DNA from: Saprospiraceae bacterium
GTDB lineage: Bacteria; Bacteroidota; Bacteroidia; Chitinophagales; Saprospiraceae
DNA: 59,040 bases
Assembly: GCA_019694255.1 (NCBI GenBank)
Contig: JAIBCI010000079.1
Location: 1-59,040 of the forward strand
Reading direction: 5' to 3'
Below the pieces are notes generated by a model. The model had not been told where the DNA came from, did not search any database, and saw only the letters and a list, made by a program, of their open reading frames with translations. The position numbers and the translations under genes are program-made. Shown here in pieces: positions 1 to 59,040 of this stretch (position 1 is its first letter; each line of letters starts with the position of its first letter).

Positions 1-2
1 TA

Positions 3-78
3 CAATCCATGCTGCACCGTACTTTTGTGAGTACAAATGATTGGAGCCGGAAAGAGCGATTACAATATTTATTATTAT
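3..78 (+). CDS. possible C-terminal tail of a gene cut by the window edge
   Basis: A reading frame is open from the left edge and closes with TGA at 76-78, giving about 25 residues (ending ...KERLQYLLL). Base composition is less AT-rich than the following kilobase, which fits the tail of a real gene. It is too short to recognise. A minus-strand ATG also lies near position 10, so the edge could instead hold the start of a minus-strand gene. Very uncertain. Confidence 0.25.
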
Positions 79-108
79 GAATATACGAAACACTATACAC
101 ATTTGACT

Positions 109-787
109 TTAATTAAAAATTATTTTTTTCATAAAGACATTTCCATTCTTAAAATTTATTTGTAGAAAGTAAATGCCTGAAATAATATTTGCCTTACTTA
201 TTAATAAATTAGTCTCATCAGTGGATTGTAAACCAGGGTACAAAGTAATATGATTTCCGTATACATCAATCAAATAACCATTTTCAAATTGACATGTTGA
301 TCTGACAAAAAGTTCCTGGCTACCGTCAATTGGATTGGGATATAACTTGATTTCACAATTATTATTAGTATTATCGGTATTTGAGTTTTGAAGCGCCAAT
401 TGTTGAGGAGCGCAATTATCGCTTAAGCTTTCTAAATGAAATATTCCCTCTAGCAAGGCATTTCCTTTATAGGCCAGACTTCCATAAATCTTTGGACATA
501 GTCTTGATAAATATACTAAAAAATCATGATCTTCGTTTGAAATATCTTCATTCTTAAGCTTTTTGATTAATACTTTATAATATGATTTGTATAAACTATC
601 ATATTCATTGCTAATTACTAAACTGTTACATAAGGAGTATAGGTTATTGATTTCAATAAGCCTCAATGAATCTATTTGTAATATTCATTATGCATGGAAC
701 TTGCCCAAAAATAAGTGATGCTTTTATTAATAGAATAAATATAGACAGTATATTAACTCTGTTGAATCTTAAAATATTATTTTTCAT
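109..787 (-). pseudogene. frameshifted secreted protein with T9SS type A sorting domain
   Basis: Two overlapping minus-strand frames make one gene. The 5' part runs from ATG at 785-787 to TGA at 653-655 and encodes a classic signal peptide (MKNNILRF, a hydrophobic stretch, then SLIFGQ). The 3' part continues in the next frame to a stop at 109-111 and has no ATG start of its own, only a TTG at 664-666. It ends in a T9SS C-terminal domain: KLYPNPIDG, then GIYFLQI, then MKKIIFN. Removing one base near 655-667 would join them into about 225 residues: signal peptide, about 80 helical polar residues, then the sorting domain. The product would be exported and attached by the type IX system. AT content is high compared with neighbours. 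The shift may be real decay or a sequencing error; programmed frameshifting is possible, but no slippery site is evident. Confidence 0.7.
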
Positions 788-1266
788 CTTAAAGATTTTA
801 ATTAGTAAAAAAATAAAAGCAACTTTTACAATTAACCAAAAGCCTTAATTTTAAAGCATCTTTTAGCGAATAGAAGGCTTGCATCTCATTTCTTTGGGTG
901 ATCATGGGCTTCTTTATTGATTGTATTTATTTATTATTTACTTGGGTAGCAAGATGAGATAAACTTAATTTCACCATTATGCCTAACGAGTTCATTGCAT
1001 CATTGTAACTAATCGGGATATCCTATTATAAGTCTATTTAATTAACTTTAAGTCAATACCAGATACTCACTATTTATATAGTAGTACTAACACTAAAGCA
1101 ATGTAAGTCTCCTTCTTCTTCCTCCACAAAACAATCCTCTCAACGATGCAATTCATTAAACGAACGCAGCAATCTTTATCCTTTTTCTCCTCCAGGGAAG
1201 GTCATACAGGTGAAAGATGAAATTAGTGTTTAGCGCCGTTTGTATCGAATCCCATACCTTGCGGCC
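788..1266. other. AT-rich intergenic region
   Basis: About 480 bases between the divergent frameshifted T9SS gene and the GMC oxidoreductase. I see no convincing ORF, RNA gene or hairpin with a T-run. It should contain the promoter of the oxidoreductase, but no clear TAnnTTTG element stands out. Confidence 0.5.
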
Positions 1267-2820
1267 ATGAAATTCGATTATATCATTGCAGGAGGCGGAA
1301 CCGCGGGTTGCGTTCTGGCGAACCGGCTGAGCGAAGATCCACAAAACAAGGTGTTGCTCATCGAAGCGGGTCCACGGGGTCATCACCCGCTGATCAGGGT
1401 TCCGGCTGCTTTTTCAGAATTATTCAAATCCGGACTGGACTGGAAGGACGAGACTGTGCCTCAGCCCGGACTGAGCGGGCAGCGGATGTACAGCCCGCGA
1501 GGCCGTGTGCTTGGCGGTTGCAGTTCGATGAACGCTATGATTTTTCTACGGCCCCATCCAAGTGACATGAAGCGTTGGAATCAGCCCGGGTGGTCCTGGG
1601 AAGAATGCCTGCCGCTGCTACAGCAAGTTGAGCAACAGTTTGGATTCTATCATGAAGAAGGCGAAGCTTACAGCAGGGAGCCGTTTTACCAACATCCGCT
1701 GACTGACCGGTTTTTGGAAGCTGCATACCACTGTGGTTTTAACCGTGGGCTGCAAAATTCAACGGTACAGTCTGCCGCATTCCCTTTTCTCAAAAATATC
1801 CATCGCGGCAGGCGTTACAGTGCTGTTGATGCATACCTCAGGCCTGCTATCAAGCGGCCGAATCTCACTGTACTCACAGGAGCGTTGATCGATCGCTTTG
1901 AGATCCGGGACGGTGAAATCAAGCATGCAAGGATCTTACATCAAAAACAGATCAAACATTTCACTGCTACCCGCTCATACGTCCTTGCCGCCGGAACCTT
2001 TCAATCACCGGCTATTCTGCAGCGATCAGGCGCAGGACCATCTGATCTGCTCGACAGACTCGGCATTCGGCCTTTGCTGACCAATGACCAAATTGGCGCC
2101 AACCTTCAGGATCACCTGATCTGTGGCTTCGCATATCGCGTTAATCCCAATCAGAGCCTGGATGCTTTACAGCAGTGGACTCCGCGCCTGCGTGAACTTT
2201 GGCGGTGGATTGCAGGTCAGCAAAATATGCTCAGCAGCAATATTGCGGAGGCCGGGGCATTCCACTTTGATGCTTTCGGTGAGCCTACATTGCAATATCA
2301 CTTTGGCCCGGTGTTTTTTATCCGACACGGATTTGTTCGAAGAGCCCCCCATGGAATCAGTTTTGGTCCAACGCTAATCCGACCTGAAAGCCGCGGAAGT
2401 GTAGCCATCTCATCTCCGAATCCCCTTTCTCCACTTCTCATAGACCCCCGATATTACGAAGCTCCGGGAGACATGGAGGCGATGCTGAATGAACTGCACA
2501 AGGCAATGGAAATCGCCCGGCAGGAGCCTCTTCGCTCGGTCATTGAACGAATGGAGCTTCCCGAACGGGAACCTGCAGATGAGCATGATTTCAAAACGCA
2601 TCTCAGGGAGTATTCACAGACCCTGTACCATCCCGTTGGGACCTGCCGTATGGATTCGGCAAATGGTGTTGTTGACCCATTCCTTAAGATCCGCGGACTT
2701 TCCAATCTTCGTATCGCCGATGCTTCGGTAATGCCGCTGATCACGAGCAGTAATACCCAGGCAACGGTCATGATGATCGCTGAAAAAGCGGCACAGATGA
2801 TTTTAGAAGAAAGGGAGTGA
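1267..2820 (+). CDS. GMC family FAD-dependent oxidoreductase (choline/alcohol dehydrogenase-like)
   Basis: A 517-residue flavoprotein of the glucose-methanol-choline family, which oxidises an alcohol with FAD. The N-terminus carries the dinucleotide-binding motif IIAGGGTAGCVLANRL followed by LLIEAG. The two family signatures are present (GRVLGGCSSMNAMIFLRP near residue 80; AAGTFQSPAILQRSGAGP near 245). The C-terminal active site has His455 in LYHPVGTCRM and Asn496 in SSNTQATVMM, the His/Asn pair seen in choline oxidase. I chose the ATG at 1267 because the glycine motif follows directly; the frame stays open nine codons upstream. It has no signal peptide, so it is cytoplasmic. It sits alone before a thioredoxin gene, so context does not reveal the substrate; BetA-like choline dehydrogenase is possible but unproven. 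Confidence 0.93.
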   Translation: MKFDYIIAGGGTAGCVLANRLSEDPQNKVLLIEAGPRGHHPLIRVPAAFSELFKSGLDWKDETVPQPGLSGQRMYSPRGRVLGGCSSMNAMIFLRPHPSDMKRWNQPGWSWEECLPLLQQVEQQFGFYHEEGEAYSREPFYQHPLTDRFLEAAYHCGFNRGLQNSTVQSAAFPFLKNIHRGRRYSAVDAYLRPAIKRPNLTVLTGALIDRFEIRDGEIKHARILHQKQIKHFTATRSYVLAAGTFQSPAILQRSGAGPSDLLDRLGIRPLLTNDQIGANLQDHLICGFAYRVNPNQSLDALQQWTPRLRELWRWIAGQQNMLSSNIAEAGAFHFDAFGEPTLQYHFGPVFFIRHGFVRRAPHGISFGPTLIRPESRGSVAISSPNPLSPLLIDPRYYEAPGDMEAMLNELHKAMEIARQEPLRSVIERMELPEREPADEHDFKTHLREYSQTLYHPVGTCRMDSANGVVDPFLKIRGLSNLRIADASVMPLITSSNTQATVMMIAEKAAQMILEERE

Positions 2821-2862
2821 ACAATTCAGACGCCCTGCGATTTTTATGATAAATAAAAAATA

Positions 2863-3678
2863 ATGGCAGCTTTTGACTTTAAGCGCGACGTAGTGGATGT
2901 CAGCTTCCAGAAACCCGTCTTGATTGACTTCTGGGCTGACTGGTGCGGACCCTGTAAGATCCTTGGGCCTGTGTTGGAGGACCTTGAACGCGAAGACAAA
3001 GGCAAGTGGGCGCTGGTTAAAATTGATACCGAGGCATATCCAGATATTGCTTCGTACTTCCGAATTCAGAGTATTCCCAATTGCAAGCTCGTCCACGAAG
3101 GCAAAATCGTCGATGAATTCGCCGGTGCGCTGACGCGGGCGCAGGTTCGTCAATGGCTCGACAAGCATTTATCTTCACTGGTGGTGGAAGAAGCCGAGCA
3201 GATTCCAGATGATTTTGATGTAATCCTCCAGACGCAGGATCAGATTCCGGACAAGGAATTTATGGGTCGCGTAGAGGATTTTGTCAAATCACAGCCTGAC
3301 CACGAGACCGCTGTGCTGACCCTGGCACGGCATATGGTTTTTTTTAAGCCTCAGCAGGCCATTCAACTGATTGAGCGTCTCGGGGATCACAAGGGTGCAC
3401 AGGATTTATTACCCAATCTGAAATCCATAGGTGAACTCATTGAAATGGATCTTGAACATGAAGATGCTACTTCATCGGCGCTCAGCCAGGCCCGCACCGC
3501 ACTTCTTGAAAAAGATGGGCAGGCAGCCATTGACCTCATCATTGAAGTACTCCAAAAAAACAGAAATTATGGCGATGACATCGCACGACGTGCCGGCATT
3601 GCGCTGTTCAATATCTGGGGACCTCAGCATCCGCTGACAAAAGAGAACCGAAAGTTATTTGATATGGCTATCTGGTGA
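2863..3678 (+). CDS. thioredoxin-domain co-chaperone, CnoX/YbbN-like
   Basis: 271 residues: an N-terminal thioredoxin fold with an intact redox motif WCGPC (Cys28 and Cys31) and the cis-proline segment IQSIP near residue 68, then a helical C-terminal half of tetratricopeptide type. This is the layout of YbbN/CnoX, a chaperedoxin that passes clients to GroEL and DnaK. The E. coli protein has SxxC, whereas this one keeps both cysteines and may be an active thiol-disulfide oxidoreductase. No signal peptide, so cytoplasmic. It starts 43 bases after the GMC gene on the same strand and may be co-transcribed, though no functional link is evident. Confidence 0.88.
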   Translation: MAAFDFKRDVVDVSFQKPVLIDFWADWCGPCKILGPVLEDLEREDKGKWALVKIDTEAYPDIASYFRIQSIPNCKLVHEGKIVDEFAGALTRAQVRQWLDKHLSSLVVEEAEQIPDDFDVILQTQDQIPDKEFMGRVEDFVKSQPDHETAVLTLARHMVFFKPQQAIQLIERLGDHKGAQDLLPNLKSIGELIEMDLEHEDATSSALSQARTALLEKDGQAAIDLIIEVLQKNRNYGDDIARRAGIALFNIWGPQHPLTKENRKLFDMAIW

Positions 3679-3710
3679 GGATACAATTTTAAAATAACCA
3701 ACTGACGATT

Positions 3711-4262
3711 TTATTCTTTATCACTTTTCTGATAAATGGCACTGAGACCACGCCCCTCCTGATGACAGTCCATGCCATACCCTATTACAAAGGAAGGACT
3801 AATATGCGCTCCTGCATACCAGACATTCAATGGCACCTCCAGTGACTCTGGTTTGAGCAGAAGGCAGACAATGCGAACGGATTTTGGATGCGACTGCTGA
3901 ATTTTTTCTACGAGCCGGTGGATGCTTCTTCCACTGTCGATGATATCATCCAGCAAAACGACATGGCGATGTTCGAATTTTTGGAAGTCTATATCACTTC
4001 CCAACAGCTTAACCTCACGGCGCTGCATACCTTCATAGGACTGGAGGCGGATAAAATGCAGGCGAAATCGCTGATCCAACTTGCGCATTAGATCGGCTGC
4101 TAGCATAAACGCACCGTTCATGATGACACAGACCTCAATGTGTTCATGAACATCTCTAAATGTGTGAAGCAGCTGATGCGCCATCGCTTCCACCTTTGAT
4201 TCGATCTCTTCCCTGGTCATCAGCCTGTCGAAGGTCATTCCCTGCAAGACGATCTTTTCCAT
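3711..4262 (-). CDS. hpt: hypoxanthine phosphoribosyltransferase
   Basis: 183 residues, normal for bacterial Hpt. The enzyme salvages hypoxanthine (often guanine) with PRPP to give IMP or GMP in the cytoplasm. The PRPP-binding signature VVLLDDIIDSGRS lies at 101-113 with its two acidic residues, and the pyrophosphate loop VIMNGA is near 47. The C-terminal segment VIGYGMDCHQEGRGL corresponds to the purine-binding region. It converges with the thioredoxin gene 32 bases away; no terminator hairpin is visible between them. A degenerate -7 element (GATCTTCG, reading minus strand 4302-4295) lies 32 bases upstream. Confidence 0.93.
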   Translation of the reverse strand: MEKIVLQGMTFDRLMTREEIESKVEAMAHQLLHTFRDVHEHIEVCVIMNGAFMLAADLMRKLDQRFRLHFIRLQSYEGMQRREVKLLGSDIDFQKFEHRHVVLLDDIIDSGRSIHRLVEKIQQSHPKSVRIVCLLLKPESLEVPLNVWYAGAHISPSFVIGYGMDCHQEGRGLSAIYQKSDKE

Positions 4263-4701
4263 AATGATTTTGTTTGAAGTCAGGTCGTATGATGCGAAGA
4301 TCTGACAAGACTTTGAATGAGGAGGATAAATTTTTTCCTACTCGATGCAATTTAGAAGCAGCTGTCCGGGATTTTGGAAACAGTGGGAATACATACATTT
4401 CCAATACAAATTTTTAAAGAAATTCTTATTCCTGAACGATTGCCAATTTAGCTTTCAACATGCTGCCATTCAGGATTTATTGACAAAGAAAATTCACGAT
4501 AGAAGTGGATTTATAAATCCTGATTGACTGGAAAGATTCCGCTGAAAAAAAGGTTTTTCTTACAGTTTTTCGTTACAGGTAGACTGGTATTAAATTATAC
4601 AAAATATCTACTGAGCTATTTCCAAAATTAATGCTCCTGTAATCGCTCTACAAAATCCTAAATTTTTTAGTTAGCTCGCGCAAATCATTTTAGACTTATT
4701 C
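4263..4701. other. intergenic region between divergent hpt and uvrA
   Basis: About 440 AT-rich bases. I find no supported gene: short frames on the plus strand around 4345-4527 have no coding character or family match. It should hold the promoters of hpt and uvrA. Confidence 0.5.
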
Positions 4702-4715
4702 TTGTCTGTGCTTTT

Positions 4716-4723
4716 TACTTTTG
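4716..4723 (+). promoter_or_regulatory. candidate -7 element upstream of uvrA
   Basis: TACTTTTG matches the Bacteroidota -7 consensus TAnnTTTG exactly and ends five bases before the GTG at 4729. If used, the transcript would start at or almost at that GTG, giving a leaderless or near-leaderless message. No clear TTG at the -33 position. Confidence 0.4.
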
Positions 4724-4728
4724 CATCT

Positions 4729-7581
4729 GTGGAAAAGGACATCGCTGAACAAGGCATTTACGCCGAACTGGATTACATCGACATCATCGGTGCCAAAGAG
4801 CACAATCTCGACAATATCTCGCTTCAGATTCCGCGCAATCAGCTGGTCGTGATCACCGGCATTTCGGGCAGCGGGAAGTCTTCCCTCGCCTTTGATACCA
4901 TCTATGCGGAAGGACAGCGCCGGTATATGGAGACTTTTTCGAGTTATGCGAGGCAGTTTATCGGATCGATCGAAAGGCCCGATGTTGAAAAAATCGACGG
5001 CCTGAGTCCGGTCATCTCCATTGAGCAAAAGACAACGGGCTGGAATCCCCGTTCAACGGTAGGAACCACTACAGAGATTTACGACCTTTTTCGTCTCTTT
5101 TACGCCCGGGCGTCAGATGCGTTTTCTCATGTCACCGGTGAAAGAATGGTTCGCTATACCGAGGAGCAGATGATCAGCACCATTCTCGAAAATTTTAAAG
5201 ATCAGCAGATCAGTATTCTCGCACCATTGATCCGAAGTCGTAAGGGCCATTATCGTGAACTTTTTGATAGCGTGCGCAAGCAGGGATTCAACAAGGTGCG
5301 TGTAGATGGTCAAATCATGGAACTCAAACCAGGACTTAGCCTGGACCGTTTTAAAATTCACGACATCGAAGTACTCGTCGATCGCATTCAGGTTATTCCG
5401 GAACGGCTGGACAGGCTCACATACAGTCTGCAGACAGCCCTTCGTCTTGGTAATGATCTTATTTTTATCGAAAACACAGCGGACGGAAAAATCTCACCAT
5501 TCAGCAAAAAGTTAATGGACCCCGTTACCGGTTTGTCCTATGATGAACCCTCCCCGAATTCATTTTCTTTTAATTCCCCATATGGTTACTGCCCTGAATG
5601 CAAGGGCCTCGGGAAGGTCCATGAGATTGATCTCAAACTGGTGATTCCGGATGATGGGCGCAGTATCAGAGAAGTTGGTATTGTACCACTTGGAGAGGTC
5701 AGAGACACGATACTTTTCAAGAACCTGAAGCAGATCGCCGATCGTCATAAATTCACCTTTGATACACCGGTGCGCAAAATCCCGAAAAAAGCGCTTGACT
5801 GTATCCTTCATGGCGGTGATGATTCTTACCCAACCGATCCCAGGCACGCCTGGATGGAGGACGCCTTCCACCTCGCAAGCGAAGGTCTGATCGGCATGCT
5901 GAAGCGCTGGTACCGCGATTCAACCTCCGAGAAAGTGAGGCAATTTGTAGAGGATTTTATGCGAATCAATGAATGTCCTGTTTGTCAGGGTACCAGACTC
6001 CGCAAAGAATCTCTGTACTTCAAGATCAACGACCGCAACATCTCCGAACTCGCTCAGATGGATATTTCTGAACTCCATACCTGGCTTTCAGGTCTGGAAC
6101 CTAAGCTCAGCGAGCGACAGTTGCTAATCTCCAGGGATATTCTCAAGGAGATCAGGATACGCCTTGAGTTTCTTCTCTATGTAGGCCTGGATTACCTAAG
6201 TCTGGACAGACCCACCAATTCTTTGAGTGGCGGCGAATCCCAGCGGACACGGCTCGCCACTCAGATCGGATCTCAGCTAAGTGGCATCACCTATGTTCTG
6301 GACGAACCTTCCATTGGTCTCCATCAGCGGGATAATCAGCGTCTCATCCGCTCACTGATAGAATTAAAGGGTCTTGGCAATACGGTCCTGGTTGTGGAAC
6401 ACGACAAGGATATCATGCTGGCTTCTGATTATATCATCGACATGGGTCCCGGCGCCGGTTTCCATGGCGGAAAAGTAGTGGCTCAGGGTACACCGCCCGA
6501 ATTTCTCCTGGACAAAAAATCATCTACAGCCCGGTACCTCTCCGGCGACCTTCGGATTGAAGTGCCTGTCAAGAGAAGAAAAGGCAATGGCCATTTTCTG
6601 GGCATCTATGGGGCCAGCGGCCACAATCTCAAAAATCTTAGTCTTAAGTTTCCACTCGGTTGTCTGATTTGCGTGACGGGCGTATCAGGCAGCGGCAAGT
6701 CGAGCCTGATCAATGAGACTTTGTACCCTATCCTCAGGGCCCATTTTTACAACAGTCTGCAAAGACCTCTGCCTTATCAAAAGATTGACGGCCTTGAGCA
6801 TATCGACAAGGTCGTAGAAATAGATCAGGATCCAATCGGCCGAACGCCACGTTCAAATCCGGCAACCTACACGGGTGTATTTACCGAAATCAGAAACTTA
6901 TTCTGTGGTCTTCCTGAAGCCAAAATCCGCGGATACAAGCCGGGACGCTTCTCCTTCAACGTCGCCGGCGGCCGCTGCGAAACATGCGAAGGGGCAGGTA
7001 TGCGGGTCATTGAAATGAATTTTCTGCCCGACGTCTATGTACACTGCGAATCATGTCACGGCAAACGCTACAATCGCGAGACCCTTGAAGTATTATACAA
7101 AGGAAAATCAATCGGAGATGTGTTAGATATGACCGTTGAGGAGGCTACCTCATTCTTTGAACATATTCCGGGGATCTTCCGCAAACTCAATACTCTGACA
7201 CAGGTGGGTCTCGGGTATATTACACTGGGACAGCAAGCCACGACTTTGTCCGGGGGTGAAGCTCAGCGCGTCAAACTCGCAGAAGAACTTTCCAAAAAAG
7301 ATACCGGATCAACCTTTTATATACTTGACGAGCCAACCACAGGCCTTCACTTTCAGGATATTGAACATCTTTTGGCCGTTCTACAAAAACTGGTTGACCG
7401 AGGCAATACCGTAGTGGTCATCGAACATAATCTGGACGTCATCAAAGTGGCAGACGTTATCCTGGACCTGGGTCCCGAGGGAGGCCGGGGAGGCGGAGAA
7501 ATAGTAGCTTACGGAACGCCGGAACAGATTTGCAAAATTGAACGTTCGGTAACAGGGCAGTTTCTGAAAAAGGAATTGTAA
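4729..7581 (+). CDS. uvrA: excinuclease ABC subunit A
   Basis: About 950 residues, the usual UvrA length. UvrA dimers scan DNA for bulky lesions and load UvrB in nucleotide excision repair. Two ABC ATPase modules are visible, with Walker A motifs GISGSGKSS and GVSGSGKSS and signature motifs LSGGESQRTRLA and LSGGEAQRVKLA. Zinc-binding cysteine pairs occur at CPECKGLG, CPVCQGT, and CETCEGAG with CESCHGKRY. The start is uncertain: the frame is open to a TTG at 4702, but a TAnnTTTG element overlaps that stretch, so I prefer the GTG at 4729; homologues begin close to the IDIIGAKEHNL segment. No other nucleotide excision gene is in the window. Confidence 0.96.
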   Translation: MEKDIAEQGIYAELDYIDIIGAKEHNLDNISLQIPRNQLVVITGISGSGKSSLAFDTIYAEGQRRYMETFSSYARQFIGSIERPDVEKIDGLSPVISIEQKTTGWNPRSTVGTTTEIYDLFRLFYARASDAFSHVTGERMVRYTEEQMISTILENFKDQQISILAPLIRSRKGHYRELFDSVRKQGFNKVRVDGQIMELKPGLSLDRFKIHDIEVLVDRIQVIPERLDRLTYSLQTALRLGNDLIFIENTADGKISPFSKKLMDPVTGLSYDEPSPNSFSFNSPYGYCPECKGLGKVHEIDLKLVIPDDGRSIREVGIVPLGEVRDTILFKNLKQIADRHKFTFDTPVRKIPKKALDCILHGGDDSYPTDPRHAWMEDAFHLASEGLIGMLKRWYRDSTSEKVRQFVEDFMRINECPVCQGTRLRKESLYFKINDRNISELAQMDISELHTWLSGLEPKLSERQLLISRDILKEIRIRLEFLLYVGLDYLSLDRPTNSLSGGESQRTRLATQIGSQLSGITYVLDEPSIGLHQRDNQRLIRSLIELKGLGNTVLVVEHDKDIMLASDYIIDMGPGAGFHGGKVVAQGTPPEFLLDKKSSTARYLSGDLRIEVPVKRRKGNGHFLGIYGASGHNLKNLSLKFPLGCLICVTGVSGSGKSSLINETLYPILRAHFYNSLQRPLPYQKIDGLEHIDKVVEIDQDPIGRTPRSNPATYTGVFTEIRNLFCGLPEAKIRGYKPGRFSFNVAGGRCETCEGAGMRVIEMNFLPDVYVHCESCHGKRYNRETLEVLYKGKSIGDVLDMTVEEATSFFEHIPGIFRKLNTLTQVGLGYITLGQQATTLSGGEAQRVKLAEELSKKDTGSTFYILDEPTTGLHFQDIEHLLAVLQKLVDRGNTVVVIEHNLDVIKVADVILDLGPEGGRGGGEIVAYGTPEQICKIERSVTGQFLKKEL

Positions 7582-7588
7582 TGCTGGA

Positions 7589-7605
7589 CTAATCTCTCTG
7601 ATTAG
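7589..7605. terminator. weak inverted repeat between convergent genes
   Basis: CTAATC, a five-base loop and GATTAG form a six-pair A/T-rich hairpin just after uvrA. There is no adjoining T-run on the plus strand, so a role as terminator for uvrA or the convergent mutase is only a possibility. Confidence 0.2.
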
Positions 7606-7640
7606 ACGTTCGTATTAAATTTGAATTTTACTAATCAATA

Positions 7641-9035
7641 TTATCCCATCACTGCAGCTCGTGCCCACTGCAGCAAGTTGTTGACTTCTTCTTCATGTTG
7701 TCCCTGGGCATAAATCCTCAGCACCGGCTCAGTTCCGGACAAGCGATACATAATCCATGCATCATTGTCCAGATAGTATTTGTCCCCATCCAGATTTTCA
7801 TAATTACGCACCTCGTAAGGACCGAAAGAGGCAATTCGCTGCTGGCTCAGTCGTTGTTGTACTTTTTCTTTATCTGAAGCGGTCAGATGCAGATCGTGCC
7901 GATCATAACTGAATGCACCGACAATGTCATATACCTCATCGATGAGTTGCTGGAGCGTCTTGCCTGTCACGGCCATAAATTCGAGAATAGTGAGTCCAAT
8001 CCATACGCCGTCTCGCTCGGGTATATGCCCCTTGATCGCCAGTCCACCCGATTCTTCACCAGCCACCAACACATCTTCACGGATCATGTATTCTGCAATA
8101 TACTTGAATCCAATTTTGGTGATGATGGTATCCAGTCTATAATGATCCGCGAGTTTTTTCAATTTATTGGTGACAGAAAAACTGACAACAATTTTCCCGG
8201 TCATTTTTTTGTGGACGTGGAGATACTGGACCAGCAATAAAAGGATATGATGGGAATCCACCATCCGCCCTCTGTCATCCATCATTGCAATTCGGTCAGC
8301 ATCACCATCGTTTGCAATTCCAATATACTGCCCTGGGTGTGCCGCGAGAAACTGCATGATCTCGCTAAGATTCCTGGTAATAGGTTCTGGTGGTGTATGT
8401 CCAAAACCTGGGTTGTATTCGCAGTGAAATGCTTTTAACTGAGGCAATATCTGCTGCATAATCCGCTGGCCGGCACCATACATGGCATCATACGCGATGC
8501 CGCGAAAGGCTTGAAGCCTGCTGAGATCAAAGTGGCAGGCCACATGATCCAGGTATTCCGCTTCAAGATCTACATGGCTGATCAGACCCTGTTGACAATA
8601 TGTCTCATAGCTGACCTCCGGAAGAACGAAGTCCTCCGGAATCAGTCCTTCAACTTCTGCGATATCTGAAGGAATCGTTGGACCACCATAGGATGATTTG
8701 AGTTTGAAGCCATTGTATGATGGTGGATTATGGCTGGCTGTGATGACCACACCTAGTCCAGCAGCATGTCGGATCACCCCCAATGAAACCATCGGCGTAC
8801 TTACAAATCCCTGGGCCGCCAGGACAGCTATACCATGAGCAGCCATAGTTTTAGCAGTTTCTTCCAGAAACATTCTTCCTCCAAATCTGCAGTCGTGGCC
8901 GATGACCGCTGACGTCATTCCCTTTTGTTTCATCCAAATGGCTGTACCGCTTGCAATACGCCTGACGTTGGACAGTGTATAATCCTCAGCAATAATAGCC
9001 CGCCATCCGTCGGTTCCGAATTTGATTGATTTCAT
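7641..9035 (-). CDS. phosphoglucomutase/phosphomannomutase family protein
   Basis: 464 residues of the alpha-D-phosphohexomutase superfamily, which moves phosphate between C1 and C6 (or C1 and an amino-sugar position) through a phosphoserine. All four active-site loops are visible: the phosphoserine loop TASHNPP with Ser101, the metal loop NDGDADR with Asp243, Asp245 and Asp247, the sugar-recognition loop GEESGG at 326-331, and the phosphate loop SGTEPVLRIY near the C-terminus. GEESGG suggests a phosphogluco- or phosphomannomutase over a strict GlmM, but substrate cannot be fixed from sequence. The product feeds nucleotide-sugar or glycogen pathways. A near-consensus -7 element (GACCTTTG, 9064-9057) lies 21 bases before the ATG. 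Confidence 0.92.
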   Translation of the reverse strand: MKSIKFGTDGWRAIIAEDYTLSNVRRIASGTAIWMKQKGMTSAVIGHDCRFGGRMFLEETAKTMAAHGIAVLAAQGFVSTPMVSLGVIRHAAGLGVVITASHNPPSYNGFKLKSSYGGPTIPSDIAEVEGLIPEDFVLPEVSYETYCQQGLISHVDLEAEYLDHVACHFDLSRLQAFRGIAYDAMYGAGQRIMQQILPQLKAFHCEYNPGFGHTPPEPITRNLSEIMQFLAAHPGQYIGIANDGDADRIAMMDDRGRMVDSHHILLLLVQYLHVHKKMTGKIVVSFSVTNKLKKLADHYRLDTIITKIGFKYIAEYMIREDVLVAGEESGGLAIKGHIPERDGVWIGLTILEFMAVTGKTLQQLIDEVYDIVGAFSYDRHDLHLTASDKEKVQQRLSQQRIASFGPYEVRNYENLDGDKYYLDNDAWIMYRLSGTEPVLRIYAQGQHEEEVNNLLQWARAAVMG

Positions 9036-9254
9036 TCGTTAATTTTATTTGTGACACAAAGGTCAGGAATTAATGGATCAGTCTGGCATGACCATTCTGT
9101 TAAGAACAATTCTCTTTCTTGAAGAATGTCCTTACTATTTCAATTCAGCGATCTGCTCCTCTTCAATTTCGGCCGAAAAATATGCATTCAGTATTGTTTT
9201 ACATAAGTTTACGTCTGACTTTCCGGTAAGCTTCACGAAAGGTCTTCAAACCTT

Positions 9255-9262
9255 TATCTTCG
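9255..9262 (+). promoter_or_regulatory. candidate -7 element 4 bases before the pcm start
   Basis: TATCTTCG (one base from TAnnTTTG) ends four bases before the ATG at 9267, implying transcription beginning at or next to the start codon. The same octamer recurs before the acyl-CoA dehydrogenase gene. Confidence 0.4.
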
Positions 9263-9266
9263 CACC

Positions 9267-9923
9267 ATGCCAGCGCCGGAAGACAATTACCGACAGAAAG
9301 GATTACGCAAAAAACTCATCGACGAACTCAGACAGAAAGGAATTCAGTCTGAGGAAGTGTTGAATGCCATGCTACGTGTGCCCAGACATTTATTTCTGGA
9401 CAAGGCCTTCGAATCCTGGGCTTACAAGGACAATGCTTTTCCTATTGACTGCGAGCAGACCATTTCTCAACCGTATACCGTAGCCTTCCAGACCGAACTA
9501 CTGCAGTTAAAGCCGCGGGATAAGGTATTAGAGATTGGCCTTGGCTCAGGTTATCAGGCTTCTGTATTATTTGAGATGGGCGCGAAGGTGTACTCCATTG
9601 AGCGGTTTAAAGCATTGCATGACCAGACCGCGGCCAGGTTACGTGAGATAGGATATATCGGCATCAGAACATTTTACGGTGACGGTTTTATGGGTTTGCC
9701 TGCATTTGCACCATTTGACAGAATTCTAATTACTGCAGCAGTACCCGAGATTCCCCAAGCATTGATAGAACAGTTGGCTAATGGAGGCCTGATGGTTCTA
9801 CCGTTGGGCTCCTCCCAACAATTTCAGATCATGACCCGTGTATCCAAAGATGAGCAGGGTAGGATTACCAGTCAGCAATTTGGCAATTTCCGGTTCGTGC
9901 CGATGCTCCCCGGCAAAGTTTAG
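9267..9923 (+). CDS. pcm: protein-L-isoaspartate O-methyltransferase
   Basis: 218 residues, typical for Pcm. It methylates the free carboxyl of isoaspartyl residues that arise in ageing proteins, using S-adenosylmethionine, so they can return to aspartate. The SAM-binding motif LEIGLGSGYQ is at 88-97. The isoaspartate-recognition segment QTISQPY at 64-70 is the family hallmark, and the post-motif segment GLPAFAPFDRILITAA follows near 150. The ATG at 9267 fits the family start. No Shine-Dalgarno is visible and the message may be leaderless. The acyl-CoA dehydrogenase follows 59 bases later. Confidence 0.94.
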   Translation: MPAPEDNYRQKGLRKKLIDELRQKGIQSEEVLNAMLRVPRHLFLDKAFESWAYKDNAFPIDCEQTISQPYTVAFQTELLQLKPRDKVLEIGLGSGYQASVLFEMGAKVYSIERFKALHDQTAARLREIGYIGIRTFYGDGFMGLPAFAPFDRILITAAVPEIPQALIEQLANGGLMVLPLGSSQQFQIMTRVSKDEQGRITSQQFGNFRFVPMLPGKV

Positions 9924-9957
9924 CTTATGAATCAACCTTCGCAGGGTTGCCTCAACT

Positions 9958-9965
9958 TATCTTCG
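9958..9965 (+). promoter_or_regulatory. candidate -7 element for the acyl-CoA dehydrogenase gene
   Basis: TATCTTCG, identical to the element before pcm, ends 17 bases before the ATG at 9983. No convincing -33 TTG at the expected distance. Confidence 0.35.
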
Positions 9966-9982
9966 CACTTCAAATAGAAATC

Positions 9983-11152
9983 ATGTTTTTTCAATTATCC
10001 GAAGAACATCTGGCTGTACAGCAGGCTGCGAGGGATTTTGCCCAGCAGGAATTACTACCCGGCGTTATTGAAAGGGATGCCCAGATGAAGTTTCCTACCG
10101 AGCAGGTTGAGAAAATGGGTGAAATGGGATTCCTGGGTATGATGGTCTCCCCTGAATATGGGGGCGGAGGAATGGATACGATCAGCTATGTGCTGGCCAT
10201 GGAAGAAATCTCCAAAATAGACAATTCATGTTCTGTTATCATGTCTGTCAATAACAGCCTGGTATGCTGGGGACTTGAGAAAATGGGGACCGCTGAACAA
10301 AAAAGTAAATATTTGCCCAGGTTGACTTCCGGTGAATGGATCGGTTCATTCTGCCTCTCTGAGCCAGAAGCCGGTTCTGATGCCACCAAGCAAAAAACAA
10401 CAGCCATTGACTGCGGCGATCACTACCTTCTCAATGGCACCAAGAACTGGATCACCAATGGTGGGAGTTCTTCGCTTCATCTTGTCATGGCGCAGACAAA
10501 TCCCGCTTTAGGAACCAGGGGAATCTGCACTTTTATTGTGGAGACATCCTGGCCAGGAGTGATCATTGGAGCCAAAGAAGACAAACTTGGAATCCGCAGT
10601 TCTGACACTCATACCATCATGTACAATGACGTTAAGGTTCCTAAAGAAAATCTTCTGGGGCCTGCGGGTGACGGATTCAAATTTGCCATGAGAACGCTAA
10701 CCGGTGGAAGAATTGGAATTGCATCCCAAGCGTTAGGCATTGCATCAGGAGCCTATGAACTGGCGGTAAAATACGCTGGTGAGCGCAAGACGTTTGGCAA
10801 ACCCATTATCGAACATCAGGCGATCGCCTTCAAAATAGCCGATATGGCTACCGAAATAGAAGCAGCACGCCTCATGGTACTACGCGCCGCTTATCTGAAA
10901 GACCAGGGACTTGATTTTGGGGTTGCGGCCAGTATGGCCAAACTCTTCGCTTCAGATGTGGCTATGCGACATACTGTTGAAGCCGTTCAGATCCATGGAG
11001 GATATGGATTTGTCAAAGAATATCATGTGGAAAGATTAATGCGCGATGCCAAGATTACACAGATTTACGAGGGAACTTCTGAAGTACAAAGAATGGTTAT
11101 ATCCAGAGCCATCCTGCAGGGACAATTATACCAGCCAATGTGGGTAAGCTAA
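9983..11152 (+). CDS. acyl-CoA dehydrogenase (short/branched-chain type)
   Basis: 389 residues, the normal length for a short-chain acyl-CoA dehydrogenase. It is a FAD flavoprotein that introduces the alpha-beta double bond in acyl-CoA during fatty or branched-chain acid oxidation and passes electrons to ETF. Signature 1 is CLSEPEAGSDAT near residue 130, and signature 2 is QIHGGYGFVKEYHVERLMRD near 340. The catalytic glutamate lies in IYEGTSEVQ, the position used by butyryl-CoA dehydrogenases. The frame extends twelve codons upstream, but homologues begin at MFFQLSEEH, so I chose 9983. The branched-chain-type E1 at 55-57 kb in this window could supply substrates, but they are not linked. Confidence 0.94.
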   Translation: MFFQLSEEHLAVQQAARDFAQQELLPGVIERDAQMKFPTEQVEKMGEMGFLGMMVSPEYGGGGMDTISYVLAMEEISKIDNSCSVIMSVNNSLVCWGLEKMGTAEQKSKYLPRLTSGEWIGSFCLSEPEAGSDATKQKTTAIDCGDHYLLNGTKNWITNGGSSSLHLVMAQTNPALGTRGICTFIVETSWPGVIIGAKEDKLGIRSSDTHTIMYNDVKVPKENLLGPAGDGFKFAMRTLTGGRIGIASQALGIASGAYELAVKYAGERKTFGKPIIEHQAIAFKIADMATEIEAARLMVLRAAYLKDQGLDFGVAASMAKLFASDVAMRHTVEAVQIHGGYGFVKEYHVERLMRDAKITQIYEGTSEVQRMVISRAILQGQLYQPMWVS

Positions 11153-11159
11153 ACCGCCA

Positions 11160-12242
11160 ATGATTGAACAAGCCATCCGGATTGGTACATTTGCCAATAT
11201 TCCGGTAAGAATACACTGGAGTTTTTTATTGATCATCGCCTACATTGTGTCGGTAGGTGTGATGGACCAAAACAGCAGTCGCGAGATCCTGATACAAATT
11301 TGTTTTACGATGGCGATGTTTGCCTGCGTCGTACTACATGAATTCGGACACGCACTGACAGCCCGGCGCTTTGGAGTTCAAACTGAAGATATCATTCTAT
11401 TGCCAATCGGCGGTGTCGCCCGTCTGCACAAGCTTCCCGAAAAACCAGTCCAAGAATTGCTTATTGCGGTCATGGGCCCTGTCGTCAATCTGATCATCGC
11501 CATTGTCATTCTAATCGCGCTATGGATGAAGTATGGATCCGACACCGGAGCATATCTGGAAACAGAAAACTATGAACATTTCAGCTGGGGTATTTTTTTG
11601 CCTTTGCTGATGATTTCGAATATTCTGCTGATGGTCTTTAACCTTATTCCTGCATTCCCTATGGATGGAGGCCGTGTACTACGCGCCTTATTATCCATGA
11701 AGACTTCGCGGCTCAACGCAACCCGCTGGGCTACGCGGATCGGTCAGATCATCTGCATTCTGTTTATTATCGCCGGCATTTATTTTGAAGCATGGACAAC
11801 GATTCTCATCGGTATATTTATTTTTCTTAGTGCCTCAGCCGAGTATCGTCAGGTTGCACGCGAAGCAGCCTACAAGAATAAGACAGCAGCAGCGTTATGC
11901 CGCAAACCGGGTTTGATGCTGACCGAATATATCAGTATTGGCGAAGCCCGTGAGATGGTAATGCAATCAGGTCAGCGAAATTTTGCGGTGATGGACATCA
12001 CGGGACGGATCACGGGTACAGTCTCTGCATCTATGATCGGTAAGGCCTTCAAAGAAAATAGTGATGTAAGGATAAAAGACATCATGCATACTCCACCGGC
12101 TGTGCTTATGGGATTTGACGAGGTACTCCACGCTATTCAATATCTGGAACAGGGCATTCCAGCGATTTTGGTTTTTGACCACGAGCAGTTAACCGGTCTG
12201 ATCGATCTGGACAGTATCCGCGCTGCCCAGGAACTTGGTTAA
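11160..12242 (+). CDS. site-2 protease family membrane protein (M50) with CBS-like C-terminus
   Basis: 360 residues. An integral membrane zinc protease of the S2P/SpoIVFB class. The zinc motif HEFGH is at 60-64 in a membrane helix and the second motif NLIPAFPMDGGR, near residue 165, supplies the aspartate ligand. About six hydrophobic segments fill residues 18-225. The last 110 residues resemble a CBS-domain pair (VLMGFDEVLHAIQYL, then GLIDLDSIR), as in many bacterial S2P homologues, and might sense a nucleotide. Such proteases cleave membrane-bound regulators such as anti-sigma factors; no partner is visible nearby. It starts seven bases after the acyl-CoA dehydrogenase, so the two are probably co-transcribed. 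Confidence 0.9.
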   Translation: MIEQAIRIGTFANIPVRIHWSFLLIIAYIVSVGVMDQNSSREILIQICFTMAMFACVVLHEFGHALTARRFGVQTEDIILLPIGGVARLHKLPEKPVQELLIAVMGPVVNLIIAIVILIALWMKYGSDTGAYLETENYEHFSWGIFLPLLMISNILLMVFNLIPAFPMDGGRVLRALLSMKTSRLNATRWATRIGQIICILFIIAGIYFEAWTTILIGIFIFLSASAEYRQVAREAAYKNKTAAALCRKPGLMLTEYISIGEAREMVMQSGQRNFAVMDITGRITGTVSASMIGKAFKENSDVRIKDIMHTPPAVLMGFDEVLHAIQYLEQGIPAILVFDHEQLTGLIDLDSIRAAQELG

Positions 12243-12331
12243 ACACTTCTCCCTTAATATTAAATTTATTTTTAATGTATATATTATTAAAATATATACA
12301 CTTAGGTGATTTATATTCTAAAAATATATAA

Positions 12332-12339
12332 TATGTTTG
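12332..12339 (+). promoter_or_regulatory. candidate -7 element
   Basis: TATGTTTG fits TAnnTTTG exactly and ends 18 bases before the ATG at 12358 in a very AT-rich spacer. No TTG at -33. Confidence 0.35.
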
Positions 12340-12357
12340 TGCCTGTTCATTATTCTG

Positions 12358-12840
12358 ATGGAACAACAGATACGCATTTGGCAGGCCATAAGCTGGAAGA
12401 CCATTTCAGACCGGTCCAAGGATCTGGCTATCGCTCTGGTTATCGCAACCATTGGTCTGGCCGGGAGCTATATCATTCTCGGTCGCAGCATACGCAGCGA
12501 GGTCGCGGATAATTCTGTCGCAGAATCTCCTTCCCTACAAAATAAAAATGCGTTCAGTTCAGATTCGCGATTACCCCTGGCACTAAAAACCTCTCATGAG
12601 GATCTTCTCGTCATACAAGGAAGTTTTTTTGCCAACCAGATACTCACCGTAAGCTATACAGATTATAAACCCGGTCACCAGTACATGATTGATTTTGGAA
12701 ACGGCCTTAGACAGCTCTGCCGCAATAATGTATCTTATGTGAATTACCAGGAGCCTGGTAATTACTATATTATTTTCTATGAAATGCTGGATTCACGCTG
12801 GCAGATTGTTTCTTCTCAATCCATTACGATCAAAAGCTGA
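12358..12840 (+). CDS. membrane-anchored hypothetical protein with PKD-like domain
   Basis: 160 residues, no specific family recognised. One hydrophobic segment (about residues 22-41, LAIALVIATIGLAGSYIILG) follows a short charged cytoplasmic N-terminus with tryptophans, then a low-complexity linker, then a beta-rich domain of about 85 residues outside the membrane. In that domain IDFGNG followed about 20 residues later by PGNYYIIFY resembles the core of a PKD/Ig-like fold (DFGDG...PGTYTV). I chose the ATG at 12358; an earlier in-frame TTG at 12337 falls inside a putative promoter element. A structural role at the envelope is a guess. Confidence 0.7.
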   Translation: MEQQIRIWQAISWKTISDRSKDLAIALVIATIGLAGSYIILGRSIRSEVADNSVAESPSLQNKNAFSSDSRLPLALKTSHEDLLVIQGSFFANQILTVSYTDYKPGHQYMIDFGNGLRQLCRNNVSYVNYQEPGNYYIIFYEMLDSRWQIVSSQSITIKS

Positions 12841-12882
12841 ACTCATTTATTTGCGGTGTGTTGATTGTACAAAACATCGCCT

Positions 12883-13410
12883 ATGTCAATGAATCACTCC
12901 CCGCTCGAAAGTTACCGAAAACAATTTCTTCTCTACAAAAATCTGGGTGAACGTACCCTTTCTCAGCTTCATCCTGAAGATTTACTGTGGCGGCCCAATG
13001 AAGAAAGTAATAGCATCGCTGTGATTGTTCACCATCTCCGCGGGAACATGGTGTCTCGCTGGACTGATTTTCTCAACAGTGACGGAGAAAAAGTATGGCG
13101 CAATCGAGACACAGAATTTATTGAAGATAAACCTTCTGCTGCGCTTGTCATGGAATGGTGGAATGAAGGTTGGGCCTGTCTGATGCAGGCGCTGGCTGCG
13201 TTGGGTGATGAAGACCTCATGCGCATCGTATTCATACGCAATGAATCCATGACTGTAACCGATGCCATCGTCAGACAGATCGCGCATTATGCTTCGCACG
13301 TAGGTCAGATTATTTACATCGGCAAGTCCATTCGGAATACAGAATGGAAGACCTTATCTATTCCGAGAGGAGGCTCCGCCACATTCAACTCCTCTATGGA
13401 CAACAAATAG
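12883..13410 (+). CDS. DinB-superfamily protein, DUF1572-like
   Basis: 175 residues. A four-helix DinB/YfiT-like metalloprotein. The putative metal-binding histidines are visible: VHHLRGN near residue 48 and IAHYASHVGQIIYIGK near 140. The spacing and the WRPNEESNSIAVIVHHL motif match the DUF1572 group, some of whose relatives are thiol-S-transferases (bacillithiol transferase BstA type). Two ATGs (12883 and 12889) are possible starts; the frame continues to a TTG upstream. A second, more distant DinB protein lies at 58323-58805. Its substrate is unknown. Confidence 0.82.
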   Translation: MSMNHSPLESYRKQFLLYKNLGERTLSQLHPEDLLWRPNEESNSIAVIVHHLRGNMVSRWTDFLNSDGEKVWRNRDTEFIEDKPSAALVMEWWNEGWACLMQALAALGDEDLMRIVFIRNESMTVTDAIVRQIAHYASHVGQIIYIGKSIRNTEWKTLSIPRGGSATFNSSMDNK

Positions 13411-13592
13411 TCTGCCATAGGATCGATTCCGTTAATTATTACTGCAATTATTGCTATAAGGTTGAGTAATTCAAACAACTTTTTACGCAAAGTTTTTTTG
13501 TGATGAAACTGATTTTAAGTAAAATCAATTAAGCTGAAGTTTTGTATCAAATGTACTGCTACAGAGTAAGTACTATCCGAAAATTGGCACGG

Positions 13593-14057
13593 TTAAGGCA
13601 TGAGCCATTTTTCAAAACAAATGCTGTTGTCTACTCCTTTGTAAGGACCATAGTTTGGAATTTCAACATATTGACAATTCCGGTACAATGCCACTGCCTC
13701 AACTTGTCTTTTGCCGGTCTCAAGAATACATCGTCTATATCCAAGTTCGGCAGACCATAATTCGAGTTCTTGAAGGATCAATTTCGAAATTCCCATTCTT
13801 CGGAATTCCGGCAGGACATACATACGTTTGATCTCCATGCTCTCCGTTCCAAAAGGCCTTAGCGCACCGCAGGCGACAGCCCCGTCTTCGCTCATTGTAA
13901 GCACAGCATGTTCGATTTTGTCCGTCTTGTTGTATTGCGAATAAAAACTGTGATCTTCTCCGTCGTACACGCGTAGTTCCTGATCGAGCCTGGCCACGAG
14001 ATTCAGAAAGGCATCATCTCGACCATCTGTTCGGATTATTTTATAATTCGTTTTCAC
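13593..14057 (-). CDS. GNAT family N-acetyltransferase
   Basis: 154 residues. GCN5-related acetyltransferase fold: the acetyl-CoA pyrophosphate loop is FRRMGIS in motif A after the MYVLPE strand, followed by the helix LILQELELWS and the motif B strand ILETGKRQ. Such enzymes acetylate amines of small molecules or proteins. Short single-domain forms ending in NSICFEKWL are common in Bacteroidota and of unknown substrate. It is the last gene of a minus-strand run that begins at 17145, 25 bases behind the DUF4159 gene. Confidence 0.85.
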   Translation of the reverse strand: MKTNYKIIRTDGRDDAFLNLVARLDQELRVYDGEDHSFYSQYNKTDKIEHAVLTMSEDGAVACGALRPFGTESMEIKRMYVLPEFRRMGISKLILQELELWSAELGYRRCILETGKRQVEAVALYRNCQYVEIPNYGPYKGVDNSICFEKWLMP

Positions 14058-14082
14058 ACAACTGAGAGCTTCTGACTAATTT

Positions 14083-14751
14083 TTATTGCGCAAATGCAAA
14101 ATGGATGAGGTTAGCACCCATCCGCAACGCCTGCAATCTCACTTCTTCAGGATCTTTGTGCACCTCCTGGTCCTCCCATCCGTCGCCCAGATCACATTCA
14201 TAAGAATAAAAGACCACCAGGCGTCCCTGGTAGAATAAACCAAATCCCTGCGGCGGTTTGTTATCGTGTTTGTGTATCTTGGGCAAGCCCTGCGCAAAAT
14301 CAAATTTCTGGTGATATACAGGATGTGAGAACGGAAGTTCAACCAGTTCGGACTCCGGGAATACTTTTTTCAAACTGGGTCGGACAAAGGGATCCATTCC
14401 GTAATTATCATCAATGTGAAGGAAGCCTCCCGACATCAGGTACTGTCTTAAATTTTGCGCCTCCATATCCGAAAAAACCACATTGCCGTGTCCGGTCATA
14501 TGCACAAATGGATAATTGAATATTTCAGCACTTCCAACTTCCACTGTTGCGTAATTGGGATCGATTTGTGTCTTTAGTTCTTTATTACAATATTTACTCA
14601 GATTTGATAAAGAGGTCGGATTAGCATACCAGTCGCCGCCACCGCCATATTTGAGTAATGCCAGTTTTAAAGGTGTTGGTTTCTCCGGCGCTGTCCATGC
14701 GCCAAGTATGAGCATTACATTTATAAAAAAAATGACTCTTCCCGTTTTCAT
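14083..14751 (-). CDS. DUF4159 domain-containing exported protein
   Basis: 222 residues. A hydrophobic N-terminal segment (VIFFINVMLILGAWTAP) looks like a signal peptide or anchor. The rest matches DUF4159, a glutamine-amidotransferase-like fold: KYGGGGDWYANP, HMTGHGNVVFS, the GGFLHIDDNYG loop and HPVYHQKFDF. In many Bacteroidota this family sits near MoxR/BatA-type membrane complexes; here it sits behind rsmE. The ATG at 14751 overlaps the rsmE stop as ATGA, which decides the start over the in-frame ATG at 14775 and points to translational coupling. No enzymatic function is established. Confidence 0.86.
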   Translation of the reverse strand: MKTGRVIFFINVMLILGAWTAPEKPTPLKLALLKYGGGGDWYANPTSLSNLSKYCNKELKTQIDPNYATVEVGSAEIFNYPFVHMTGHGNVVFSDMEAQNLRQYLMSGGFLHIDDNYGMDPFVRPSLKKVFPESELVELPFSHPVYHQKFDFAQGLPKIHKHDNKPPQGFGLFYQGRLVVFYSYECDLGDGWEDQEVHKDPEEVRLQALRMGANLIHFAFAQ

Positions 14752-15452
14752 GACATGTTTTGAAGCGTTTTGCAAATGAGTGCAGCTGCAATTCCTGCAG
14801 TTTCCACGCGAAGACGGTCTCTGCCCAGACCTGCTTCCTGATAGCCCGCACTGATGGCCCGGTTAATCTCATCAGATGAAAAATCCCCTTCCGGCCCGAT
14901 AAGAATTACAGATTCTTGGTTACGATTGTACATTTCTCCTAAAAATGTCAATTGAGAATTTTCACAATGGCATATATAACGTTGAGGCGGTCGGCTTGTT
15001 GTAATAAATTTCTCAAAGCGTTGTAGTTCTTCCAGCTCCGGCAACCTCGCCCGAAGGCACTGCTTGGCAGAGGACATCATGATTTTTTGCCAGCGCTCTG
15101 ATTTATCTTTCTTATTTTCTGTTCTGGAGCAAATCAATGGCACTATCCTGTCAACACCTGTCTCAGTTGCCTTTTCAACAAACCACTCAAATCTGTCATT
15201 ATTTTGAGTCAGGCTAATGGCCAATGTTATCGTAGCCTTGGGGAGCGTCTGGGTGTAGATTCCGGTAATTCGTGCAATCACTTGTTCACCTTGAATCTCC
15301 TGTATCACGGCTTGCCATATAGTTCCGTTGAAGTCTGTTACAAGGATGCTGTCACCGTTCCTGTGTCGGGTAACCTTGATGCAATGATGAACTTCCATAG
15401 GATCGACAATGACAAATTGATCACCCATCTGTTGTCCCTGGAATAGCTGCAT
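14748..15452 (-). CDS. rsmE: 16S rRNA (uracil1498-N3)-methyltransferase
   Basis: 234 residues, a normal RsmE. It methylates N3 of U1498 in the decoding centre of 16S rRNA using SAM. An N-terminal PUA-like domain (HHCIKVTRHRNGDSI) precedes a SPOUT trefoil-knot domain with LIGPEGDFSSDE and the terminal LGRDRLRVETAGIAA. It lies 37 bases after the NuoE-NuoF fusion gene and overlaps DUF4159 by four bases. Confidence 0.93.
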   Translation of the reverse strand: MQLFQGQQMGDQFVIVDPMEVHHCIKVTRHRNGDSILVTDFNGTIWQAVIQEIQGEQVIARITGIYTQTLPKATITLAISLTQNNDRFEWFVEKATETGVDRIVPLICSRTENKKDKSERWQKIMMSSAKQCLRARLPELEELQRFEKFITTSRPPQRYICHCENSQLTFLGEMYNRNQESVILIGPEGDFSSDEINRAISAGYQEAGLGRDRLRVETAGIAAALICKTLQNMS

Positions 15453-15489
15453 GTTATGAAGTTTCTGCTAATAAAAATTGTATAACAGG

Positions 15490-17145
15490 TCAGGACTTTA
15501 TATATGGGCTGAGCTCTCCCGAGAAATATTGCAACGCATTCATAACCGGCAAGGGGATACCACCACCCAAAGCACAGAGCGAACCCCGTTTCATGGTATC
15601 GAGCAGATCATTCAGTAATTCTGTATCAATTTTAAACTGGCTGTCGGTTCTGGCTTTGTGGATCAGCTCTTTACCGCGCGTTGAACCCAGTCGACATGGA
15701 AAACATTTGCCACAGCTCTCGTGCGCGGTGAATTCAAACAGGTGTTCAAGATATTCGATCATAGGATATTCCTCCGGAACGCTGACCACGGAGGCATGTC
15801 CCAGCATAAAACCCTGATTGGAGAATGATTCAAAATCAACAGAAAGGGAATGTGCCATTTGAATGGGCACCAGTCCGCCCAAGGGTCCTCCGATATGCAA
15901 TGCCTTGACTCTGCGGCGGAATCCCAGTCCCAGTTGTTCGATCACCTCATTCAATGGTGTCCCCATGTCTACTTCATATATTCCGGGCCTGTTGAAAGCG
16001 CTGTCCAAGGACATGAGTTTGGTTCCTGTCGAACGGACCGTGCCAATGGCTTTATACGCATCACCTCCCTGGGTACAGATATAAAACAAATTGGCCAGGG
16101 TTTCAACATTATTTACGACGGTTGGCCTGCGAAACAGACCTTCCTGTACAGGAAATGGCGGCCTGACACGAACCTCAGGACGTTGTCCTTCGATCGAGGA
16201 CAGGAGCGCGGTTTCTTCTCCACAGATGTATGCGCCTTGCGCTTTAATAACCTTGAATTCAAAATTAAACTGACTGCCTAGAATGTTATGACCCGTAATT
16301 TTCTCCTGACGCAACATCTCCACAGCTCTTCTTACTGCTTCAACAGATTCCGGATATTCCGCCCGAATGTAGACCACGCCGCGTGAGGCTCCGGTGATGT
16401 ACCCTGAAATCCACATTCCAAGCAGTACCAACAGCGGTTGTTTTTCGAGAAGGTATCGGTCAGAATAAGAACCAGGATCGCCTTCATCGGCATTGCAGAC
16501 GATAAACTTGACATCACCCTCTGCTTTCATGCAACCTTCCAGTTTGATTCCAATTGGAAATCCAGCACCACCACGTCCTCGCAGCCCGGACATCTTAATT
16601 TCTTCGAGCAGGCCCGAAGGACCTTTACCAAGCATTTCTCTTAATCGAAGCAGTAATTCTTCAGGATCCGGCGCGGGTCCTGTCAGAATGGATGATCCCA
16701 TGTGTCCAACGTAATATTTTTCATGGCTGCCAATCTGCTCGCCTCCTTTAATTTGTGTAATCTGTTCTACATCTGAGCCCGAATAATTGTGCCCATTGAT
16801 GTGAAATGCGCTGTTTTCATGACATCGTCCCAGGCAACACATCTCACCAATTTCATCCGACCGATAATGTTGACCAAGCTTTAGCTTGAGTTGATCCTGC
16901 GTTCCGGCGACCAGACAAGCTGAACCATTACACACATAAGCCCTTTTGCCCGCATTGGCTTCCCTTGTAAAGTCGTAAAAACTTGCCGTACCAAATACAT
17001 TGGCCGTGCCCAGCAAGTATTCATCTGCAATGTCCTTAAGCTCAGCAACAGTCTGTTGCCGATCTTTTCCCAACTGCCCGATTTCTTCGAAAAGATTGTC
17101 TTCCAGGCCTTTGCGAAATGAAAGATGGCTTAAATTTTTTGACAT
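15490..17145 (-). CDS. NuoE-NuoF fusion (NADH/formate dehydrogenase beta-type flavoprotein)
   Basis: 551 residues in two parts. Residues 1-140 are a thioredoxin-like [2Fe-2S] domain of the NuoE type with Cys72, Cys77, Cys104 and Cys108 (VCNGSAC and CCLGRC). Residues 145-551 are NuoF-like: FMN/NADH loop GLRGRGGAGFP, NADEGDPGSYSDR, GAYICGEETALL, and a C-terminal [4Fe-4S] site ESCGKCFPCR plus SLCALGGG. This fusion is typical of the diaphorase subunit of NAD-dependent formate dehydrogenases (FdsB type) and some hydrogenases rather than respiratory complex I. No formate dehydrogenase alpha or hydrogenase gene is in the window, so its partner is unknown. A TTGACT/TATAAT-like pair lies just upstream. 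Confidence 0.9.
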   Translation of the reverse strand: MSKNLSHLSFRKGLEDNLFEEIGQLGKDRQQTVAELKDIADEYLLGTANVFGTASFYDFTREANAGKRAYVCNGSACLVAGTQDQLKLKLGQHYRSDEIGEMCCLGRCHENSAFHINGHNYSGSDVEQITQIKGGEQIGSHEKYYVGHMGSSILTGPAPDPEELLLRLREMLGKGPSGLLEEIKMSGLRGRGGAGFPIGIKLEGCMKAEGDVKFIVCNADEGDPGSYSDRYLLEKQPLLVLLGMWISGYITGASRGVVYIRAEYPESVEAVRRAVEMLRQEKITGHNILGSQFNFEFKVIKAQGAYICGEETALLSSIEGQRPEVRVRPPFPVQEGLFRRPTVVNNVETLANLFYICTQGGDAYKAIGTVRSTGTKLMSLDSAFNRPGIYEVDMGTPLNEVIEQLGLGFRRRVKALHIGGPLGGLVPIQMAHSLSVDFESFSNQGFMLGHASVVSVPEEYPMIEYLEHLFEFTAHESCGKCFPCRLGSTRGKELIHKARTDSQFKIDTELLNDLLDTMKRGSLCALGGGIPLPVMNALQYFSGELSPYIKS

Positions 17146-17153
17146 AACGCGGT

Positions 17154-17181
17154 ATTATAGCGAAGGGTGAAGTTAAGTCAA
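17154..17181 (-). promoter_or_regulatory. sigma70-like promoter before the NuoE-NuoF gene
   Basis: On the minus strand TTGACT (17181-17176) and TATAAT (17159-17154) are separated by 16 bases, close to an E. coli sigma70 promoter and unlike the usual Bacteroidota elements. TATAAT ends eight bases before the ATG at 17145, so the transcript would be leaderless. May be chance. Confidence 0.3.
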
Positions 17182-17328
17182 ATCCTTGAATCGTTTCAAA
17201 AGCGGGCGCGGGGCTGCAAACAAATCAATAATATTTGCAAAATATTTATATAATAAAATCAGATATATTATGTGAATTGGTTATTTTGCAGAGTAAACCA
17301 ATTTTTTTAATCAAACAAAACAAAGAAC

Positions 17329-17598
17329 ATGGACGCAATCATGCCTTATCTACTGAACACCATTCTTGGCGCCGGCGGTGGCTGGCTTGGAAACATGCTC
17401 AAGAAAAACGGGCTTGGAATGATCGGTAATCTTGTTGCCGGAGCAGCCGGAGGGAATATTCTTCCATTGATTTTGAACGCGGTGATGGGCGCCAGCGATG
17501 CAGGCGACGGTGGTGGCATGAACTGGATGGGCCTTCTTTCTTCGCTCATTGGGGGCAGTGCCGGTTCGCTGATTGGCGGACTCTTTAAGAAAGCCTAA
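17329..17598 (+). CDS. small glycine-rich hydrophobic protein
   Basis: 89 residues, no named family I can assign. It is rich in Gly, Leu, Ile and Ala with repeated GxxxG-type spacing (ILGAGGGWLGNML, NLVAGAAGGNILPLI, SLIGGSAGSLIGGLF) and only two or three lysines per half. The pattern suggests amphipathic or membrane-associated helices that pack through glycines, as in glycine-zipper proteins. A second ATG at 17341 is possible. It is a single-gene unit: a long AT-rich leader precedes it and a strong intrinsic terminator follows 27 bases after the stop, which suggests high expression. Confidence 0.72.
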   Translation: MDAIMPYLLNTILGAGGGWLGNMLKKNGLGMIGNLVAGAAGGNILPLILNAVMGASDAGDGGGMNWMGLLSSLIGGSAGSLIGGLFKKA

Positions 17599-17624
17599 GA
17601 TCTGACGAAACACACTCGAAGCTT

Positions 17625-17657
17625 AAAGGCTGCGGATTTTCCGCAGCCTTTTTTTTT
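17625..17657 (+). terminator. strong rho-independent terminator
   Basis: An 11-pair perfect stem (AAAGGCTGCGG / CCGCAGCCTTT), a five-base ATTTT loop and a run of nine T. It ends the small glycine-rich gene's transcript. Confidence 0.93.
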
Positions 17658-18300
17658 GTTATGTACATTAGACGTACAGTAGCCTGATCTTCTGCCTAGA
17701 AATTATTGCTGCTTCTTGCTCAATAATTACACTCTTTAAAATGCAGTTACAAGTCATTTTGATGAGATCCTATTATTCTAAAATCACTTTATGTCAAATG
17801 TCATAAGCCCTTGTGAATCTGATATAAGTCGAAAGCTTAACTGTGCTGCTATTATCAGTTAAATTAAGTTTTACCTTTTGAATTTGCAAACCAATAAAGC
17901 CGAATGTTTCAAAACAGATAAAAATAATTCTTCAAAAGGCATACTCAATCAAAATTAATAACATATGAATAGAAGCACTATTAGCTAATTATTCATATTA
18001 ATAACTTTTGTGACGTTTTAATCTTGCGCTTCATTTTAATTTCGTTCAAATTACAATAAATAAATCCAGTTTACTTCATAAATAAAACTTATGTGATTCA
18101 ATATTATCATTATGTTGTATACTGCTTAAGTAATGAGGACGCCTCATATATTTGTAAAAACATTTCTCCGATGCGCGTCCCAATGCTGTGTCGATTTTTA
18201 CAGCTTTTATAAATGTAGATAATATTGTTTATTATCAGACAGCTAATTGATGGACCTGTAATCAACAGCCAATTATGGATTTGAAAAACACAATACCGCT
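17658..18300. other. AT-rich intergenic region
   Basis: About 640 bases between a terminator on the plus strand and the stop of a minus-strand gene, so it needs no promoter for either neighbour. Strongly AT-rich. I see no coding frame longer than a few dozen codons, no repeat array and no RNA gene. A non-coding RNA cannot be excluded by eye. Confidence 0.45.
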
Positions 18301-20352
18301 TTATCCCTTCTTGCAGCGCTTGAGATCAGACTGAATAAAATAACACATCGATGCACAGTATGCGCGTGCTTTGGCCAGGAGATCCTGCAGTGGTTCGACT
18401 CCCTGATTTGACATGATGTTCATTCCTGCAGATTGCTTAGACCATTCATAAAAGACTGGTTGATGTTCGAACCGAACCACGCCGTGCCGGTTCATACACA
18501 GGCTATAATTGATGATCGCAAAATTGTCTGCGGCTTGTTTGGAATCCAACAAATTGACGCCTGTCTTCAGATAGTTGGCAGAAGATAATGACACAGACAT
18601 CAATGTCGGAAAAACATCTTTGTGCGATCCAAATACATTTATATCTGGATTATTATATTTTTTGTATTTGTCGGGAATATAAATAATAAACGGAACACTA
18701 TGCTTTGCTAGAAGTCTTGTATCCTCAAAATTAAAAACCTGCAATGTGTTGTGATCACCTGAGGCAGCCACAATCGTGTTAGCACCCATTTCAGAATTGC
18801 GAATTGCTTCGATAAATGCGCCGAGACAATCCGATGCATATTGATAATTCGCAAAATTATCGATGGCCATGCCATATTCAACTTTAAAACGTTGCCGCAA
18901 CGTTGGAGAGACTTTGAGAGGAAGCGGTTTATAATGCGAAGGGAGCTGAAAGGGTGGATGATTCGTTGTGGTCAGTAGATAAACGAAGTGTGGCTTTCCA
19001 TCTTTTGTTCTCAACACTTCCAGCGCACGAGCAAACATGGATTCATCGAAAACACCCCAGTCACAGCGTTCAGTTCCTGGAATTTTTTTTAACAATACTT
19101 CGCTTCCCTCCGCCAGTTCAAATCCCTGATGGTGGGTAAACTTATCCATATTGCGCCATCCCAATGCGCCACTGGTGATAAAGGAGGTGTGATATCCGCA
19201 AGATGCATAGCGCGCAGCCACTGAAGACTGCAGTGGACAGTCCATGTAGATAGATTGCGAAAGTGGGGTCAATGGACTTCCTGTCAAAAGCGCCTCAAGA
19301 CTGTGAATGGTGCCGCTGGTCGCAGAAAGAAAATTTCTAAATACAACACAGTGTGGAAGCTGCGTCTCAAGTCTTCCCAACAGATTAAAAGTATCATTGT
19401 GCAGATCAAGATAATAATTGCTGAAGCTTTCCATCTGAATAAACACGACATTGGGCGGATCTGCCTTCAGCAAAGAATCTTCATCCGTACGCGTTACCAG
19501 TCTTTGCGGATCTGCACGATCAACTTTTATCTGAAGGTAGTCTCTGAGGGCCTCTGCAGGATCATGATATTGATATTTATTGAGGCTTTGCGCGATATTA
19601 TCATCAATGCTTTGGCGTGTTTTCTCGGTAACAGCATTCTTCAATGCAAAGACACCGTTGATCGCCAGATTATTGACAAACGTATTCCCAGAAATGATAC
19701 TGTTTTCGTAATGCAGTGGAAAAAGTCCTGTCGAGCCCCGCAGTGTAAGTAGAAATAATCCAAGAATGAGCATCAGACTGCCTGCTTCGTAAAACCATTT
19801 CATGGAAGGAATAACTTTCTCTTTAGAAACAATTCTACCCGTCATTTTGAAAATCAACCAGTATAACAAAAGCATTGCAGCTATGATTCGGAGCACCGGA
19901 TAATCATTCCAGATACCCGAAAGCACTGCCTTGGTATCATCATCGATAATACCGAAGAAAAGTATATTGAAGTGATTTTGAAAGTAAGCATAGTAGTACA
20001 AATCAATCATGCATACAAACAGCAGAAGGGTGATTACAGATGCACCGTAAATGCTGCAAAATTTCGCAAAAAACAATTTTGAACGCTCCTCATTCGAAAT
20101 AATACGAAGGAAGATCAAGAGCAAAAAAGCCGGCAATAGGATATAACCGGAGACCATGGCATCAAATCGAAATCCAGTGACAAAGGCCTCAAGAATATCC
20201 AGCAGATGAACATTTTTCAAATGCTCTCCCTGAAAAATCAATAAGAATGCGATCCTGACCACCGTCAGAAAGGAAATCTGAAGTATAAATAACCCCAGGA
20301 TCCATTGCAATCCTGAGCTGAAATCCCTGCGGTATATTCGGGGCACTGGCAT
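18301..20352 (-). CDS. LTA synthase-like membrane sulfatase-fold phosphotransferase
   Basis: 683 residues. Five hydrophobic segments occupy the first 210 residues, then an extracytoplasmic alkaline-phosphatase/sulfatase-like domain. Catalytic features match LtaS/OpgB-type enzymes: the metal-binding glutamate in FIQMESFSNYYLD, the nucleophile threonine in SATSGTIHSLEALLTGSP, the acceptor loop YASCGYHTSFITSG, and AASGDHNTL with the late metal ligands. The family transfers phosphoglycerol or phosphoethanolamine head groups to envelope glycans or lipids. Gram-negative members do not make lipoteichoic acid, so an acceptor such as a periplasmic glycan or lipid A-like molecule is more likely. It follows comM by 107 bases with its own likely promoter. 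Confidence 0.88.
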   Translation of the reverse strand: MPVPRIYRRDFSSGLQWILGLFILQISFLTVVRIAFLLIFQGEHLKNVHLLDILEAFVTGFRFDAMVSGYILLPAFLLLIFLRIISNEERSKLFFAKFCSIYGASVITLLLFVCMIDLYYYAYFQNHFNILFFGIIDDDTKAVLSGIWNDYPVLRIIAAMLLLYWLIFKMTGRIVSKEKVIPSMKWFYEAGSLMLILGLFLLTLRGSTGLFPLHYENSIISGNTFVNNLAINGVFALKNAVTEKTRQSIDDNIAQSLNKYQYHDPAEALRDYLQIKVDRADPQRLVTRTDEDSLLKADPPNVVFIQMESFSNYYLDLHNDTFNLLGRLETQLPHCVVFRNFLSATSGTIHSLEALLTGSPLTPLSQSIYMDCPLQSSVAARYASCGYHTSFITSGALGWRNMDKFTHHQGFELAEGSEVLLKKIPGTERCDWGVFDESMFARALEVLRTKDGKPHFVYLLTTTNHPPFQLPSHYKPLPLKVSPTLRQRFKVEYGMAIDNFANYQYASDCLGAFIEAIRNSEMGANTIVAASGDHNTLQVFNFEDTRLLAKHSVPFIIYIPDKYKKYNNPDINVFGSHKDVFPTLMSVSLSSANYLKTGVNLLDSKQAADNFAIINYSLCMNRHGVVRFEHQPVFYEWSKQSAGMNIMSNQGVEPLQDLLAKARAYCASMCYFIQSDLKRCKKG

Positions 20353-20365
20353 TGTTCGTCAACCG

Positions 20366-20395
20366 CAAAATTCTTTCATCCAGTGCTAAAATCAA
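20366..20395 (-). promoter_or_regulatory. candidate promoter of the LTA synthase-like gene
   Basis: On the minus strand TTG (20395-20393), a 19-base spacer, then GAATTTTG (20373-20366), one base from TAnnTTTG. This is the best -33/-7 spacing match to the Bacteroidota primary sigma factor I found, ending 13 bases before the ATG. Confidence 0.45.
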
Positions 20396-20459
20396 ATCTT
20401 TAGCGCAAAAACATTTGGGCAACGCCAATAGATCTCTGTTTCGAACCAAATTGGCAGTT

Positions 20460-22016
20460 TTATCCTGCCCATCCTTCCCTGTCCAGACTTCTATAATGTA
20501 TGGCTTCTGCAAGATGCTCAATTCGAATATCCTCTGTGCCGGCAAGATCCGCAATGGTTCTGGCGACTTTCAAAATGCGGTCATACGCTCTCGCGGAAAG
20601 CTGAAGTTTGTTCATTGCTGTCTTGAGTAGCGTCATTCCTGCAGTAGATACCTCACAAAACTCGTGAATCCTGTTGCTTCCGATCATGGCATTGGAATGA
20701 ATATCTTGAAGTTGCTCATACCTGATCCTCTGCAATTCCCTTGCCCGCATCACGCGCTCGCGGATATCTGCCGAGGTCTCCTGTCCCTGTGAACGTTGAA
20801 GCAATTCATCAGAGGTTACCGGCGTAACTTCCACATGAAGGTCAATTCTATCCAACAGTGGTCCGCTGATCCGCGAAAGATACTTCTTAACGACACCTGG
20901 GCCACAAACACATTCTTTCTCCGGATGATTATGAAACCCGCAAGGGCAGGGATTCATTGATGCAATCAGCATAAAACTGCTTGGATAATCAACCGACACC
21001 CTGGCACGGCTGATCGTTACTTTGCGCTCTTCCATTGGCTGTCTCAAAACTTCGAGTACAGTGCGTTTAAATTCCGGAAGCTCGTCGAGAAAAAGTACTC
21101 CATTGTGCGCCAGCGAAATCTCACCGGGAGAGGGGTTACTTCCCCCGCCCACGAGTGCGACATCGCTGACCGTATGATGTGGCGAACGAAATGGTCTTAC
21201 AGAGACCAGCCCTCCTTTGGACGGAAGAATCCCTGCGACGGAATGTATCTTGGTTGTCTCCAGTGCTTCGTTGATTGTCAGTGGCGGCAAAATCCCGGGC
21301 AACCTTTGTGCCAGCATGGTCTTGCCGGCTCCCGGAGGCCCGATAAGAATTACATTATGGCCACCGGCCGCAGCGATTTCCAGGGCTCTTTTGATGTTTT
21401 CCTGGCCTCGGACATCGCAAAAATCGCGGTCGTTTTTGCCTAATTGATAATTAAACTCTTCCCTCGTATCAAAGAGGACTGGCGCAATTTCTTTTTCCCC
21501 TTGAATAAAGGCCACGGCATCCTGGAGATGATCCACTCCGATCACATCGATCTGTTGCACGATTGCAGCTTCAAGTGCATTGGCGGAGGGAACAATGATG
21601 CCTTTGTACTTCTCTTTTCTGGCCTGAATTGCAATCGGCAATACGCCACGAACAGGCCGAAGACTGCCATCTAAGGATAGCTCGCCCAGGATAAGGTAAT
21701 CCTTTAATTTACTTTCGTCGATTTGCCGGGTCGCTGCCAGTATGGCCAGCGCAATTGGGAGATCATAAGCCGAGCCTTCCTTGCGCAAATCCGCCGGGGC
21801 AAGGTTGACCACAAGCTTCAATCTGGGAAACTCCAAACCGATGTTTTTAATGGCCGCCTCAATTCGTTGGTAACCCTCCTTGACCGCATTGTCCGGAAGT
21901 CCTACCAGGAAATAGTTGAGCTTGCCCGCGGCAACTGTACCACCGGCATTGACTTCAACCGTGATGGTCCGGGAATCAACACCCTGCACAGCAGCTGAAT
22001 AGGATTTGACTAACAT
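20460..22016 (-). CDS. comM: YifB/ComM family Mg-chelatase-like AAA+ ATPase
   Basis: 518 residues, the standard length. The N-terminal Lon-protease-like domain (FLVGLPDNAVKEGYQRIEAA) is followed by an AAA+ module with Walker A GPPGAGKTMLAQRL, then a cysteine cluster (NPCPCGF...CVCGPG), and the C-terminal LSARAYDRILKVARTIADL segment. ComM is a hexameric helicase that promotes branch migration during integration of transforming DNA in naturally competent bacteria; it is also present in many non-competent species. No other competence gene is in the window. Confidence 0.93.
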   Translation of the reverse strand: MLVKSYSAAVQGVDSRTITVEVNAGGTVAAGKLNYFLVGLPDNAVKEGYQRIEAAIKNIGLEFPRLKLVVNLAPADLRKEGSAYDLPIALAILAATRQIDESKLKDYLILGELSLDGSLRPVRGVLPIAIQARKEKYKGIIVPSANALEAAIVQQIDVIGVDHLQDAVAFIQGEKEIAPVLFDTREEFNYQLGKNDRDFCDVRGQENIKRALEIAAAGGHNVILIGPPGAGKTMLAQRLPGILPPLTINEALETTKIHSVAGILPSKGGLVSVRPFRSPHHTVSDVALVGGGSNPSPGEISLAHNGVLFLDELPEFKRTVLEVLRQPMEERKVTISRARVSVDYPSSFMLIASMNPCPCGFHNHPEKECVCGPGVVKKYLSRISGPLLDRIDLHVEVTPVTSDELLQRSQGQETSADIRERVMRARELQRIRYEQLQDIHSNAMIGSNRIHEFCEVSTAGMTLLKTAMNKLQLSARAYDRILKVARTIADLAGTEDIRIEHLAEAIHYRSLDREGWAG

Positions 22017-22329
22017 AGATTTGTGTTCTTATAGTGTTGTGTAAAGTTAGGGTTTTAGGAACAATTGCCCTGTGATTCTTTTATCCGAATTGCTCAAATT
22101 ATGCACTTCTCAAAATGCAGCAGTTCCTAACTATACTTGTAAATGCTGTCCCTAATAATACTTCTCAACACTTATTGTTCATCCCCAACTTCATATCGTG
22201 GCCTATAATAAATACCATCAGGAACGATAAGATGACAAGCGTCTGTCGCTTCAATACCAAATAGTTGTTTTCAATATCTATAATTATTTGAGGTCATATG
22301 TCATTTCTTTATAAATTTACCTCATCTCC
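22017..22329. other. divergent promoter region between comM and the sensor kinase
   Basis: 313 bases without a gene. It must carry promoters for both divergent genes. A TAACTTTA element on the minus strand is noted separately. Nothing else stands out. Confidence 0.5.
22042..22049 (-). promoter_or_regulatory. candidate -7 element of comM
   Basis: TAACTTTA on the minus strand, one base from TAnnTTTG, 25 bases before the ATG of comM. The same octamer occurs four bases before the short-chain dehydrogenase start at 53852. Confidence 0.3.
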
Positions 22330-25300
22330 TTGATACATCAATTGAATATAATTCGACACATCGTTATATTCAGCATGGCATTGTGCGGTATGCTGGACAA
22401 TGTTACTTCACAAGATTTCTCACGAATCAGCCTGGAAATTCTGAATGAAGACAATGGTTTGCCGAATCAAAGCATCACCAGTCTTTGCATTGACCGGCAC
22501 GGCTTTCTATGGGTGGGGACCCTCAACGGACTGGCTCGCTTCGATGGTGAAAAGTCAAAAATATTCCTGCATCTGCAAAATGACTCGACAAGTATCTGCA
22601 ATGCTTTCGGTCAATTCATTATTAAGGACACCCGCAATAATCTGTGGTTGACTTATCCGCGTGCAGGGCTCAGTAGATATAATGAGGCATGCGAATGCTT
22701 TGATAATACCGCAGGCCAAGATAGTTTTATTGCAACGCAATCAAGAGGATTGGGTGCTATAAGAATTAACAGCGACCTTGATATTTTGCTAAATGGTTAT
22801 AATAAAGGACTTCGATTTTATAATCTTCGCACAAAGACCCTTTTCAGCAATAGTTTGTCTGAGCTGGCGCCAGGACTCAATCCTGCATTCAGGGAATATG
22901 CCAATTCAATCAATCACATTTGTGAAGCAAGAGATGGCCTCTTATGGTTAGCTACAAAAAGTGGCCTATTTACGTATGATCCTTTGACCCGAAAAATTGC
23001 ATCTGTCATAGAACACCTCTATAATCAAAAAGCGGATCAGCCAACTTCTTTCGGAAAAATTCTGCAGTTCGACGATGAACACATGATCATTGAAGCCAAT
23101 GATACCAATCTTGTTGTGTATGACTTATGCCTTAACAGCTATCGTATATTACATGTACCTAATCCAAACATCGGAAGCAGTGTCTTCACTGTAAACGATT
23201 TTGCAATAAAAAACGAACATGAACTCTGGATAACGAGTTATCCTAATGGCATACTGACCTATGATATCAATACACAAAAACTGCAACGATTAAAGTTCTA
23301 CAATAGCGAGCCTGAACAAGGGCTGCTTTCCACAGCAAATAAGATTTGTCCCGTCCATGAGAATTTAGTTTACATTGCTTCAGGTATTGGGTTATTGCGG
23401 GTGCGTTCTAGCAACTCCATTTTTTCTTTTGCTCCATTTGATTCCTCTTTCAGTATTATTCAGAACGATAGTTATGTTCATAGTGTACTGGATATTCCGC
23501 AAATTCATAGTACTGCACTGACCATTGCAAATCCCAGGAGAATTATTCTTGTAGACGTCCAGTCAGGCCGAAAGGAATTCATTGACGTAGACAAGGATAT
23601 CCGGGCCACACCACAATTCAGGTACAAATTAAAACTATATAAAGACAACAACAACCACTTCTGGGCACTTAGCAATTTTTCACTTTACCAGTTTGACTAT
23701 ACGCATAAGACTTTACAGCGCGTAAACCTGCATAATGAAGATTCTCTCCTGACAGCCCCTGAATATAGCTCAATGTTTTTTGACAGCGACAATAACATGT
23801 GGATTGTAACTTATAACGGGGGTGTGCATAAAGTAGATCTGAGCCGTCAGGAACTTGGCATCAGCGTCACGCGATCCGCTCTTAAAGATGCTCCTCAGAA
23901 TATTATGAGAGCATATAGCGCGGGCAACCAGAATATATGGCTGCAGACCAAAAGAAGAATATTTCTGTACAATATCCGCAACAATACATTCAGGGAAATT
24001 GCAGACAGCACAAAAAATTCATGGCATAACCAAGAGATCCAGTATTGTTGTACAGATCAAAAAAACAACCTCTATGCCATTATACCGGAGATGGGTATCA
24101 TGAAATATTTGCTGGGGGAAAACTCCGTATGCAAAGTGCAAACCATTGGAATCGAAGATGGGTTGCCTTCGAATAATATCGTAGACATGATCGTAGATCA
24201 CGAAAATTGTATTTGGTGCTCAACTTTCATCGGTATTTACAGACAGAATCCTGAAGCCGGCAGTTTTAGGAAATTTAAAAATGAAGACGGACTGCCACGC
24301 ATAACCTATCCCTGTGTATTTTACAAAAACGGTGATTCAAATATCACATTAACCATCAGAGGGCAATATTCACAGGTGAATTTTGAGAATATTCGTCAAC
24401 AGTCTGACAGACCTAAAGTCTACATTGAAAATATTAAGGTCAGACAGTCTGAAAAATACCGGTTAATTGTCAGCGACACTACTTTACATCTTTCTGCCGG
24501 TGATAATTTCATCAGCTTCGATTATGGATCCATTGATCTGCAAAACCAGCAATACAATTCATTTGCCTACAAATTAACCAACTGGGATCATGACTGGATT
24601 GTGGCCGGATCAAGAAAATTTGCAGGATATACCAACCTTGATCCCGGAGCATATACCTTCATGGTCAAAGTAGCCGGTGCTGATGGACAGTTCGGACCGC
24701 CGCTCTCGGTACACTTCACGATTGAAAAAGTATTTTACAAGAAAAACTGGTTTGTGGCCTTAGGCATTATACTGCTATTGGCTATGGCCCTGAGTATTTA
24801 CTTTTGGCGAATACGGCAAATCAGAAAGACCGAGCTCCTAAAAACAAAACACAATGCGCAATTAACGGAACTTCGTATGGAGGCGCTCAGAGCGCAAATG
24901 AACCCGCACTTTATTTTCAACAGCCTCAATTCGATCAACCGATATATTATCAAGAGCGATGCCAAAAGTTCAAGTTATTACCTTACCAAATTTGCCAAAT
25001 TGATGCGGCTTATATTGGATAACTCCAAAAGTAAAAAAGTGGTATTATCCAATGAACTTGAGGCACTCAAACTTTATATGGAAATAGAGTCTATGCGATT
25101 TGACCACAAGTTCGTCTACGAGATCAGGATTGCGGATAATGTGGATCCAAATATCCTTGAGATTCCGCCATTGATTATACAGCCTTATGTTGAAAACGCT
25201 ATATGGCACGGTTTACTACCCAAAGACTCACCAGGAAAGATCAATCTCGATATTTCGATGGAGAATGATTTTCTACGCATCGAACTCACTGATGACGGTA

Positions 25301-25503
25301 TCGGAAGAATCAAGTCTCAAGAATTCCGCAATGAACAGAACCTGACCCGAAAATCTCTTGGAATGAAATTGACCGAAGAGCGTCTCAAAATGGCAACCGA
25401 AAATATTGAGACCGCGGGCCATCAGGAGATAATCGACTTATATGATTCTTCGGGAAAACCAACCGGAACGAAAGTAATTCTCAAAATACCAGTCAATGAC
25501 TAA
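22330..25503 (+). CDS. two-component propeller sensor histidine kinase (LytS-type)
   Basis: About 1057 residues. A signal-peptide-like N-terminus precedes a periplasmic region of propeller repeats (WVGTLNGLARFDG, WLATKSGLFTYDP, WIVTYNGGVHKVD, WCSTFIGIYRQNP), a Y_Y_Y domain (YTNLDPGAYTFMVKVAG), one membrane helix (WFVALGIILLLAMALSIYF), and a His_kinase/HATPase unit. The phosphoacceptor His860 lies in AQMNPHFIFNSLNSINRY and the ATP-binding motifs are PPLIIQPYVENAIWHGL and LTDDGIGR. Such kinases in Bacteroidota sense polymers or other extracellular ligands. No ATG lies before the hydrophobic stretch, so the start is probably a TTG (22330 or 22342). The stop overlaps the response regulator start by eight bases. 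Confidence 0.93.
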   Translation: MIHQLNIIRHIVIFSMALCGMLDNVTSQDFSRISLEILNEDNGLPNQSITSLCIDRHGFLWVGTLNGLARFDGEKSKIFLHLQNDSTSICNAFGQFIIKDTRNNLWLTYPRAGLSRYNEACECFDNTAGQDSFIATQSRGLGAIRINSDLDILLNGYNKGLRFYNLRTKTLFSNSLSELAPGLNPAFREYANSINHICEARDGLLWLATKSGLFTYDPLTRKIASVIEHLYNQKADQPTSFGKILQFDDEHMIIEANDTNLVVYDLCLNSYRILHVPNPNIGSSVFTVNDFAIKNEHELWITSYPNGILTYDINTQKLQRLKFYNSEPEQGLLSTANKICPVHENLVYIASGIGLLRVRSSNSIFSFAPFDSSFSIIQNDSYVHSVLDIPQIHSTALTIANPRRIILVDVQSGRKEFIDVDKDIRATPQFRYKLKLYKDNNNHFWALSNFSLYQFDYTHKTLQRVNLHNEDSLLTAPEYSSMFFDSDNNMWIVTYNGGVHKVDLSRQELGISVTRSALKDAPQNIMRAYSAGNQNIWLQTKRRIFLYNIRNNTFREIADSTKNSWHNQEIQYCCTDQKNNLYAIIPEMGIMKYLLGENSVCKVQTIGIEDGLPSNNIVDMIVDHENCIWCSTFIGIYRQNPEAGSFRKFKNEDGLPRITYPCVFYKNGDSNITLTIRGQYSQVNFENIRQQSDRPKVYIENIKVRQSEKYRLIVSDTTLHLSAGDNFISFDYGSIDLQNQQYNSFAYKLTNWDHDWIVAGSRKFAGYTNLDPGAYTFMVKVAGADGQFGPPLSVHFTIEKVFYKKNWFVALGIILLLAMALSIYFWRIRQIRKTELLKTKHNAQLTELRMEALRAQMNPHFIFNSLNSINRYIIKSDAKSSSYYLTKFAKLMRLILDNSKSKKVVLSNELEALKLYMEIESMRFDHKFVYEIRIADNVDPNILEIPPLIIQPYVENAIWHGLLPKDSPGKINLDISMENDFLRIELTDDGIGRIKSQEFRNEQNLTRKSLGMKLTEERLKMATENIETAGHQEIIDLYDSSGKPTGTKVILKIPVND

Positions 25504-26248
25504 ATTCAAGACTGTCATCATTGATGACGAAAAAAACTGTTGCGAAGTACTCGAATGGCTTATACAGAATCATTGCCCCGAATTACACCTAACAGCAATT
25601 TGTCAATCTGCGGAAGAAGGAATAGCGGAGATTAAAAAATCAGCGCCGGACATCATCTTCCTCGATATTGAAATGCCAAAAATGAATGGTTTCGAGATGC
25701 TCGAAGCCCTGATGCCTATACAATTTGATGTAGTCTTTACGACAGCTTACGATTCCTTTGCGGTGAGGGCATTTAAATATGCTGCGCTAAACTACCTTCT
25801 CAAGCCAATTGATGCAGATGATCTCAGGGAGACCGTAGATCGCCTTGTCCGTAAAAAAAATGTACCGGAAAAGGAACAGATGGAAGTGCTCTTCAAGCAT
25901 CTAATTAATTCGAAGCCCACCATTGACCGGATTGCGTTATCTACCGATGATGGTCTCATTTTTGTCCATGTCAAGGATATTGTGTATTGTAAGGCCGACA
26001 GCAATTACACCTTTGTGTATATGGAAGACGGACGAAAAATCCTGGTTGCCCGCACTCTCAAGGATATCGACGAGACCCTTTCAGGAAAGGATTTTTTCAG
26101 AGTACATAATTCCTATCTGGTCAATGTCAATCGGATTAGCCGATTTGTAAGAGGCGACGGTGGTTATATTGTAATGCCGGACCAGACGGAGATTACGGTC
26201 TCCAGAAGCAAGAGAGATGAGTTTTTCCAGCTTTTTGCCAAATTCTGA
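25496..26248 (+). CDS. LytTR family response regulator
   Basis: 250 residues. A receiver domain with acidic pocket Asp10/Asp11, phosphoacceptor Asp57 (IIFLDIEMPKMNGFEML) and the conserved lysine in YLLKPID, then a LytTR DNA-binding domain (VYCKADSNYTFVYMEDGRK, FFRVHNSYLVNVNRISRF). It overlaps the kinase gene by eight bases, so the two are co-translated and form a cognate pair. Targets are unknown; the 240 bases before the GRAS-domain gene just downstream are a plausible place to look for LytTR-type direct repeats, though I see none clearly. Confidence 0.95.
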   Translation: MTKFKTVIIDDEKNCCEVLEWLIQNHCPELHLTAICQSAEEGIAEIKKSAPDIIFLDIEMPKMNGFEMLEALMPIQFDVVFTTAYDSFAVRAFKYAALNYLLKPIDADDLRETVDRLVRKKNVPEKEQMEVLFKHLINSKPTIDRIALSTDDGLIFVHVKDIVYCKADSNYTFVYMEDGRKILVARTLKDIDETLSGKDFFRVHNSYLVNVNRISRFVRGDGGYIVMPDQTEITVSRSKRDEFFQLFAKF

Positions 26249-26488
26249 CACCAACCACTCAGAAAAACAGCTATCCAATAAGAATTTACGCTAGTCACGC
26301 AGTCCTTTGACTGTGTTGTCTCCTGCGGTATCACTTTTGCATTATGATTCATAATCAAGGGTTCATGGAAGGCATTCCAATTACAGACACAGACTTCTGC
26401 CTGACCAAGGCATTCAAGATTGTTATTTCTCCCAAGTATCTTTTTGCTCATTAACCACAAAAAACGAATTTACTAAATTATCAAACAT

Positions 26489-27556
26489 ATGATCACAGTA
26501 CAAAGCCGCCTCGAAGAAATCAGCCAAATTCTGAAACAGCAGGATCTCAAGGCGGACACCAATATACAGGCACTCACTCAACTTTATCAGGCGTGTCGCT
26601 CCAATGCCGTGAGCAATTCGGAGGATCTCCTTTCTTCTTTAATCCTTAAAGCGCTGATCAGAAGAACACACGCTGAAGCGATAAGCGGAAACATTTACGA
26701 CAATACTACGGACACTCCCCAGATTGAGTTATTTAATATTCTCATTGAAAAATTTCCATTCGTAAAGTTTAGTCAGCAGTTGGTGAATGATGCCATCATC
26801 TCATTGCTGAGTCAGTCAGAAACTGCAACCATCCTTGATATTGGTATTGGTCAGGGCACTCAAATTCTGGGCATCTTATCCAGACTACCACGTGACAGTC
26901 GTCTGCGAAGATTAATCATTATCGGAGTTGAACCTTTTCCGGAAGCATTGTCCATCTGCACCCGCCGCATCGAGGAGATTTCTGCGCACAGCAATATTGA
27001 TATTCAATTCTACCCGATTGAAGCGTTTATTGAAAAACTCGATTTTGAATTTGTAAGAAACCTATGTCAAGGGAATCTGATCGTCAATGCTTCGCTGGCC
27101 CTACATCACATTCAGACTGACATCCAACGCGTCAAAGTTCTTCAAGCGGTCAAAAATCTAAGGCCTGTTGGCCTGTATCTGATCGAACCCAATGTCGATC
27201 ACATGGATCCTGATTTGTCCACGCGCGTACGCAATAGTTTTCATCATTTTCATGCGCTGTTTCAAGTCATCGACAGACTTGAAATCAAAGATCAGGACAA
27301 AAATTCACTCAAGCTGTTTTTTGGCAGAGAGATTGAAGACATTCTCGGCAAACAGGAGGCTGATCGATATGAACGCCACGACCTGGCTACCCGCTGGATT
27401 TCACATCTAGAACATTGCGGCTTTAAAAATAAGAGTGCGATGTTAGATCTTCCTGTTCGCAATAGCTACGGTGTAGAAATGAATTGCACCAACGAAGGAT
27501 TTTTTGGATTCACCTATGATACAGAAACTGTATTGGCTGTCATTTATGCATCGTAA
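26489..27556 (+). CDS. bacterial GRAS-domain protein, predicted small-molecule methyltransferase
   Basis: 355 residues covering the whole GRAS domain known from plant transcription regulators. In order: a leucine-rich helical start; LFNILIEKFPFVKFSQQ (82-98), like the plant segment before VHIID; ATILDIGIGQGTQ (113-125) at the VHIID position; LIVNASLALHHI (197-208), like plant NCVLQLH; LYLIEPN (229-235), like VVEQE; VRNSFHHFHALFQVIDRL (247-264); FFGREIEDIL (277-286), the PFYRE region; YERHDLATRWISHLEHCGF (294-312), the SAW region. DIGIGQGTQ is a good class I methyltransferase motif I, so SAM binding is likely retained. Bacterial GRAS proteins have been predicted to be small-molecule methylases. 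The gene abuts a HisC-like aminotransferase, which suggests a shared amino-containing substrate. Confidence 0.9.
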   Translation: MITVQSRLEEISQILKQQDLKADTNIQALTQLYQACRSNAVSNSEDLLSSLILKALIRRTHAEAISGNIYDNTTDTPQIELFNILIEKFPFVKFSQQLVNDAIISLLSQSETATILDIGIGQGTQILGILSRLPRDSRLRRLIIIGVEPFPEALSICTRRIEEISAHSNIDIQFYPIEAFIEKLDFEFVRNLCQGNLIVNASLALHHIQTDIQRVKVLQAVKNLRPVGLYLIEPNVDHMDPDLSTRVRNSFHHFHALFQVIDRLEIKDQDKNSLKLFFGREIEDILGKQEADRYERHDLATRWISHLEHCGFKNKSAMLDLPVRNSYGVEMNCTNEGFFGFTYDTETVLAVIYAS

Positions 27557-27569
27557 AAATTCAATCCGT

Positions 27570-28703
27570 ATGATCAATCTAATGTTTAATGATTATCTGC
27601 TCAAGACCCAGGCCCGGATCAAGTCTATCAAACAGTCTTTTAAATTGCAGCTGGACAAAAATGAACAAACGCAGGATCTCGAAATGAATTTTAAAAAAGA
27701 AGTGATCGATGCCTTGGCGCAAAGCGCATGGAACCGCTATCCTGATCATGATTATGAGGATATTGAACAAAATATTGCCAGCTACTGCGGACTTCAGCCC
27801 GATAACATTCTTTTGTGTCCTGGTTCAGCAAGCATCATTACCACCCTTTTGAATTATTTTGCCATTAATCACAAGGACATTCATATTACTCAGCCAACCT
27901 ATTCCCTTTTCGACTATCACTGCAAGACTTATAATATTTCTTATACGCCCTGGCTTCTGTCTGAAGATCTCGAATATGACTATGAGCATCTTCCACGCCT
28001 GAAAGAAAACTCAGTATTGATCATCACCTCTCCAAATAATCCTGTAGGTAACTGCTTTGAGGAGTCCTACCTCAGGGATATCCTGGCCCGCAATCCGCAA
28101 TCGCTGATCATCGTTGACGGGGTGTATACCGAATTCTGCCACTATGACCTGACCCCTCTCGTTCGTGAATATGCCAATCTGATCCTGTTGCGCTCTTTTT
28201 CCAAAGCATTCCCCGTTGCAGGTCTTCGGCTTGGCTATCTTTGTGCATCTGAAAAATTGATACCCATTCTTCGCAAGTTGTTCCTTCAATTCTCCATCAG
28301 CGAATTTTCACTTTTATTTGCCCGCAAATTATTGTTTACAAAAAAATTCATGCAGCATTCCATGTGCAGGATAGCGGAACTGATCGGAGAAAGGGAATTT
28401 CTGAAACGTGAAATAACCAATAAATTTGACCGGTCCCAGGTGCAGGTATTTCCGTCAGGTGGAAACTTTGTGCTGATTAGGATTCATAATAGCCGTCTTC
28501 ATGAAAATGTACTAAAACAACTCCAGCAAGACGGAATTAAAATCCTGAATACTTCTGATTTTCCCTTGCTCTATAATACGATACGGGTTTCTATTGGCAC
28601 TCGTGGCGAAAATCAGCAATTCCTGTCAAGTCTATGGGCGGGTATTCATCGGCAGGACGGACTTAATATTCCAGCAGGACTTTTTACAATTCATTCAAAC
28701 TAA
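27570..28703 (+). CDS. HisC-like PLP-dependent aminotransferase (class I/II)
   Basis: About 377 residues. Fold type I aminotransferase of the histidinol-phosphate/threonine-phosphate group: LDKNEQTQDL near the N-terminus resembles the HisC opening LDxNE; CPGSASIITTLL binds the cofactor phosphate; SPNNPVGN and DGVYTEF contain the PLP-contacting residues; the Schiff-base lysine is Lys212 in RSFSKAFPVAGLRLGY; IRVSIGTRGEN supplies the substrate-carboxylate arginine. No other histidine gene is near, so a dedicated role with the GRAS methyltransferase is more likely than histidine biosynthesis. Starts at 27546 (11-base overlap), 27570 or 27582 are possible; I list 27570. Confidence 0.88.
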   Translation: MINLMFNDYLLKTQARIKSIKQSFKLQLDKNEQTQDLEMNFKKEVIDALAQSAWNRYPDHDYEDIEQNIASYCGLQPDNILLCPGSASIITTLLNYFAINHKDIHITQPTYSLFDYHCKTYNISYTPWLLSEDLEYDYEHLPRLKENSVLIITSPNNPVGNCFEESYLRDILARNPQSLIIVDGVYTEFCHYDLTPLVREYANLILLRSFSKAFPVAGLRLGYLCASEKLIPILRKLFLQFSISEFSLLFARKLLFTKKFMQHSMCRIAELIGEREFLKREITNKFDRSQVQVFPSGGNFVLIRIHNSRLHENVLKQLQQDGIKILNTSDFPLLYNTIRVSIGTRGENQQFLSSLWAGIHRQDGLNIPAGLFTIHSN

Positions 28704-28742
28704 TCAAAATCCATTAGCATTTATTAACCAATTCGATATTGT

Positions 28743-29780
28743 ATGTTAAAAAATCTTAACTTAATTACATTATTTTTGATCGCTCATCTCAGCATTGGGC
28801 AGAATCTCATATTTGATGATTTTAACTATCCCGTGAGAGACAGTCTGGAAGGTTACAGCAACTGGTTTAGAGATGGCCTGAATCTTCAATACAATATTAA
28901 GGTTAAATCTCCCGGATTAGAATATACTGATTACTCCGGCTCCGGCAAAGGCAATGCTGTGCACATCAGTAACAATGGACAAGGTGACATTGTGGGTCGG
29001 TCTTTCCCGTCACAAATCGATAGTGGTTCGCTCTACATGTCTTTTATGATTCAATTGGATAGCATGACCAATGCCACCACTTCCGGTGGCTGTATTTCGT
29101 TTAATCCTTCTGGCGGAACCTATCTTAATACTATATTACAAATTAAGCGCCAAACCAATAATACATTTGATTTTGGCATTGTCAAGTCTAATGGAGCTGT
29201 GTTTCTTAATTCAAGTTTTGAACTTCATCACACCTACCTGATTGTACTCAAATATACATTCATCAAAGGAGATAATAATGATGAATCCAGCTTATATGTA
29301 TTTCAAAATGGTATTCCGGATCAAGAACCGTCGATGCCCGATCTTGTAAATACTTTTGGTCCTGATTTTACAGCCCAGAGCTTCGTCTACCTCATCAACA
29401 ATTATGCGCAAACCGGTCTGACAGGAATTGATCTTACTATCGACGGATTGCGGGTAGGCACCAGCTGGGATTCCAGTGTCAAAGCTATTGCAACCTCCGT
29501 ACAAGAGCCAACATCCTCATCCATAAACTCCATTTCGGTCAATCCGAATCCTGTAAGAGACATTGCGCAAATTGAATATCATATTCAGCAACAGGGGGAT
29601 GTATCCATTCAGATTATCAACGCGTCAGGCGATGTGATATCCGAAACACGACGTGGATCTGAAGCTGCCGGCAAACACACTTTTATTTTGACTCCAATCA
29701 ATTACACACCGGGGTTATACTTCTGCAAGATCACTAGCGAAACCGAGAAATACATTCAAAGATTTATTCTGGTAAATTAA
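28743..29780 (+). CDS. secreted protein with T9SS type A sorting domain
   Basis: 345 residues. A signal peptide (LITLFLIAHLSIGQ, cleavage near residue 20) leads into a beta-rich domain of about 220 residues (FDDFNYPVRDSLEGYSNWF near the start) that looks like a concanavalin/laminin-G type sandwich. The last 80 residues are a T9SS sorting domain: SVNPNPVRD, VSIQIINASGDVI, GLYFCKI, ending FILVN. It is therefore exported to the cell surface or medium. It starts 39 bases after the aminotransferase gene and could share its transcript. Function unknown. Confidence 0.86.
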   Translation: MLKNLNLITLFLIAHLSIGQNLIFDDFNYPVRDSLEGYSNWFRDGLNLQYNIKVKSPGLEYTDYSGSGKGNAVHISNNGQGDIVGRSFPSQIDSGSLYMSFMIQLDSMTNATTSGGCISFNPSGGTYLNTILQIKRQTNNTFDFGIVKSNGAVFLNSSFELHHTYLIVLKYTFIKGDNNDESSLYVFQNGIPDQEPSMPDLVNTFGPDFTAQSFVYLINNYAQTGLTGIDLTIDGLRVGTSWDSSVKAIATSVQEPTSSSINSISVNPNPVRDIAQIEYHIQQQGDVSIQIINASGDVISETRRGSEAAGKHTFILTPINYTPGLYFCKITSETEKYIQRFILVN

Positions 29781-29807
29781 TGATCCAATAATTTCTATTG
29801 CAAAAAT

Positions 29808-29832
29808 GCCTCTGGTAATGAGAGGCCTTTTT
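29808..29832 (+). terminator. intrinsic terminator after the T9SS protein gene
   Basis: Stem GCCTCT / AGAGGC with a seven-base loop followed by CTTTTT. It lies 28 bases after the stop and would end the transcript arriving from the GRAS/aminotransferase direction. Confidence 0.6.
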
Positions 29833-29890
29833 GATTAAATTCAATAGTTTATAGTCTAAAAATCTTCTTACTCAATAATATATTTTTAAT

Positions 29891-31309
29891 TTATATTTCA
29901 AATTCCTGCCTCAGTTGCGGCATTTCGATATTTCTGAATCCGTAAGATTCAAGATACTTCTTATAAATGGGCCTGACTACTTCTTCGCCGTGGACGAGAA
30001 ATAATTTGTGTGCGGTATTGCGTTGATTACTTAGAAAATCCAACATCTCCTTTTGGTCACCATGTGCAGAGAAAGAATCCAATATTTCAATTTTTGCCCT
30101 GACCTGCTTGACCTCGCCGAAAAATTTCATTTCGGTAGCCCCTCCACGCAGAGCACCACCCGGCGTCCCCGGAGAGCAATACCCTACAAATAATATGGTG
30201 TTTCTTTCGTCTTCCAGGTTGTTGGCTACGTGATGCAATATCCTTCCTGCATTGACCATTCCAGCTGAAGAAATGATTATGCATGGTTCCTTATTCGTAT
30301 TCAGCGCCTTTGATTCTGCAACATCGTGAATATAATGAAGACTATTGAAGCCAAACGGATCAGCATCCTTGAGAAGATATTGATGTAATTCGAAATCAAA
30401 ACATTCCGGATGAGATCGGAATACTTCAGTCGCATTGACAGATAACGGGCTGTCAACATAAACCCGGATCTGTGGCAATCGCTTTTGATTCACCAGTTGG
30501 TCAAGTTTGTAGACGAGCTCCTGTGTTCGGCCTACACTGAATGCAGGAATGATGACCTTGCCTTTACGCCCGACGCAGGTATCCTGAATGATTCGAAGGA
30601 ATTGCTCGAGTTCATGTGGTTTATCTTCATGCAATTTGTCGCCGTAAGTTGATTCACTGATAATAATGTCTGAAGGCAGCATTGGATGCGGATCCTGCAG
30701 GATAGGCCTGTCAGGTCTGCCAATATCACCGGTAAATCCCAACGTCAGATCATCTCCAGCACGACGGATACGCAGGTTGACACTTGCCGAACCCAGAATA
30801 TGTCCGGCATCGGTAAATAGCAAATGAATGCCTTCATCTATGGTCATGAGCTGATCATAAGACATGGCCACAAACAGGTTCATTGTATTGGCAACATCTG
30901 CTGCATTATACAAAGGTTCAACCTTGACACCTTTATAATTTGGATTCTTCTTCTTACGGTCAGAAAGTTTTTCGTTGTGGTACTCCGCATCTTTTTGTAG
31001 AATATGGGCTGTATCCATGAGCATAATGGACGCCAGATCTCTGGTGGCATGTGTGCTAAAGATTTTGCCCTTAAACCCTTTTTTGACAAGCAGTGGAATT
31101 TTTCCACAATGATCAATATGCGCATGAGAAAGGATCAACAAATCTATTTCTTCCGGATTAAAAAAGAAAGTGCTATTGAGTTCATCGATGTTCTCCACTC
31201 CCCCCTGAAACAAACCACAGTCGAGCAGGACCTTAAATCCATCGTTGAAGATTAACAGATGTGAACTTCCTGTCACCTCGCCAGCGGCACCACAAAATTT
31301 TATTTTCAT
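29891..31309 (-). CDS. beta-CASP metallo-beta-lactamase fold RNA/DNA hydrolase
   Basis: 472 residues. The metallo-beta-lactamase motif HAHIDHCG (two-zinc site), then DAGHILGSASV and TGDIGRPDRP, a beta-CASP cap (IIPAFSVGRTQELVY), a later histidine region (IISSAGMVNAGRILHH), and a C-terminal RMMBL segment (DSFSAHGDQKEMLDFL). This is the architecture of CPSF73/YSH1-like nucleases and bacterial relatives of unknown target, distinct from RNase J. Cytoplasmic. Its ATG overlaps the gltX stop as ATGA, so the two are translationally coupled, a hint towards RNA processing. Confidence 0.92.
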   Translation of the reverse strand: MKIKFCGAAGEVTGSSHLLIFNDGFKVLLDCGLFQGGVENIDELNSTFFFNPEEIDLLILSHAHIDHCGKIPLLVKKGFKGKIFSTHATRDLASIMLMDTAHILQKDAEYHNEKLSDRKKKNPNYKGVKVEPLYNAADVANTMNLFVAMSYDQLMTIDEGIHLLFTDAGHILGSASVNLRIRRAGDDLTLGFTGDIGRPDRPILQDPHPMLPSDIIISESTYGDKLHEDKPHELEQFLRIIQDTCVGRKGKVIIPAFSVGRTQELVYKLDQLVNQKRLPQIRVYVDSPLSVNATEVFRSHPECFDFELHQYLLKDADPFGFNSLHYIHDVAESKALNTNKEPCIIISSAGMVNAGRILHHVANNLEDERNTILFVGYCSPGTPGGALRGGATEMKFFGEVKQVRAKIEILDSFSAHGDQKEMLDFLSNQRNTAHKLFLVHGEEVVRPIYKKYLESYGFRNIEMPQLRQEFEI

Positions 31310-32832
31310 AATGATTTATTCAATTGATGTAGAAATCGGTTCATCCGCTCAAGACAAACAGACTGTCCCAAGGCACCCATCATGGCATAGATATCCGGCC
31401 CCATTGGCACACCAGAGAACATCACCCTCAGGCAAGGCAGTACTTCTCCCATTTTTAACTGATGCCCATGCATAAATTCTTTGATTTCTGGTTCCAGTTC
31501 TTCTTTATTCCACAGTCGACATTGGCTGAATCGCATCTGCAGGAATTCATAAGCCGACTTCCAGGAAGGTTGCCACTTCTTGACAAGAAATTCCTGTTGG
31601 TATTCAATGTGATCTTCTACAAGATATCGTCCCTGTCTATAAAAATCGTTGATCAGCTGCACTCGGTCTTTATACAGTGTATAGATCTGTTCTGCCCTTT
31701 CATCGCTCAGCTCAATGCCTTTGGACTGAAAATACGATTGAATGATGGTTGACATCTGACCTGCATCGGCCTTTTGAATATACTGTGCATTAAACCATTT
31801 TGCCTTGTCAAAATCAAATCGCGCGCCTGACTTGCCAATTTGTTCTAATGAGAATAAACCGATCATCTCTTCAACCGAAAAGATCTCCTGTTCTGTTCCT
31901 GGATTCCATCCAAGAAGGGCCAGAAAATTAAGTACTGCCTCAGGCATAAATCCCCATTCTCTGAATCCCGGAAGAAAATCTTCTCCCTGATTCCAATCCA
32001 AAGGAAAGACAGGAAATCCAAATTGCGCGCCGTCGCGCTTTGATAATTTGCCTTGTCCGTTGGGCTTAAGAATCAGCGGCAGGTGCGCAAATACGGGCAT
32101 TTCAGATTCCCACCCAAAATAACGATAGAGCAGGACGTGATGCGCTGTGCTGGAGAGCCACTCTTCGCCTCTGACAACATGACTGATACGCATGAGTCTG
32201 TCATCAATCACATTGGCCAGATGATACGTCGGTAAACCATCGGATTTGATCAGCACTTTATCATCGAGTTCTTCCGTGCGGAAGGTCACCTGCCCGCGAA
32301 TAACATCCTGGATTCCCACCTGTTCGTCCTGAGGTACACGAAGTCGAATCACAAAATCAGTTCCTTTTTCGAGTAGCTGCCGTACTTCTTCCGGTGGCAA
32401 GGTTAGACTGTTACGCATATGCATCCGTGTATGAAAATCATACTTCGGCATTTTATTTTGCTCAGTTGCAAACCGCTGTCGCATATGCTCCAGTTCTTCT
32501 GCTGTATCAAACGCATAATAAGCGTGTCCCTGATCAATTAATTTTCGAACTTCGGACTGATAGATTGCACTCCGTTCGGATTGGCGGTATGGACCAAAGT
32601 CTCCTCCAAAAGATACACCTTCATCAGGTATCAGTCCTGACCATTTCAGACAGTTGATGATGTACTCTTCTGCACCTGGTACAAAACGCGTCTGGTCTGT
32701 ATCTTCAATCCGGAGGATGAACCGTCCGCCCATCTTCTTCGCCAATAGATAATTATACAATGCCGTCCTGAGCCCACCGATATGGAGCGCTCCGGTAGGG
32801 CTTGGTGCAAATCTCAATCTAACTTCACGCAT
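31306..32832 (-). CDS. gltX: glutamyl-tRNA synthetase
   Basis: 508 residues, class I synthetase. It charges tRNA-Glu with glutamate in the cytoplasm. The HIGH motif appears as PSPTGALHIGG near residue 10 and the KMSKS motif as KLSKRDGAQ near 245. Length and motif positions are normal, so it should be a full-function enzyme. No glutaminyl-tRNA synthetase is in the window. The upstream deacetylase is divergent, so their promoters share about 105 bases (32833-32937). Confidence 0.96.
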   Translation of the reverse strand: MREVRLRFAPSPTGALHIGGLRTALYNYLLAKKMGGRFILRIEDTDQTRFVPGAEEYIINCLKWSGLIPDEGVSFGGDFGPYRQSERSAIYQSEVRKLIDQGHAYYAFDTAEELEHMRQRFATEQNKMPKYDFHTRMHMRNSLTLPPEEVRQLLEKGTDFVIRLRVPQDEQVGIQDVIRGQVTFRTEELDDKVLIKSDGLPTYHLANVIDDRLMRISHVVRGEEWLSSTAHHVLLYRYFGWESEMPVFAHLPLILKPNGQGKLSKRDGAQFGFPVFPLDWNQGEDFLPGFREWGFMPEAVLNFLALLGWNPGTEQEIFSVEEMIGLFSLEQIGKSGARFDFDKAKWFNAQYIQKADAGQMSTIIQSYFQSKGIELSDERAEQIYTLYKDRVQLINDFYRQGRYLVEDHIEYQQEFLVKKWQPSWKSAYEFLQMRFSQCRLWNKEELEPEIKEFMHGHQLKMGEVLPCLRVMFSGVPMGPDIYAMMGALGQSVCLERMNRFLHQLNKSL

Positions 32833-32937
32833 CGGATTGCTAAAGATTCGTTAAAACCGGCAAAGCAGCATAAATCTGCTGATTTACAGGTACTTTTAGG
32901 TCGCAAATGTACCAATCTTCGCTCAATCGGCAACGTT

Positions 32938-33624
32938 ATGTACTTCAGTTTCACGCCTAAATTTGTGCAACACCTGATGCCACAACTTCAGTGGCGGGTG
33001 GAAGATGCCGGTAATACTTTGTACCTGACATTTGACGATGGACCAATACCAGAAGTTACGCCCTGGGTATTGGATATCCTCGCAAAATGGAACGCAAAAG
33101 CAACGTTTTTCTGTGTCGGTGAAAACATTATCAAACATCCAGAAATTTTCGAACAACTCAAATCCGAAGGGCACAGCATCGGGAGTCATACACATAATCA
33201 TCTATCTGGCTGGAGCAGTTCCAACAGGGATTATCTCAGAAACGTTACACAAGCCGCCACATTGGCCAATAGTAGTTTGTTTCGCCCGCCTTACGGACGC
33301 ATTACACCGATGCAGGTGCGGTTATTGAAAAACCGATACAAGATCGTGATGTGGGATGTGCTGAGCGGTGATTTCGATCCGGCTATCGAACCGCAGGATT
33401 GTCTGGATAACGTCATTCGCAATACAAGATCAGGATCCATCATTGTCTTTCATGACAGTATCAAGGCCAGGAAGAATCTGGAGTATGCCCTTCCTAAAAT
33501 TTTGGAGCACTTCTGTACGAAGGGATATGTGTTCTCCTCGCTCAAAAATTCAATCACTGAGCAAGAGAATGCAGCAGTTCATGCCGTGACCACTATGCAA
33601 ATATCGAGTATGGCGAAGTTATAA
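32938..33624 (+). CDS. NodB-type polysaccharide deacetylase family protein
   Basis: 228 residues. A carbohydrate esterase family 4 domain that would remove N-acetyl groups from a glycan such as peptidoglycan or a chitin-like polymer. All motifs are present: TFDDGP with the metal-binding aspartate near residue 31, SHTHNH with the two histidines, RPPYGR, WDVLSGDFDP, and IVFHDS with the catalytic histidine. There is no clear signal peptide from the ATG at 32938, so its location is unsure; the frame extends upstream but only into non-coding-looking sequence. A near -7 element (AATCTTCG, 32914-32921) precedes the start by 16 bases. Confidence 0.9.
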   Translation: MYFSFTPKFVQHLMPQLQWRVEDAGNTLYLTFDDGPIPEVTPWVLDILAKWNAKATFFCVGENIIKHPEIFEQLKSEGHSIGSHTHNHLSGWSSSNRDYLRNVTQAATLANSSLFRPPYGRITPMQVRLLKNRYKIVMWDVLSGDFDPAIEPQDCLDNVIRNTRSGSIIVFHDSIKARKNLEYALPKILEHFCTKGYVFSSLKNSITEQENAAVHAVTTMQISSMAKL

Positions 33625-33798
33625 GATATTATAAATAAAAATGTCGAACAAATTGAAAAACAAATACAATGATTTTTGGATTCTAAATATGAAAGATATT
33701 GTAATGTAAATGTTTACTTTAATTATCTGGCTAACAGATGAAAAATTTGTTCCGGGAACACTAAAAACAAACAAGACAATAAGCTAAATTTTAAATTA

Positions 33799-34467
33799 AT
33801 GAAAAAGAATTCCTATTATTTGATGTTCAGTCTAATTATTTTGTGTGTCTCTTGCACCAGAAGTTCATTAGAAGATGAACAAAAGGTAAAAAAATTATTA
33901 AGTAGAGAAAGTGAATTAAGTTTAGCAGATGAATTAGAACGAGTTATTTTACAAGGTAATTCATATGATTCATACCTTGATGTTGTGGTTATTGGTAATG
34001 AAGGCCAGAAATTAACCAATTGGCAGAATTATTCATTTAACTCACAGCCTGTACAAGCTCTATTCACAAAACAGGGCCCAAATGACCCACAAATTGATTG
34101 TTGTATGATTAATTCTAATACTAAATTAAGTCAAATTTGCGGTGAAACATTGTTCGTTCATCTTATTGAAAGGGGATTAGATTGGGGAGAAAATATTCAT
34201 CAAGTTATTAAGATTCGTACTGATAAATTTATTAATGGAAATTACGTCTATATTGTTGAAAAGGAATTTCCATCTTATCAAGAATTTTATCATGATGCAT
34301 AATTTTCACAACCAATCACTCATGGCATGCTATTTTTTTATATGCCTGGAGAACTTACATGCGGTCATTATAAATTGACTTATAAAAAAGGATTTTATGT
34401 GAATGGTGATCCTGATTTTGTTCAATGTGATGAATATGTTGATCAAGATATTTCATATCTGCCTTAA
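33799..34467 (+). pseudogene. lipoprotein gene interrupted by an in-frame stop
   Basis: The first part (33799-34302, 167 residues) begins with a lipoprotein signal peptide, lipobox LCVSC, and ends ...EFYHDA at a TAA (34300-34302). The same frame then continues without interruption for 54 more codons (FSQPITHGMLFFYMPG ... VDQDISYLP) to a TAA at 34465-34467. The downstream part has the same composition and looks coding, with paired cysteines. The simplest reading is one 220-residue lipoprotein broken by a nonsense mutation or a sequencing error. If the stop is real, a 167-residue product could still be made. AT-rich relative to neighbours. I do not recognise the family. Confidence 0.65.
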
Positions 34468-34530
34468 AGTATTTTGGCTATTTCTTAAACAAAATTTAGT
34501 AGGTATCTAAATAGTTATTAAATTTAGTAA

Positions 34531-35394
34531 ATGAAAATAGTTAAAATATTAATTGTATGCCTCATTAATTTACAAGCTTATGCTCAGATTGTAGAATTTC
34601 AAGGTCATCAATCAGGTGGCAACCCATGGAATCGTCGCATTGATACAGTCACTTTCGGGTTTAGTGCTGGAGCTAAACTAGGAATCGATGAAGCTTATGG
34701 GGAAGAAAATGTTAAAAATAGGCCAATAGATAGCCTAGAATTGAGAATATTTCAAAGAACAAAACTGACTTATAATTGTCTCGAAGATACATCTAACAAT
34801 AAGATATACTTTCCTGTCGACCTTGAATTGCGAAAAGACATCAGATCGCTAAATTCGACTGGAGATGAATGCTATTTTGAAGTTGTTAACCTAACAAATA
34901 ATTTTACTGAAGGATATGTAATAAATTTGACGAAATATCATACTCCTACCCGTCAAAGTACATATTTTGGTTTTAATGTTGTTTCTGAGTGTGGGACAAA
35001 AAAGATTCAATATTCAAATGCGCTTAAAGACATTGGATCTACCTATATTTGTTGTATTGTTTTATTTCCAGGAACGATAAATGATACTGACTTTATATAT
35101 TATAAATATTTTCATTTTCATCTTAAACCTGAGAATTCTGTAAATTTGACTGAAGAAGATTCAATAGATTCACTATTAAAAGCATACCCAAATCCAGCCA
35201 ATAATTATATAACAATTGAATGTGAAGAAGCTACTGAAATTTTAGATTTAAATAGTAAAAAATTATTTTCATTTCCAAAAAATGAGAAAAAAAGAATAGT
35301 AGATTTATCTTTACTTCCTTCCGGAACGTACATAATTGCTAAAATAAATCCTAATGGAACAGTTGGATCACATATAAGATTCACAAAAATATGA
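34531..35394 (+). CDS. secreted protein with T9SS type A sorting domain
   Basis: 287 residues. A signal peptide (ILIVCLINLQAYAQ, cleavage near residue 19) is followed by about 190 residues of beta-rich sequence with several cysteines that match no family I know. The C-terminal 75 residues are a T9SS sorting domain: KAYPNPANNYITIEC, LSLLPSGTYIIAKI, ending IRFTKI. It lies 63 bases after the broken lipoprotein gene, on the same strand and equally AT-rich, so the two probably arrived together. Function unknown. Confidence 0.8.
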   Translation: MKIVKILIVCLINLQAYAQIVEFQGHQSGGNPWNRRIDTVTFGFSAGAKLGIDEAYGEENVKNRPIDSLELRIFQRTKLTYNCLEDTSNNKIYFPVDLELRKDIRSLNSTGDECYFEVVNLTNNFTEGYVINLTKYHTPTRQSTYFGFNVVSECGTKKIQYSNALKDIGSTYICCIVLFPGTINDTDFIYYKYFHFHLKPENSVNLTEEDSIDSLLKAYPNPANNYITIECEEATEILDLNSKKLFSFPKNEKKRIVDLSLLPSGTYIIAKINPNGTVGSHIRFTKI

Positions 35395-35500
35395 ATTATA
35401 TTTTTTTATCTGTCTTGTACTTAAAAGTGACGAAAATTACATCTGATTCTAGCGATTTTTCGATATACTTATGTACATCGTATAGTCGTGAGAAGTTGAT

Positions 35501-36379
35501 TTAATCTTCAAGCGCCCCAAATTTTCCATCCTGAAAATCTTCAAAAGCCTGAATCAGTTCTGCACGTGAATTCATGACAAACGGGCCATGTGCTGCTATG
35601 GGTTCTTTAATCGGTTCTGCACTCAACACGAGCACTATGGAATTTTTTTGTGCTTTTAAGACAAAAGACTCTCCGTCATTCTTCATCAGTACAAGCTGAT
35701 TTGCGACCGCCTTGTGCGTATCATTGATCGTGATCTCCCCTTCGATGACCAACAGACAGGTATTAAATGTCGATGGATATTCCAATGCGAGCTCAGCATC
35801 AGCATTCATCATCACATTGGCCATATTGATCTCGCTGTGTGTCTTCGCAGGTCCGGTCCATTCCCGAAATCTGCCGGCGATTAATTCAATCCGTACATTA
35901 TCTAACGTTATTTGTCTTATGTTGTCCCGAGTAATTGCCTGATAACTTGGTTTATCCATTTTGTTGGCAGCCGGAAGGTTGACCCACAGTTGCACCATCT
36001 GGAAATCACCTCCCAGCTTGCTGAATTCACGTTCGTGATATTCTTTGTGCAGCACGCCGCCGGCAGCAGTCATCCATTGTACTTCGCCTTCTCCAATAGT
36101 CCCCGAGTGTCCGTGACTGTCATGATGTGCAATGCGACCATGATATGCGATCGTCACCGTCTCAAATCCCCGATGAGGATGCACACCAACTCCTCTGGGG
36201 TTGTCCGTCGGAGGAAAATAATAACGGCTATTATAATCCAGCATGATAAAAGGATCCATGCGCTGCATGCTCAGCTGTGGGATTCCCGGAATAAAATTGT
36301 GCACCCTGAAACCATCGCCCACCATGTGCACCGGAGGCGGGTTAAAAATACTTTCTACGTTCTTTGGACTCGTATTCAT
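35501..36379 (-). CDS. pirin family protein
   Basis: 292 residues. A bicupin of the pirin family. The N-terminal cupin holds the iron-site histidines in GVHPHRGFETVT and HHDSHGHSG and the glutamate region GEGEVQWMTAAGGVLHKE; the C-terminal cupin is more degenerate (LLVIEGEITINDTHKAV). Some bacterial pirins are quercetin 2,3-dioxygenases, others bind metabolic enzymes. The ATG at 36379 is preferred; the open frame reaches a TTG at 36400. It stands alone on the minus strand. Confidence 0.92.
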   Translation of the reverse strand: MNTSPKNVESIFNPPPVHMVGDGFRVHNFIPGIPQLSMQRMDPFIMLDYNSRYYFPPTDNPRGVGVHPHRGFETVTIAYHGRIAHHDSHGHSGTIGEGEVQWMTAAGGVLHKEYHEREFSKLGGDFQMVQLWVNLPAANKMDKPSYQAITRDNIRQITLDNVRIELIAGRFREWTGPAKTHSEINMANVMMNADAELALEYPSTFNTCLLVIEGEITINDTHKAVANQLVLMKNDGESFVLKAQKNSIVLVLSAEPIKEPIAAHGPFVMNSRAELIQAFEDFQDGKFGALED

Positions 36380-36400
36380 TGCGATAGATTTTATGAGCAA

Positions 36401-37207
36401 ATTATAACAGGCGAAAATGAAAATGTTCTAACACGCGAGAGCTTTAATAAAATTATAACAACTGTTTAATCTTTGAATTTGGCTACCCTAATAAACACTT
36501 CACATTGCGAAAAAATAATTGAGATTACTAACAAATCGAAAAGGACATTGTTGTTTGCTAATCCTAGTTTAAAATCCTAATGGCCTTAAGTCAACGCAAT
36601 TACCTTAATTAGATCTAATCCTGTAAGGCGAGATTAAGAATTGGCCTGTTGCGGAGTTTGTACCAACTGAAGAATAAATTTTTGCTCAAAGGATAAAGTA
36701 TATGTTACAGTTCAATTGATTTCCCATTATATTTTTGACTATAAAGAAATAAAAAGACTTGTCAAAAAAAGTGAATATTGATTCGCATATCCGATGGTTA
36801 ATAAACGGTAGCAAAAATACTGCACAAAAAAAGTTTGGAATGACATGCTCCTCACAAATACAATGGAATTTTTCACTCACGGAAATCGCATTTTTTATGA
36901 CGATTAATAAATTTTTGACATCATTAATTCAGATTGTAAAGACCGCATCCTAAACCAAAGTGATTCCATGAAAAGACTTTAAGTGCTGTTATTTTAATTA
37001 CACTTTGGATTATCAATTAAAGAAAATCACGATCACAGCTGCATACTTTACTATTTATTATTTACTACCTACTATTATTTCTGGTGGCATTTTTGCATAA
37101 TGCTTACAAAAAAGAGTATAAGATATTCGCATTCTGCACAGCAGTAAATGAAAGCGTAATTATTTACACTATCCTAAGTTAATTTGTCGAACTCCCTATC
37201 GTATTAA
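36401..37207. other. long AT-rich intergenic region
   Basis: About 800 bases between the start of the pirin gene and the stop of the large outer-membrane protein gene, both on the minus strand. Short frames on either strand (for example 36686-36953) start at non-ATG codons and have no coding signature. I see no RNA gene, repeat array or terminator. Confidence 0.45.
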
Positions 37208-40200
37208 TTAAAAATTTGCCCTGATGCTGGCGCGGCCGGTCTGTATGGCATCGCTGCCCGAGGGCTTACGTAAGGAATATGAAAACTGCGATGAGATCAG
37301 TTTGGTAAACCGGTAATCGAGTATGCATTCTGCCGTATAGTTTGAACCGTTTTTCAATCCTTCAAGCATAACGTATTCAACAGCAGTGCCTGATGTGCCG
37401 CTGTAATCAATGCGGATGTATTTGAATTCTATCCGCAGCGAAGCCTTGCGCTGAAAGCTCAGTTGTGACACCGTGTACAGGTCATGCACCAGCGCCTTTT
37501 CGTGCAGGTTATCCTGCTCTTGGGATTGCCGCCATTTCCATCCCCACTGCGTGCGCATATCGCGGTTAATTCTCCATGTCGCGGACAGATCGGAAGTACG
37601 CGAGGCTATGCGGTAATTTTGCTGGGAGTAGCTGTTTGTCAGACGCTGATCCTGTTGAATCCCCAGCGTCGCCTGACAGTCGATCTTCGATCTCAGGCTC
37701 CATCTTGTCTTCAGGTTCAGATCGCGGCGATCCCTGGTCTCAATCCCCGACAACAACAGTATTTTGCTGGCCTGATTGAGATAATTGAGGCCCAGCTCAT
37801 AATTCGGGTTCGCGCGGTTGAAGAAGAGCTGCTCATTGATACTCTTCTGATAGCTGATCAGTCGTCCGGTCTGGTCTCCGAAGCCGACAGGATCAAAACG
37901 CGCGGCCAACGGCGCATCCTCGTTGATTTTGCTGATAAATCGCAACAGCGATTCAAACGAAAATTTCTTCAGTGTTGTGAAGTTCTTTTGGTCGGCCAAA
38001 ACCCTACCCATGTCTACGCCGAGGATCGAACTCCATGTACTCTGATAAGCCTGCACATACGTTGAATTAAAAAGTTGTATCCTGACATAGCGCGCAGTAT
38101 CAATTTCAGGTGCATATACATATTCCTGAATCTGACGTATCCCATCGTGATTGAAGTCAATGTAGATGTAGTCGCCATCTCCAGGTCTGCGCTCTTCATA
38201 GACAAATTCAGTCCTTGGTTCAGCACCGGATTGCAATGCGTAGATGTTCTTGATTCGCAGTCCGTTTCGAAATCGGCTTAACGAATGATCGAGTTGTCCG
38301 ATAAAACTGATTCTCCCCAGACTGTCATTAAGTTCCGGGCGGGTAAATTGCAAGTGACGTGCCGTCAACTGCAAATCCCATAGTCCTGTCCGAGTAGAAT
38401 TAATAGCACTCGCCAACGTCCATTCATCAGACGTACTCCAATCTGAGAATGTTTTACCACTGGCAGCATCATCTGTCCTGCGCTTCCATTCCATCCGCAA
38501 ATTTTGTTTGTCTCCTGTAGCATACTGCAGCGAGGCAGCAGTGGTCCTAAAAGAAAAACTGCTTGCCAAAAGACTGTCCGTCACCGGAGCAAAACGTTCA
38601 TTTTTTTCTACTTCCCAACGGGCAGCTAAAGTCCATTTTTTAAAAAACTGCCGCGCAATGACAATGCCCGGACGGAGATACTTTGATCGCTGGTTCGTCC
38701 AGTCTGTCTGTAACAGATCGTACCTCGCAGTATAATTTTGAACACTGTCTTTCCAGCCTGCTTCCAGCTGATACCGGTCCCCGCTATTCTGCTGATCCCT
38801 GTTAAAGCGTTGTATCGTGAATGAAGTCCTGGTTTTCGCTCCATAGCCCAATGTACTTGACAACCTGAACAGTCGGTCACTGTAACCGGTCTGAGCATCG
38901 ATATTCCAGTCCCGGTTAAATTCAGGATTGCGGTAAGGATTCAATGAGGTCCACTGTCGGTCATTCAATTCGGCCGATGCACTGTTCTGCCAATTCCATT
39001 TACCTTTTTCAATGATCGGCGCCCTGATCTGCGCCATCATGGCAAAGCCCAGATTGTCAGTATCCCCAAGACTCGAAAGACGGTTTTTATCAAGGTAACT
39101 CAGTGCTGTTTCAAGATTCATTTCAAGTCCTTTTTCATTTTTGGGAGTAATCCTGAACCCTGCAGTCATCAGTTGTTGATTGCGTGGAGCAATCAGAATC
39201 TTATAAGGCGCATAAGAACCCAGCGGCAGACTAGTACCCGGTGCCAGCCCAACATATTGGTATATTCTTCCATTGGCATTGCTCTGCACAAGCTGGTATT
39301 CTCCTTTGCCTGGGCCAAGCTCAGAAAAGACCACCTGAAGTGCATTGGAATCCGGATGTTCCTCATACCGAAGTATTCTGATCAACTCGCTGACACCATT
39401 GCGGATGACCACCGTATCAACATATCGGTAATACACCCGATCTGGCCTGAAACTGCTGCCGGACCTGCCGATCCGAAGGCTTAACGCGCCACTAGGATCG
39501 TCACCACTTGCGGCAAGGGCCAGTTGGTCCAAAGAGTCCAGATCGCTTGATACGGAAGGTCTCTTACTATCATTCTCGCGGTAGTAATTAAGATAGGCTG
39601 ACAATCCTTTTCGCTCTGCGCTGACATTCGTGGTTATCAGCGAGCGCAGATAGTTCTGATCAGTATATTCAAATTCAATGATCAGCCTCATCTGTGCCGT
39701 CACCAATCTTCTAGGGGTAAAACGAATCTCTCCGAGATTATAATCCATCACATAATCTGCATCGTCACCTCTTACCAGCTGGACTCCGTCCAGAAAGACT
39801 TTTTCACTGGCTGCCAGAATAATGATAAAATTCTCACCGTCACGGCCACGGAGACGATAGGGGCCCTGATTGCCATCTGCGACTGGTATGGTGATCCGGT
39901 TAAATTTTCCCTTGGAAATACCGATGGAAGCCGATTCTTTGATCTTCCATTGTCCCAGCATATGCTGATGCTGAATCCGTCCTCCCTGGGATTTCTTAAA
40001 ATAATTCATGAAATATCCCTGAGGCCTGTTGAGGTCAAAATCACCGGCGATGAGTGAACTGTTGTTTTTCTTGAGTTCGATATAAAGCCTGTCAAACTCC
40101 TGGATCTGCCGTGTATTGCCTTCGGCCTGCACCGGCAGCTGGTTATCCGAGATCGCTCCGGTGATACGTATTCCATCACCCAGGTCACCGGCAAGCTGAA

Positions 40201-40675
40201 GGTTGAGCGCTGAATTGAGGATCAGCGACTGGTTACTTCCAATGCTTAGTCCACGATTATAAGAACCAGAATAGGCTATTCCCGGGCTGCTCCACGATTC
40301 GGAAGAGCCCTGCGCTGTTCCTGATTTGCCCGGGAGCGAATAATCGGGAGGCAATGGTTCGTGGTGATCACTGCTGTCATACAAAAAATAGTAGCGGTTG
40401 ACCGGATATGGAAAAGACCTGTATTCAATCCACACTGAATCCAAGGGTAATTTAATTGTCAATAGAATACTGTCTCCGCGATACACATAATCGTCCTGCG
40501 ACAGCCATTGTGAACTATGCAGTGGTCTGATGCGTACCGAAGGAGGATAAATCCACAGGCTGTCTCCGAGGTGGATGGTGTTTGATGTAGGCCTTGTAAT
40601 CTGATGCAGCACGGCATTTTGGGCTCCCAAAGTAAAGGAGAGAAGCGTACCCAAAACCAGCCAAATTAACTTCAT
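37208..40675 (-). CDS. very large outer-membrane beta-barrel protein
   Basis: 1155 residues with a signal peptide (LIWLVLGTLLSFTLGAQ). Residues 20-330 form a soluble-looking N-terminal region with conserved features (GPYRLRGRDGENFII, VFLDGVQLVRGDDADYVMDY, EIRFTPRRLV) that I believe recur in large uncharacterised proteins of Bacteroidota and Chlorobi. The remaining 800 residues alternate short charged and aromatic beta strands, ending RASIRANF, as expected for an outer-membrane barrel with a C-terminal aromatic. The barrel would be large. There is no TonB box or plug that I can see, so it is not a standard TonB receptor. A role in surface transport or assembly is inference. Confidence 0.8.
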   Translation of the reverse strand: MKLIWLVLGTLLSFTLGAQNAVLHQITRPTSNTIHLGDSLWIYPPSVRIRPLHSSQWLSQDDYVYRGDSILLTIKLPLDSVWIEYRSFPYPVNRYYFLYDSSDHHEPLPPDYSLPGKSGTAQGSSESWSSPGIAYSGSYNRGLSIGSNQSLILNSALNLQLAGDLGDGIRITGAISDNQLPVQAEGNTRQIQEFDRLYIELKKNNSSLIAGDFDLNRPQGYFMNYFKKSQGGRIQHQHMLGQWKIKESASIGISKGKFNRITIPVADGNQGPYRLRGRDGENFIIILAASEKVFLDGVQLVRGDDADYVMDYNLGEIRFTPRRLVTAQMRLIIEFEYTDQNYLRSLITTNVSAERKGLSAYLNYYRENDSKRPSVSSDLDSLDQLALAASGDDPSGALSLRIGRSGSSFRPDRVYYRYVDTVVIRNGVSELIRILRYEEHPDSNALQVVFSELGPGKGEYQLVQSNANGRIYQYVGLAPGTSLPLGSYAPYKILIAPRNQQLMTAGFRITPKNEKGLEMNLETALSYLDKNRLSSLGDTDNLGFAMMAQIRAPIIEKGKWNWQNSASAELNDRQWTSLNPYRNPEFNRDWNIDAQTGYSDRLFRLSSTLGYGAKTRTSFTIQRFNRDQQNSGDRYQLEAGWKDSVQNYTARYDLLQTDWTNQRSKYLRPGIVIARQFFKKWTLAARWEVEKNERFAPVTDSLLASSFSFRTTAASLQYATGDKQNLRMEWKRRTDDAASGKTFSDWSTSDEWTLASAINSTRTGLWDLQLTARHLQFTRPELNDSLGRISFIGQLDHSLSRFRNGLRIKNIYALQSGAEPRTEFVYEERRPGDGDYIYIDFNHDGIRQIQEYVYAPEIDTARYVRIQLFNSTYVQAYQSTWSSILGVDMGRVLADQKNFTTLKKFSFESLLRFISKINEDAPLAARFDPVGFGDQTGRLISYQKSINEQLFFNRANPNYELGLNYLNQASKILLLSGIETRDRRDLNLKTRWSLRSKIDCQATLGIQQDQRLTNSYSQQNYRIASRTSDLSATWRINRDMRTQWGWKWRQSQEQDNLHEKALVHDLYTVSQLSFQRKASLRIEFKYIRIDYSGTSGTAVEYVMLEGLKNGSNYTAECILDYRFTKLISSQFSYSLRKPSGSDAIQTGRASIRANF

Positions 40676-40785
40676 ACTGTGCTTAAAATCAGAAATTTAT
40701 ACATTAATTTGGCAAACATAACAAAGAATACATATTAATTTAAAAATTAATATGTTAAATGCCATAAAATTAATAGCCTGATTTT

Positions 40786-40793
40786 TATCTTTG
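40786..40793 (+). promoter_or_regulatory. candidate -7 element for the Omp28-like gene
   Basis: TATCTTTG matches TAnnTTTG exactly and ends 18 bases before the ATG at 40812. It resembles the TATCTTCG elements before pcm and the acyl-CoA dehydrogenase. Confidence 0.42.
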
Positions 40794-40811
40794 TCCGTAA
40801 TACCATAACGG

Positions 40812-41813
40812 ATGCTTATGCGGAAATTTTTACTTGGAGTAGTTTTAATGATGGCATTGGTGCAGGGGATTAACGGACAAGCCAAGCGTTATATTTTCCT
40901 TGAGCACGTAACCAATTCCAACTGCGGAGTGTGCGGAGCCAGCAACCCCGGCTTCTATTCAGTCCTCAGTGGATATCAGGGAAGTTATCACCATTTATCC
41001 ATTCATCCTTCGTTTCCTTATACGAGTTGTGTTTTCTATCAGGCAAATAAGACCGAGAACAATGAAAGAGCTGCCTACTATAATGTCAATAGCACGCCAA
41101 CCGTTGTAATCAATGGCTTGACCAAGAAAGCTGCATCACAGGTAACGGCTTCCGTGATGAATGCAGAACTCGGCAAGACTTCTCCCATTGAAATTGTAGT
41201 GAAAGAGACCAGCGGAACCAACCGCACAGTCAATGTAGAGGTTCGAACAGTTGGCAATAAGCCAGGCGGAACCTATAAAATTTATGCAGCCATCGCAGAA
41301 AAAACGCGCAACCAGACCACCGGCAACGGCGAAAAAGTGCACTACGATGTTTTCCGCAAATTCATCACTGCATCTTCAGGTGATAATATCTCCCTGGCAG
41401 ACAATGGTTCTTCCGTCAATCTAAGTTATAACTACAACGTCACATCTGCCTGGGTTGAATCCGAGACTTACGTCATGGTGTGGGTACAGGATGTCAATAC
41501 CAAAGAAGTTCTGAATTCAGGCAACCGCTTTGATGTGGCGAGCTCAACAGGAGATATTACAGCTTCAGACATTAAGATCCTGACCAACCCGGTCAGATCT
41601 GATCTCAGCGTTCAGCTGACAAGGCCTCTTGACGGCAATTACTACATCTTAAATATCATGGGACAGGTGATCGAAAAAGGTAGTCTCGAACAAATGGGAA
41701 GCCGATTCGACATTCCCGTAGCACAATACAAGAGCGGAATGTATTTCCTCAGAATCGAAAGTTCTTCCGGCAAAGTGACCAAACGCTGGATCAAGGAATC
41801 TTTCAATCCGTAA
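40812..41813 (+). CDS. Omp28-like secreted protein with T9SS sorting domain
   Basis: 333 residues. A signal peptide (LLGVVLMMALVQGINGQ) precedes a thioredoxin-like domain opening with FLEHVTNSNCGVCGASN, whose Cys-x-x-Cys resembles the N-terminal part of the Omp28 family. A predicted beta domain follows, then a C-terminal T9SS sorting domain (LTNPVRSDLSVQL, YYILNIMGQVIEKG, GMYFLRIESSSGK, ending WIKESFNP). It should be a surface or secreted protein. The Cys pair hints at a redox or disulfide role, not shown. Alternative start at 40818. Confidence 0.87.
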   Translation: MLMRKFLLGVVLMMALVQGINGQAKRYIFLEHVTNSNCGVCGASNPGFYSVLSGYQGSYHHLSIHPSFPYTSCVFYQANKTENNERAAYYNVNSTPTVVINGLTKKAASQVTASVMNAELGKTSPIEIVVKETSGTNRTVNVEVRTVGNKPGGTYKIYAAIAEKTRNQTTGNGEKVHYDVFRKFITASSGDNISLADNGSSVNLSYNYNVTSAWVESETYVMVWVQDVNTKEVLNSGNRFDVASSTGDITASDIKILTNPVRSDLSVQLTRPLDGNYYILNIMGQVIEKGSLEQMGSRFDIPVAQYKSGMYFLRIESSSGKVTKRWIKESFNP

Positions 41814-41974
41814 TTTTCTTTTGTTCTCCAGGTTATTGTTTTGATTCTTTCTACAAATTGGGCAATGACTTAATGTCAACATTGCTTTGAATTAGTATTT
41901 TAGACCAAGAGATAAATATTCAGGTTATATATTTGTTGGTACAGCTATTCGTTACATAAGAATGAGCATATCCT

Positions 41975-43390
41975 ATGTTGTTTAATTCATTAGAATTTCT
42001 CATCTTTTTTCCAATTGTAACCCTGATCTTTTATTTCTTACCACACCGTTTTCGATGGATACATCTCCTGTTGTCGAGCTGTGTATTTTATATGTTCTTC
42101 ATTCCTCAGTATATACTGATTTTGTTGCTCACCATCCTTGTGGATTATTATGCAGCAATTTGGATTGAGCAATCTGGTGACAAAAGAAAGAAAAAGTATC
42201 TTGTGCTTAGCATCATCTCCACCTGTCTCATTCTGTTTATTTTTAAATACGCCGTTTTTTTTCATTCGAATGCAATATCGCTGAGCCATCTGTTCGGATT
42301 CAATTACCCGCAGAAGACCCTGCATATTATACTGCCGATAGGACTATCCTTCCATACTTTTCAAAGCCTGAGCTATGTAATAGAAGTTTACAAGGGAAGG
42401 CAACGTGCAGAACGTCATTTTGGCATTTATGCACTTTATGTCATGTTCTATCCACAATTGGTATCAGGACCAATCGAACGACCCCAGAATCTGTTACTAC
42501 AGCTCAGGCAAGTTAAATCATTTGAACTTTCTAATTTGATCGGTGGAATGCGGCTCATTATGTTTGGACTGTTTGTCAAAATGGCCGTCGCCGATAACCT
42601 CGGATACTATGTTGATCAGATCTATGATAACCCGGACAAATACAACACTCACAGTATAGCTACAGGCCTTTTGTTTTATTCCTTTCAGATCTATGGTGAT
42701 TTTTTTGGTTATTCGACCATTGCATTGGGCTGTGCACTCTGTATGGGCTTCACGCTGATGGACAATTTTAAAAATCCTTACTTTTCCAAAAGCATCACGG
42801 AATTCTGGCAGCGATGGCATATTTCATTGTCAACCTGGTTCAGAGATTATGTTTATATTCCATTAGGAGGAAATAAAATCAGCTGGAAATTTTGGTTGCT
42901 GAATATTCTTATTGTATTTGCTTTAAGCGGATTCTGGCATGGCGCAAGCTGGACTTTTGTACTCTGGGGACTCCTACATGGTATTGTCTATATCTCCGAA
43001 AAAGCAATTTCGAAATTCAAAACTAAAGTTGCTATTTCATCACTGCCATGGCAGCGCATTCAAGATGCATTCAGGGTGATGCTGACATTTATGCTGGTCA
43101 GTATCTTATGGATATTGTTTAGGGCCAGGAATACCGAAGAGGTCAGTGCAATCATTCACGCACTTCTTTCACCAACCCAAAATGGGAGCAATATATTTAT
43201 CGAATGGAAAGTATGGATCTTACTAATTGCATTCGTCTTATTTGATTTCATGTTACTGAAAAACCGTTTTGACAGGTGGTGTTCCGGAATTCATCCCGTA
43301 GTGAGATGGTCTGTCTATGCCGTGCTGATTTTTTCCATTTTAGCGCTCTCGAGCGTAAATCAATTTCCCTTCATTTATTTTCAATTTTAA
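41975..43390 (+). CDS. MBOAT family membrane O-acyltransferase (AlgI/DltB-like)
   Basis: 471 residues with about ten hydrophobic segments. MBOAT features include the opening LFNSLEFLIFFPIVTLIFY, the middle HISLSTWFRDYVYIPLGGN and the catalytic histidine in SGFWHGASWTFVLWG. These enzymes move acyl (usually acetyl) groups across the membrane to an extracytoplasmic glycan, as AlgI does for alginate and DltB does for D-alanine. The gene directly downstream encodes an SGNH-like partner, five bases away, matching the usual MBOAT/SGNH pairing in glycan O-acylation. No polysaccharide synthase is nearby, so the glycan is unknown. Confidence 0.93.
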   Translation: MLFNSLEFLIFFPIVTLIFYFLPHRFRWIHLLLSSCVFYMFFIPQYILILLLTILVDYYAAIWIEQSGDKRKKKYLVLSIISTCLILFIFKYAVFFHSNAISLSHLFGFNYPQKTLHIILPIGLSFHTFQSLSYVIEVYKGRQRAERHFGIYALYVMFYPQLVSGPIERPQNLLLQLRQVKSFELSNLIGGMRLIMFGLFVKMAVADNLGYYVDQIYDNPDKYNTHSIATGLLFYSFQIYGDFFGYSTIALGCALCMGFTLMDNFKNPYFSKSITEFWQRWHISLSTWFRDYVYIPLGGNKISWKFWLLNILIVFALSGFWHGASWTFVLWGLLHGIVYISEKAISKFKTKVAISSLPWQRIQDAFRVMLTFMLVSILWILFRARNTEEVSAIIHALLSPTQNGSNIFIEWKVWILLIAFVLFDFMLLKNRFDRWCSGIHPVVRWSVYAVLIFSILALSSVNQFPFIYFQF

Positions 43391-43395
43391 AACAG

Positions 43396-44898
43396 ATGAA
43401 GTCTTTTTCACTGATTTTAAAGCCCATCCTTATTCTGATACTGCTGCTGGTTATGAACTTTAATTATACGGAATATTTTTTTGAAAATGATCTTCAAAAA
43501 TATTCTTCGAATATCAATCTCATCCGAAAAGTCATAGATCAACATTGTGAAGTGGTGTACTTTGGTGAGTCTTCCAACAACACATTTCATCAGGATGATA
43601 TTGATCAGCGATCCATCAGTGAAATGCTGACAGATTACTATCCGTATAAACTGACAGGTCATGTGACCATGGAAGCCTCACACGCAGGGATTTATTACGA
43701 ATATATCCGACAGATTCCAGCGCAGTCGAATATTCAAACAGTTATTGTGACGATGAATCTGAGATCCTTCGACGCCAGCTGGATCTATTCTAACCTGGAG
43801 ACCGCACTACAGAAAAGTATCGTTTTGCTCAAAGACAGACCACCATTGTACAGTCGCTTTCTTTTGTCGTTTAAAGGATATGACATCAAAACTGACAAGG
43901 AACGCGAACAACAATACAGGAAAAAATGGAAAAATGATATTTTATACTTTCCCTATCCGGTCCAATACAAGAATGTCACAGAATGGGAACGGGTTATTGC
44001 TTCTCGTGGAATAAAAAATGAAGTAAGTCAAAGAGATTCTGCGTTGACCCTTTTGGCTCGGCATTATATCAAGACCTATGCTTTCCAGATCGATACACTC
44101 CATAACCCTCGTATCAGTGATTTTGACCGTATTGTCCTATTGGCGAAGGAGAGAGGCTGGCATCTCGTCTTCAACCTGATGTCTGAGAATACTGACAAAG
44201 CCGAAAAGCTGGTGGGGCATGATCTGACATATCTGATGCGAAGCAACCAGCAATTACTGATTGAGCGTTATCGGCGAATGGGCGTCATGGTCATTGACAA
44301 TCTGGACGCTGTAAGGGATGAAGATTACATTGATCAGAACTGGACTACTGAACATTATGCAGAAAGGGGAAGAAGAACCATTGCCAAAAATCTTGCTATA
44401 GGGCTTAGAGAAATTTATCCTACAGACTATAGAGATCCAGAGGTATTTGCTCATTCCCGCATCAGATTTTATAATGACTTGGAGGGTGGGGTAAGCTGGA
44501 GACCAATTGAATCCATTACTGATGTCAGGTCATTTTCAGGTAAAAAATCTTCAGCCTGTGGCAGCGGCCAGGAATACAGTGCGACGTTTCTTTATCCTGT
44601 ACAAAATTTACCCGATCCGTTATCCCATCTGGAACTTAATGTTCAGCTATTTCAGGAGACAATGGAACCAAAAGCAAATTTAGTGATTGAGTTAATCGGG
44701 AAAAAAATCAAAAATAATTATACGGGGATCCCTCTCACTAGTATATCACAAGTAACCAATGCCTGGACCTCTGTGCATCACTCCTACACCTTGCCTGCTG
44801 ATTTCAATCAATATGAACTGATTAAAATCTATTTTTACAATCCGGGGTCATCCAGAATTTATGTCGATGACATCGGCATTGAGTTTAAATTCAAGTGA
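43396..44898 (+). CDS. SGNH/DltD-like acyltransferase partner with C-terminal beta domain
   Basis: 500 residues. An N-terminal signal anchor (LILKPILILILLLVMNF) is followed by an SGNH-like fold: the nucleophile region VYFGESSNN (54-62) resembles the GSSE-type block of DltD/AlgJ, and a late block DQNWTTEHYAERGRR supplies the expected Asp/His pair. Residues about 375-500 form a separate beta-rich module (SYTLPADFNQYELIKIYFY, RIYVDDIGIEF) like a carbohydrate-binding jelly roll, so the layout recalls AlgX (SGNH plus CBM). The frame is open 40 codons upstream, inside the MBOAT gene, but the ATG at 43396, five bases after its stop, is clearly the start. Likely finishes acyl transfer to a secreted glycan in the periplasm. 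Confidence 0.82.
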   Translation: MKSFSLILKPILILILLLVMNFNYTEYFFENDLQKYSSNINLIRKVIDQHCEVVYFGESSNNTFHQDDIDQRSISEMLTDYYPYKLTGHVTMEASHAGIYYEYIRQIPAQSNIQTVIVTMNLRSFDASWIYSNLETALQKSIVLLKDRPPLYSRFLLSFKGYDIKTDKEREQQYRKKWKNDILYFPYPVQYKNVTEWERVIASRGIKNEVSQRDSALTLLARHYIKTYAFQIDTLHNPRISDFDRIVLLAKERGWHLVFNLMSENTDKAEKLVGHDLTYLMRSNQQLLIERYRRMGVMVIDNLDAVRDEDYIDQNWTTEHYAERGRRTIAKNLAIGLREIYPTDYRDPEVFAHSRIRFYNDLEGGVSWRPIESITDVRSFSGKKSSACGSGQEYSATFLYPVQNLPDPLSHLELNVQLFQETMEPKANLVIELIGKKIKNNYTGIPLTSISQVTNAWTSVHHSYTLPADFNQYELIKIYFYNPGSSRIYVDDIGIEFKFK

Positions 44899-44937
44899 AG
44901 GAATTAACGTTTGACTCAACCAAATTTAAATCACTAT

Positions 44938-46008
44938 TTATTCCTCTCCCTTCATACGCTCGATGTTCTCAGCGACACGTAGCGCTTCGATGATATCATC
45001 GATGTGGCCATTCATGATGTCACCGAGATTATAAGAAGTGAAGTTGATGCGGTGATCGGTCATCCTGTTTTGAGGAAAATTGTACGTGCGAATTTTATCA
45101 GAACGGTCACCAGTACCAACCAGTGATTTGCGTTGTGCCGCCATGCTGGATTCAAACTGGGCAACCTGGCTGTCTCTAATCTTCTGCACCAGTCTGCCCA
45201 TCGCGATTTCACGGTTCTTGTGCTGGCTTCTGCTGTCCGTACTCTCTGCCACTATACCTGTCGGAAGGTGTGTAAATCTTACGCCGGACTCGGTCTTGTT
45301 GACGTGTTGACCTCCCGCGCCACTGGAGCGAAATGTATCAACCCTCAGATCAGCTTTGTTGATATCTATGTCTTCGACTTCCATCTTGGGGATGACCGCT
45401 ACCGTAGCGGCTGAAGTATGGATACGACCGGACGCTTCGGTATCCGGCACACGCTGCACGCGATGTGCCCCGGATTCAAATTTGAGTTTGCCATACACAT
45501 CTGTGCCGTTTACGTCCATCACGATTTTGCTGTAACCACCTACTGATCCTTCAGATTCTGTCAGCACTTCGTATTTCCATCCCTGCATATCAAAATAACG
45601 GGTGTACATTCTGAAGAGATCTCCCGCAAAGAGGCTGGCTTCATCTCCACCAGTGCCTGCCCTGATCTCAAAGATCACGTCTTTGCTGTCTTCAGGATCC
45701 TTCGGTATCAGATCAATTTTGAGCTTCTCTTCCAGCGACAAAAGTGCTTCTTCAACCTGCTTAACTTCTACTTCTGCAAAGGCCTTCATCTCGTCATCGC
45801 CGGAGTCCAGCATTTCGCGCGTTGAATCCAGGGACGCCTGTAATTTTTTGTATTCAACATAAGACGAAACCACAGGTTCGAGTTCCTTGTACTCTCTGCT
45901 GACTTTCTTGTACTCGTCCAGATTGGACAAAACTTCGGGGTTGGCCAGTCTCTCTTCGAGAAACTGGTACCTTTCATAGACTGCTTCTAATTTCTTAATC
46001 AAATCCAT
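44938..46008 (-). CDS. prfA: peptide chain release factor 1
   Basis: 356 residues, standard RF1. It reads UAA and UAG at the ribosomal A site. The peptidyl-hydrolysis loop is GAGGQHVNKTESGVR, the codon-recognition tripeptide lies in RVPDTEASGRIHTSA (PxT form, as expected for RF1 and not RF2), and the N-terminal helical domain is complete. It converges with the SGNH gene 39 bases away. A consensus -7 element lies ten bases before the ATG. Confidence 0.96.
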   Translation of the reverse strand: MDLIKKLEAVYERYQFLEERLANPEVLSNLDEYKKVSREYKELEPVVSSYVEYKKLQASLDSTREMLDSGDDEMKAFAEVEVKQVEEALLSLEEKLKIDLIPKDPEDSKDVIFEIRAGTGGDEASLFAGDLFRMYTRYFDMQGWKYEVLTESEGSVGGYSKIVMDVNGTDVYGKLKFESGAHRVQRVPDTEASGRIHTSAATVAVIPKMEVEDIDINKADLRVDTFRSSGAGGQHVNKTESGVRFTHLPTGIVAESTDSRSQHKNREIAMGRLVQKIRDSQVAQFESSMAAQRKSLVGTGDRSDKIRTYNFPQNRMTDHRINFTSYNLGDIMNGHIDDIIEALRVAENIERMKGEE

Positions 46009-46018
46009 AAAGAGCCCG

Positions 46019-46026
46019 CAAAACTA
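46019..46026 (-). promoter_or_regulatory. candidate -7 element of prfA
   Basis: TAGTTTTG on the minus strand fits TAnnTTTG exactly, ten bases before the ATG. A TTG lies 22 bases further upstream, slightly longer than the usual spacing. Confidence 0.42.
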
Positions 46027-46107
46027 ATAAAGCCTTCTTATACGGATCCAATTCGTTCCGTTAAGCTGTCGCGATATCAAAGAGAACCTTAGACGATATG
46101 AATTAAA

Positions 46108-47442
46108 TTATTTCTTCCAGTGAAGTGCAAGGATTGCATTGCCTACAATTCCTCCCTGAGCCACTCCATCGTCAATGGCCTCACGGTAATGAATACCTCC
46201 GTAAAGTCTGGATATGGCTGCTTCGTCAGCCATGGCCTTAAACGAACTGAAAGTCCGCGCTGTACCGTTGATATCCGTTCTGGCTTCATGGGTATGGTCA
46301 GTGAAACTGTAATTTGATCCAAACCGTGCAGACATCACTGCGGCAAAAGCACCTGATTGTACTGAGTGGCCGCTTGTAAATTCTGGAAATGGAGGAGTGG
46401 CAAGCAATGTCTTCCATGAAGGATCGATGAGGGCGTTGATGTATGTTACCGGCCTAAGCAGGTTATGAATATATTTAGTCCTCCAACAGCAAACAAATGC
46501 ATCGGATAGCGCCATGCTCACTTGTGCATAAGTCTCGGCACATGCCGCCAGATTGAGATTCTCACGGGATGCTATTTGATTCAGGACTGAAATACTGTGT
46601 CCGGGCGGTGTACCGGGTAGTCCTGCATCGTCACTCCAGTATTTGGCAATGATTTCCTGTTCCTGGGTCAGGTTCTCAGAAGTATTGTATACTTCCAGGG
46701 CTTGTTTATAAAATGCTGATTGTCTGTCTTCAGAGTAACTAAGGTCAAGCGGAGGCGTTACTGCTTCGGCTTCTCCCAAAACAAAAGTCCGGTTATTGCC
46801 CCAGTATGGTTGCAAAGGAATCTTCTGAGCAGAAGTCGGCACCCATAAACCAGGACCTTGCGGAACTACATAGTTTGCGGGAAAATTCTTGCTATAACCC
46901 TCATGACCACCATCTGTCTTTGACCACTCAAAGATCTCAGAGGATACGTTGGTTCCGTAAGCTATAGCCTTGTCAATGTCCGCCTTGGGCACATCCTTCC
47001 CAAAGGTGTTCAGATTATCTGATTCGAGTTTGTTGATCAGATTTTTCATGCTATCCGTAGCAGTAGGGTACAATAATCGGCACATGTTGGCAAGGGCCGC
47101 GTTGGCTACAATATCCCATCGATAGTTCAATGATTCATCCGGTCTGGTCTTCAGAAAGCCAAGATCCGGAAGTTGGCCTTCCAGGCTAAGGTTTTTTGGC
47201 ATTCCTGCCACCAAGGACTGATAGAGCGCTATCCCGCAGTAACCCATAGCTCTGGAGGCAACCGGAGGTGAGAAACCGGGCGTTGTCTTGGTCAGGCCCC
47301 GGACCATTTCAAACCAATCAGAGGCCACTTTGCCGCTATAGTACTTGACGGAATAAACCGGCTTGTCATCATCATTGGTACAGGAATGAAGACCGAGGGT
47401 CAGAAATGTTAGACACAGCAAATAAGAATACCACCTGGACAT
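46108..47442 (-). CDS. vanadium-haloperoxidase/PAP2-like lipoprotein
   Basis: 444 residues. A lipoprotein signal peptide ends at the lipobox LGLHSC, so the protein is membrane-anchored outside the cytoplasm. The C-terminal half has the three acid-phosphatase/haloperoxidase motifs: K-x6-RP as KYIHNLLRP, the SGH motif in PEFTSGHSVQSGAF, and SRLYGGIHYREAID with the final Arg and His. The large N-terminal helical part (FSPPVASRAMGYCGIALYQSL) is typical of the vanadium-dependent haloperoxidase group more than of lipid phosphatases. Whether it binds vanadate and oxidises halides or is a phosphatase cannot be told from sequence. Confidence 0.88.
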   Translation of the reverse strand: MSRWYSYLLCLTFLTLGLHSCTNDDDKPVYSVKYYSGKVASDWFEMVRGLTKTTPGFSPPVASRAMGYCGIALYQSLVAGMPKNLSLEGQLPDLGFLKTRPDESLNYRWDIVANAALANMCRLLYPTATDSMKNLINKLESDNLNTFGKDVPKADIDKAIAYGTNVSSEIFEWSKTDGGHEGYSKNFPANYVVPQGPGLWVPTSAQKIPLQPYWGNNRTFVLGEAEAVTPPLDLSYSEDRQSAFYKQALEVYNTSENLTQEQEIIAKYWSDDAGLPGTPPGHSISVLNQIASRENLNLAACAETYAQVSMALSDAFVCCWRTKYIHNLLRPVTYINALIDPSWKTLLATPPFPEFTSGHSVQSGAFAAVMSARFGSNYSFTDHTHEARTDINGTARTFSSFKAMADEAAISRLYGGIHYREAIDDGVAQGGIVGNAILALHWKK

Positions 47443-47704
47443 ACCTAATTTTTTTCAAAAATATGGATTTTTCATTTGCCATTTAATATTTGGTTGACCA
47501 AATTTCTTAAGAATATCGGTCCAGCGGGGTTTTTGAGAAATCAAAATATCCTCATGCATTCTGCAAAATGTCAATTAATTCATTAATCATGGAAAGTCTG
47601 AAGTGGATTTAACATCCAATAATAGAACAGATCTAACTTTAATTTTTTAACATGTCCTGGAAGTATGTTTATTGACATTTATGTCATTACTACTGTTCCA
47701 ATCT

Positions 47705-49996
47705 TTAGAATGGTAGTTTGGCCATCAAAGAAAAACTTCTTCCTTCAGCGTCTGAATAATATCTAAGCCGGTTAAGATAATCGCGGTACCTGGTATTGAA
47801 TAAATTGTCTGAACGCAACTGAATTGACAATGTCCGCTGATGTAACTTGATATTCATACCTGCATAAATATTCACGAGAAAGTACTCATCGGGTGGCGGC
47901 AGGAAATCCTGCGACGGATAGACATTGCTTTTGCCTACATACAATCCTTCGATTCCAGTCTGAATATCCTTTATATTATTTTTCAATGGAATCACATATC
48001 CTATGCTGTGAAAGGCGTTGAATGGTGGTAACGCAACCAAAGGTAATTCTGCGCTGATAACCTGACCAGATATCCATGAATACCTACCGGTAATATTCCA
48101 TCGGTGATTCCATTCGTAACGCGTAATCACATCGATACCGGATATTGTTGCATTCGTTTGCCTGTACTGAAATACAGGGAATGCGCCGCGAATCGTGAGC
48201 CGGTAATCACTCAGGGGCTGAAGGTAAATGTAATCTCTGATCCACTGAGCATAGGCATTGACTTCAAAGCTCAACATATCGCTGAGTCTTAAATTATACG
48301 TAGCACTTGATTTCCACGATTTTTCAGGCACCAGATTTTGATCGCCCTCTTCAATTCCTGCCACCGCCTGATGCAACCCGTTACTGTATAATTCATTAAT
48401 TTCCGGTGCGCGCTGCGTCCAGCCTGTAATGAATTTGATCTCATGATGTCTATTCAAGGATGTACTGACACCCGCAGAACCGGAAAAATTATTAAACAAA
48501 AGCTGATCCCTAAGAATGACAGAAGTATTGTTGCGCTGATAATAACTGACATTGTCGTACACGAGATCATAACGAAGCCCCAGGTCAAGCTGAATATTAT
48601 TCCAGTTGGTCTTCTGCTGAATAAATGCTGCGGGCACTACACTAAGATAGTCTGGTATCAGCGGATATATGCCTGTTCCGGGAATATTGTAGTTGTAATT
48701 TATTCTTGACTGTAAACCAACAAGCCATACCGTGTGACCAAATGTAAATCGGTCTTTTGCTTCAAGCTGTGCAGACTGCATCAGCAACTGCAACGCTGGT
48801 GTATTACTTCTGCTGCCACGTCGTACATCATATTCCGAGCGGAGATTGACCTGCAGTGAAGCATTCAACTCCATCAGGTGCTGCTTCCTGTTGCGCTGTA
48901 ATGAATAGCGTCCAAGCCAATGATGTACTTTCTGTCGGGGCGAACCAATCGAATAAGAAAAATGAGGATTGGTGAACAATGGCGTATCCCTTTGCAAGGC
49001 TGATTGAAGATCGGTCAGATTACCAATATGTGATCCGCGAAGTATCCCCAACTCTGTAAAAAAATAACTCAAATAAATTTTTTCAAATTTATTTACTCCG
49101 CGATCATGCATTAGATAAACGCTGGTGCTGATTTCTCTGTTACCTGTGTTGGACAGAAAATAATCCGGACTGCGACGGTCACCTCCGAATTTTGCACCCA
49201 GGGTGGTTCTCCACCGCCATTTCTGATTCGCCCTTTCGAGTTTGGTAAATTGAGAAAACTGCCTTCCATTATTCTCATAAGCCCATTGCGAAGTTCCATG
49301 CAAATGTGGATCCTGTGCAATGGCAGAGGGTTCCATTAAAACAAGACCTCCCAGTCCGTTGCCACCATATGGAATGGCATCAACGCCCTTAATTACGGTA
49401 ATCTGGTCACTGGCCAGCGGATCAACTTCCGGGGCGTGATCCGAGCCCCACTGCTGGCCGGCCTGAACAGCACCGTTATTCATGATAACAATGCGGTTGC
49501 CGCTCATTCCCTGAATCACAGGCTTTGCAATGGTAGAACCATTCTTCAAAGAATAAACTCCTGCAACAGACTCCAGAATCTTACTTAAGGGTCTGCCAAG
49601 ATTCTTTGTGATCTGATCTTCACTGATTGTATTCCGATGCGCGGATTGCTGTAGATTCTTATGATCTTCTATCGTTACACTCTGAAGATAATATTCGTGG
49701 TGTTCTAGTTCGACAATAATTGCAGTGTCTCTGAGCAATGTAATAAAAACAATTTTTCTGCTACAGAGCGCGTGATCAATATGCAAATGGTACTTCCCGG
49801 GACAAACGTTGGAGATCTTTGCCATGCCCGAAGAATCTGTTTCTGCGCCCTGCGATGACTCTTCAAGGAAGACAGTAGCATATTCAAGAGGTTCTGAATC
49901 ATGGGGGTCCACTAGCTGTAATGACAAATTGATTGGACAATTCTGAGCCAATAGACTTCCCCATAAAAACAAAAAGGAATAAATAATATACCTCAT
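47705..49996 (-). CDS. TonB-dependent outer-membrane receptor (metal-type, inferred)
   Basis: 763 residues. A signal peptide (IIYSFLFLWGSLLAQ), a carboxypeptidase-regulatory-like domain (SEPLEYATVFLEESSQG...DSSGMAKISNV), a plug (KILESVAGVYSLKNGSTIAKPV, NRIVIMNNGAVQAGQQWGSDHAPEVDPL, ITVIKGVDAIPYG) and a 22-strand type barrel ending SLMAKLPF. The plug segment with SDHAPEVDP and an Ile-x-Lys-Gly block resembles zinc receptors such as ZnuD. It follows a lipoprotein gene by one base and a His/Cys-rich small gene further upstream. I chose ATG 49996; the frame extends another 22 codons into the lipoprotein gene. Confidence 0.88.
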   Translation of the reverse strand: MRYIIYSFLFLWGSLLAQNCPINLSLQLVDPHDSEPLEYATVFLEESSQGAETDSSGMAKISNVCPGKYHLHIDHALCSRKIVFITLLRDTAIIVELEHHEYYLQSVTIEDHKNLQQSAHRNTISEDQITKNLGRPLSKILESVAGVYSLKNGSTIAKPVIQGMSGNRIVIMNNGAVQAGQQWGSDHAPEVDPLASDQITVIKGVDAIPYGGNGLGGLVLMEPSAIAQDPHLHGTSQWAYENNGRQFSQFTKLERANQKWRWRTTLGAKFGGDRRSPDYFLSNTGNREISTSVYLMHDRGVNKFEKIYLSYFFTELGILRGSHIGNLTDLQSALQRDTPLFTNPHFSYSIGSPRQKVHHWLGRYSLQRNRKQHLMELNASLQVNLRSEYDVRRGSRSNTPALQLLMQSAQLEAKDRFTFGHTVWLVGLQSRINYNYNIPGTGIYPLIPDYLSVVPAAFIQQKTNWNNIQLDLGLRYDLVYDNVSYYQRNNTSVILRDQLLFNNFSGSAGVSTSLNRHHEIKFITGWTQRAPEINELYSNGLHQAVAGIEEGDQNLVPEKSWKSSATYNLRLSDMLSFEVNAYAQWIRDYIYLQPLSDYRLTIRGAFPVFQYRQTNATISGIDVITRYEWNHRWNITGRYSWISGQVISAELPLVALPPFNAFHSIGYVIPLKNNIKDIQTGIEGLYVGKSNVYPSQDFLPPPDEYFLVNIYAGMNIKLHQRTLSIQLRSDNLFNTRYRDYLNRLRYYSDAEGRSFSLMAKLPF

Positions 49997-49997
49997 T

Positions 49998-50537
49998 TTA
50001 TTGTACTTCAATATTGAAGCTGACTTCCAGGTCTGACTCGCCTCCGGCATTTCGGATATCACCCGCTGCGACGCCGGCCGCCTTTTTATCCGGTAAGTGG
50101 CGTAGGGTTATTGTTAGCTTTCCCTGCGCTGCACCGGCAGTCAATAATTGTGTTTTGACTCCCAGGGGATCACCTTTGCTGTCCGCATCCTTGTAAGACA
50201 CTGCGATTGAAGCCGTATTGTCGTAAAAAAACTGATGATCGACGGCTTCTTTCATAATTTCCTGTGTAATATCAACTGCGGGTGTCTGCGCTTCATTTTT
50301 TAATTCAATGACGCCTGAATAGGTCATATTTTTTTTCAGTGGACCGGAGACATTGATAACGGGTGCAACGCCGCCATCACCATCCAGATCTTTGAAGACC
50401 AAGATGACCTGTTGTCCTGATGTATCTGTAAGAACGTAATTGAGTGAAGTAATGAGTTCGGATTCATTTTCAGATTGGGTACAATTGCCCATAAAAAAAA
50501 CGATTGCTGCAACGAATACATAATATATAATTTTCAT
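49998..50537 (-). CDS. periplasmic lipoprotein next to TonB receptor
   Basis: 179 residues. Lipoprotein signal peptide with lipobox FMGNC after a hydrophobic stretch (VFVAAIVFFMG). The mature part starts with a Ser/Glu-rich linker, then a beta-rich domain with VFKDLDGDGGVAPVI, an Asp/Gly cluster resembling a calcium- or metal-binding turn, and PAVDITQEIMKEAVDHQFFY. I recall similar lipoproteins beside TonB receptors in Bacteroidota, where they may act as surface ligand-binding partners. The start at 50537 puts the signal peptide first; an in-frame upstream extension is not needed. The stop is one base before the receptor start. Confidence 0.78.
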   Translation of the reverse strand: MKIIYYVFVAAIVFFMGNCTQSENESELITSLNYVLTDTSGQQVILVFKDLDGDGGVAPVINVSGPLKKNMTYSGVIELKNEAQTPAVDITQEIMKEAVDHQFFYDNTASIAVSYKDADSKGDPLGVKTQLLTAGAAQGKLTITLRHLPDKKAAGVAAGDIRNAGGESDLEVSFNIEVQ

Positions 50538-50630
50538 CTTATATTTTTTTGGGTTGGAATTCATTAAAATAAATACCAGCAATTCTTTGATAATAGAATG
50601 CTGTTAAAATAGGTTGGTATAAAATAAGAA

Positions 50631-51035
50631 TCAGGCGAAGTGTGGGGGCCCCTTATTATCAAAGTAGATATTTCGGGAAATGATTTCCTTATTTAAAAAA
50701 AAATGTATGCTTAGACTGAATCTGTAATCGAAAGTGTATAAGTAATGAGGAAGGTCTGAAATCTGTACCACATACTTCAAATCCTTGCACACACAACTTT
50801 GTTCTTTATTTGACAGGTGGGCCTTATGGTGACATCCCTTTTTGAAATCATGATGAACCATTGCAAGATGACATACATCTTTGGCGCACTGATTCGGATC
50901 CAAATCACAATGCACTTCCAGATGTAAGGCACGATGATAGTCCGCAATGACAAAGGAAAGTATCGAGACAAAATAGCAGCACAATAGGAACACTGCTCCC
51001 AAGTGTTTTTTAGCCTGTCTTTGATTAATCATCAT
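50631..51035 (-). CDS. small His/Cys-rich membrane-anchored protein
   Basis: 134 residues. One N-terminal hydrophobic helix (AVFLLCCYFVSILSFVIA) followed by a mature segment dense in histidine and cysteine: RALHLEVHCDLDPNQC, DVCHLAMVHHDFKKGCHHKAH, then EQSCVCKDL. The spacing suggests metal binding outside the cytoplasm. No named family recognised. It starts the gene set His/Cys protein, lipoprotein, TonB receptor, all on the same strand with gaps of 93 and one base. It begins 18 bases after the dCTP deaminase stop, so it may share the upstream transcript or use a promoter inside that gene. ATG at 51035 or 51032; the TTG upstream is unlikely. Confidence 0.72.
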   Translation of the reverse strand: MMINQRQAKKHLGAVFLLCCYFVSILSFVIADYHRALHLEVHCDLDPNQCAKDVCHLAMVHHDFKKGCHHKAHLSNKEQSCVCKDLKYVVQISDLPHYLYTFDYRFSLSIHFFLNKEIISRNIYFDNKGPPHFA

Positions 51036-51053
51036 AGTGGAATACAATCAGAA

Positions 51054-51590
51054 CTAGAATTTGTTTTTCCACATCATACTTTCTACAGGGACTGCCTTGC
51101 GTTCATTATATTTTGCGCCAGCCTTCCGGTTGTAAAAATTAGCAATATCGCCTTCAACGCTAAAATAAATCAATTGCCCAATGGGCATTCCGGCATAAAT
51201 ACGTACCGGTTGTACGCAACTGATTTCGAGCGTCCAGTAATTGCAAAAACCAACATCGCCTTTACCCGCTGTGGCATGAATATCGATTCCCAGACGTCCC
51301 ACACTTGACTTGCCTTCTAGGAAAGGCACAGCATGGTGTGTCTCGGTGTATTCTGCGGTGACCCCTAAATAAAGGGTGCCAGGTTGCAGCACAAATCCTT
51401 CAGGAGGAATAGTAAAAAAATTGATACGGTTGTGCAACCTTGCATCCAGGACTCTGTCGGCATAGGTAGCCAGCGTCTCACCCAAATGAACATCATAACT
51501 ATTGGTGCCAAGGCAATCTTTATCAAAAGGCTCGATCACAATATTCCTGTTTTCGATAGCCTCCATTATTTTCAAATCACTTAATATCAT
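51054..51590 (-). CDS. dcd: dCTP deaminase
   Basis: 178 residues. Trimeric enzyme that deaminates dCTP to dUTP (with dUTPase as the next step to dTMP). The family core is complete: FLEGKSSVGRLGI, HATAGKGDVGFCNYWTLEIS with the catalytic glutamate in TLEI, and VRIYAGMPIGQLIYF. Cytoplasmic. It ends a minus-strand run that begins with the short-chain dehydrogenase at 53852, two bases behind the WD40 gene; a small gene follows 18 bases later. Confidence 0.94.
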   Translation of the reverse strand: MILSDLKIMEAIENRNIVIEPFDKDCLGTNSYDVHLGETLATYADRVLDARLHNRINFFTIPPEGFVLQPGTLYLGVTAEYTETHHAVPFLEGKSSVGRLGIDIHATAGKGDVGFCNYWTLEISCVQPVRIYAGMPIGQLIYFSVEGDIANFYNRKAGAKYNERKAVPVESMMWKNKF

Positions 51591-51592
51591 CC

Positions 51593-52486
51593 TTATTCTA
51601 TTATCCAGGCCTTGACCTGTTGGTTATCAGAGCCCGAAAGTAATACGCCCTTTTCTTTCAGCCAAAGCAATTTATTGACGGAGCGATGATGGCCATTGTA
51701 TTTGTATTCTGTAATTGATGTTATAGGACTTAAGGGATCTCGTGTCCAGAACCTGATGCTCCGATCCCGACTGGCTGTGGCCAGAATTTGCAATTCATCG
51801 ATCCAGATCAGATCATTGATCGTCCATTGATGCGCCGGGATAGCCTCGCCCATTATATCCATATTGTCAAAGCTGAAAGTGCGCAGACGGGCATCCATCG
51901 CGCCAATCAATATCTCATTTCCTTCATCAGGAATAGCAAGTCCGAAAATTGTCCTTGCTTCAGGCCAGTATGCAATTCGCTGCAAGTGCTCAAGCCTGGT
52001 ATTGATTTCAAAGATCTGACCTTGTTGACACCCCAGTATGATTGATTTTCTGGCTTTGCACCAGGCCATGCTTCTGATCCCTTCAGGGCTTGTCTTTAAT
52101 GCCTTGATCAGTTCAAATTGTTCCGGCGCTATTTGTGCAATAATACCATCCGCTGAAGCGGAATACAGTGCATCTTCAAGCCAGAGCAAAGCGTGGATTG
52201 ATTTACGGTGAAAATCCATCCTTCGCGGAGCGGTCTGGCCTTGGGGATCGATGCGGTACAATCGGCCACCTTGCGTCCCGGCGAAGACCCAATTGGGCGT
52301 ATGCAAGAGTGAGAAAACAGGTTCACCGATATTCGCCAACGCCTTTCCATCTTCTTTGCCTAATTGCCAACTTACTATAATGCCGTCACCGCCGGAACTG
52401 TAAAATTCACCCGCAACATGTCCATGCGTTAAGCAATAGACCGCAGCCGAATGACCTGAATATTGGCTATGAAAATTAATATTCAT
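51593..52486 (-). CDS. WD40 repeat protein
   Basis: 297 residues, a single WD40 beta-propeller with about six or seven blades: GHSAAVYCL...DGIIVSWQL; KSIHALLWLEDALYSASADG; GIRSMAWCKARKSIILGC; TIFGLAIP; TINDLIWIDELQILATAS; RSVNKLLWLKEKGVLLSGSD. WD40 proteins in bacteria are scaffolds or interaction platforms. No enzyme domain and no signal peptide, so probably cytoplasmic. The ATG at 52486 overlaps the stop of the flavoprotein gene as ATGA, deciding the start and showing coupling. Confidence 0.88.
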   Translation of the reverse strand: MNINFHSQYSGHSAAVYCLTHGHVAGEFYSSGGDGIIVSWQLGKEDGKALANIGEPVFSLLHTPNWVFAGTQGGRLYRIDPQGQTAPRRMDFHRKSIHALLWLEDALYSASADGIIAQIAPEQFELIKALKTSPEGIRSMAWCKARKSIILGCQQGQIFEINTRLEHLQRIAYWPEARTIFGLAIPDEGNEILIGAMDARLRTFSFDNMDIMGEAIPAHQWTINDLIWIDELQILATASRDRSIRFWTRDPLSPITSITEYKYNGHHRSVNKLLWLKEKGVLLSGSDNQQVKAWIIE

Positions 52487-53154
52487 GGGCCAAAACGGGT
52501 GACAATTTCTGAAAGGTTTTTCCGGTGAATGTCCGGCACTTCTGCGTCGTCTGCCGGATACCCGACGGGAATGAGCAAGTAGGGTTTCTCCCACTCAGCA
52601 CGTTGCAGGATTCCCTGTAAAAAATTCATTGGGCTGGGTGTATGGGTCAGCGCTACCAAACCACAGTATTGAATGGCAGCGAGAAGAAAACCACAGGCTA
52701 GTCCAACGGACTCCTGTACATAGTAGTTTTTATGTTGGCCTTGTTCGTCAATGTCGTATGGCTTGCGAAATACAACAATGAGTGCGGGGGCTGTCTCCAA
52801 AAATTCTTTGTGCCAGTCGGTGCCGAGATAACTTAGGTCATTCAGCCATTCCTGGGGCATCCCACCATGATAGGCCTTGTATTCTTCTTCTTCTGCGGCC
52901 TGCCGGATCCGGCGTTTGAGTTCTGCATCGGTGACAAGACAAAATGTCCAGGGCTGGCGATTTGCACCACTGGGTGCTGATCCTGCCGTTTGTAAAACAT
53001 AATCCAGAATACCTTGCGGAACAGGCCTTTCTGAGAAGTGTCGGACGGATCGACGCTTTTGCATCAGCTCAAAAAATGAGCGTGCGCGCAACATCATTTC
53101 CTCTTCAGAAAATCGTATGGGTTGGTAAGGAATAGTGCGGTAATTATTCATCAT
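52483..53154 (-). CDS. nitroreductase-fold flavoprotein, iodotyrosine deiodinase (IYD)-like
   Basis: 223 residues. An FMN enzyme of the nitroreductase superfamily: RRSVRHFS (34-41) contacts FMN phosphate, SAPSGANRQPWTF (59-71) and LIPVGYPADDAEVP near the C-terminus are IYD-type segments. The three residues of the substrate-lid clamp of iodotyrosine deiodinase are conserved in spacing: Glu91, Tyr95 and Lys116 (EEEEYKAY, TDWHKEFLE). IYD reductively removes halogen from halotyrosines, and a bacterial homologue from Haliscomenobacter hydrossis has been characterised. Substrate here could be a halotyrosine or another phenol. It lies between a short-chain dehydrogenase (four-base overlap) and the WD40 gene (four-base overlap). 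Confidence 0.9.
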   Translation of the reverse strand: MMNNYRTIPYQPIRFSEEEMMLRARSFFELMQKRRSVRHFSERPVPQGILDYVLQTAGSAPSGANRQPWTFCLVTDAELKRRIRQAAEEEEYKAYHGGMPQEWLNDLSYLGTDWHKEFLETAPALIVVFRKPYDIDEQGQHKNYYVQESVGLACGFLLAAIQYCGLVALTHTPSPMNFLQGILQRAEWEKPYLLIPVGYPADDAEVPDIHRKNLSEIVTRFGP

Positions 53155-53852
53155 AGGTCTCCCAATTGCGGGCGCAATAAAATTTCTTCAATGACTGCGG
53201 ATGGGCTCATTTTCAATTGGGCAGCGATCGCTTCAGCGACATCACTGGCCTGCATGATCCGGTCTATTGGAAGATCGGCTCCCTTCCAGGAATCAGACCA
53301 GGTTGCCCCGGGATAAATCGTACAGACTTTGATTCCGTCTTGCATGAGTTCTTCTCTAAGACATTGACTAAACCCAGTCAAAGCAAATTTACTGATACAA
53401 TAAAGATGCCCGCCAGGATAAGGTTCGAGACCCGCTATACTTGACATATTAAATATATACCCAGGAGTGTGTTTGCGAAGCAATGGCAACATCAGCCGGG
53501 TCAGGTGGAATGCTGAATACAAGTTGGTGGCCATTAATTTCTCGAGCATACCATCCTCTGCATCGTTGATGTTTCCACGTAAATAGGTGCCTGCATTATT
53601 AACCAGGATATTGATTTCGCTGTGATGATAATAAATTTCTGCTGCAAGTTTTTCAATATCCTGTTTATGACTCAGGTCAGCTGTATAACAATCAATCCTC
53701 AGATTATGATATTCATCCTGTATTTCGCTTTTGACACTTTCCAGTTCAATCGCATTTCTCGATGTTAGAATAAGTTCAATTTTTTCCTTTGCCATCCTTT
53801 TGGCAATCGCAAGTCCGATGCCTTTACTGGCTCCTGTGATCAACGCTTTCAT
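53151..53852 (-). CDS. short-chain dehydrogenase/reductase
   Basis: 233 residues. Rossmann-fold NAD(P)-dependent SDR: cofactor motif TGASKGIG at 7-14, structural NNAG in ILVNNAGTY, catalytic Ser in FNMSSIAG and YCISKFAL with the Tyr-x3-Lys pair. Similar in size to 3-ketoacyl-ACP reductase and KR-like enzymes; substrate unknown. First gene of an operon (SDR, IYD-like, WD40, dcd) with ATGA overlaps. A TAACTTTA element four bases before the ATG suggests a leaderless message. Confidence 0.92.
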   Translation of the reverse strand: MKALITGASKGIGLAIAKRMAKEKIELILTSRNAIELESVKSEIQDEYHNLRIDCYTADLSHKQDIEKLAAEIYYHHSEINILVNNAGTYLRGNINDAEDGMLEKLMATNLYSAFHLTRLMLPLLRKHTPGYIFNMSSIAGLEPYPGGHLYCISKFALTGFSQCLREELMQDGIKVCTIYPGATWSDSWKGADLPIDRIMQASDVAEAIAAQLKMSPSAVIEEILLRPQLGDL

Positions 53853-53856
53853 TGGG

Positions 53857-53864
53857 TAAAGTTA
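53857..53864 (-). promoter_or_regulatory. candidate -7 element of the SDR operon
   Basis: TAACTTTA on the minus strand (one base off TAnnTTTG) ends four bases before the ATG, the same geometry as for pcm. Confidence 0.35.
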
Positions 53865-54036
53865 GTATTCAATTGCGTGCAGAAGATTCATTACACGAGC
53901 TTAATTCAATTTTCACAGGATATCAGATCCTGAGTGGTTTTATCCCCAATCAATCATTGCAAATGCCGTGTAACCGCTATGCCTCTCCATCTGCTGATGT
54001 TAACAGATTTTCAGTCTACCAGACCAATGTTCTTTC

Positions 54037-54777
54037 CTATCTGTAACGGGTGAGGTTCAGTAATCCCAATCGTTGCAACAGATGCTCAACAGATGTCTTC
54101 AGAACGCCAATGCCATATTTTACTGACCTTCTGAAATTAATGGATGATGCTTCTTCAAAATACTTGGTCGGGCAGCTGATTTCGGCAATATCAAATTTTT
54201 TATAAATGATCTGTGACAACATTTGATTATCAAAAACAAAATCATCGGAGTTATCCATATAGCGTATGGACTCCAGCACTTCCCTACTGAACGCTCTGTA
54301 TCCTGTATGGTATTCGGAAAGTTTATAACCCAGCAATAAATTCTGAGTGAAAGTCAGTATACGATTGGAGATATATTTATAAAAAGGCATTCCACCCCGC
54401 AAGGCTCCCTTGCCGAGAATTCGGCTGGCCAGCACAACGGGAAAAATATCTTTACCGATGATATTGACCATACTCGGGATTAACATAGGGGTATACTGAT
54501 AATCGGGATGAAGCATGATTACGATCCCGGCACCGCCTGACAACGCTTTGTTGTATAAAGTTTTTTGATTGGCGCCGTAACCTTTATTGCGGTCATGGCG
54601 CAATACCTGATCGACCTTTAGATGTTTGGCCAATTCAAAGGTCTCATCACTGCTGGCATCATCGCACAGAATCAATTCATCAACAAGATCACGAGGAATC
54701 TCGTTAATTGTTTTCTCAAGTGTCTTCGCAGCATTATATGCAGGAAGTACAACCACTACCTTTTTATTGTTGTACAT
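54037..54777 (-). CDS. family 2 glycosyltransferase (polyprenyl-phosphate glycosyltransferase-like)
   Basis: 246 residues. GT-A fold: VVVVLPAYNAAKTLEKTI at the N-terminus, the nucleotide-sugar metal site in LILCDDASSDET, RHDRNKGYGANQKTLYN, MLHPDYQY and a GYRAFSREVL acceptor-side block, as in DPM1-like enzymes. No C-terminal membrane helices, so it is probably peripheral. It transfers a sugar from a nucleotide sugar to a lipid or glycan. I use the ATG at 54777, which overlaps the DUF5606 stop by 14 bases; the frame extends to 54831. Confidence 0.92.
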   Translation of the reverse strand: MYNNKKVVVVLPAYNAAKTLEKTINEIPRDLVDELILCDDASSDETFELAKHLKVDQVLRHDRNKGYGANQKTLYNKALSGGAGIVIMLHPDYQYTPMLIPSMVNIIGKDIFPVVLASRILGKGALRGGMPFYKYISNRILTFTQNLLLGYKLSEYHTGYRAFSREVLESIRYMDNSDDFVFDNQMLSQIIYKKFDIAEISCPTKYFEEASSINFRRSVKYGIGVLKTSVEHLLQRLGLLNLTRYR

Positions 54778-55171
54778 GATCGTCCCGACGAATGAGTTCG
54801 AACGATTTGAGCTGATGGTACCATCGGACACACTTCTTCATATCGCGGGCATGTACACGGTATGGGTCATAATCAGGAACTGCATTTTCAAAAAACTTCC
54901 TCAGATCTGCTTCCGCAGCATTGTCCTTCGGAACTTCATGCTCGGCTTCCCTGGACAGAAAAAGTTCATATACCTCACGTAGAGGCATCGTACCACCCAT
55001 GGTATACAATCCCATGGAGTCCAATGGCGAAAACTGATATAACCTGCCGGAAAAAAAACTGTTCTTGCCTGTGGAAAGGTCCTCGAGAATTAAACCATTA
55101 CCCTTGGAAGCAATGGCTTTATAAAGTGTTGCGTGATTGCTGACTGCGATGATTTGATCCAATGTGACCAT
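54764..55171 (-). CDS. DUF5606 domain-containing protein
   Basis: 135 residues. A small two-part protein: residues 1-60 form a beta-barrel-like fold (LDQIIAVSNHATLYKAIAS), the rest is helical with FFENAVPDYDPYRVHARDMKK. DUF5606 is found almost only in Bacteroidota and has no known function; it is often near genes for translation or the envelope. Here it overlaps the glycosyltransferase gene. Confidence 0.85.
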   Translation of the reverse strand: MVTLDQIIAVSNHATLYKAIASKGNGLILEDLSTGKNSFFSGRLYQFSPLDSMGLYTMGGTMPLREVYELFLSREAEHEVPKDNAAEADLRKFFENAVPDYDPYRVHARDMKKCVRWYHQLKSFELIRRDDHVQQ

Positions 55172-55271
55172 GACGCAATATTAAGCATTCATAGACTTTT
55201 AGCAAGCTGTTTTGACTTTGAACTGCTAAATTTAAGCCGTAGGAGTTGAATAAGCCCGCAGGCTTTAGTCA

Positions 55272-57263
55272 TTAGTAAGCCAACAGTCCCGAAAGGCTGC
55301 CCCTGAGTCTGCTCTTGGCAAGAAACTGCTCTTCGAGGGGAGCACAAAAAGGTACCGCCGTATCGAGTGAAGCGCATCTCATCACCGGTGCATCCAGATA
55401 TTCAAATACATTCTCAGTAATCAATGCACTGATTTCAGCACCGAGGCCTCCAAACAAAGTATCTTCATGTAGAATAAGTACTCTGCTCGTCTTTCTGATG
55501 CTGTCCAGAATGGTTGCGGTGTCGAGCGGGACAAGCGTCCTCAGGTCGATGATCTCAGCATCTACACCCAATTCTTGTACAACCGATTCAGCCCAAGACA
55601 CTCCTAAACCATAGGTGATCAATGTACATGCCGAACCTTCCCGGACTATTCTTGCTTTGCCAAACGGGATGCGGTAATATCCCTGTGGAACCTGCCCTTC
55701 TACTGAACGGTACAGCGCCTTATGCTCAAAAAAAAGAACTGGATTTGGATCATCAAAAGCCGTCAGTAAAAGTCCTTTGGCATCCATAGGGGATGAAGGG
55801 TAGACAATTTTGAGGCCAGGGACATGGGCGAACCATGCTTCGTTGGTTTGAGAATGAAACGGTCCGGCCTGAGTACCAGCTCCGCAGGGAAGACGCACCA
55901 CGACATCCGCCTTCTCACCCCACCGGTAATGCAGCTTCGCCAGATTGTTGACAATCTGATTAAAACCGCAACTTACAAAATCGGCAAACTGCATTTCGAC
56001 CATTGATTTGAATCCTTCAATGCTTAATCCGAGCCCGCAGCCGATCAGAGCAGATTCACAGATGGGTGTATTGCGCACTCTTTCCTTTCCGAATTTTTCG
56101 ACAAAGCCTTCTGTGATTTTAAATACTCCGCCATATTCGGCAATGTCCTGTCCGATAAGCACAAGATCCTTGTGATGCATCATTGCCTGCATTAACCCAT
56201 CCCGGATCGCATCAATGTATCTTATGGGTTCGGAATAATCTTCGGAATTGGATACTTCAGCGTATTCATATGGTGCAAATACGTCATTCATTTCGGTCTG
56301 AACTGAGGCCTTAACTTCAGGCCAGGTAAAAACTTCTTCCACATCATGTTGAATGGAGGCCTTAAATTCTTCATACAGGTTTTCCTTCAATTCACCACCG
56401 AGAATTCCTTCTGAGGTAAGCCAGCTTTCATATTGCAGCAGTGGATCGCGTTTCGCCCAATGCTCAAGCAGTTGTTGCGGAACATATTTAGTTCCTGAAG
56501 CTTCCTCATGTCCACGCATTCTGAAGGTCATACATTCTATAAGCACTGGATGTGGATCATTTCTGATCTCCTGGGCAATACGCCGGACAGTATGATATAC
56601 CTCGAGAATATTATTGCCGTCAATTGTTATGGCCTCCATTCCGTATCCCTGCCCACGGTCTGCAAGACTTTTACAGGCGTATTGTTCGGCGACCGGCGTT
56701 GACAATCCGTATCCATTGTTTTCAATGATAAAAATCACAGGAAGTTTCCATACCGATGCCAGATTAAGCGCTTCATGAAAATCACCTTCGCTGGTTCCTC
56801 CTTCGCCCGTAAAAGCCACTGATACTTTTCCAGAACCATTCAGGCGTGATGCCAGCGCTGTGCCATTTGCAAGTGTAAGCTGTGGACCCAGATGGGAGAT
56901 CATGCCTACGATATGATAGGCCTTGTTGCCGAAATGAAATGATCGCTCTCTTCCTTTACTGTAGCCATCAGCCTTTCCTTGCCACTGGGCAAATAATCTT
57001 GTCAGCGGCATCTGCCTTGATGTAAATACGCCAAGGTTGCGGTGCAGGGGAAATATATATTCATCTGACCGCAGTGCTTCAGTAACTCCAACGGCAATAG
57101 CTTCCTGCCCGATTCCACTGAACCATTTGCTGATTCGCCCTTGTCTTAGGAGGCGCAGCATTTTCTCTTCGATCATTCGCGGATATAGCATGCTGCGATA
57201 CAAATGCATTAATTGTTGATCCTGCAGCGATCCCCTCTCGAATTGAAATTTCTCAACCTTCAT
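55272..57263 (-). CDS. fused alpha/beta E1 of a 2-oxoacid dehydrogenase complex (branched-chain type)
   Basis: 663 residues joining both E1 subunits. Residues 1-330 are alpha: IEEKMLRLLRQGRISKWFSGIGQEA, and a TPP site GEGGTSEGDFHEALNLA followed by IIENNGYGLS. Residues 340-663 are beta: LIGQDIAEYGGVFKITEGF, VRNTPICESALIGCGLGLS, and FFEHKALYRS. The fused enzyme decarboxylates a 2-oxoacid with thiamine pyrophosphate and passes the acyl group to a lipoyl E2. The DIAEYGG and RNTPICE patterns fit branched-chain or pyruvate enzymes; branched-chain is more likely from its resemblance to Bacteroidota fused E1 enzymes. E2 and E3 are not in the window. Confidence 0.9.
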   Translation of the reverse strand: MKVEKFQFERGSLQDQQLMHLYRSMLYPRMIEEKMLRLLRQGRISKWFSGIGQEAIAVGVTEALRSDEYIFPLHRNLGVFTSRQMPLTRLFAQWQGKADGYSKGRERSFHFGNKAYHIVGMISHLGPQLTLANGTALASRLNGSGKVSVAFTGEGGTSEGDFHEALNLASVWKLPVIFIIENNGYGLSTPVAEQYACKSLADRGQGYGMEAITIDGNNILEVYHTVRRIAQEIRNDPHPVLIECMTFRMRGHEEASGTKYVPQQLLEHWAKRDPLLQYESWLTSEGILGGELKENLYEEFKASIQHDVEEVFTWPEVKASVQTEMNDVFAPYEYAEVSNSEDYSEPIRYIDAIRDGLMQAMMHHKDLVLIGQDIAEYGGVFKITEGFVEKFGKERVRNTPICESALIGCGLGLSIEGFKSMVEMQFADFVSCGFNQIVNNLAKLHYRWGEKADVVVRLPCGAGTQAGPFHSQTNEAWFAHVPGLKIVYPSSPMDAKGLLLTAFDDPNPVLFFEHKALYRSVEGQVPQGYYRIPFGKARIVREGSACTLITYGLGVSWAESVVQELGVDAEIIDLRTLVPLDTATILDSIRKTSRVLILHEDTLFGGLGAEISALITENVFEYLDAPVMRCASLDTAVPFCAPLEEQFLAKSRLRGSLSGLLAY

Positions 57264-57599
57264 TGCTATTCTTGAAAGCTCAAATATCTGTAATTATTAA
57301 AAATACATTGCAGGACACCAGAAGTATTTTAATGAACATTAGGATATTATTACCATCACACAAAGAATTTGTTTTGTTATTAAGGTGGACGAGGTCAACG
57401 TTTAAATCAGCTTACCAGATTACAATGAAAGAATTCTCTGACAGAAAAAACAGTTCTCTTATTTTCTCTGTTTATTACATCTTTTTATCAGAATAACCTC
57501 TCCAATTAACAATTAAACTTTTTATCATGAAGTTACTCAGACTGAAATTATATCAGTATCCACTTGAATAATCGGATCTCCAATATTTTCTAATTATTT
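57264..57599. other. AT-rich intergenic region
   Basis: 336 bases between the start of the E1 gene and the stop of the next minus-strand gene. It should carry the E1 promoter. No coding frame, hairpin or repeat is obvious. Confidence 0.5.
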
Positions 57600-58307
57600 T
57601 TAAAGCCAAAATTGCAACCCGAACTTCAAAGAGTTGAGGTATCCGGTATTTATGCCACCAACATAACCGCTGAGGTAATTATTCAATCCGTGAAAATATC
57701 CTGCAGTGAAGCCGAATTTATTTTTACTAGCTCTTAGTTCAATACCAGGCATCAAGTCCACTTTGATAGTACTTCGATCTTCGTTGGTGCGATATTCTAT
57801 TCCTTGAGTGGTGGTGGCATGGCCCCGCTCTTTGCTATTTATGATATACCACAAGTTGAAAGACGGTGATACCGCTAATTTCCATTGATTCAGAGACCAT
57901 TGCCTGGTCAATGCTACCGCCAGTCCAGTCATAGTACTTACGAGATAGGTATTTCCCTTTGCTGAAAACTGCGTATTTCCATTGCTTTCACTGACTTTGA
58001 TAATATTGACATGTGTCGAAGCCAATTGCAGAGCAGGTCCCATTTCAAGCAGCCATCGATCACCCAAATGACGTTGCAGGAAATAATTTAGCGAAATTCC
58101 TGCGCCGGGCAGGCTACCATACGGACTATTGGTGTAAGCTTTAAAAGTGCCGCTGTTGATACTTGAATATCGTTGCGCAGAAGAGCCAGAGTACCACGAT
58201 CCAATGGCAGAAATACCAAATGAATGACTCCATTTTTGAGACAAGACGTAAGATAGTGCGCCACAATTAAAAAATAGAGTGACCATAACCAGTATTAAAT
58301 ATTTCAT
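57600..58307 (-). CDS. small outer-membrane beta-barrel protein
   Basis: 235 residues. Signal peptide (YLILVMVTLFFNCGALSYVLS) and then short amphipathic strands (SFGISAIGSWYSG, WLLEMGPALQL, WKLAVSPSFNLWYI, FGFTAGYFHGLNNYLSG) ending in NSLKFGLQFWL, a C-terminal aromatic suited to BAM insertion. Similar in look to PorT-like and OmpW-type 8- to 10-strand barrels. No plug, no known ligand. It stands 15 bases after the DinB gene on the same strand. Confidence 0.78.
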   Translation of the reverse strand: MKYLILVMVTLFFNCGALSYVLSQKWSHSFGISAIGSWYSGSSAQRYSSINSGTFKAYTNSPYGSLPGAGISLNYFLQRHLGDRWLLEMGPALQLASTHVNIIKVSESNGNTQFSAKGNTYLVSTMTGLAVALTRQWSLNQWKLAVSPSFNLWYIINSKERGHATTTQGIEYRTNEDRSTIKVDLMPGIELRASKNKFGFTAGYFHGLNNYLSGYVGGINTGYLNSLKFGLQFWL

Positions 58308-58322
58308 CTTAGGTTAAAGGTC

Positions 58323-58805
58323 TTATACACTGAGTGCTTTAGCGGCTAGCAGTCGATGGAGGATTACGATTTGTCCTAGATGATAATGCAAATGCTCGAT
58401 TGTACCCAAGACGTTTCTGTAATAAGTGCCATATCTTTCGTCTGTAAAAGATTCAAGAAATTTTTCATCCGGTGTTTTTTCAAGCATCCTGGCAGTATCT
58501 TCTGCCGTTCTCCAGAATTTCATCTGCAGCTTACTCCAGTCTTCATCTGAATGCACCGGCGGATGATTAAAACTGTACTCGTCATGGGCATTCAGTTCTC
58601 TGCCCGTTAATACACCATGCAATGCTTCAACATAATAGAAGGAATGATAAAAGATTCGGAGAATATTGTTTACCCCCTGTACCGGATGAGTCGCCTCGGT
58701 CCACAAAATTTTTCCCATTACATTTTCAAAATGTACACTGGTCCAATTGCCTCCGAAGCAGACCTCTCTCAGATGTCTTGCCAACTGTATTCCTGTCTGA
58801 TTCAT
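58323..58805 (-). CDS. DinB family protein
   Basis: 160 residues. Four-helix DinB-fold metalloprotein; the metal-binding histidines lie in RIFYHSFYYVEALHGVL and the C-terminal HLHYHLGQIVILHRLL. Short, no N-terminal signal, so cytoplasmic. Function of most members is unknown (DNA-damage inducible in some, thiol transferase in others). It is only distantly similar to the DinB-like protein at 12883. Confidence 0.82.
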   Translation of the reverse strand: MNQTGIQLARHLREVCFGGNWTSVHFENVMGKILWTEATHPVQGVNNILRIFYHSFYYVEALHGVLTGRELNAHDEYSFNHPPVHSDEDWSKLQMKFWRTAEDTARMLEKTPDEKFLESFTDERYGTYYRNVLGTIEHLHYHLGQIVILHRLLAAKALSV

Positions 58806-59040
58806 GATACGAACGATAATGTTGCTGCCACCCTGAGTGGACGATCAAGTCCCGGATCGCTGAATAGTTACTGAATGCAATTTATTACATACTTTCAGAT
58901 TCTGCGGAAATAATTTTTACTGAATTAGGCATTTAACTTACTCTAAGCATTTTATAATAAGCAGGTTTATGCTTTACCATTCGAATCATTAAGTTGTCGA
59001 AAATATCACCATTCATTAAATGCCTATTATATCTGTAGCT
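58806..59040. other. right-edge sequence
   Basis: No gene is visible in the last 235 bases; AT content is high. It may contain the upstream region of the DinB gene or the end of a gene beyond the window. Confidence 0.4.

Follow-up and report, generated by a model that had tools for sequence, protein, structure and literature searches.

What does a GRAS domain, belonging to a family whose plant members steer the gibberellin response, root patterning and symbiosis, do in a bacterium, and what is the meaning of the aminotransferase gene that lies directly behind it? The question is raised by a pair of genes in the window (the whole stretch of DNA analysed, 59,040 nucleotides of a contig from a Saprospiraceae bacterium):

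26489..27556, plus strand: protein with a GRAS domain, predicted to methylate a small molecule as a class I SAM-dependent enzyme (PF03514, AlphaFold, Foldseek)
27570..28703, plus strand: HisC-family PLP aminotransferase (Aminotran_1_2, hisC model, conserved partner)

Family and fold of the GRAS protein

The 355-residue product of the reading frame at 26489-27556 (plus strand) is a true GRAS protein. It matches PF03514 at 125.3 bits (E 3.5e-36, residues 8-316), far over the curated cut-off of 27 bits, covering profile positions 5-328 of 374, so that the family assignment originally predicted from the sequence is borne out. The same search found just this one GRAS protein in the genome and, run identically, gave a match in none of 14 control genomes; GRAS was likewise not found in a phage collection. 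When PDB sequences were searched with phmmer, 12 fell below E 1e-6, all of them plant GRAS proteins, and the next stood at E 0.44. Foldseek, applied to the AlphaFold model (pLDDT 93), also placed plant GRAS structures at all of ranks 1-12, with TM values of 0.72-0.83 by query length, so the GRAS fold is present.

Three short segments are needed for what follows:

26822..26863, plus strand: codons 112-125, beta-1 strand and motif I (TATILDIGIGQGTQ), from the 61-row alignment
26930..26932, plus strand: codon of E148, the acidic residue ending beta-2, from the 61-row alignment
27086..27109, plus strand: codons 200-207, NASLALHH, after beta-4, from the alignment and the profile alignment

Motif I (DIGIGQG) is intact, as had been predicted, and each of the 61 aligned homologs, bacterial and archaeal, has G119, G121 and G123 (the alignment, A2, omits L001-L004 as duplicates, and L016, L055, L062, L067 and L069 as short or weak). 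Position 148, the side chain of which is expected to hold the SAM ribose, is Glu in 53 rows and Asp in the other 8. NASLALHH is nearly invariant among the same rows, partly through a selection effect because this peptide was one of the genome scan's two search patterns; it is matched by 57 of the 61 rows, the motif I pattern by only 15. In two GRAS proteins found independently of either pattern (L161 through the HMM, L206 through tblastn) the glycines are likewise present, as are the acidic residue and LHH. Plant GRAS regulators, in contrast, tend to lose these glycines and the acidic residue, and in rice SCL7 the phmmer alignment shows both the acidic residue and H206 to be replaced.

The further proposal that the C-terminal part carries the PFYRE and SAW blocks stands only in part. 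The region FFGREIEDIL...RHDLATRW, which we take to be PFYRE/SAW in the terms of the plant papers, is present, but the Pfam match ends at 328 of 374 and the W(x)10W pair that is terminal in plant GRAS proteins is absent, there being no Trp beyond W303. By definition the SAW pairs are R(x)4E, W(x)7G and W(x)10W; W303(x)7G311 was found, while R293 is paired with Asp, not Glu, at 298.

Relation to known methyltransferases

Beyond the plant GRAS structures, the first PDB matches in the Foldseek list are to MppJ, from rank 13 on (its numerous entries being forms of one protein), followed by MrsA (rank 25) and SgvM (rank 30). These alpha-keto-acid C-methyltransferases are thus the nearest non-GRAS folds, yet their TM values are only about 0.4, and their margin over other matches (BelI, rank 20; YecO, rank 26; Coq5, rank 34) is small. 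The excerpted text of PMC10502145 describes all three as acting on 2-oxo acids, and gives SgvM two metal-binding histidines, H244 and H296. In the profile alignment H206 of the GRAS protein lies opposite the first metal-binding His of this group; the second, as seen in MppJ and SgvM, has no His opposite it, its place being taken by D262 where the alignment is gapped.

Actual membership of the MppJ/SgvM/MrsA family was considered and rejected, as the protein scores 15.6 bits with TIGR04543 against a cut-off of 425, and control profile comparisons weaken the case further. In these, which involved sets of unequal depth, generic small class I methyltransferases (set A5, 9 sequences) came out above the keto-acid C-methyltransferases (set A4, 19 sequences), with probability 97.8 and E 6.5e-13 as against 96.0 and 3.9e-9. 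The remaining values were 73.8% for L146 alone (one sequence, the weakest aligned member of the keto-acid set), 58.8% for set A7 (5 sequences) and 3.0% for two O-methyltransferase-like proteins (set A6). The best NCBIfam match, far below its cut-off, was to 2-ketoarginine methyltransferase (E 0.0063). In 98 of 148 Bacteroidota genomes this model also gives weak matches to other methyltransferases.

These comparisons bear on the possibility that the GRAS protein is an O- or N-methyltransferase acting on some compound derived from an amino acid, the aminotransferase serving the same pathway without a keto-acid substrate in common. That generic class I methyltransferases head the profile comparison speaks for such a scheme, as does the fact that class I folds support many chemistries and commonly carry an LHH-like motif after beta-4; the Foldseek order, however, favours a keto acid, and three different kinds of 2-oxo-acid enzyme adjoin GRAS genes (see below). 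On balance we consider O- or N-methylation of this sort rather unlikely, if the most credible of the alternatives.

The partner aminotransferase

The second gene of the pair encodes an aminotransferase (Aminotran_1_2, E 7.6e-42). Its likely start is the ATG at 27570, 13 bp after the GRAS stop, rather than position 27504 where the mechanically called reading frame begins; Lys234 of the latter is Lys212 when counted from this ATG, and Lys212 had been correctly named as the PLP lysine. The description of the enzyme as HisC-like also holds in the sense of HisC-family, although its score with the hisC model TIGR01141 (227.5 bits) is under the cut-off of 276.55.

Since no other protein of the genome scores as high with hisC, the runner-up reaching just 112.3 bits, one might suppose it to be the organism's histidinol-phosphate aminotransferase, adjacent to GRAS without functional meaning. 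Several observations go against this. Histidinol dehydrogenase (HisD, PF00815), the his gene that was searched for, has no match in the genome, which is 99% complete. Within a panel of 40 GRAS genomes (where a completeness figure applies to the present genome alone) it is over-cut-off HisC, not the GRAS-linked enzyme, that tracks histidinol dehydrogenase, being found in 21 of the 23 genomes that have the dehydrogenase and in 1 of the 17 that do not, while the GRAS-linked aminotransferase is kept in 16 of these 17. In a tree (from which L094, L090, L084 and L071 were omitted as duplicates or weak, together with rows of <300 aa) the enzyme falls in a starred clade apart from canonical HisC.

The residues expected to contact substrate are changed as well. 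A109, L135 and F263 stand where canonical HisC has D, M and Y (9/9 each, the nine omitting L083 and L086, which are over the cut-off but fell outside the canonical clade). Of the two phosphate-binding Arg residues and the imidazole-contacting Asp of HisC, the partner enzyme has L348 in place of one Arg and A109 in place of the Asp, where 9/9 canonical sequences have Arg and Asp; Leu stands at the former position in all 27 Bacteroidota rows that are ungapped there (4 are gapped). The LDKNEQ lid and C140 are further differences from the nine, whereas the PLP lysine, Arg361 (E. coli R335) and the overall HisC-type sequence are shared with the subfamily of HisC and the M. tuberculosis aromatic aminotransferase ArAT. 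The pocket of the latter, Val86/Leu112/Phe246 according to PMC4703992, is close to A109, L135 and F263, while Y133 is like HspAT and unlike ArAT.

Because of the sub-cut-off score, the lack of a histidinol dehydrogenase match and the altered pocket residues, the partner is best described as a HisC-family aminotransferase that is not the histidine-biosynthetic HisC; with the tree pointing the same way, a role in histidine biosynthesis was rejected, and the histidinol-phosphate alternative is nearly refuted. The pocket residues suggest a substrate of hydrophobic or aromatic character.

Conservation of the gene pair

The adjacency is conserved in many Bacteroidota. With the GRAS score far over threshold and the motif I residues and fold present, none of the refuting outcomes named beforehand has come about. 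Among 398 genomes of the same family, 14 carry GRAS, and all 14 have an aminotransferase beside it; the figure is 28 of 31 for loci L005-L035, which make up the wider clade, and 35 of 65 for the loci of the genome scan, where the 35 include two with the aminotransferase at some distance (L054, 2.5 kb; L009, 1.7 kb with two genes between), one 165-codon fragment (L032) and one cut by a contig end (L034). At L024 and L027, within the clade, downstream sequence is present and no aminotransferase follows GRAS; none was seen at the GRAS loci of Runella, Paenibacillus, Actinobacteria, cyanobacteria or Methanoperedens.

In Polyangia and Rhodothermales the aminotransferase adjoining GRAS belongs, according to the tree, to a separate lineage, and therefore the linkage recurs. 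Other 2-oxo-acid enzymes appear elsewhere: 2-oxo-acid dehydrogenase E1alpha and E2 at 6 of 6 actinobacterial loci (these count as one or two events, because all six are near-identical), and a D-2-hydroxyacid dehydrogenase at one of the four Paenibacillus loci (L048). We know of no report of the substrate of any bacterial GRAS methylase, and the fixed aminotransferase and recurrent 2-oxo-acid enzymes provide a short list of substrates to try.

Upstream two-component system and flanking genes

The pair is flanked by the following features:

22330..25503, plus strand: histidine kinase with Reg_prop, Y_Y_Y and His_kinase domains (domain search)
25496..26248, plus strand: LytTR response regulator (domain search, comparison with other loci)
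26255..26288, plus strand: tandem direct repeat resembling an operator (period 20 bp), lying between the regulator and GRAS
28743..29780, plus strand: secreted protein bearing a type IX secretion sorting tail, its gene separated from the aminotransferase stop by 39 bp

At five loci, this one included, both a LytTR two-component system and an operator-like repeat lie upstream of GRAS. The present regulator has 64-69% identity to its counterparts at L007, L031 and L035; for L005, where 42 residues are present, the figure is 79%. The repeat here, with 5 mismatches to the consensus pair, is the weakest of the five, and the consensus was itself picked after inspecting these very sequences. The suggestion that the two-component system controls the pair accordingly gains from gene order and repeat at five loci, but loses from one congeneric genome that has the system without GRAS (a homolog of the secreted protein following it there), and from the arrangement not having been seen at the other GRAS loci.

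More broadly, two-component genes occur within 4.5 kb at 13 of 31 clade GRAS loci, and control loci give 6 of 31 (p 0.049, using slightly different ORF lists for the two sides), so a general excess near GRAS is weakly supported. For LytTR regulators the counts are 11/45 and 1/31; the p value of 0.011 is a rough figure, because the queries are partly self-matching (4 of the 5 came from GRAS loci, and L008, L022, L024 and L025 find themselves), the flanks are unequal (450 vs 323 kb) and short-flank loci were kept in the denominator.

STAS/SpoIIAA-fold proteins flank GRAS at seven loci, and kinase or regulator genes occur near it in Paenibacillus, in Methanoperedens and on a Skermanella plasmid.

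Signalling neighbours of all these kinds could be taken to mean that the GRAS protein is, like its plant kin, a regulator binding SAM or another ligand (the latter being the aminotransferase product), and that neither protein methylates anything. Set against this are the weakness of the two-component excess and the SAM-type residues retained throughout the bacterial and archaeal proteins and tending to be lost from the plant regulators, so that we regard a purely regulatory role as distinctly improbable.

Proposed function

Our preferred reading, to which we would give roughly an even chance, is that the GRAS protein is an active SAM-dependent methyltransferase of a small 2-oxo acid, or of a close amino-acid derivative, with the HisC-family transaminase as its partner. 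The transaminase would either convert an amino acid to the 2-oxo acid or return the methylated 2-oxo acid to an amino acid. By analogy with MppJ, SgvM and MrsA, the most likely step would be C-methylation (in preference to O- or N-methylation) adjacent to the keto group, and the product would be a beta-methyl 2-oxo or amino acid. Fold and gene neighbours together suggest that the pair makes or uses a keto acid or amino acid bearing an added methyl group; the pocket residues, and the 2-oxo-acid enzymes found elsewhere, lend weight to the earlier idea of a single amino-acid-derived molecule on which both enzymes would act. In the present genome the two genes probably form one transcription unit, which would be switched on by the LytTR system directly upstream.

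Comparison with known systems

Bacterial GRAS proteins and their reading as methylases are already in print: Zhang, Iyer and Aravind (2012), as cited in PMC6232258 and PMC4279901, described members of the same Pfam family with the same predicted Rossmann-type methylase activity, and PMC6232258 has plant GRAS proteins deriving from a bacterial methylase. Documented here in addition are the constant aminotransferase, the 2-oxo-acid neighbours, and the LytTR system with its repeat; the GRAS-aminotransferase pairing was not found in the literature searched, which includes Zhang et al. only as cited in those two papers.

It is conceivable, if doubtful, that the entire GRAS family began with methylases of 2-oxo acids, working with partners that provide such acids or use them up. 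If so, those partners would be the transaminase, the 2-oxo-acid dehydrogenase and the 2-hydroxyacid dehydrogenase, and the plant regulators would descend from a keto-acid methyltransferase and may retain a pocket for such a ligand. With those regulators (SCL3, SCL7, RGA, SCR/SHR) the present protein shares a fold match over the whole domain; it differs from them in keeping the glycines of motif I and the acidic residue that ends beta-2, in having no W(x)10W pair, and in being compact, its 355 residues including no long N-terminal extension.

Conservation of the gene pair

The window is a whole contig from a 3.56 Mb genome that is 99.04% complete, and the protein at 26489-27556 is the only GRAS protein found on searching that genome. 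The features relevant here are as follows (window positions).

22330-25503, +, Reg_prop/Y_Y_Y histidine kinase
25496-26248, +, LytTR response regulator, which with the kinase lies upstream of the GRAS gene on the same strand
26489-27556, +, GRAS protein (PF03514, 125.3 bits against a cut-off of 27)
27570-28703, +, HisC-family aminotransferase, its ATG 13 bases past the GRAS stop
from 28743, +, secreted protein with a type IX sorting tail, 39 bases past the aminotransferase stop

A pattern-based scan, using a four-sequence alignment, across 84,980 species genomes yielded 65 GRAS loci, in 35 of which an aminotransferase is present. The clade of the GRAS tree that contains the window protein comprises the window and loci L005-L035 (L016 being absent from the tree), and in 28 of these 31 loci the aminotransferase lies behind GRAS on the same strand, if one counts a 165-codon fragment (L032), a gene cut by a contig end (L034) and a case with two genes between (L009). 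The three loci without it are L017, where the contig ends about 200 bases past GRAS, L024 and L027. The fragmentary gene in L032 belongs to Breznakibacter; at other places the two Marinilabiliaceae genomes, G422 and G417 (that of L027), hold pieces that match hisC over its C-terminal half.

In an HMM survey of the window's family GRAS was found in 14 of 398 genomes, every one of which has the aminotransferase behind GRAS on the same strand; apart from the window, 12 of these were already known from the first scan and one (L161) was new. The distribution of GRAS is patchy: across the phylum 4 of 395 genomes carry it, and within the genus 2 of 9 (one of the nine being 66% complete). On the GRAS tree the label “aminotransferase adjacent” requires 6 changes, compared with a mean of 20.3 on shuffling. 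The gene pair is real and conserved. In a 52-row tree of aminotransferases, one starred clade unites the 31 Bacteroidota partners, separate from the starred clade of nine canonical HisC; the Polyangia and Rhodothermales partners form another starred pair, so that at least two lineages of HisC-family aminotransferases have come to stand beside GRAS.

The existence of bacterial GRAS proteins and the methylase ancestry of the family are already published (Zhang et al. 2012, as cited in PMC6232258 and PMC4279901), and a plasmid record (Skermanella pSR-3) already labels such a gene “GRAS family protein”; a literature search found no paper joining bacterial GRAS with an aminotransferase. The gene pair is open to a specific and cheap test.

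The partner aminotransferase

The aminotransferase that accompanies GRAS is not HisC. A genome-wide profile search of the window genome gave no hisC over the cut-off and no match for histidinol dehydrogenase. Among 40 GRAS-bearing genomes (the window's own, plus the genomes behind 39 of the 65 scan loci), HisC over the cut-off is present in 21 of the 23 with histidinol dehydrogenase (20 of 23 if GRAS-linked over-cut-off genes are excluded) and in 1 of the 17 without, and 16 of those 17 retain the GRAS-linked aminotransferase. The GRAS-linked gene is itself the only over-cut-off HisC of the Polyangia genome, and one of two in the Rhodothermales genome.

Identification of the partner as HisC was also considered at the level of individual residues and rejected: among the positions lining the HisC pocket, A109, L135, F263, L348 and C140 of the window enzyme replace Asp, Met, Tyr, Arg and Ala respectively, each found in 9 of 9 canonical HisC. 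R361 is conserved in all 31 of 31 sequences, and all 34 of 34 retain the PLP residues. For M. tuberculosis, PMC4703992 describes a pocket of Asn103, Met129 and Tyr261 in HspAT, with the phosphate held by two Arg and Asn176, and one of Val86, Phe110, Leu112 and Phe246 in the aromatic aminotransferase. With positions mapped by our own reading of the alignment, the window enzyme is like the aromatic aminotransferase at three of these four places, whereas its Y133 is HspAT-like.

Fold and SAM-type residues of the GRAS protein

A model based on an alignment of 61 GRAS proteins (the window's, others from bacteria and one from an archaeon) has a mean pLDDT of 93.0 and a pTM of 0.91, and plant GRAS domains occupy Foldseek ranks 1-12 against the PDB, with TM scores of 0.72-0.83 by query length. 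The motif I glycines are unchanged in all 61 proteins, as is the presence of Glu or Asp at the end of beta-2; as far as sequence and fold go, the SAM pocket of the original prediction is borne out. A further peptide, NASLALHH, is nearly invariant, although its conservation is inflated because the genome scan used it as one of its two search patterns (matched by 57 of the 61 rows, against just 15 for the motif I pattern). The glycines, the acidic residue and LHH are also kept in L161, found by HMM, and in the Skermanella plasmid protein of L206, found by tblastn, where the position of Q125 is Arg. In the alignment with rice SCL7 the acidic residue and H206 are both substituted in the rice protein. 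Judged from these residues and the model, the window protein looks like an enzyme. With the Pfam GRAS model the Rhodothermales GRAS (L002/L061) reaches 237.7 bits, compared with 124.8 for the window protein, and may be nearer the plant proteins.

The LytTR system and its repeat

GRAS and the aminotransferase stand behind a LytTR system in five loci. The window regulator shares 69%, 65% and 64% identity with those directly upstream of GRAS in L007, L031 and L035, and 79% with that of L005 over the 42 residues present, GRAS identity in the regulator-sharing loci being only 44-47%; of seven other window proteins tested, none was found in the 13 loci searched (L163 repeating L005). In all five loci the gap separating the regulator from GRAS holds a tandem repeat with a 20 bp period, which departs from a consensus pair built from these same five places by 1 to 5 mismatches (5 in the window); in 3.0 Mb of further fetched sequence, counting both strands, pairs with up to 5 mismatches turn up 4 times. 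The congener G797, with no GRAS match, retains kinase (33%), regulator (65%) and repeat, followed by a secreted protein and then a homolog (49%) of the secreted protein encoded from 28743 in the window, which implies that the two-component system has its own targets.

At 11 of 45 Bacteroidota loci a LytTR regulator is encoded within 6.5 kb of GRAS, against 1 of 31 control loci (p 0.011), a biased count in that four of the five query regulators came from GRAS loci (L008, L022, L024 and L025 match themselves), flanks total 450 against 323 kb, and short-flank loci are included in the denominator. For two-component genes overall the figures are 13 of 31 clade loci and 6 of 31 controls (p 0.049). 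By eye, L007, L005, L035 and L173 show an open frame of about 40 codons between the regulator and the next gene, rich in Lys/Arg at its start and with a single likely membrane helix (YDLFFL or YDFFFL); it is not evident in the window.

Other neighbours of GRAS

Outside Bacteroidota, E1alpha and E2 of a 2-oxo-acid dehydrogenase complex lie near GRAS in all six actinobacterial loci (L052, L053, L055, L057, L058 and L060); in three GRAS is some 50-200 bases past E2 on the same strand, and in the others the cluster is on the opposite strand within 6 kb. These loci represent few events, since their E2 proteins are 86-92% identical. Near-identical GRAS in Streptomyces, Lentzea, Saccharopolyspora and Nocardia (all but L055; end branches 0.004-0.06) points to recent transfer. 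A D-2-hydroxyacid dehydrogenase follows GRAS on the same strand in Paenibacillus L048, and was not found in the other fetched scan loci, three other Paenibacillus among them. Aminotransferases, keto-acid dehydrogenases and 2-hydroxyacid dehydrogenases have 2-oxo acids as common substrates. There are also neighbours off this theme, such as phosphotriesterase and fatty-acid oxidation-like genes (the latter label our own) beside Runella GRAS.

Globin genes occur near GRAS in a Chitinophagales MAG (L010, 9287-9691) and in Paenibacillus (L049, 8176-8559), both by Pfam, and again in Paenibacillus by similarity (L068, 8018-8401). In L050, L051 and L063 (Vampirovibrionales and an uncultured cyanobacterium) genes of one cluster are convergent with GRAS, a member in L063 carrying the glutamate synthase domain PF01645.

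Small STAS/SpoIIAA-fold proteins flank GRAS in several Bacteroidales. These proteins of about 130 aa directly precede GRAS in L018, L023, L027, L030, L032 and L034, follow it in L036, and also stand behind the aminotransferase in L018 and L023; L027, which lacks the aminotransferase, has them on both sides of GRAS. The two tested gave no Pfam match, and a model matches SpoIIAA/RsbV/STAS folds. On the Skermanella rosea plasmid pSR-3 (L206) the GRAS family protein adjoins a PAS domain protein and a response regulator.

Comparison with alpha-keto-acid C-methyltransferases

In SgvM, according to PMC10502145, zinc is bound through H244 and H296 and is thought to aid enolisation of the substrate. 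A profile comparison with 19 C-methyltransferase relatives from Streptomyces genomes (the first row being a relative of MppJ) places H206 of GRAS opposite the first metal His, and no GRAS His opposite the second. Small generic class I methyltransferases, run as a control, align to GRAS better than this set does, so that at this level sequence indicates superfamily membership only. After plant GRAS, the first PDB neighbours of the model in Foldseek are MppJ, then MrsA and SgvM, all of them alpha-keto-acid C-methyltransferases and its nearest non-GRAS folds; a reading of the GRAS protein as a C-methylating enzyme would take its basis from the gene neighbours and from this small Foldseek margin.
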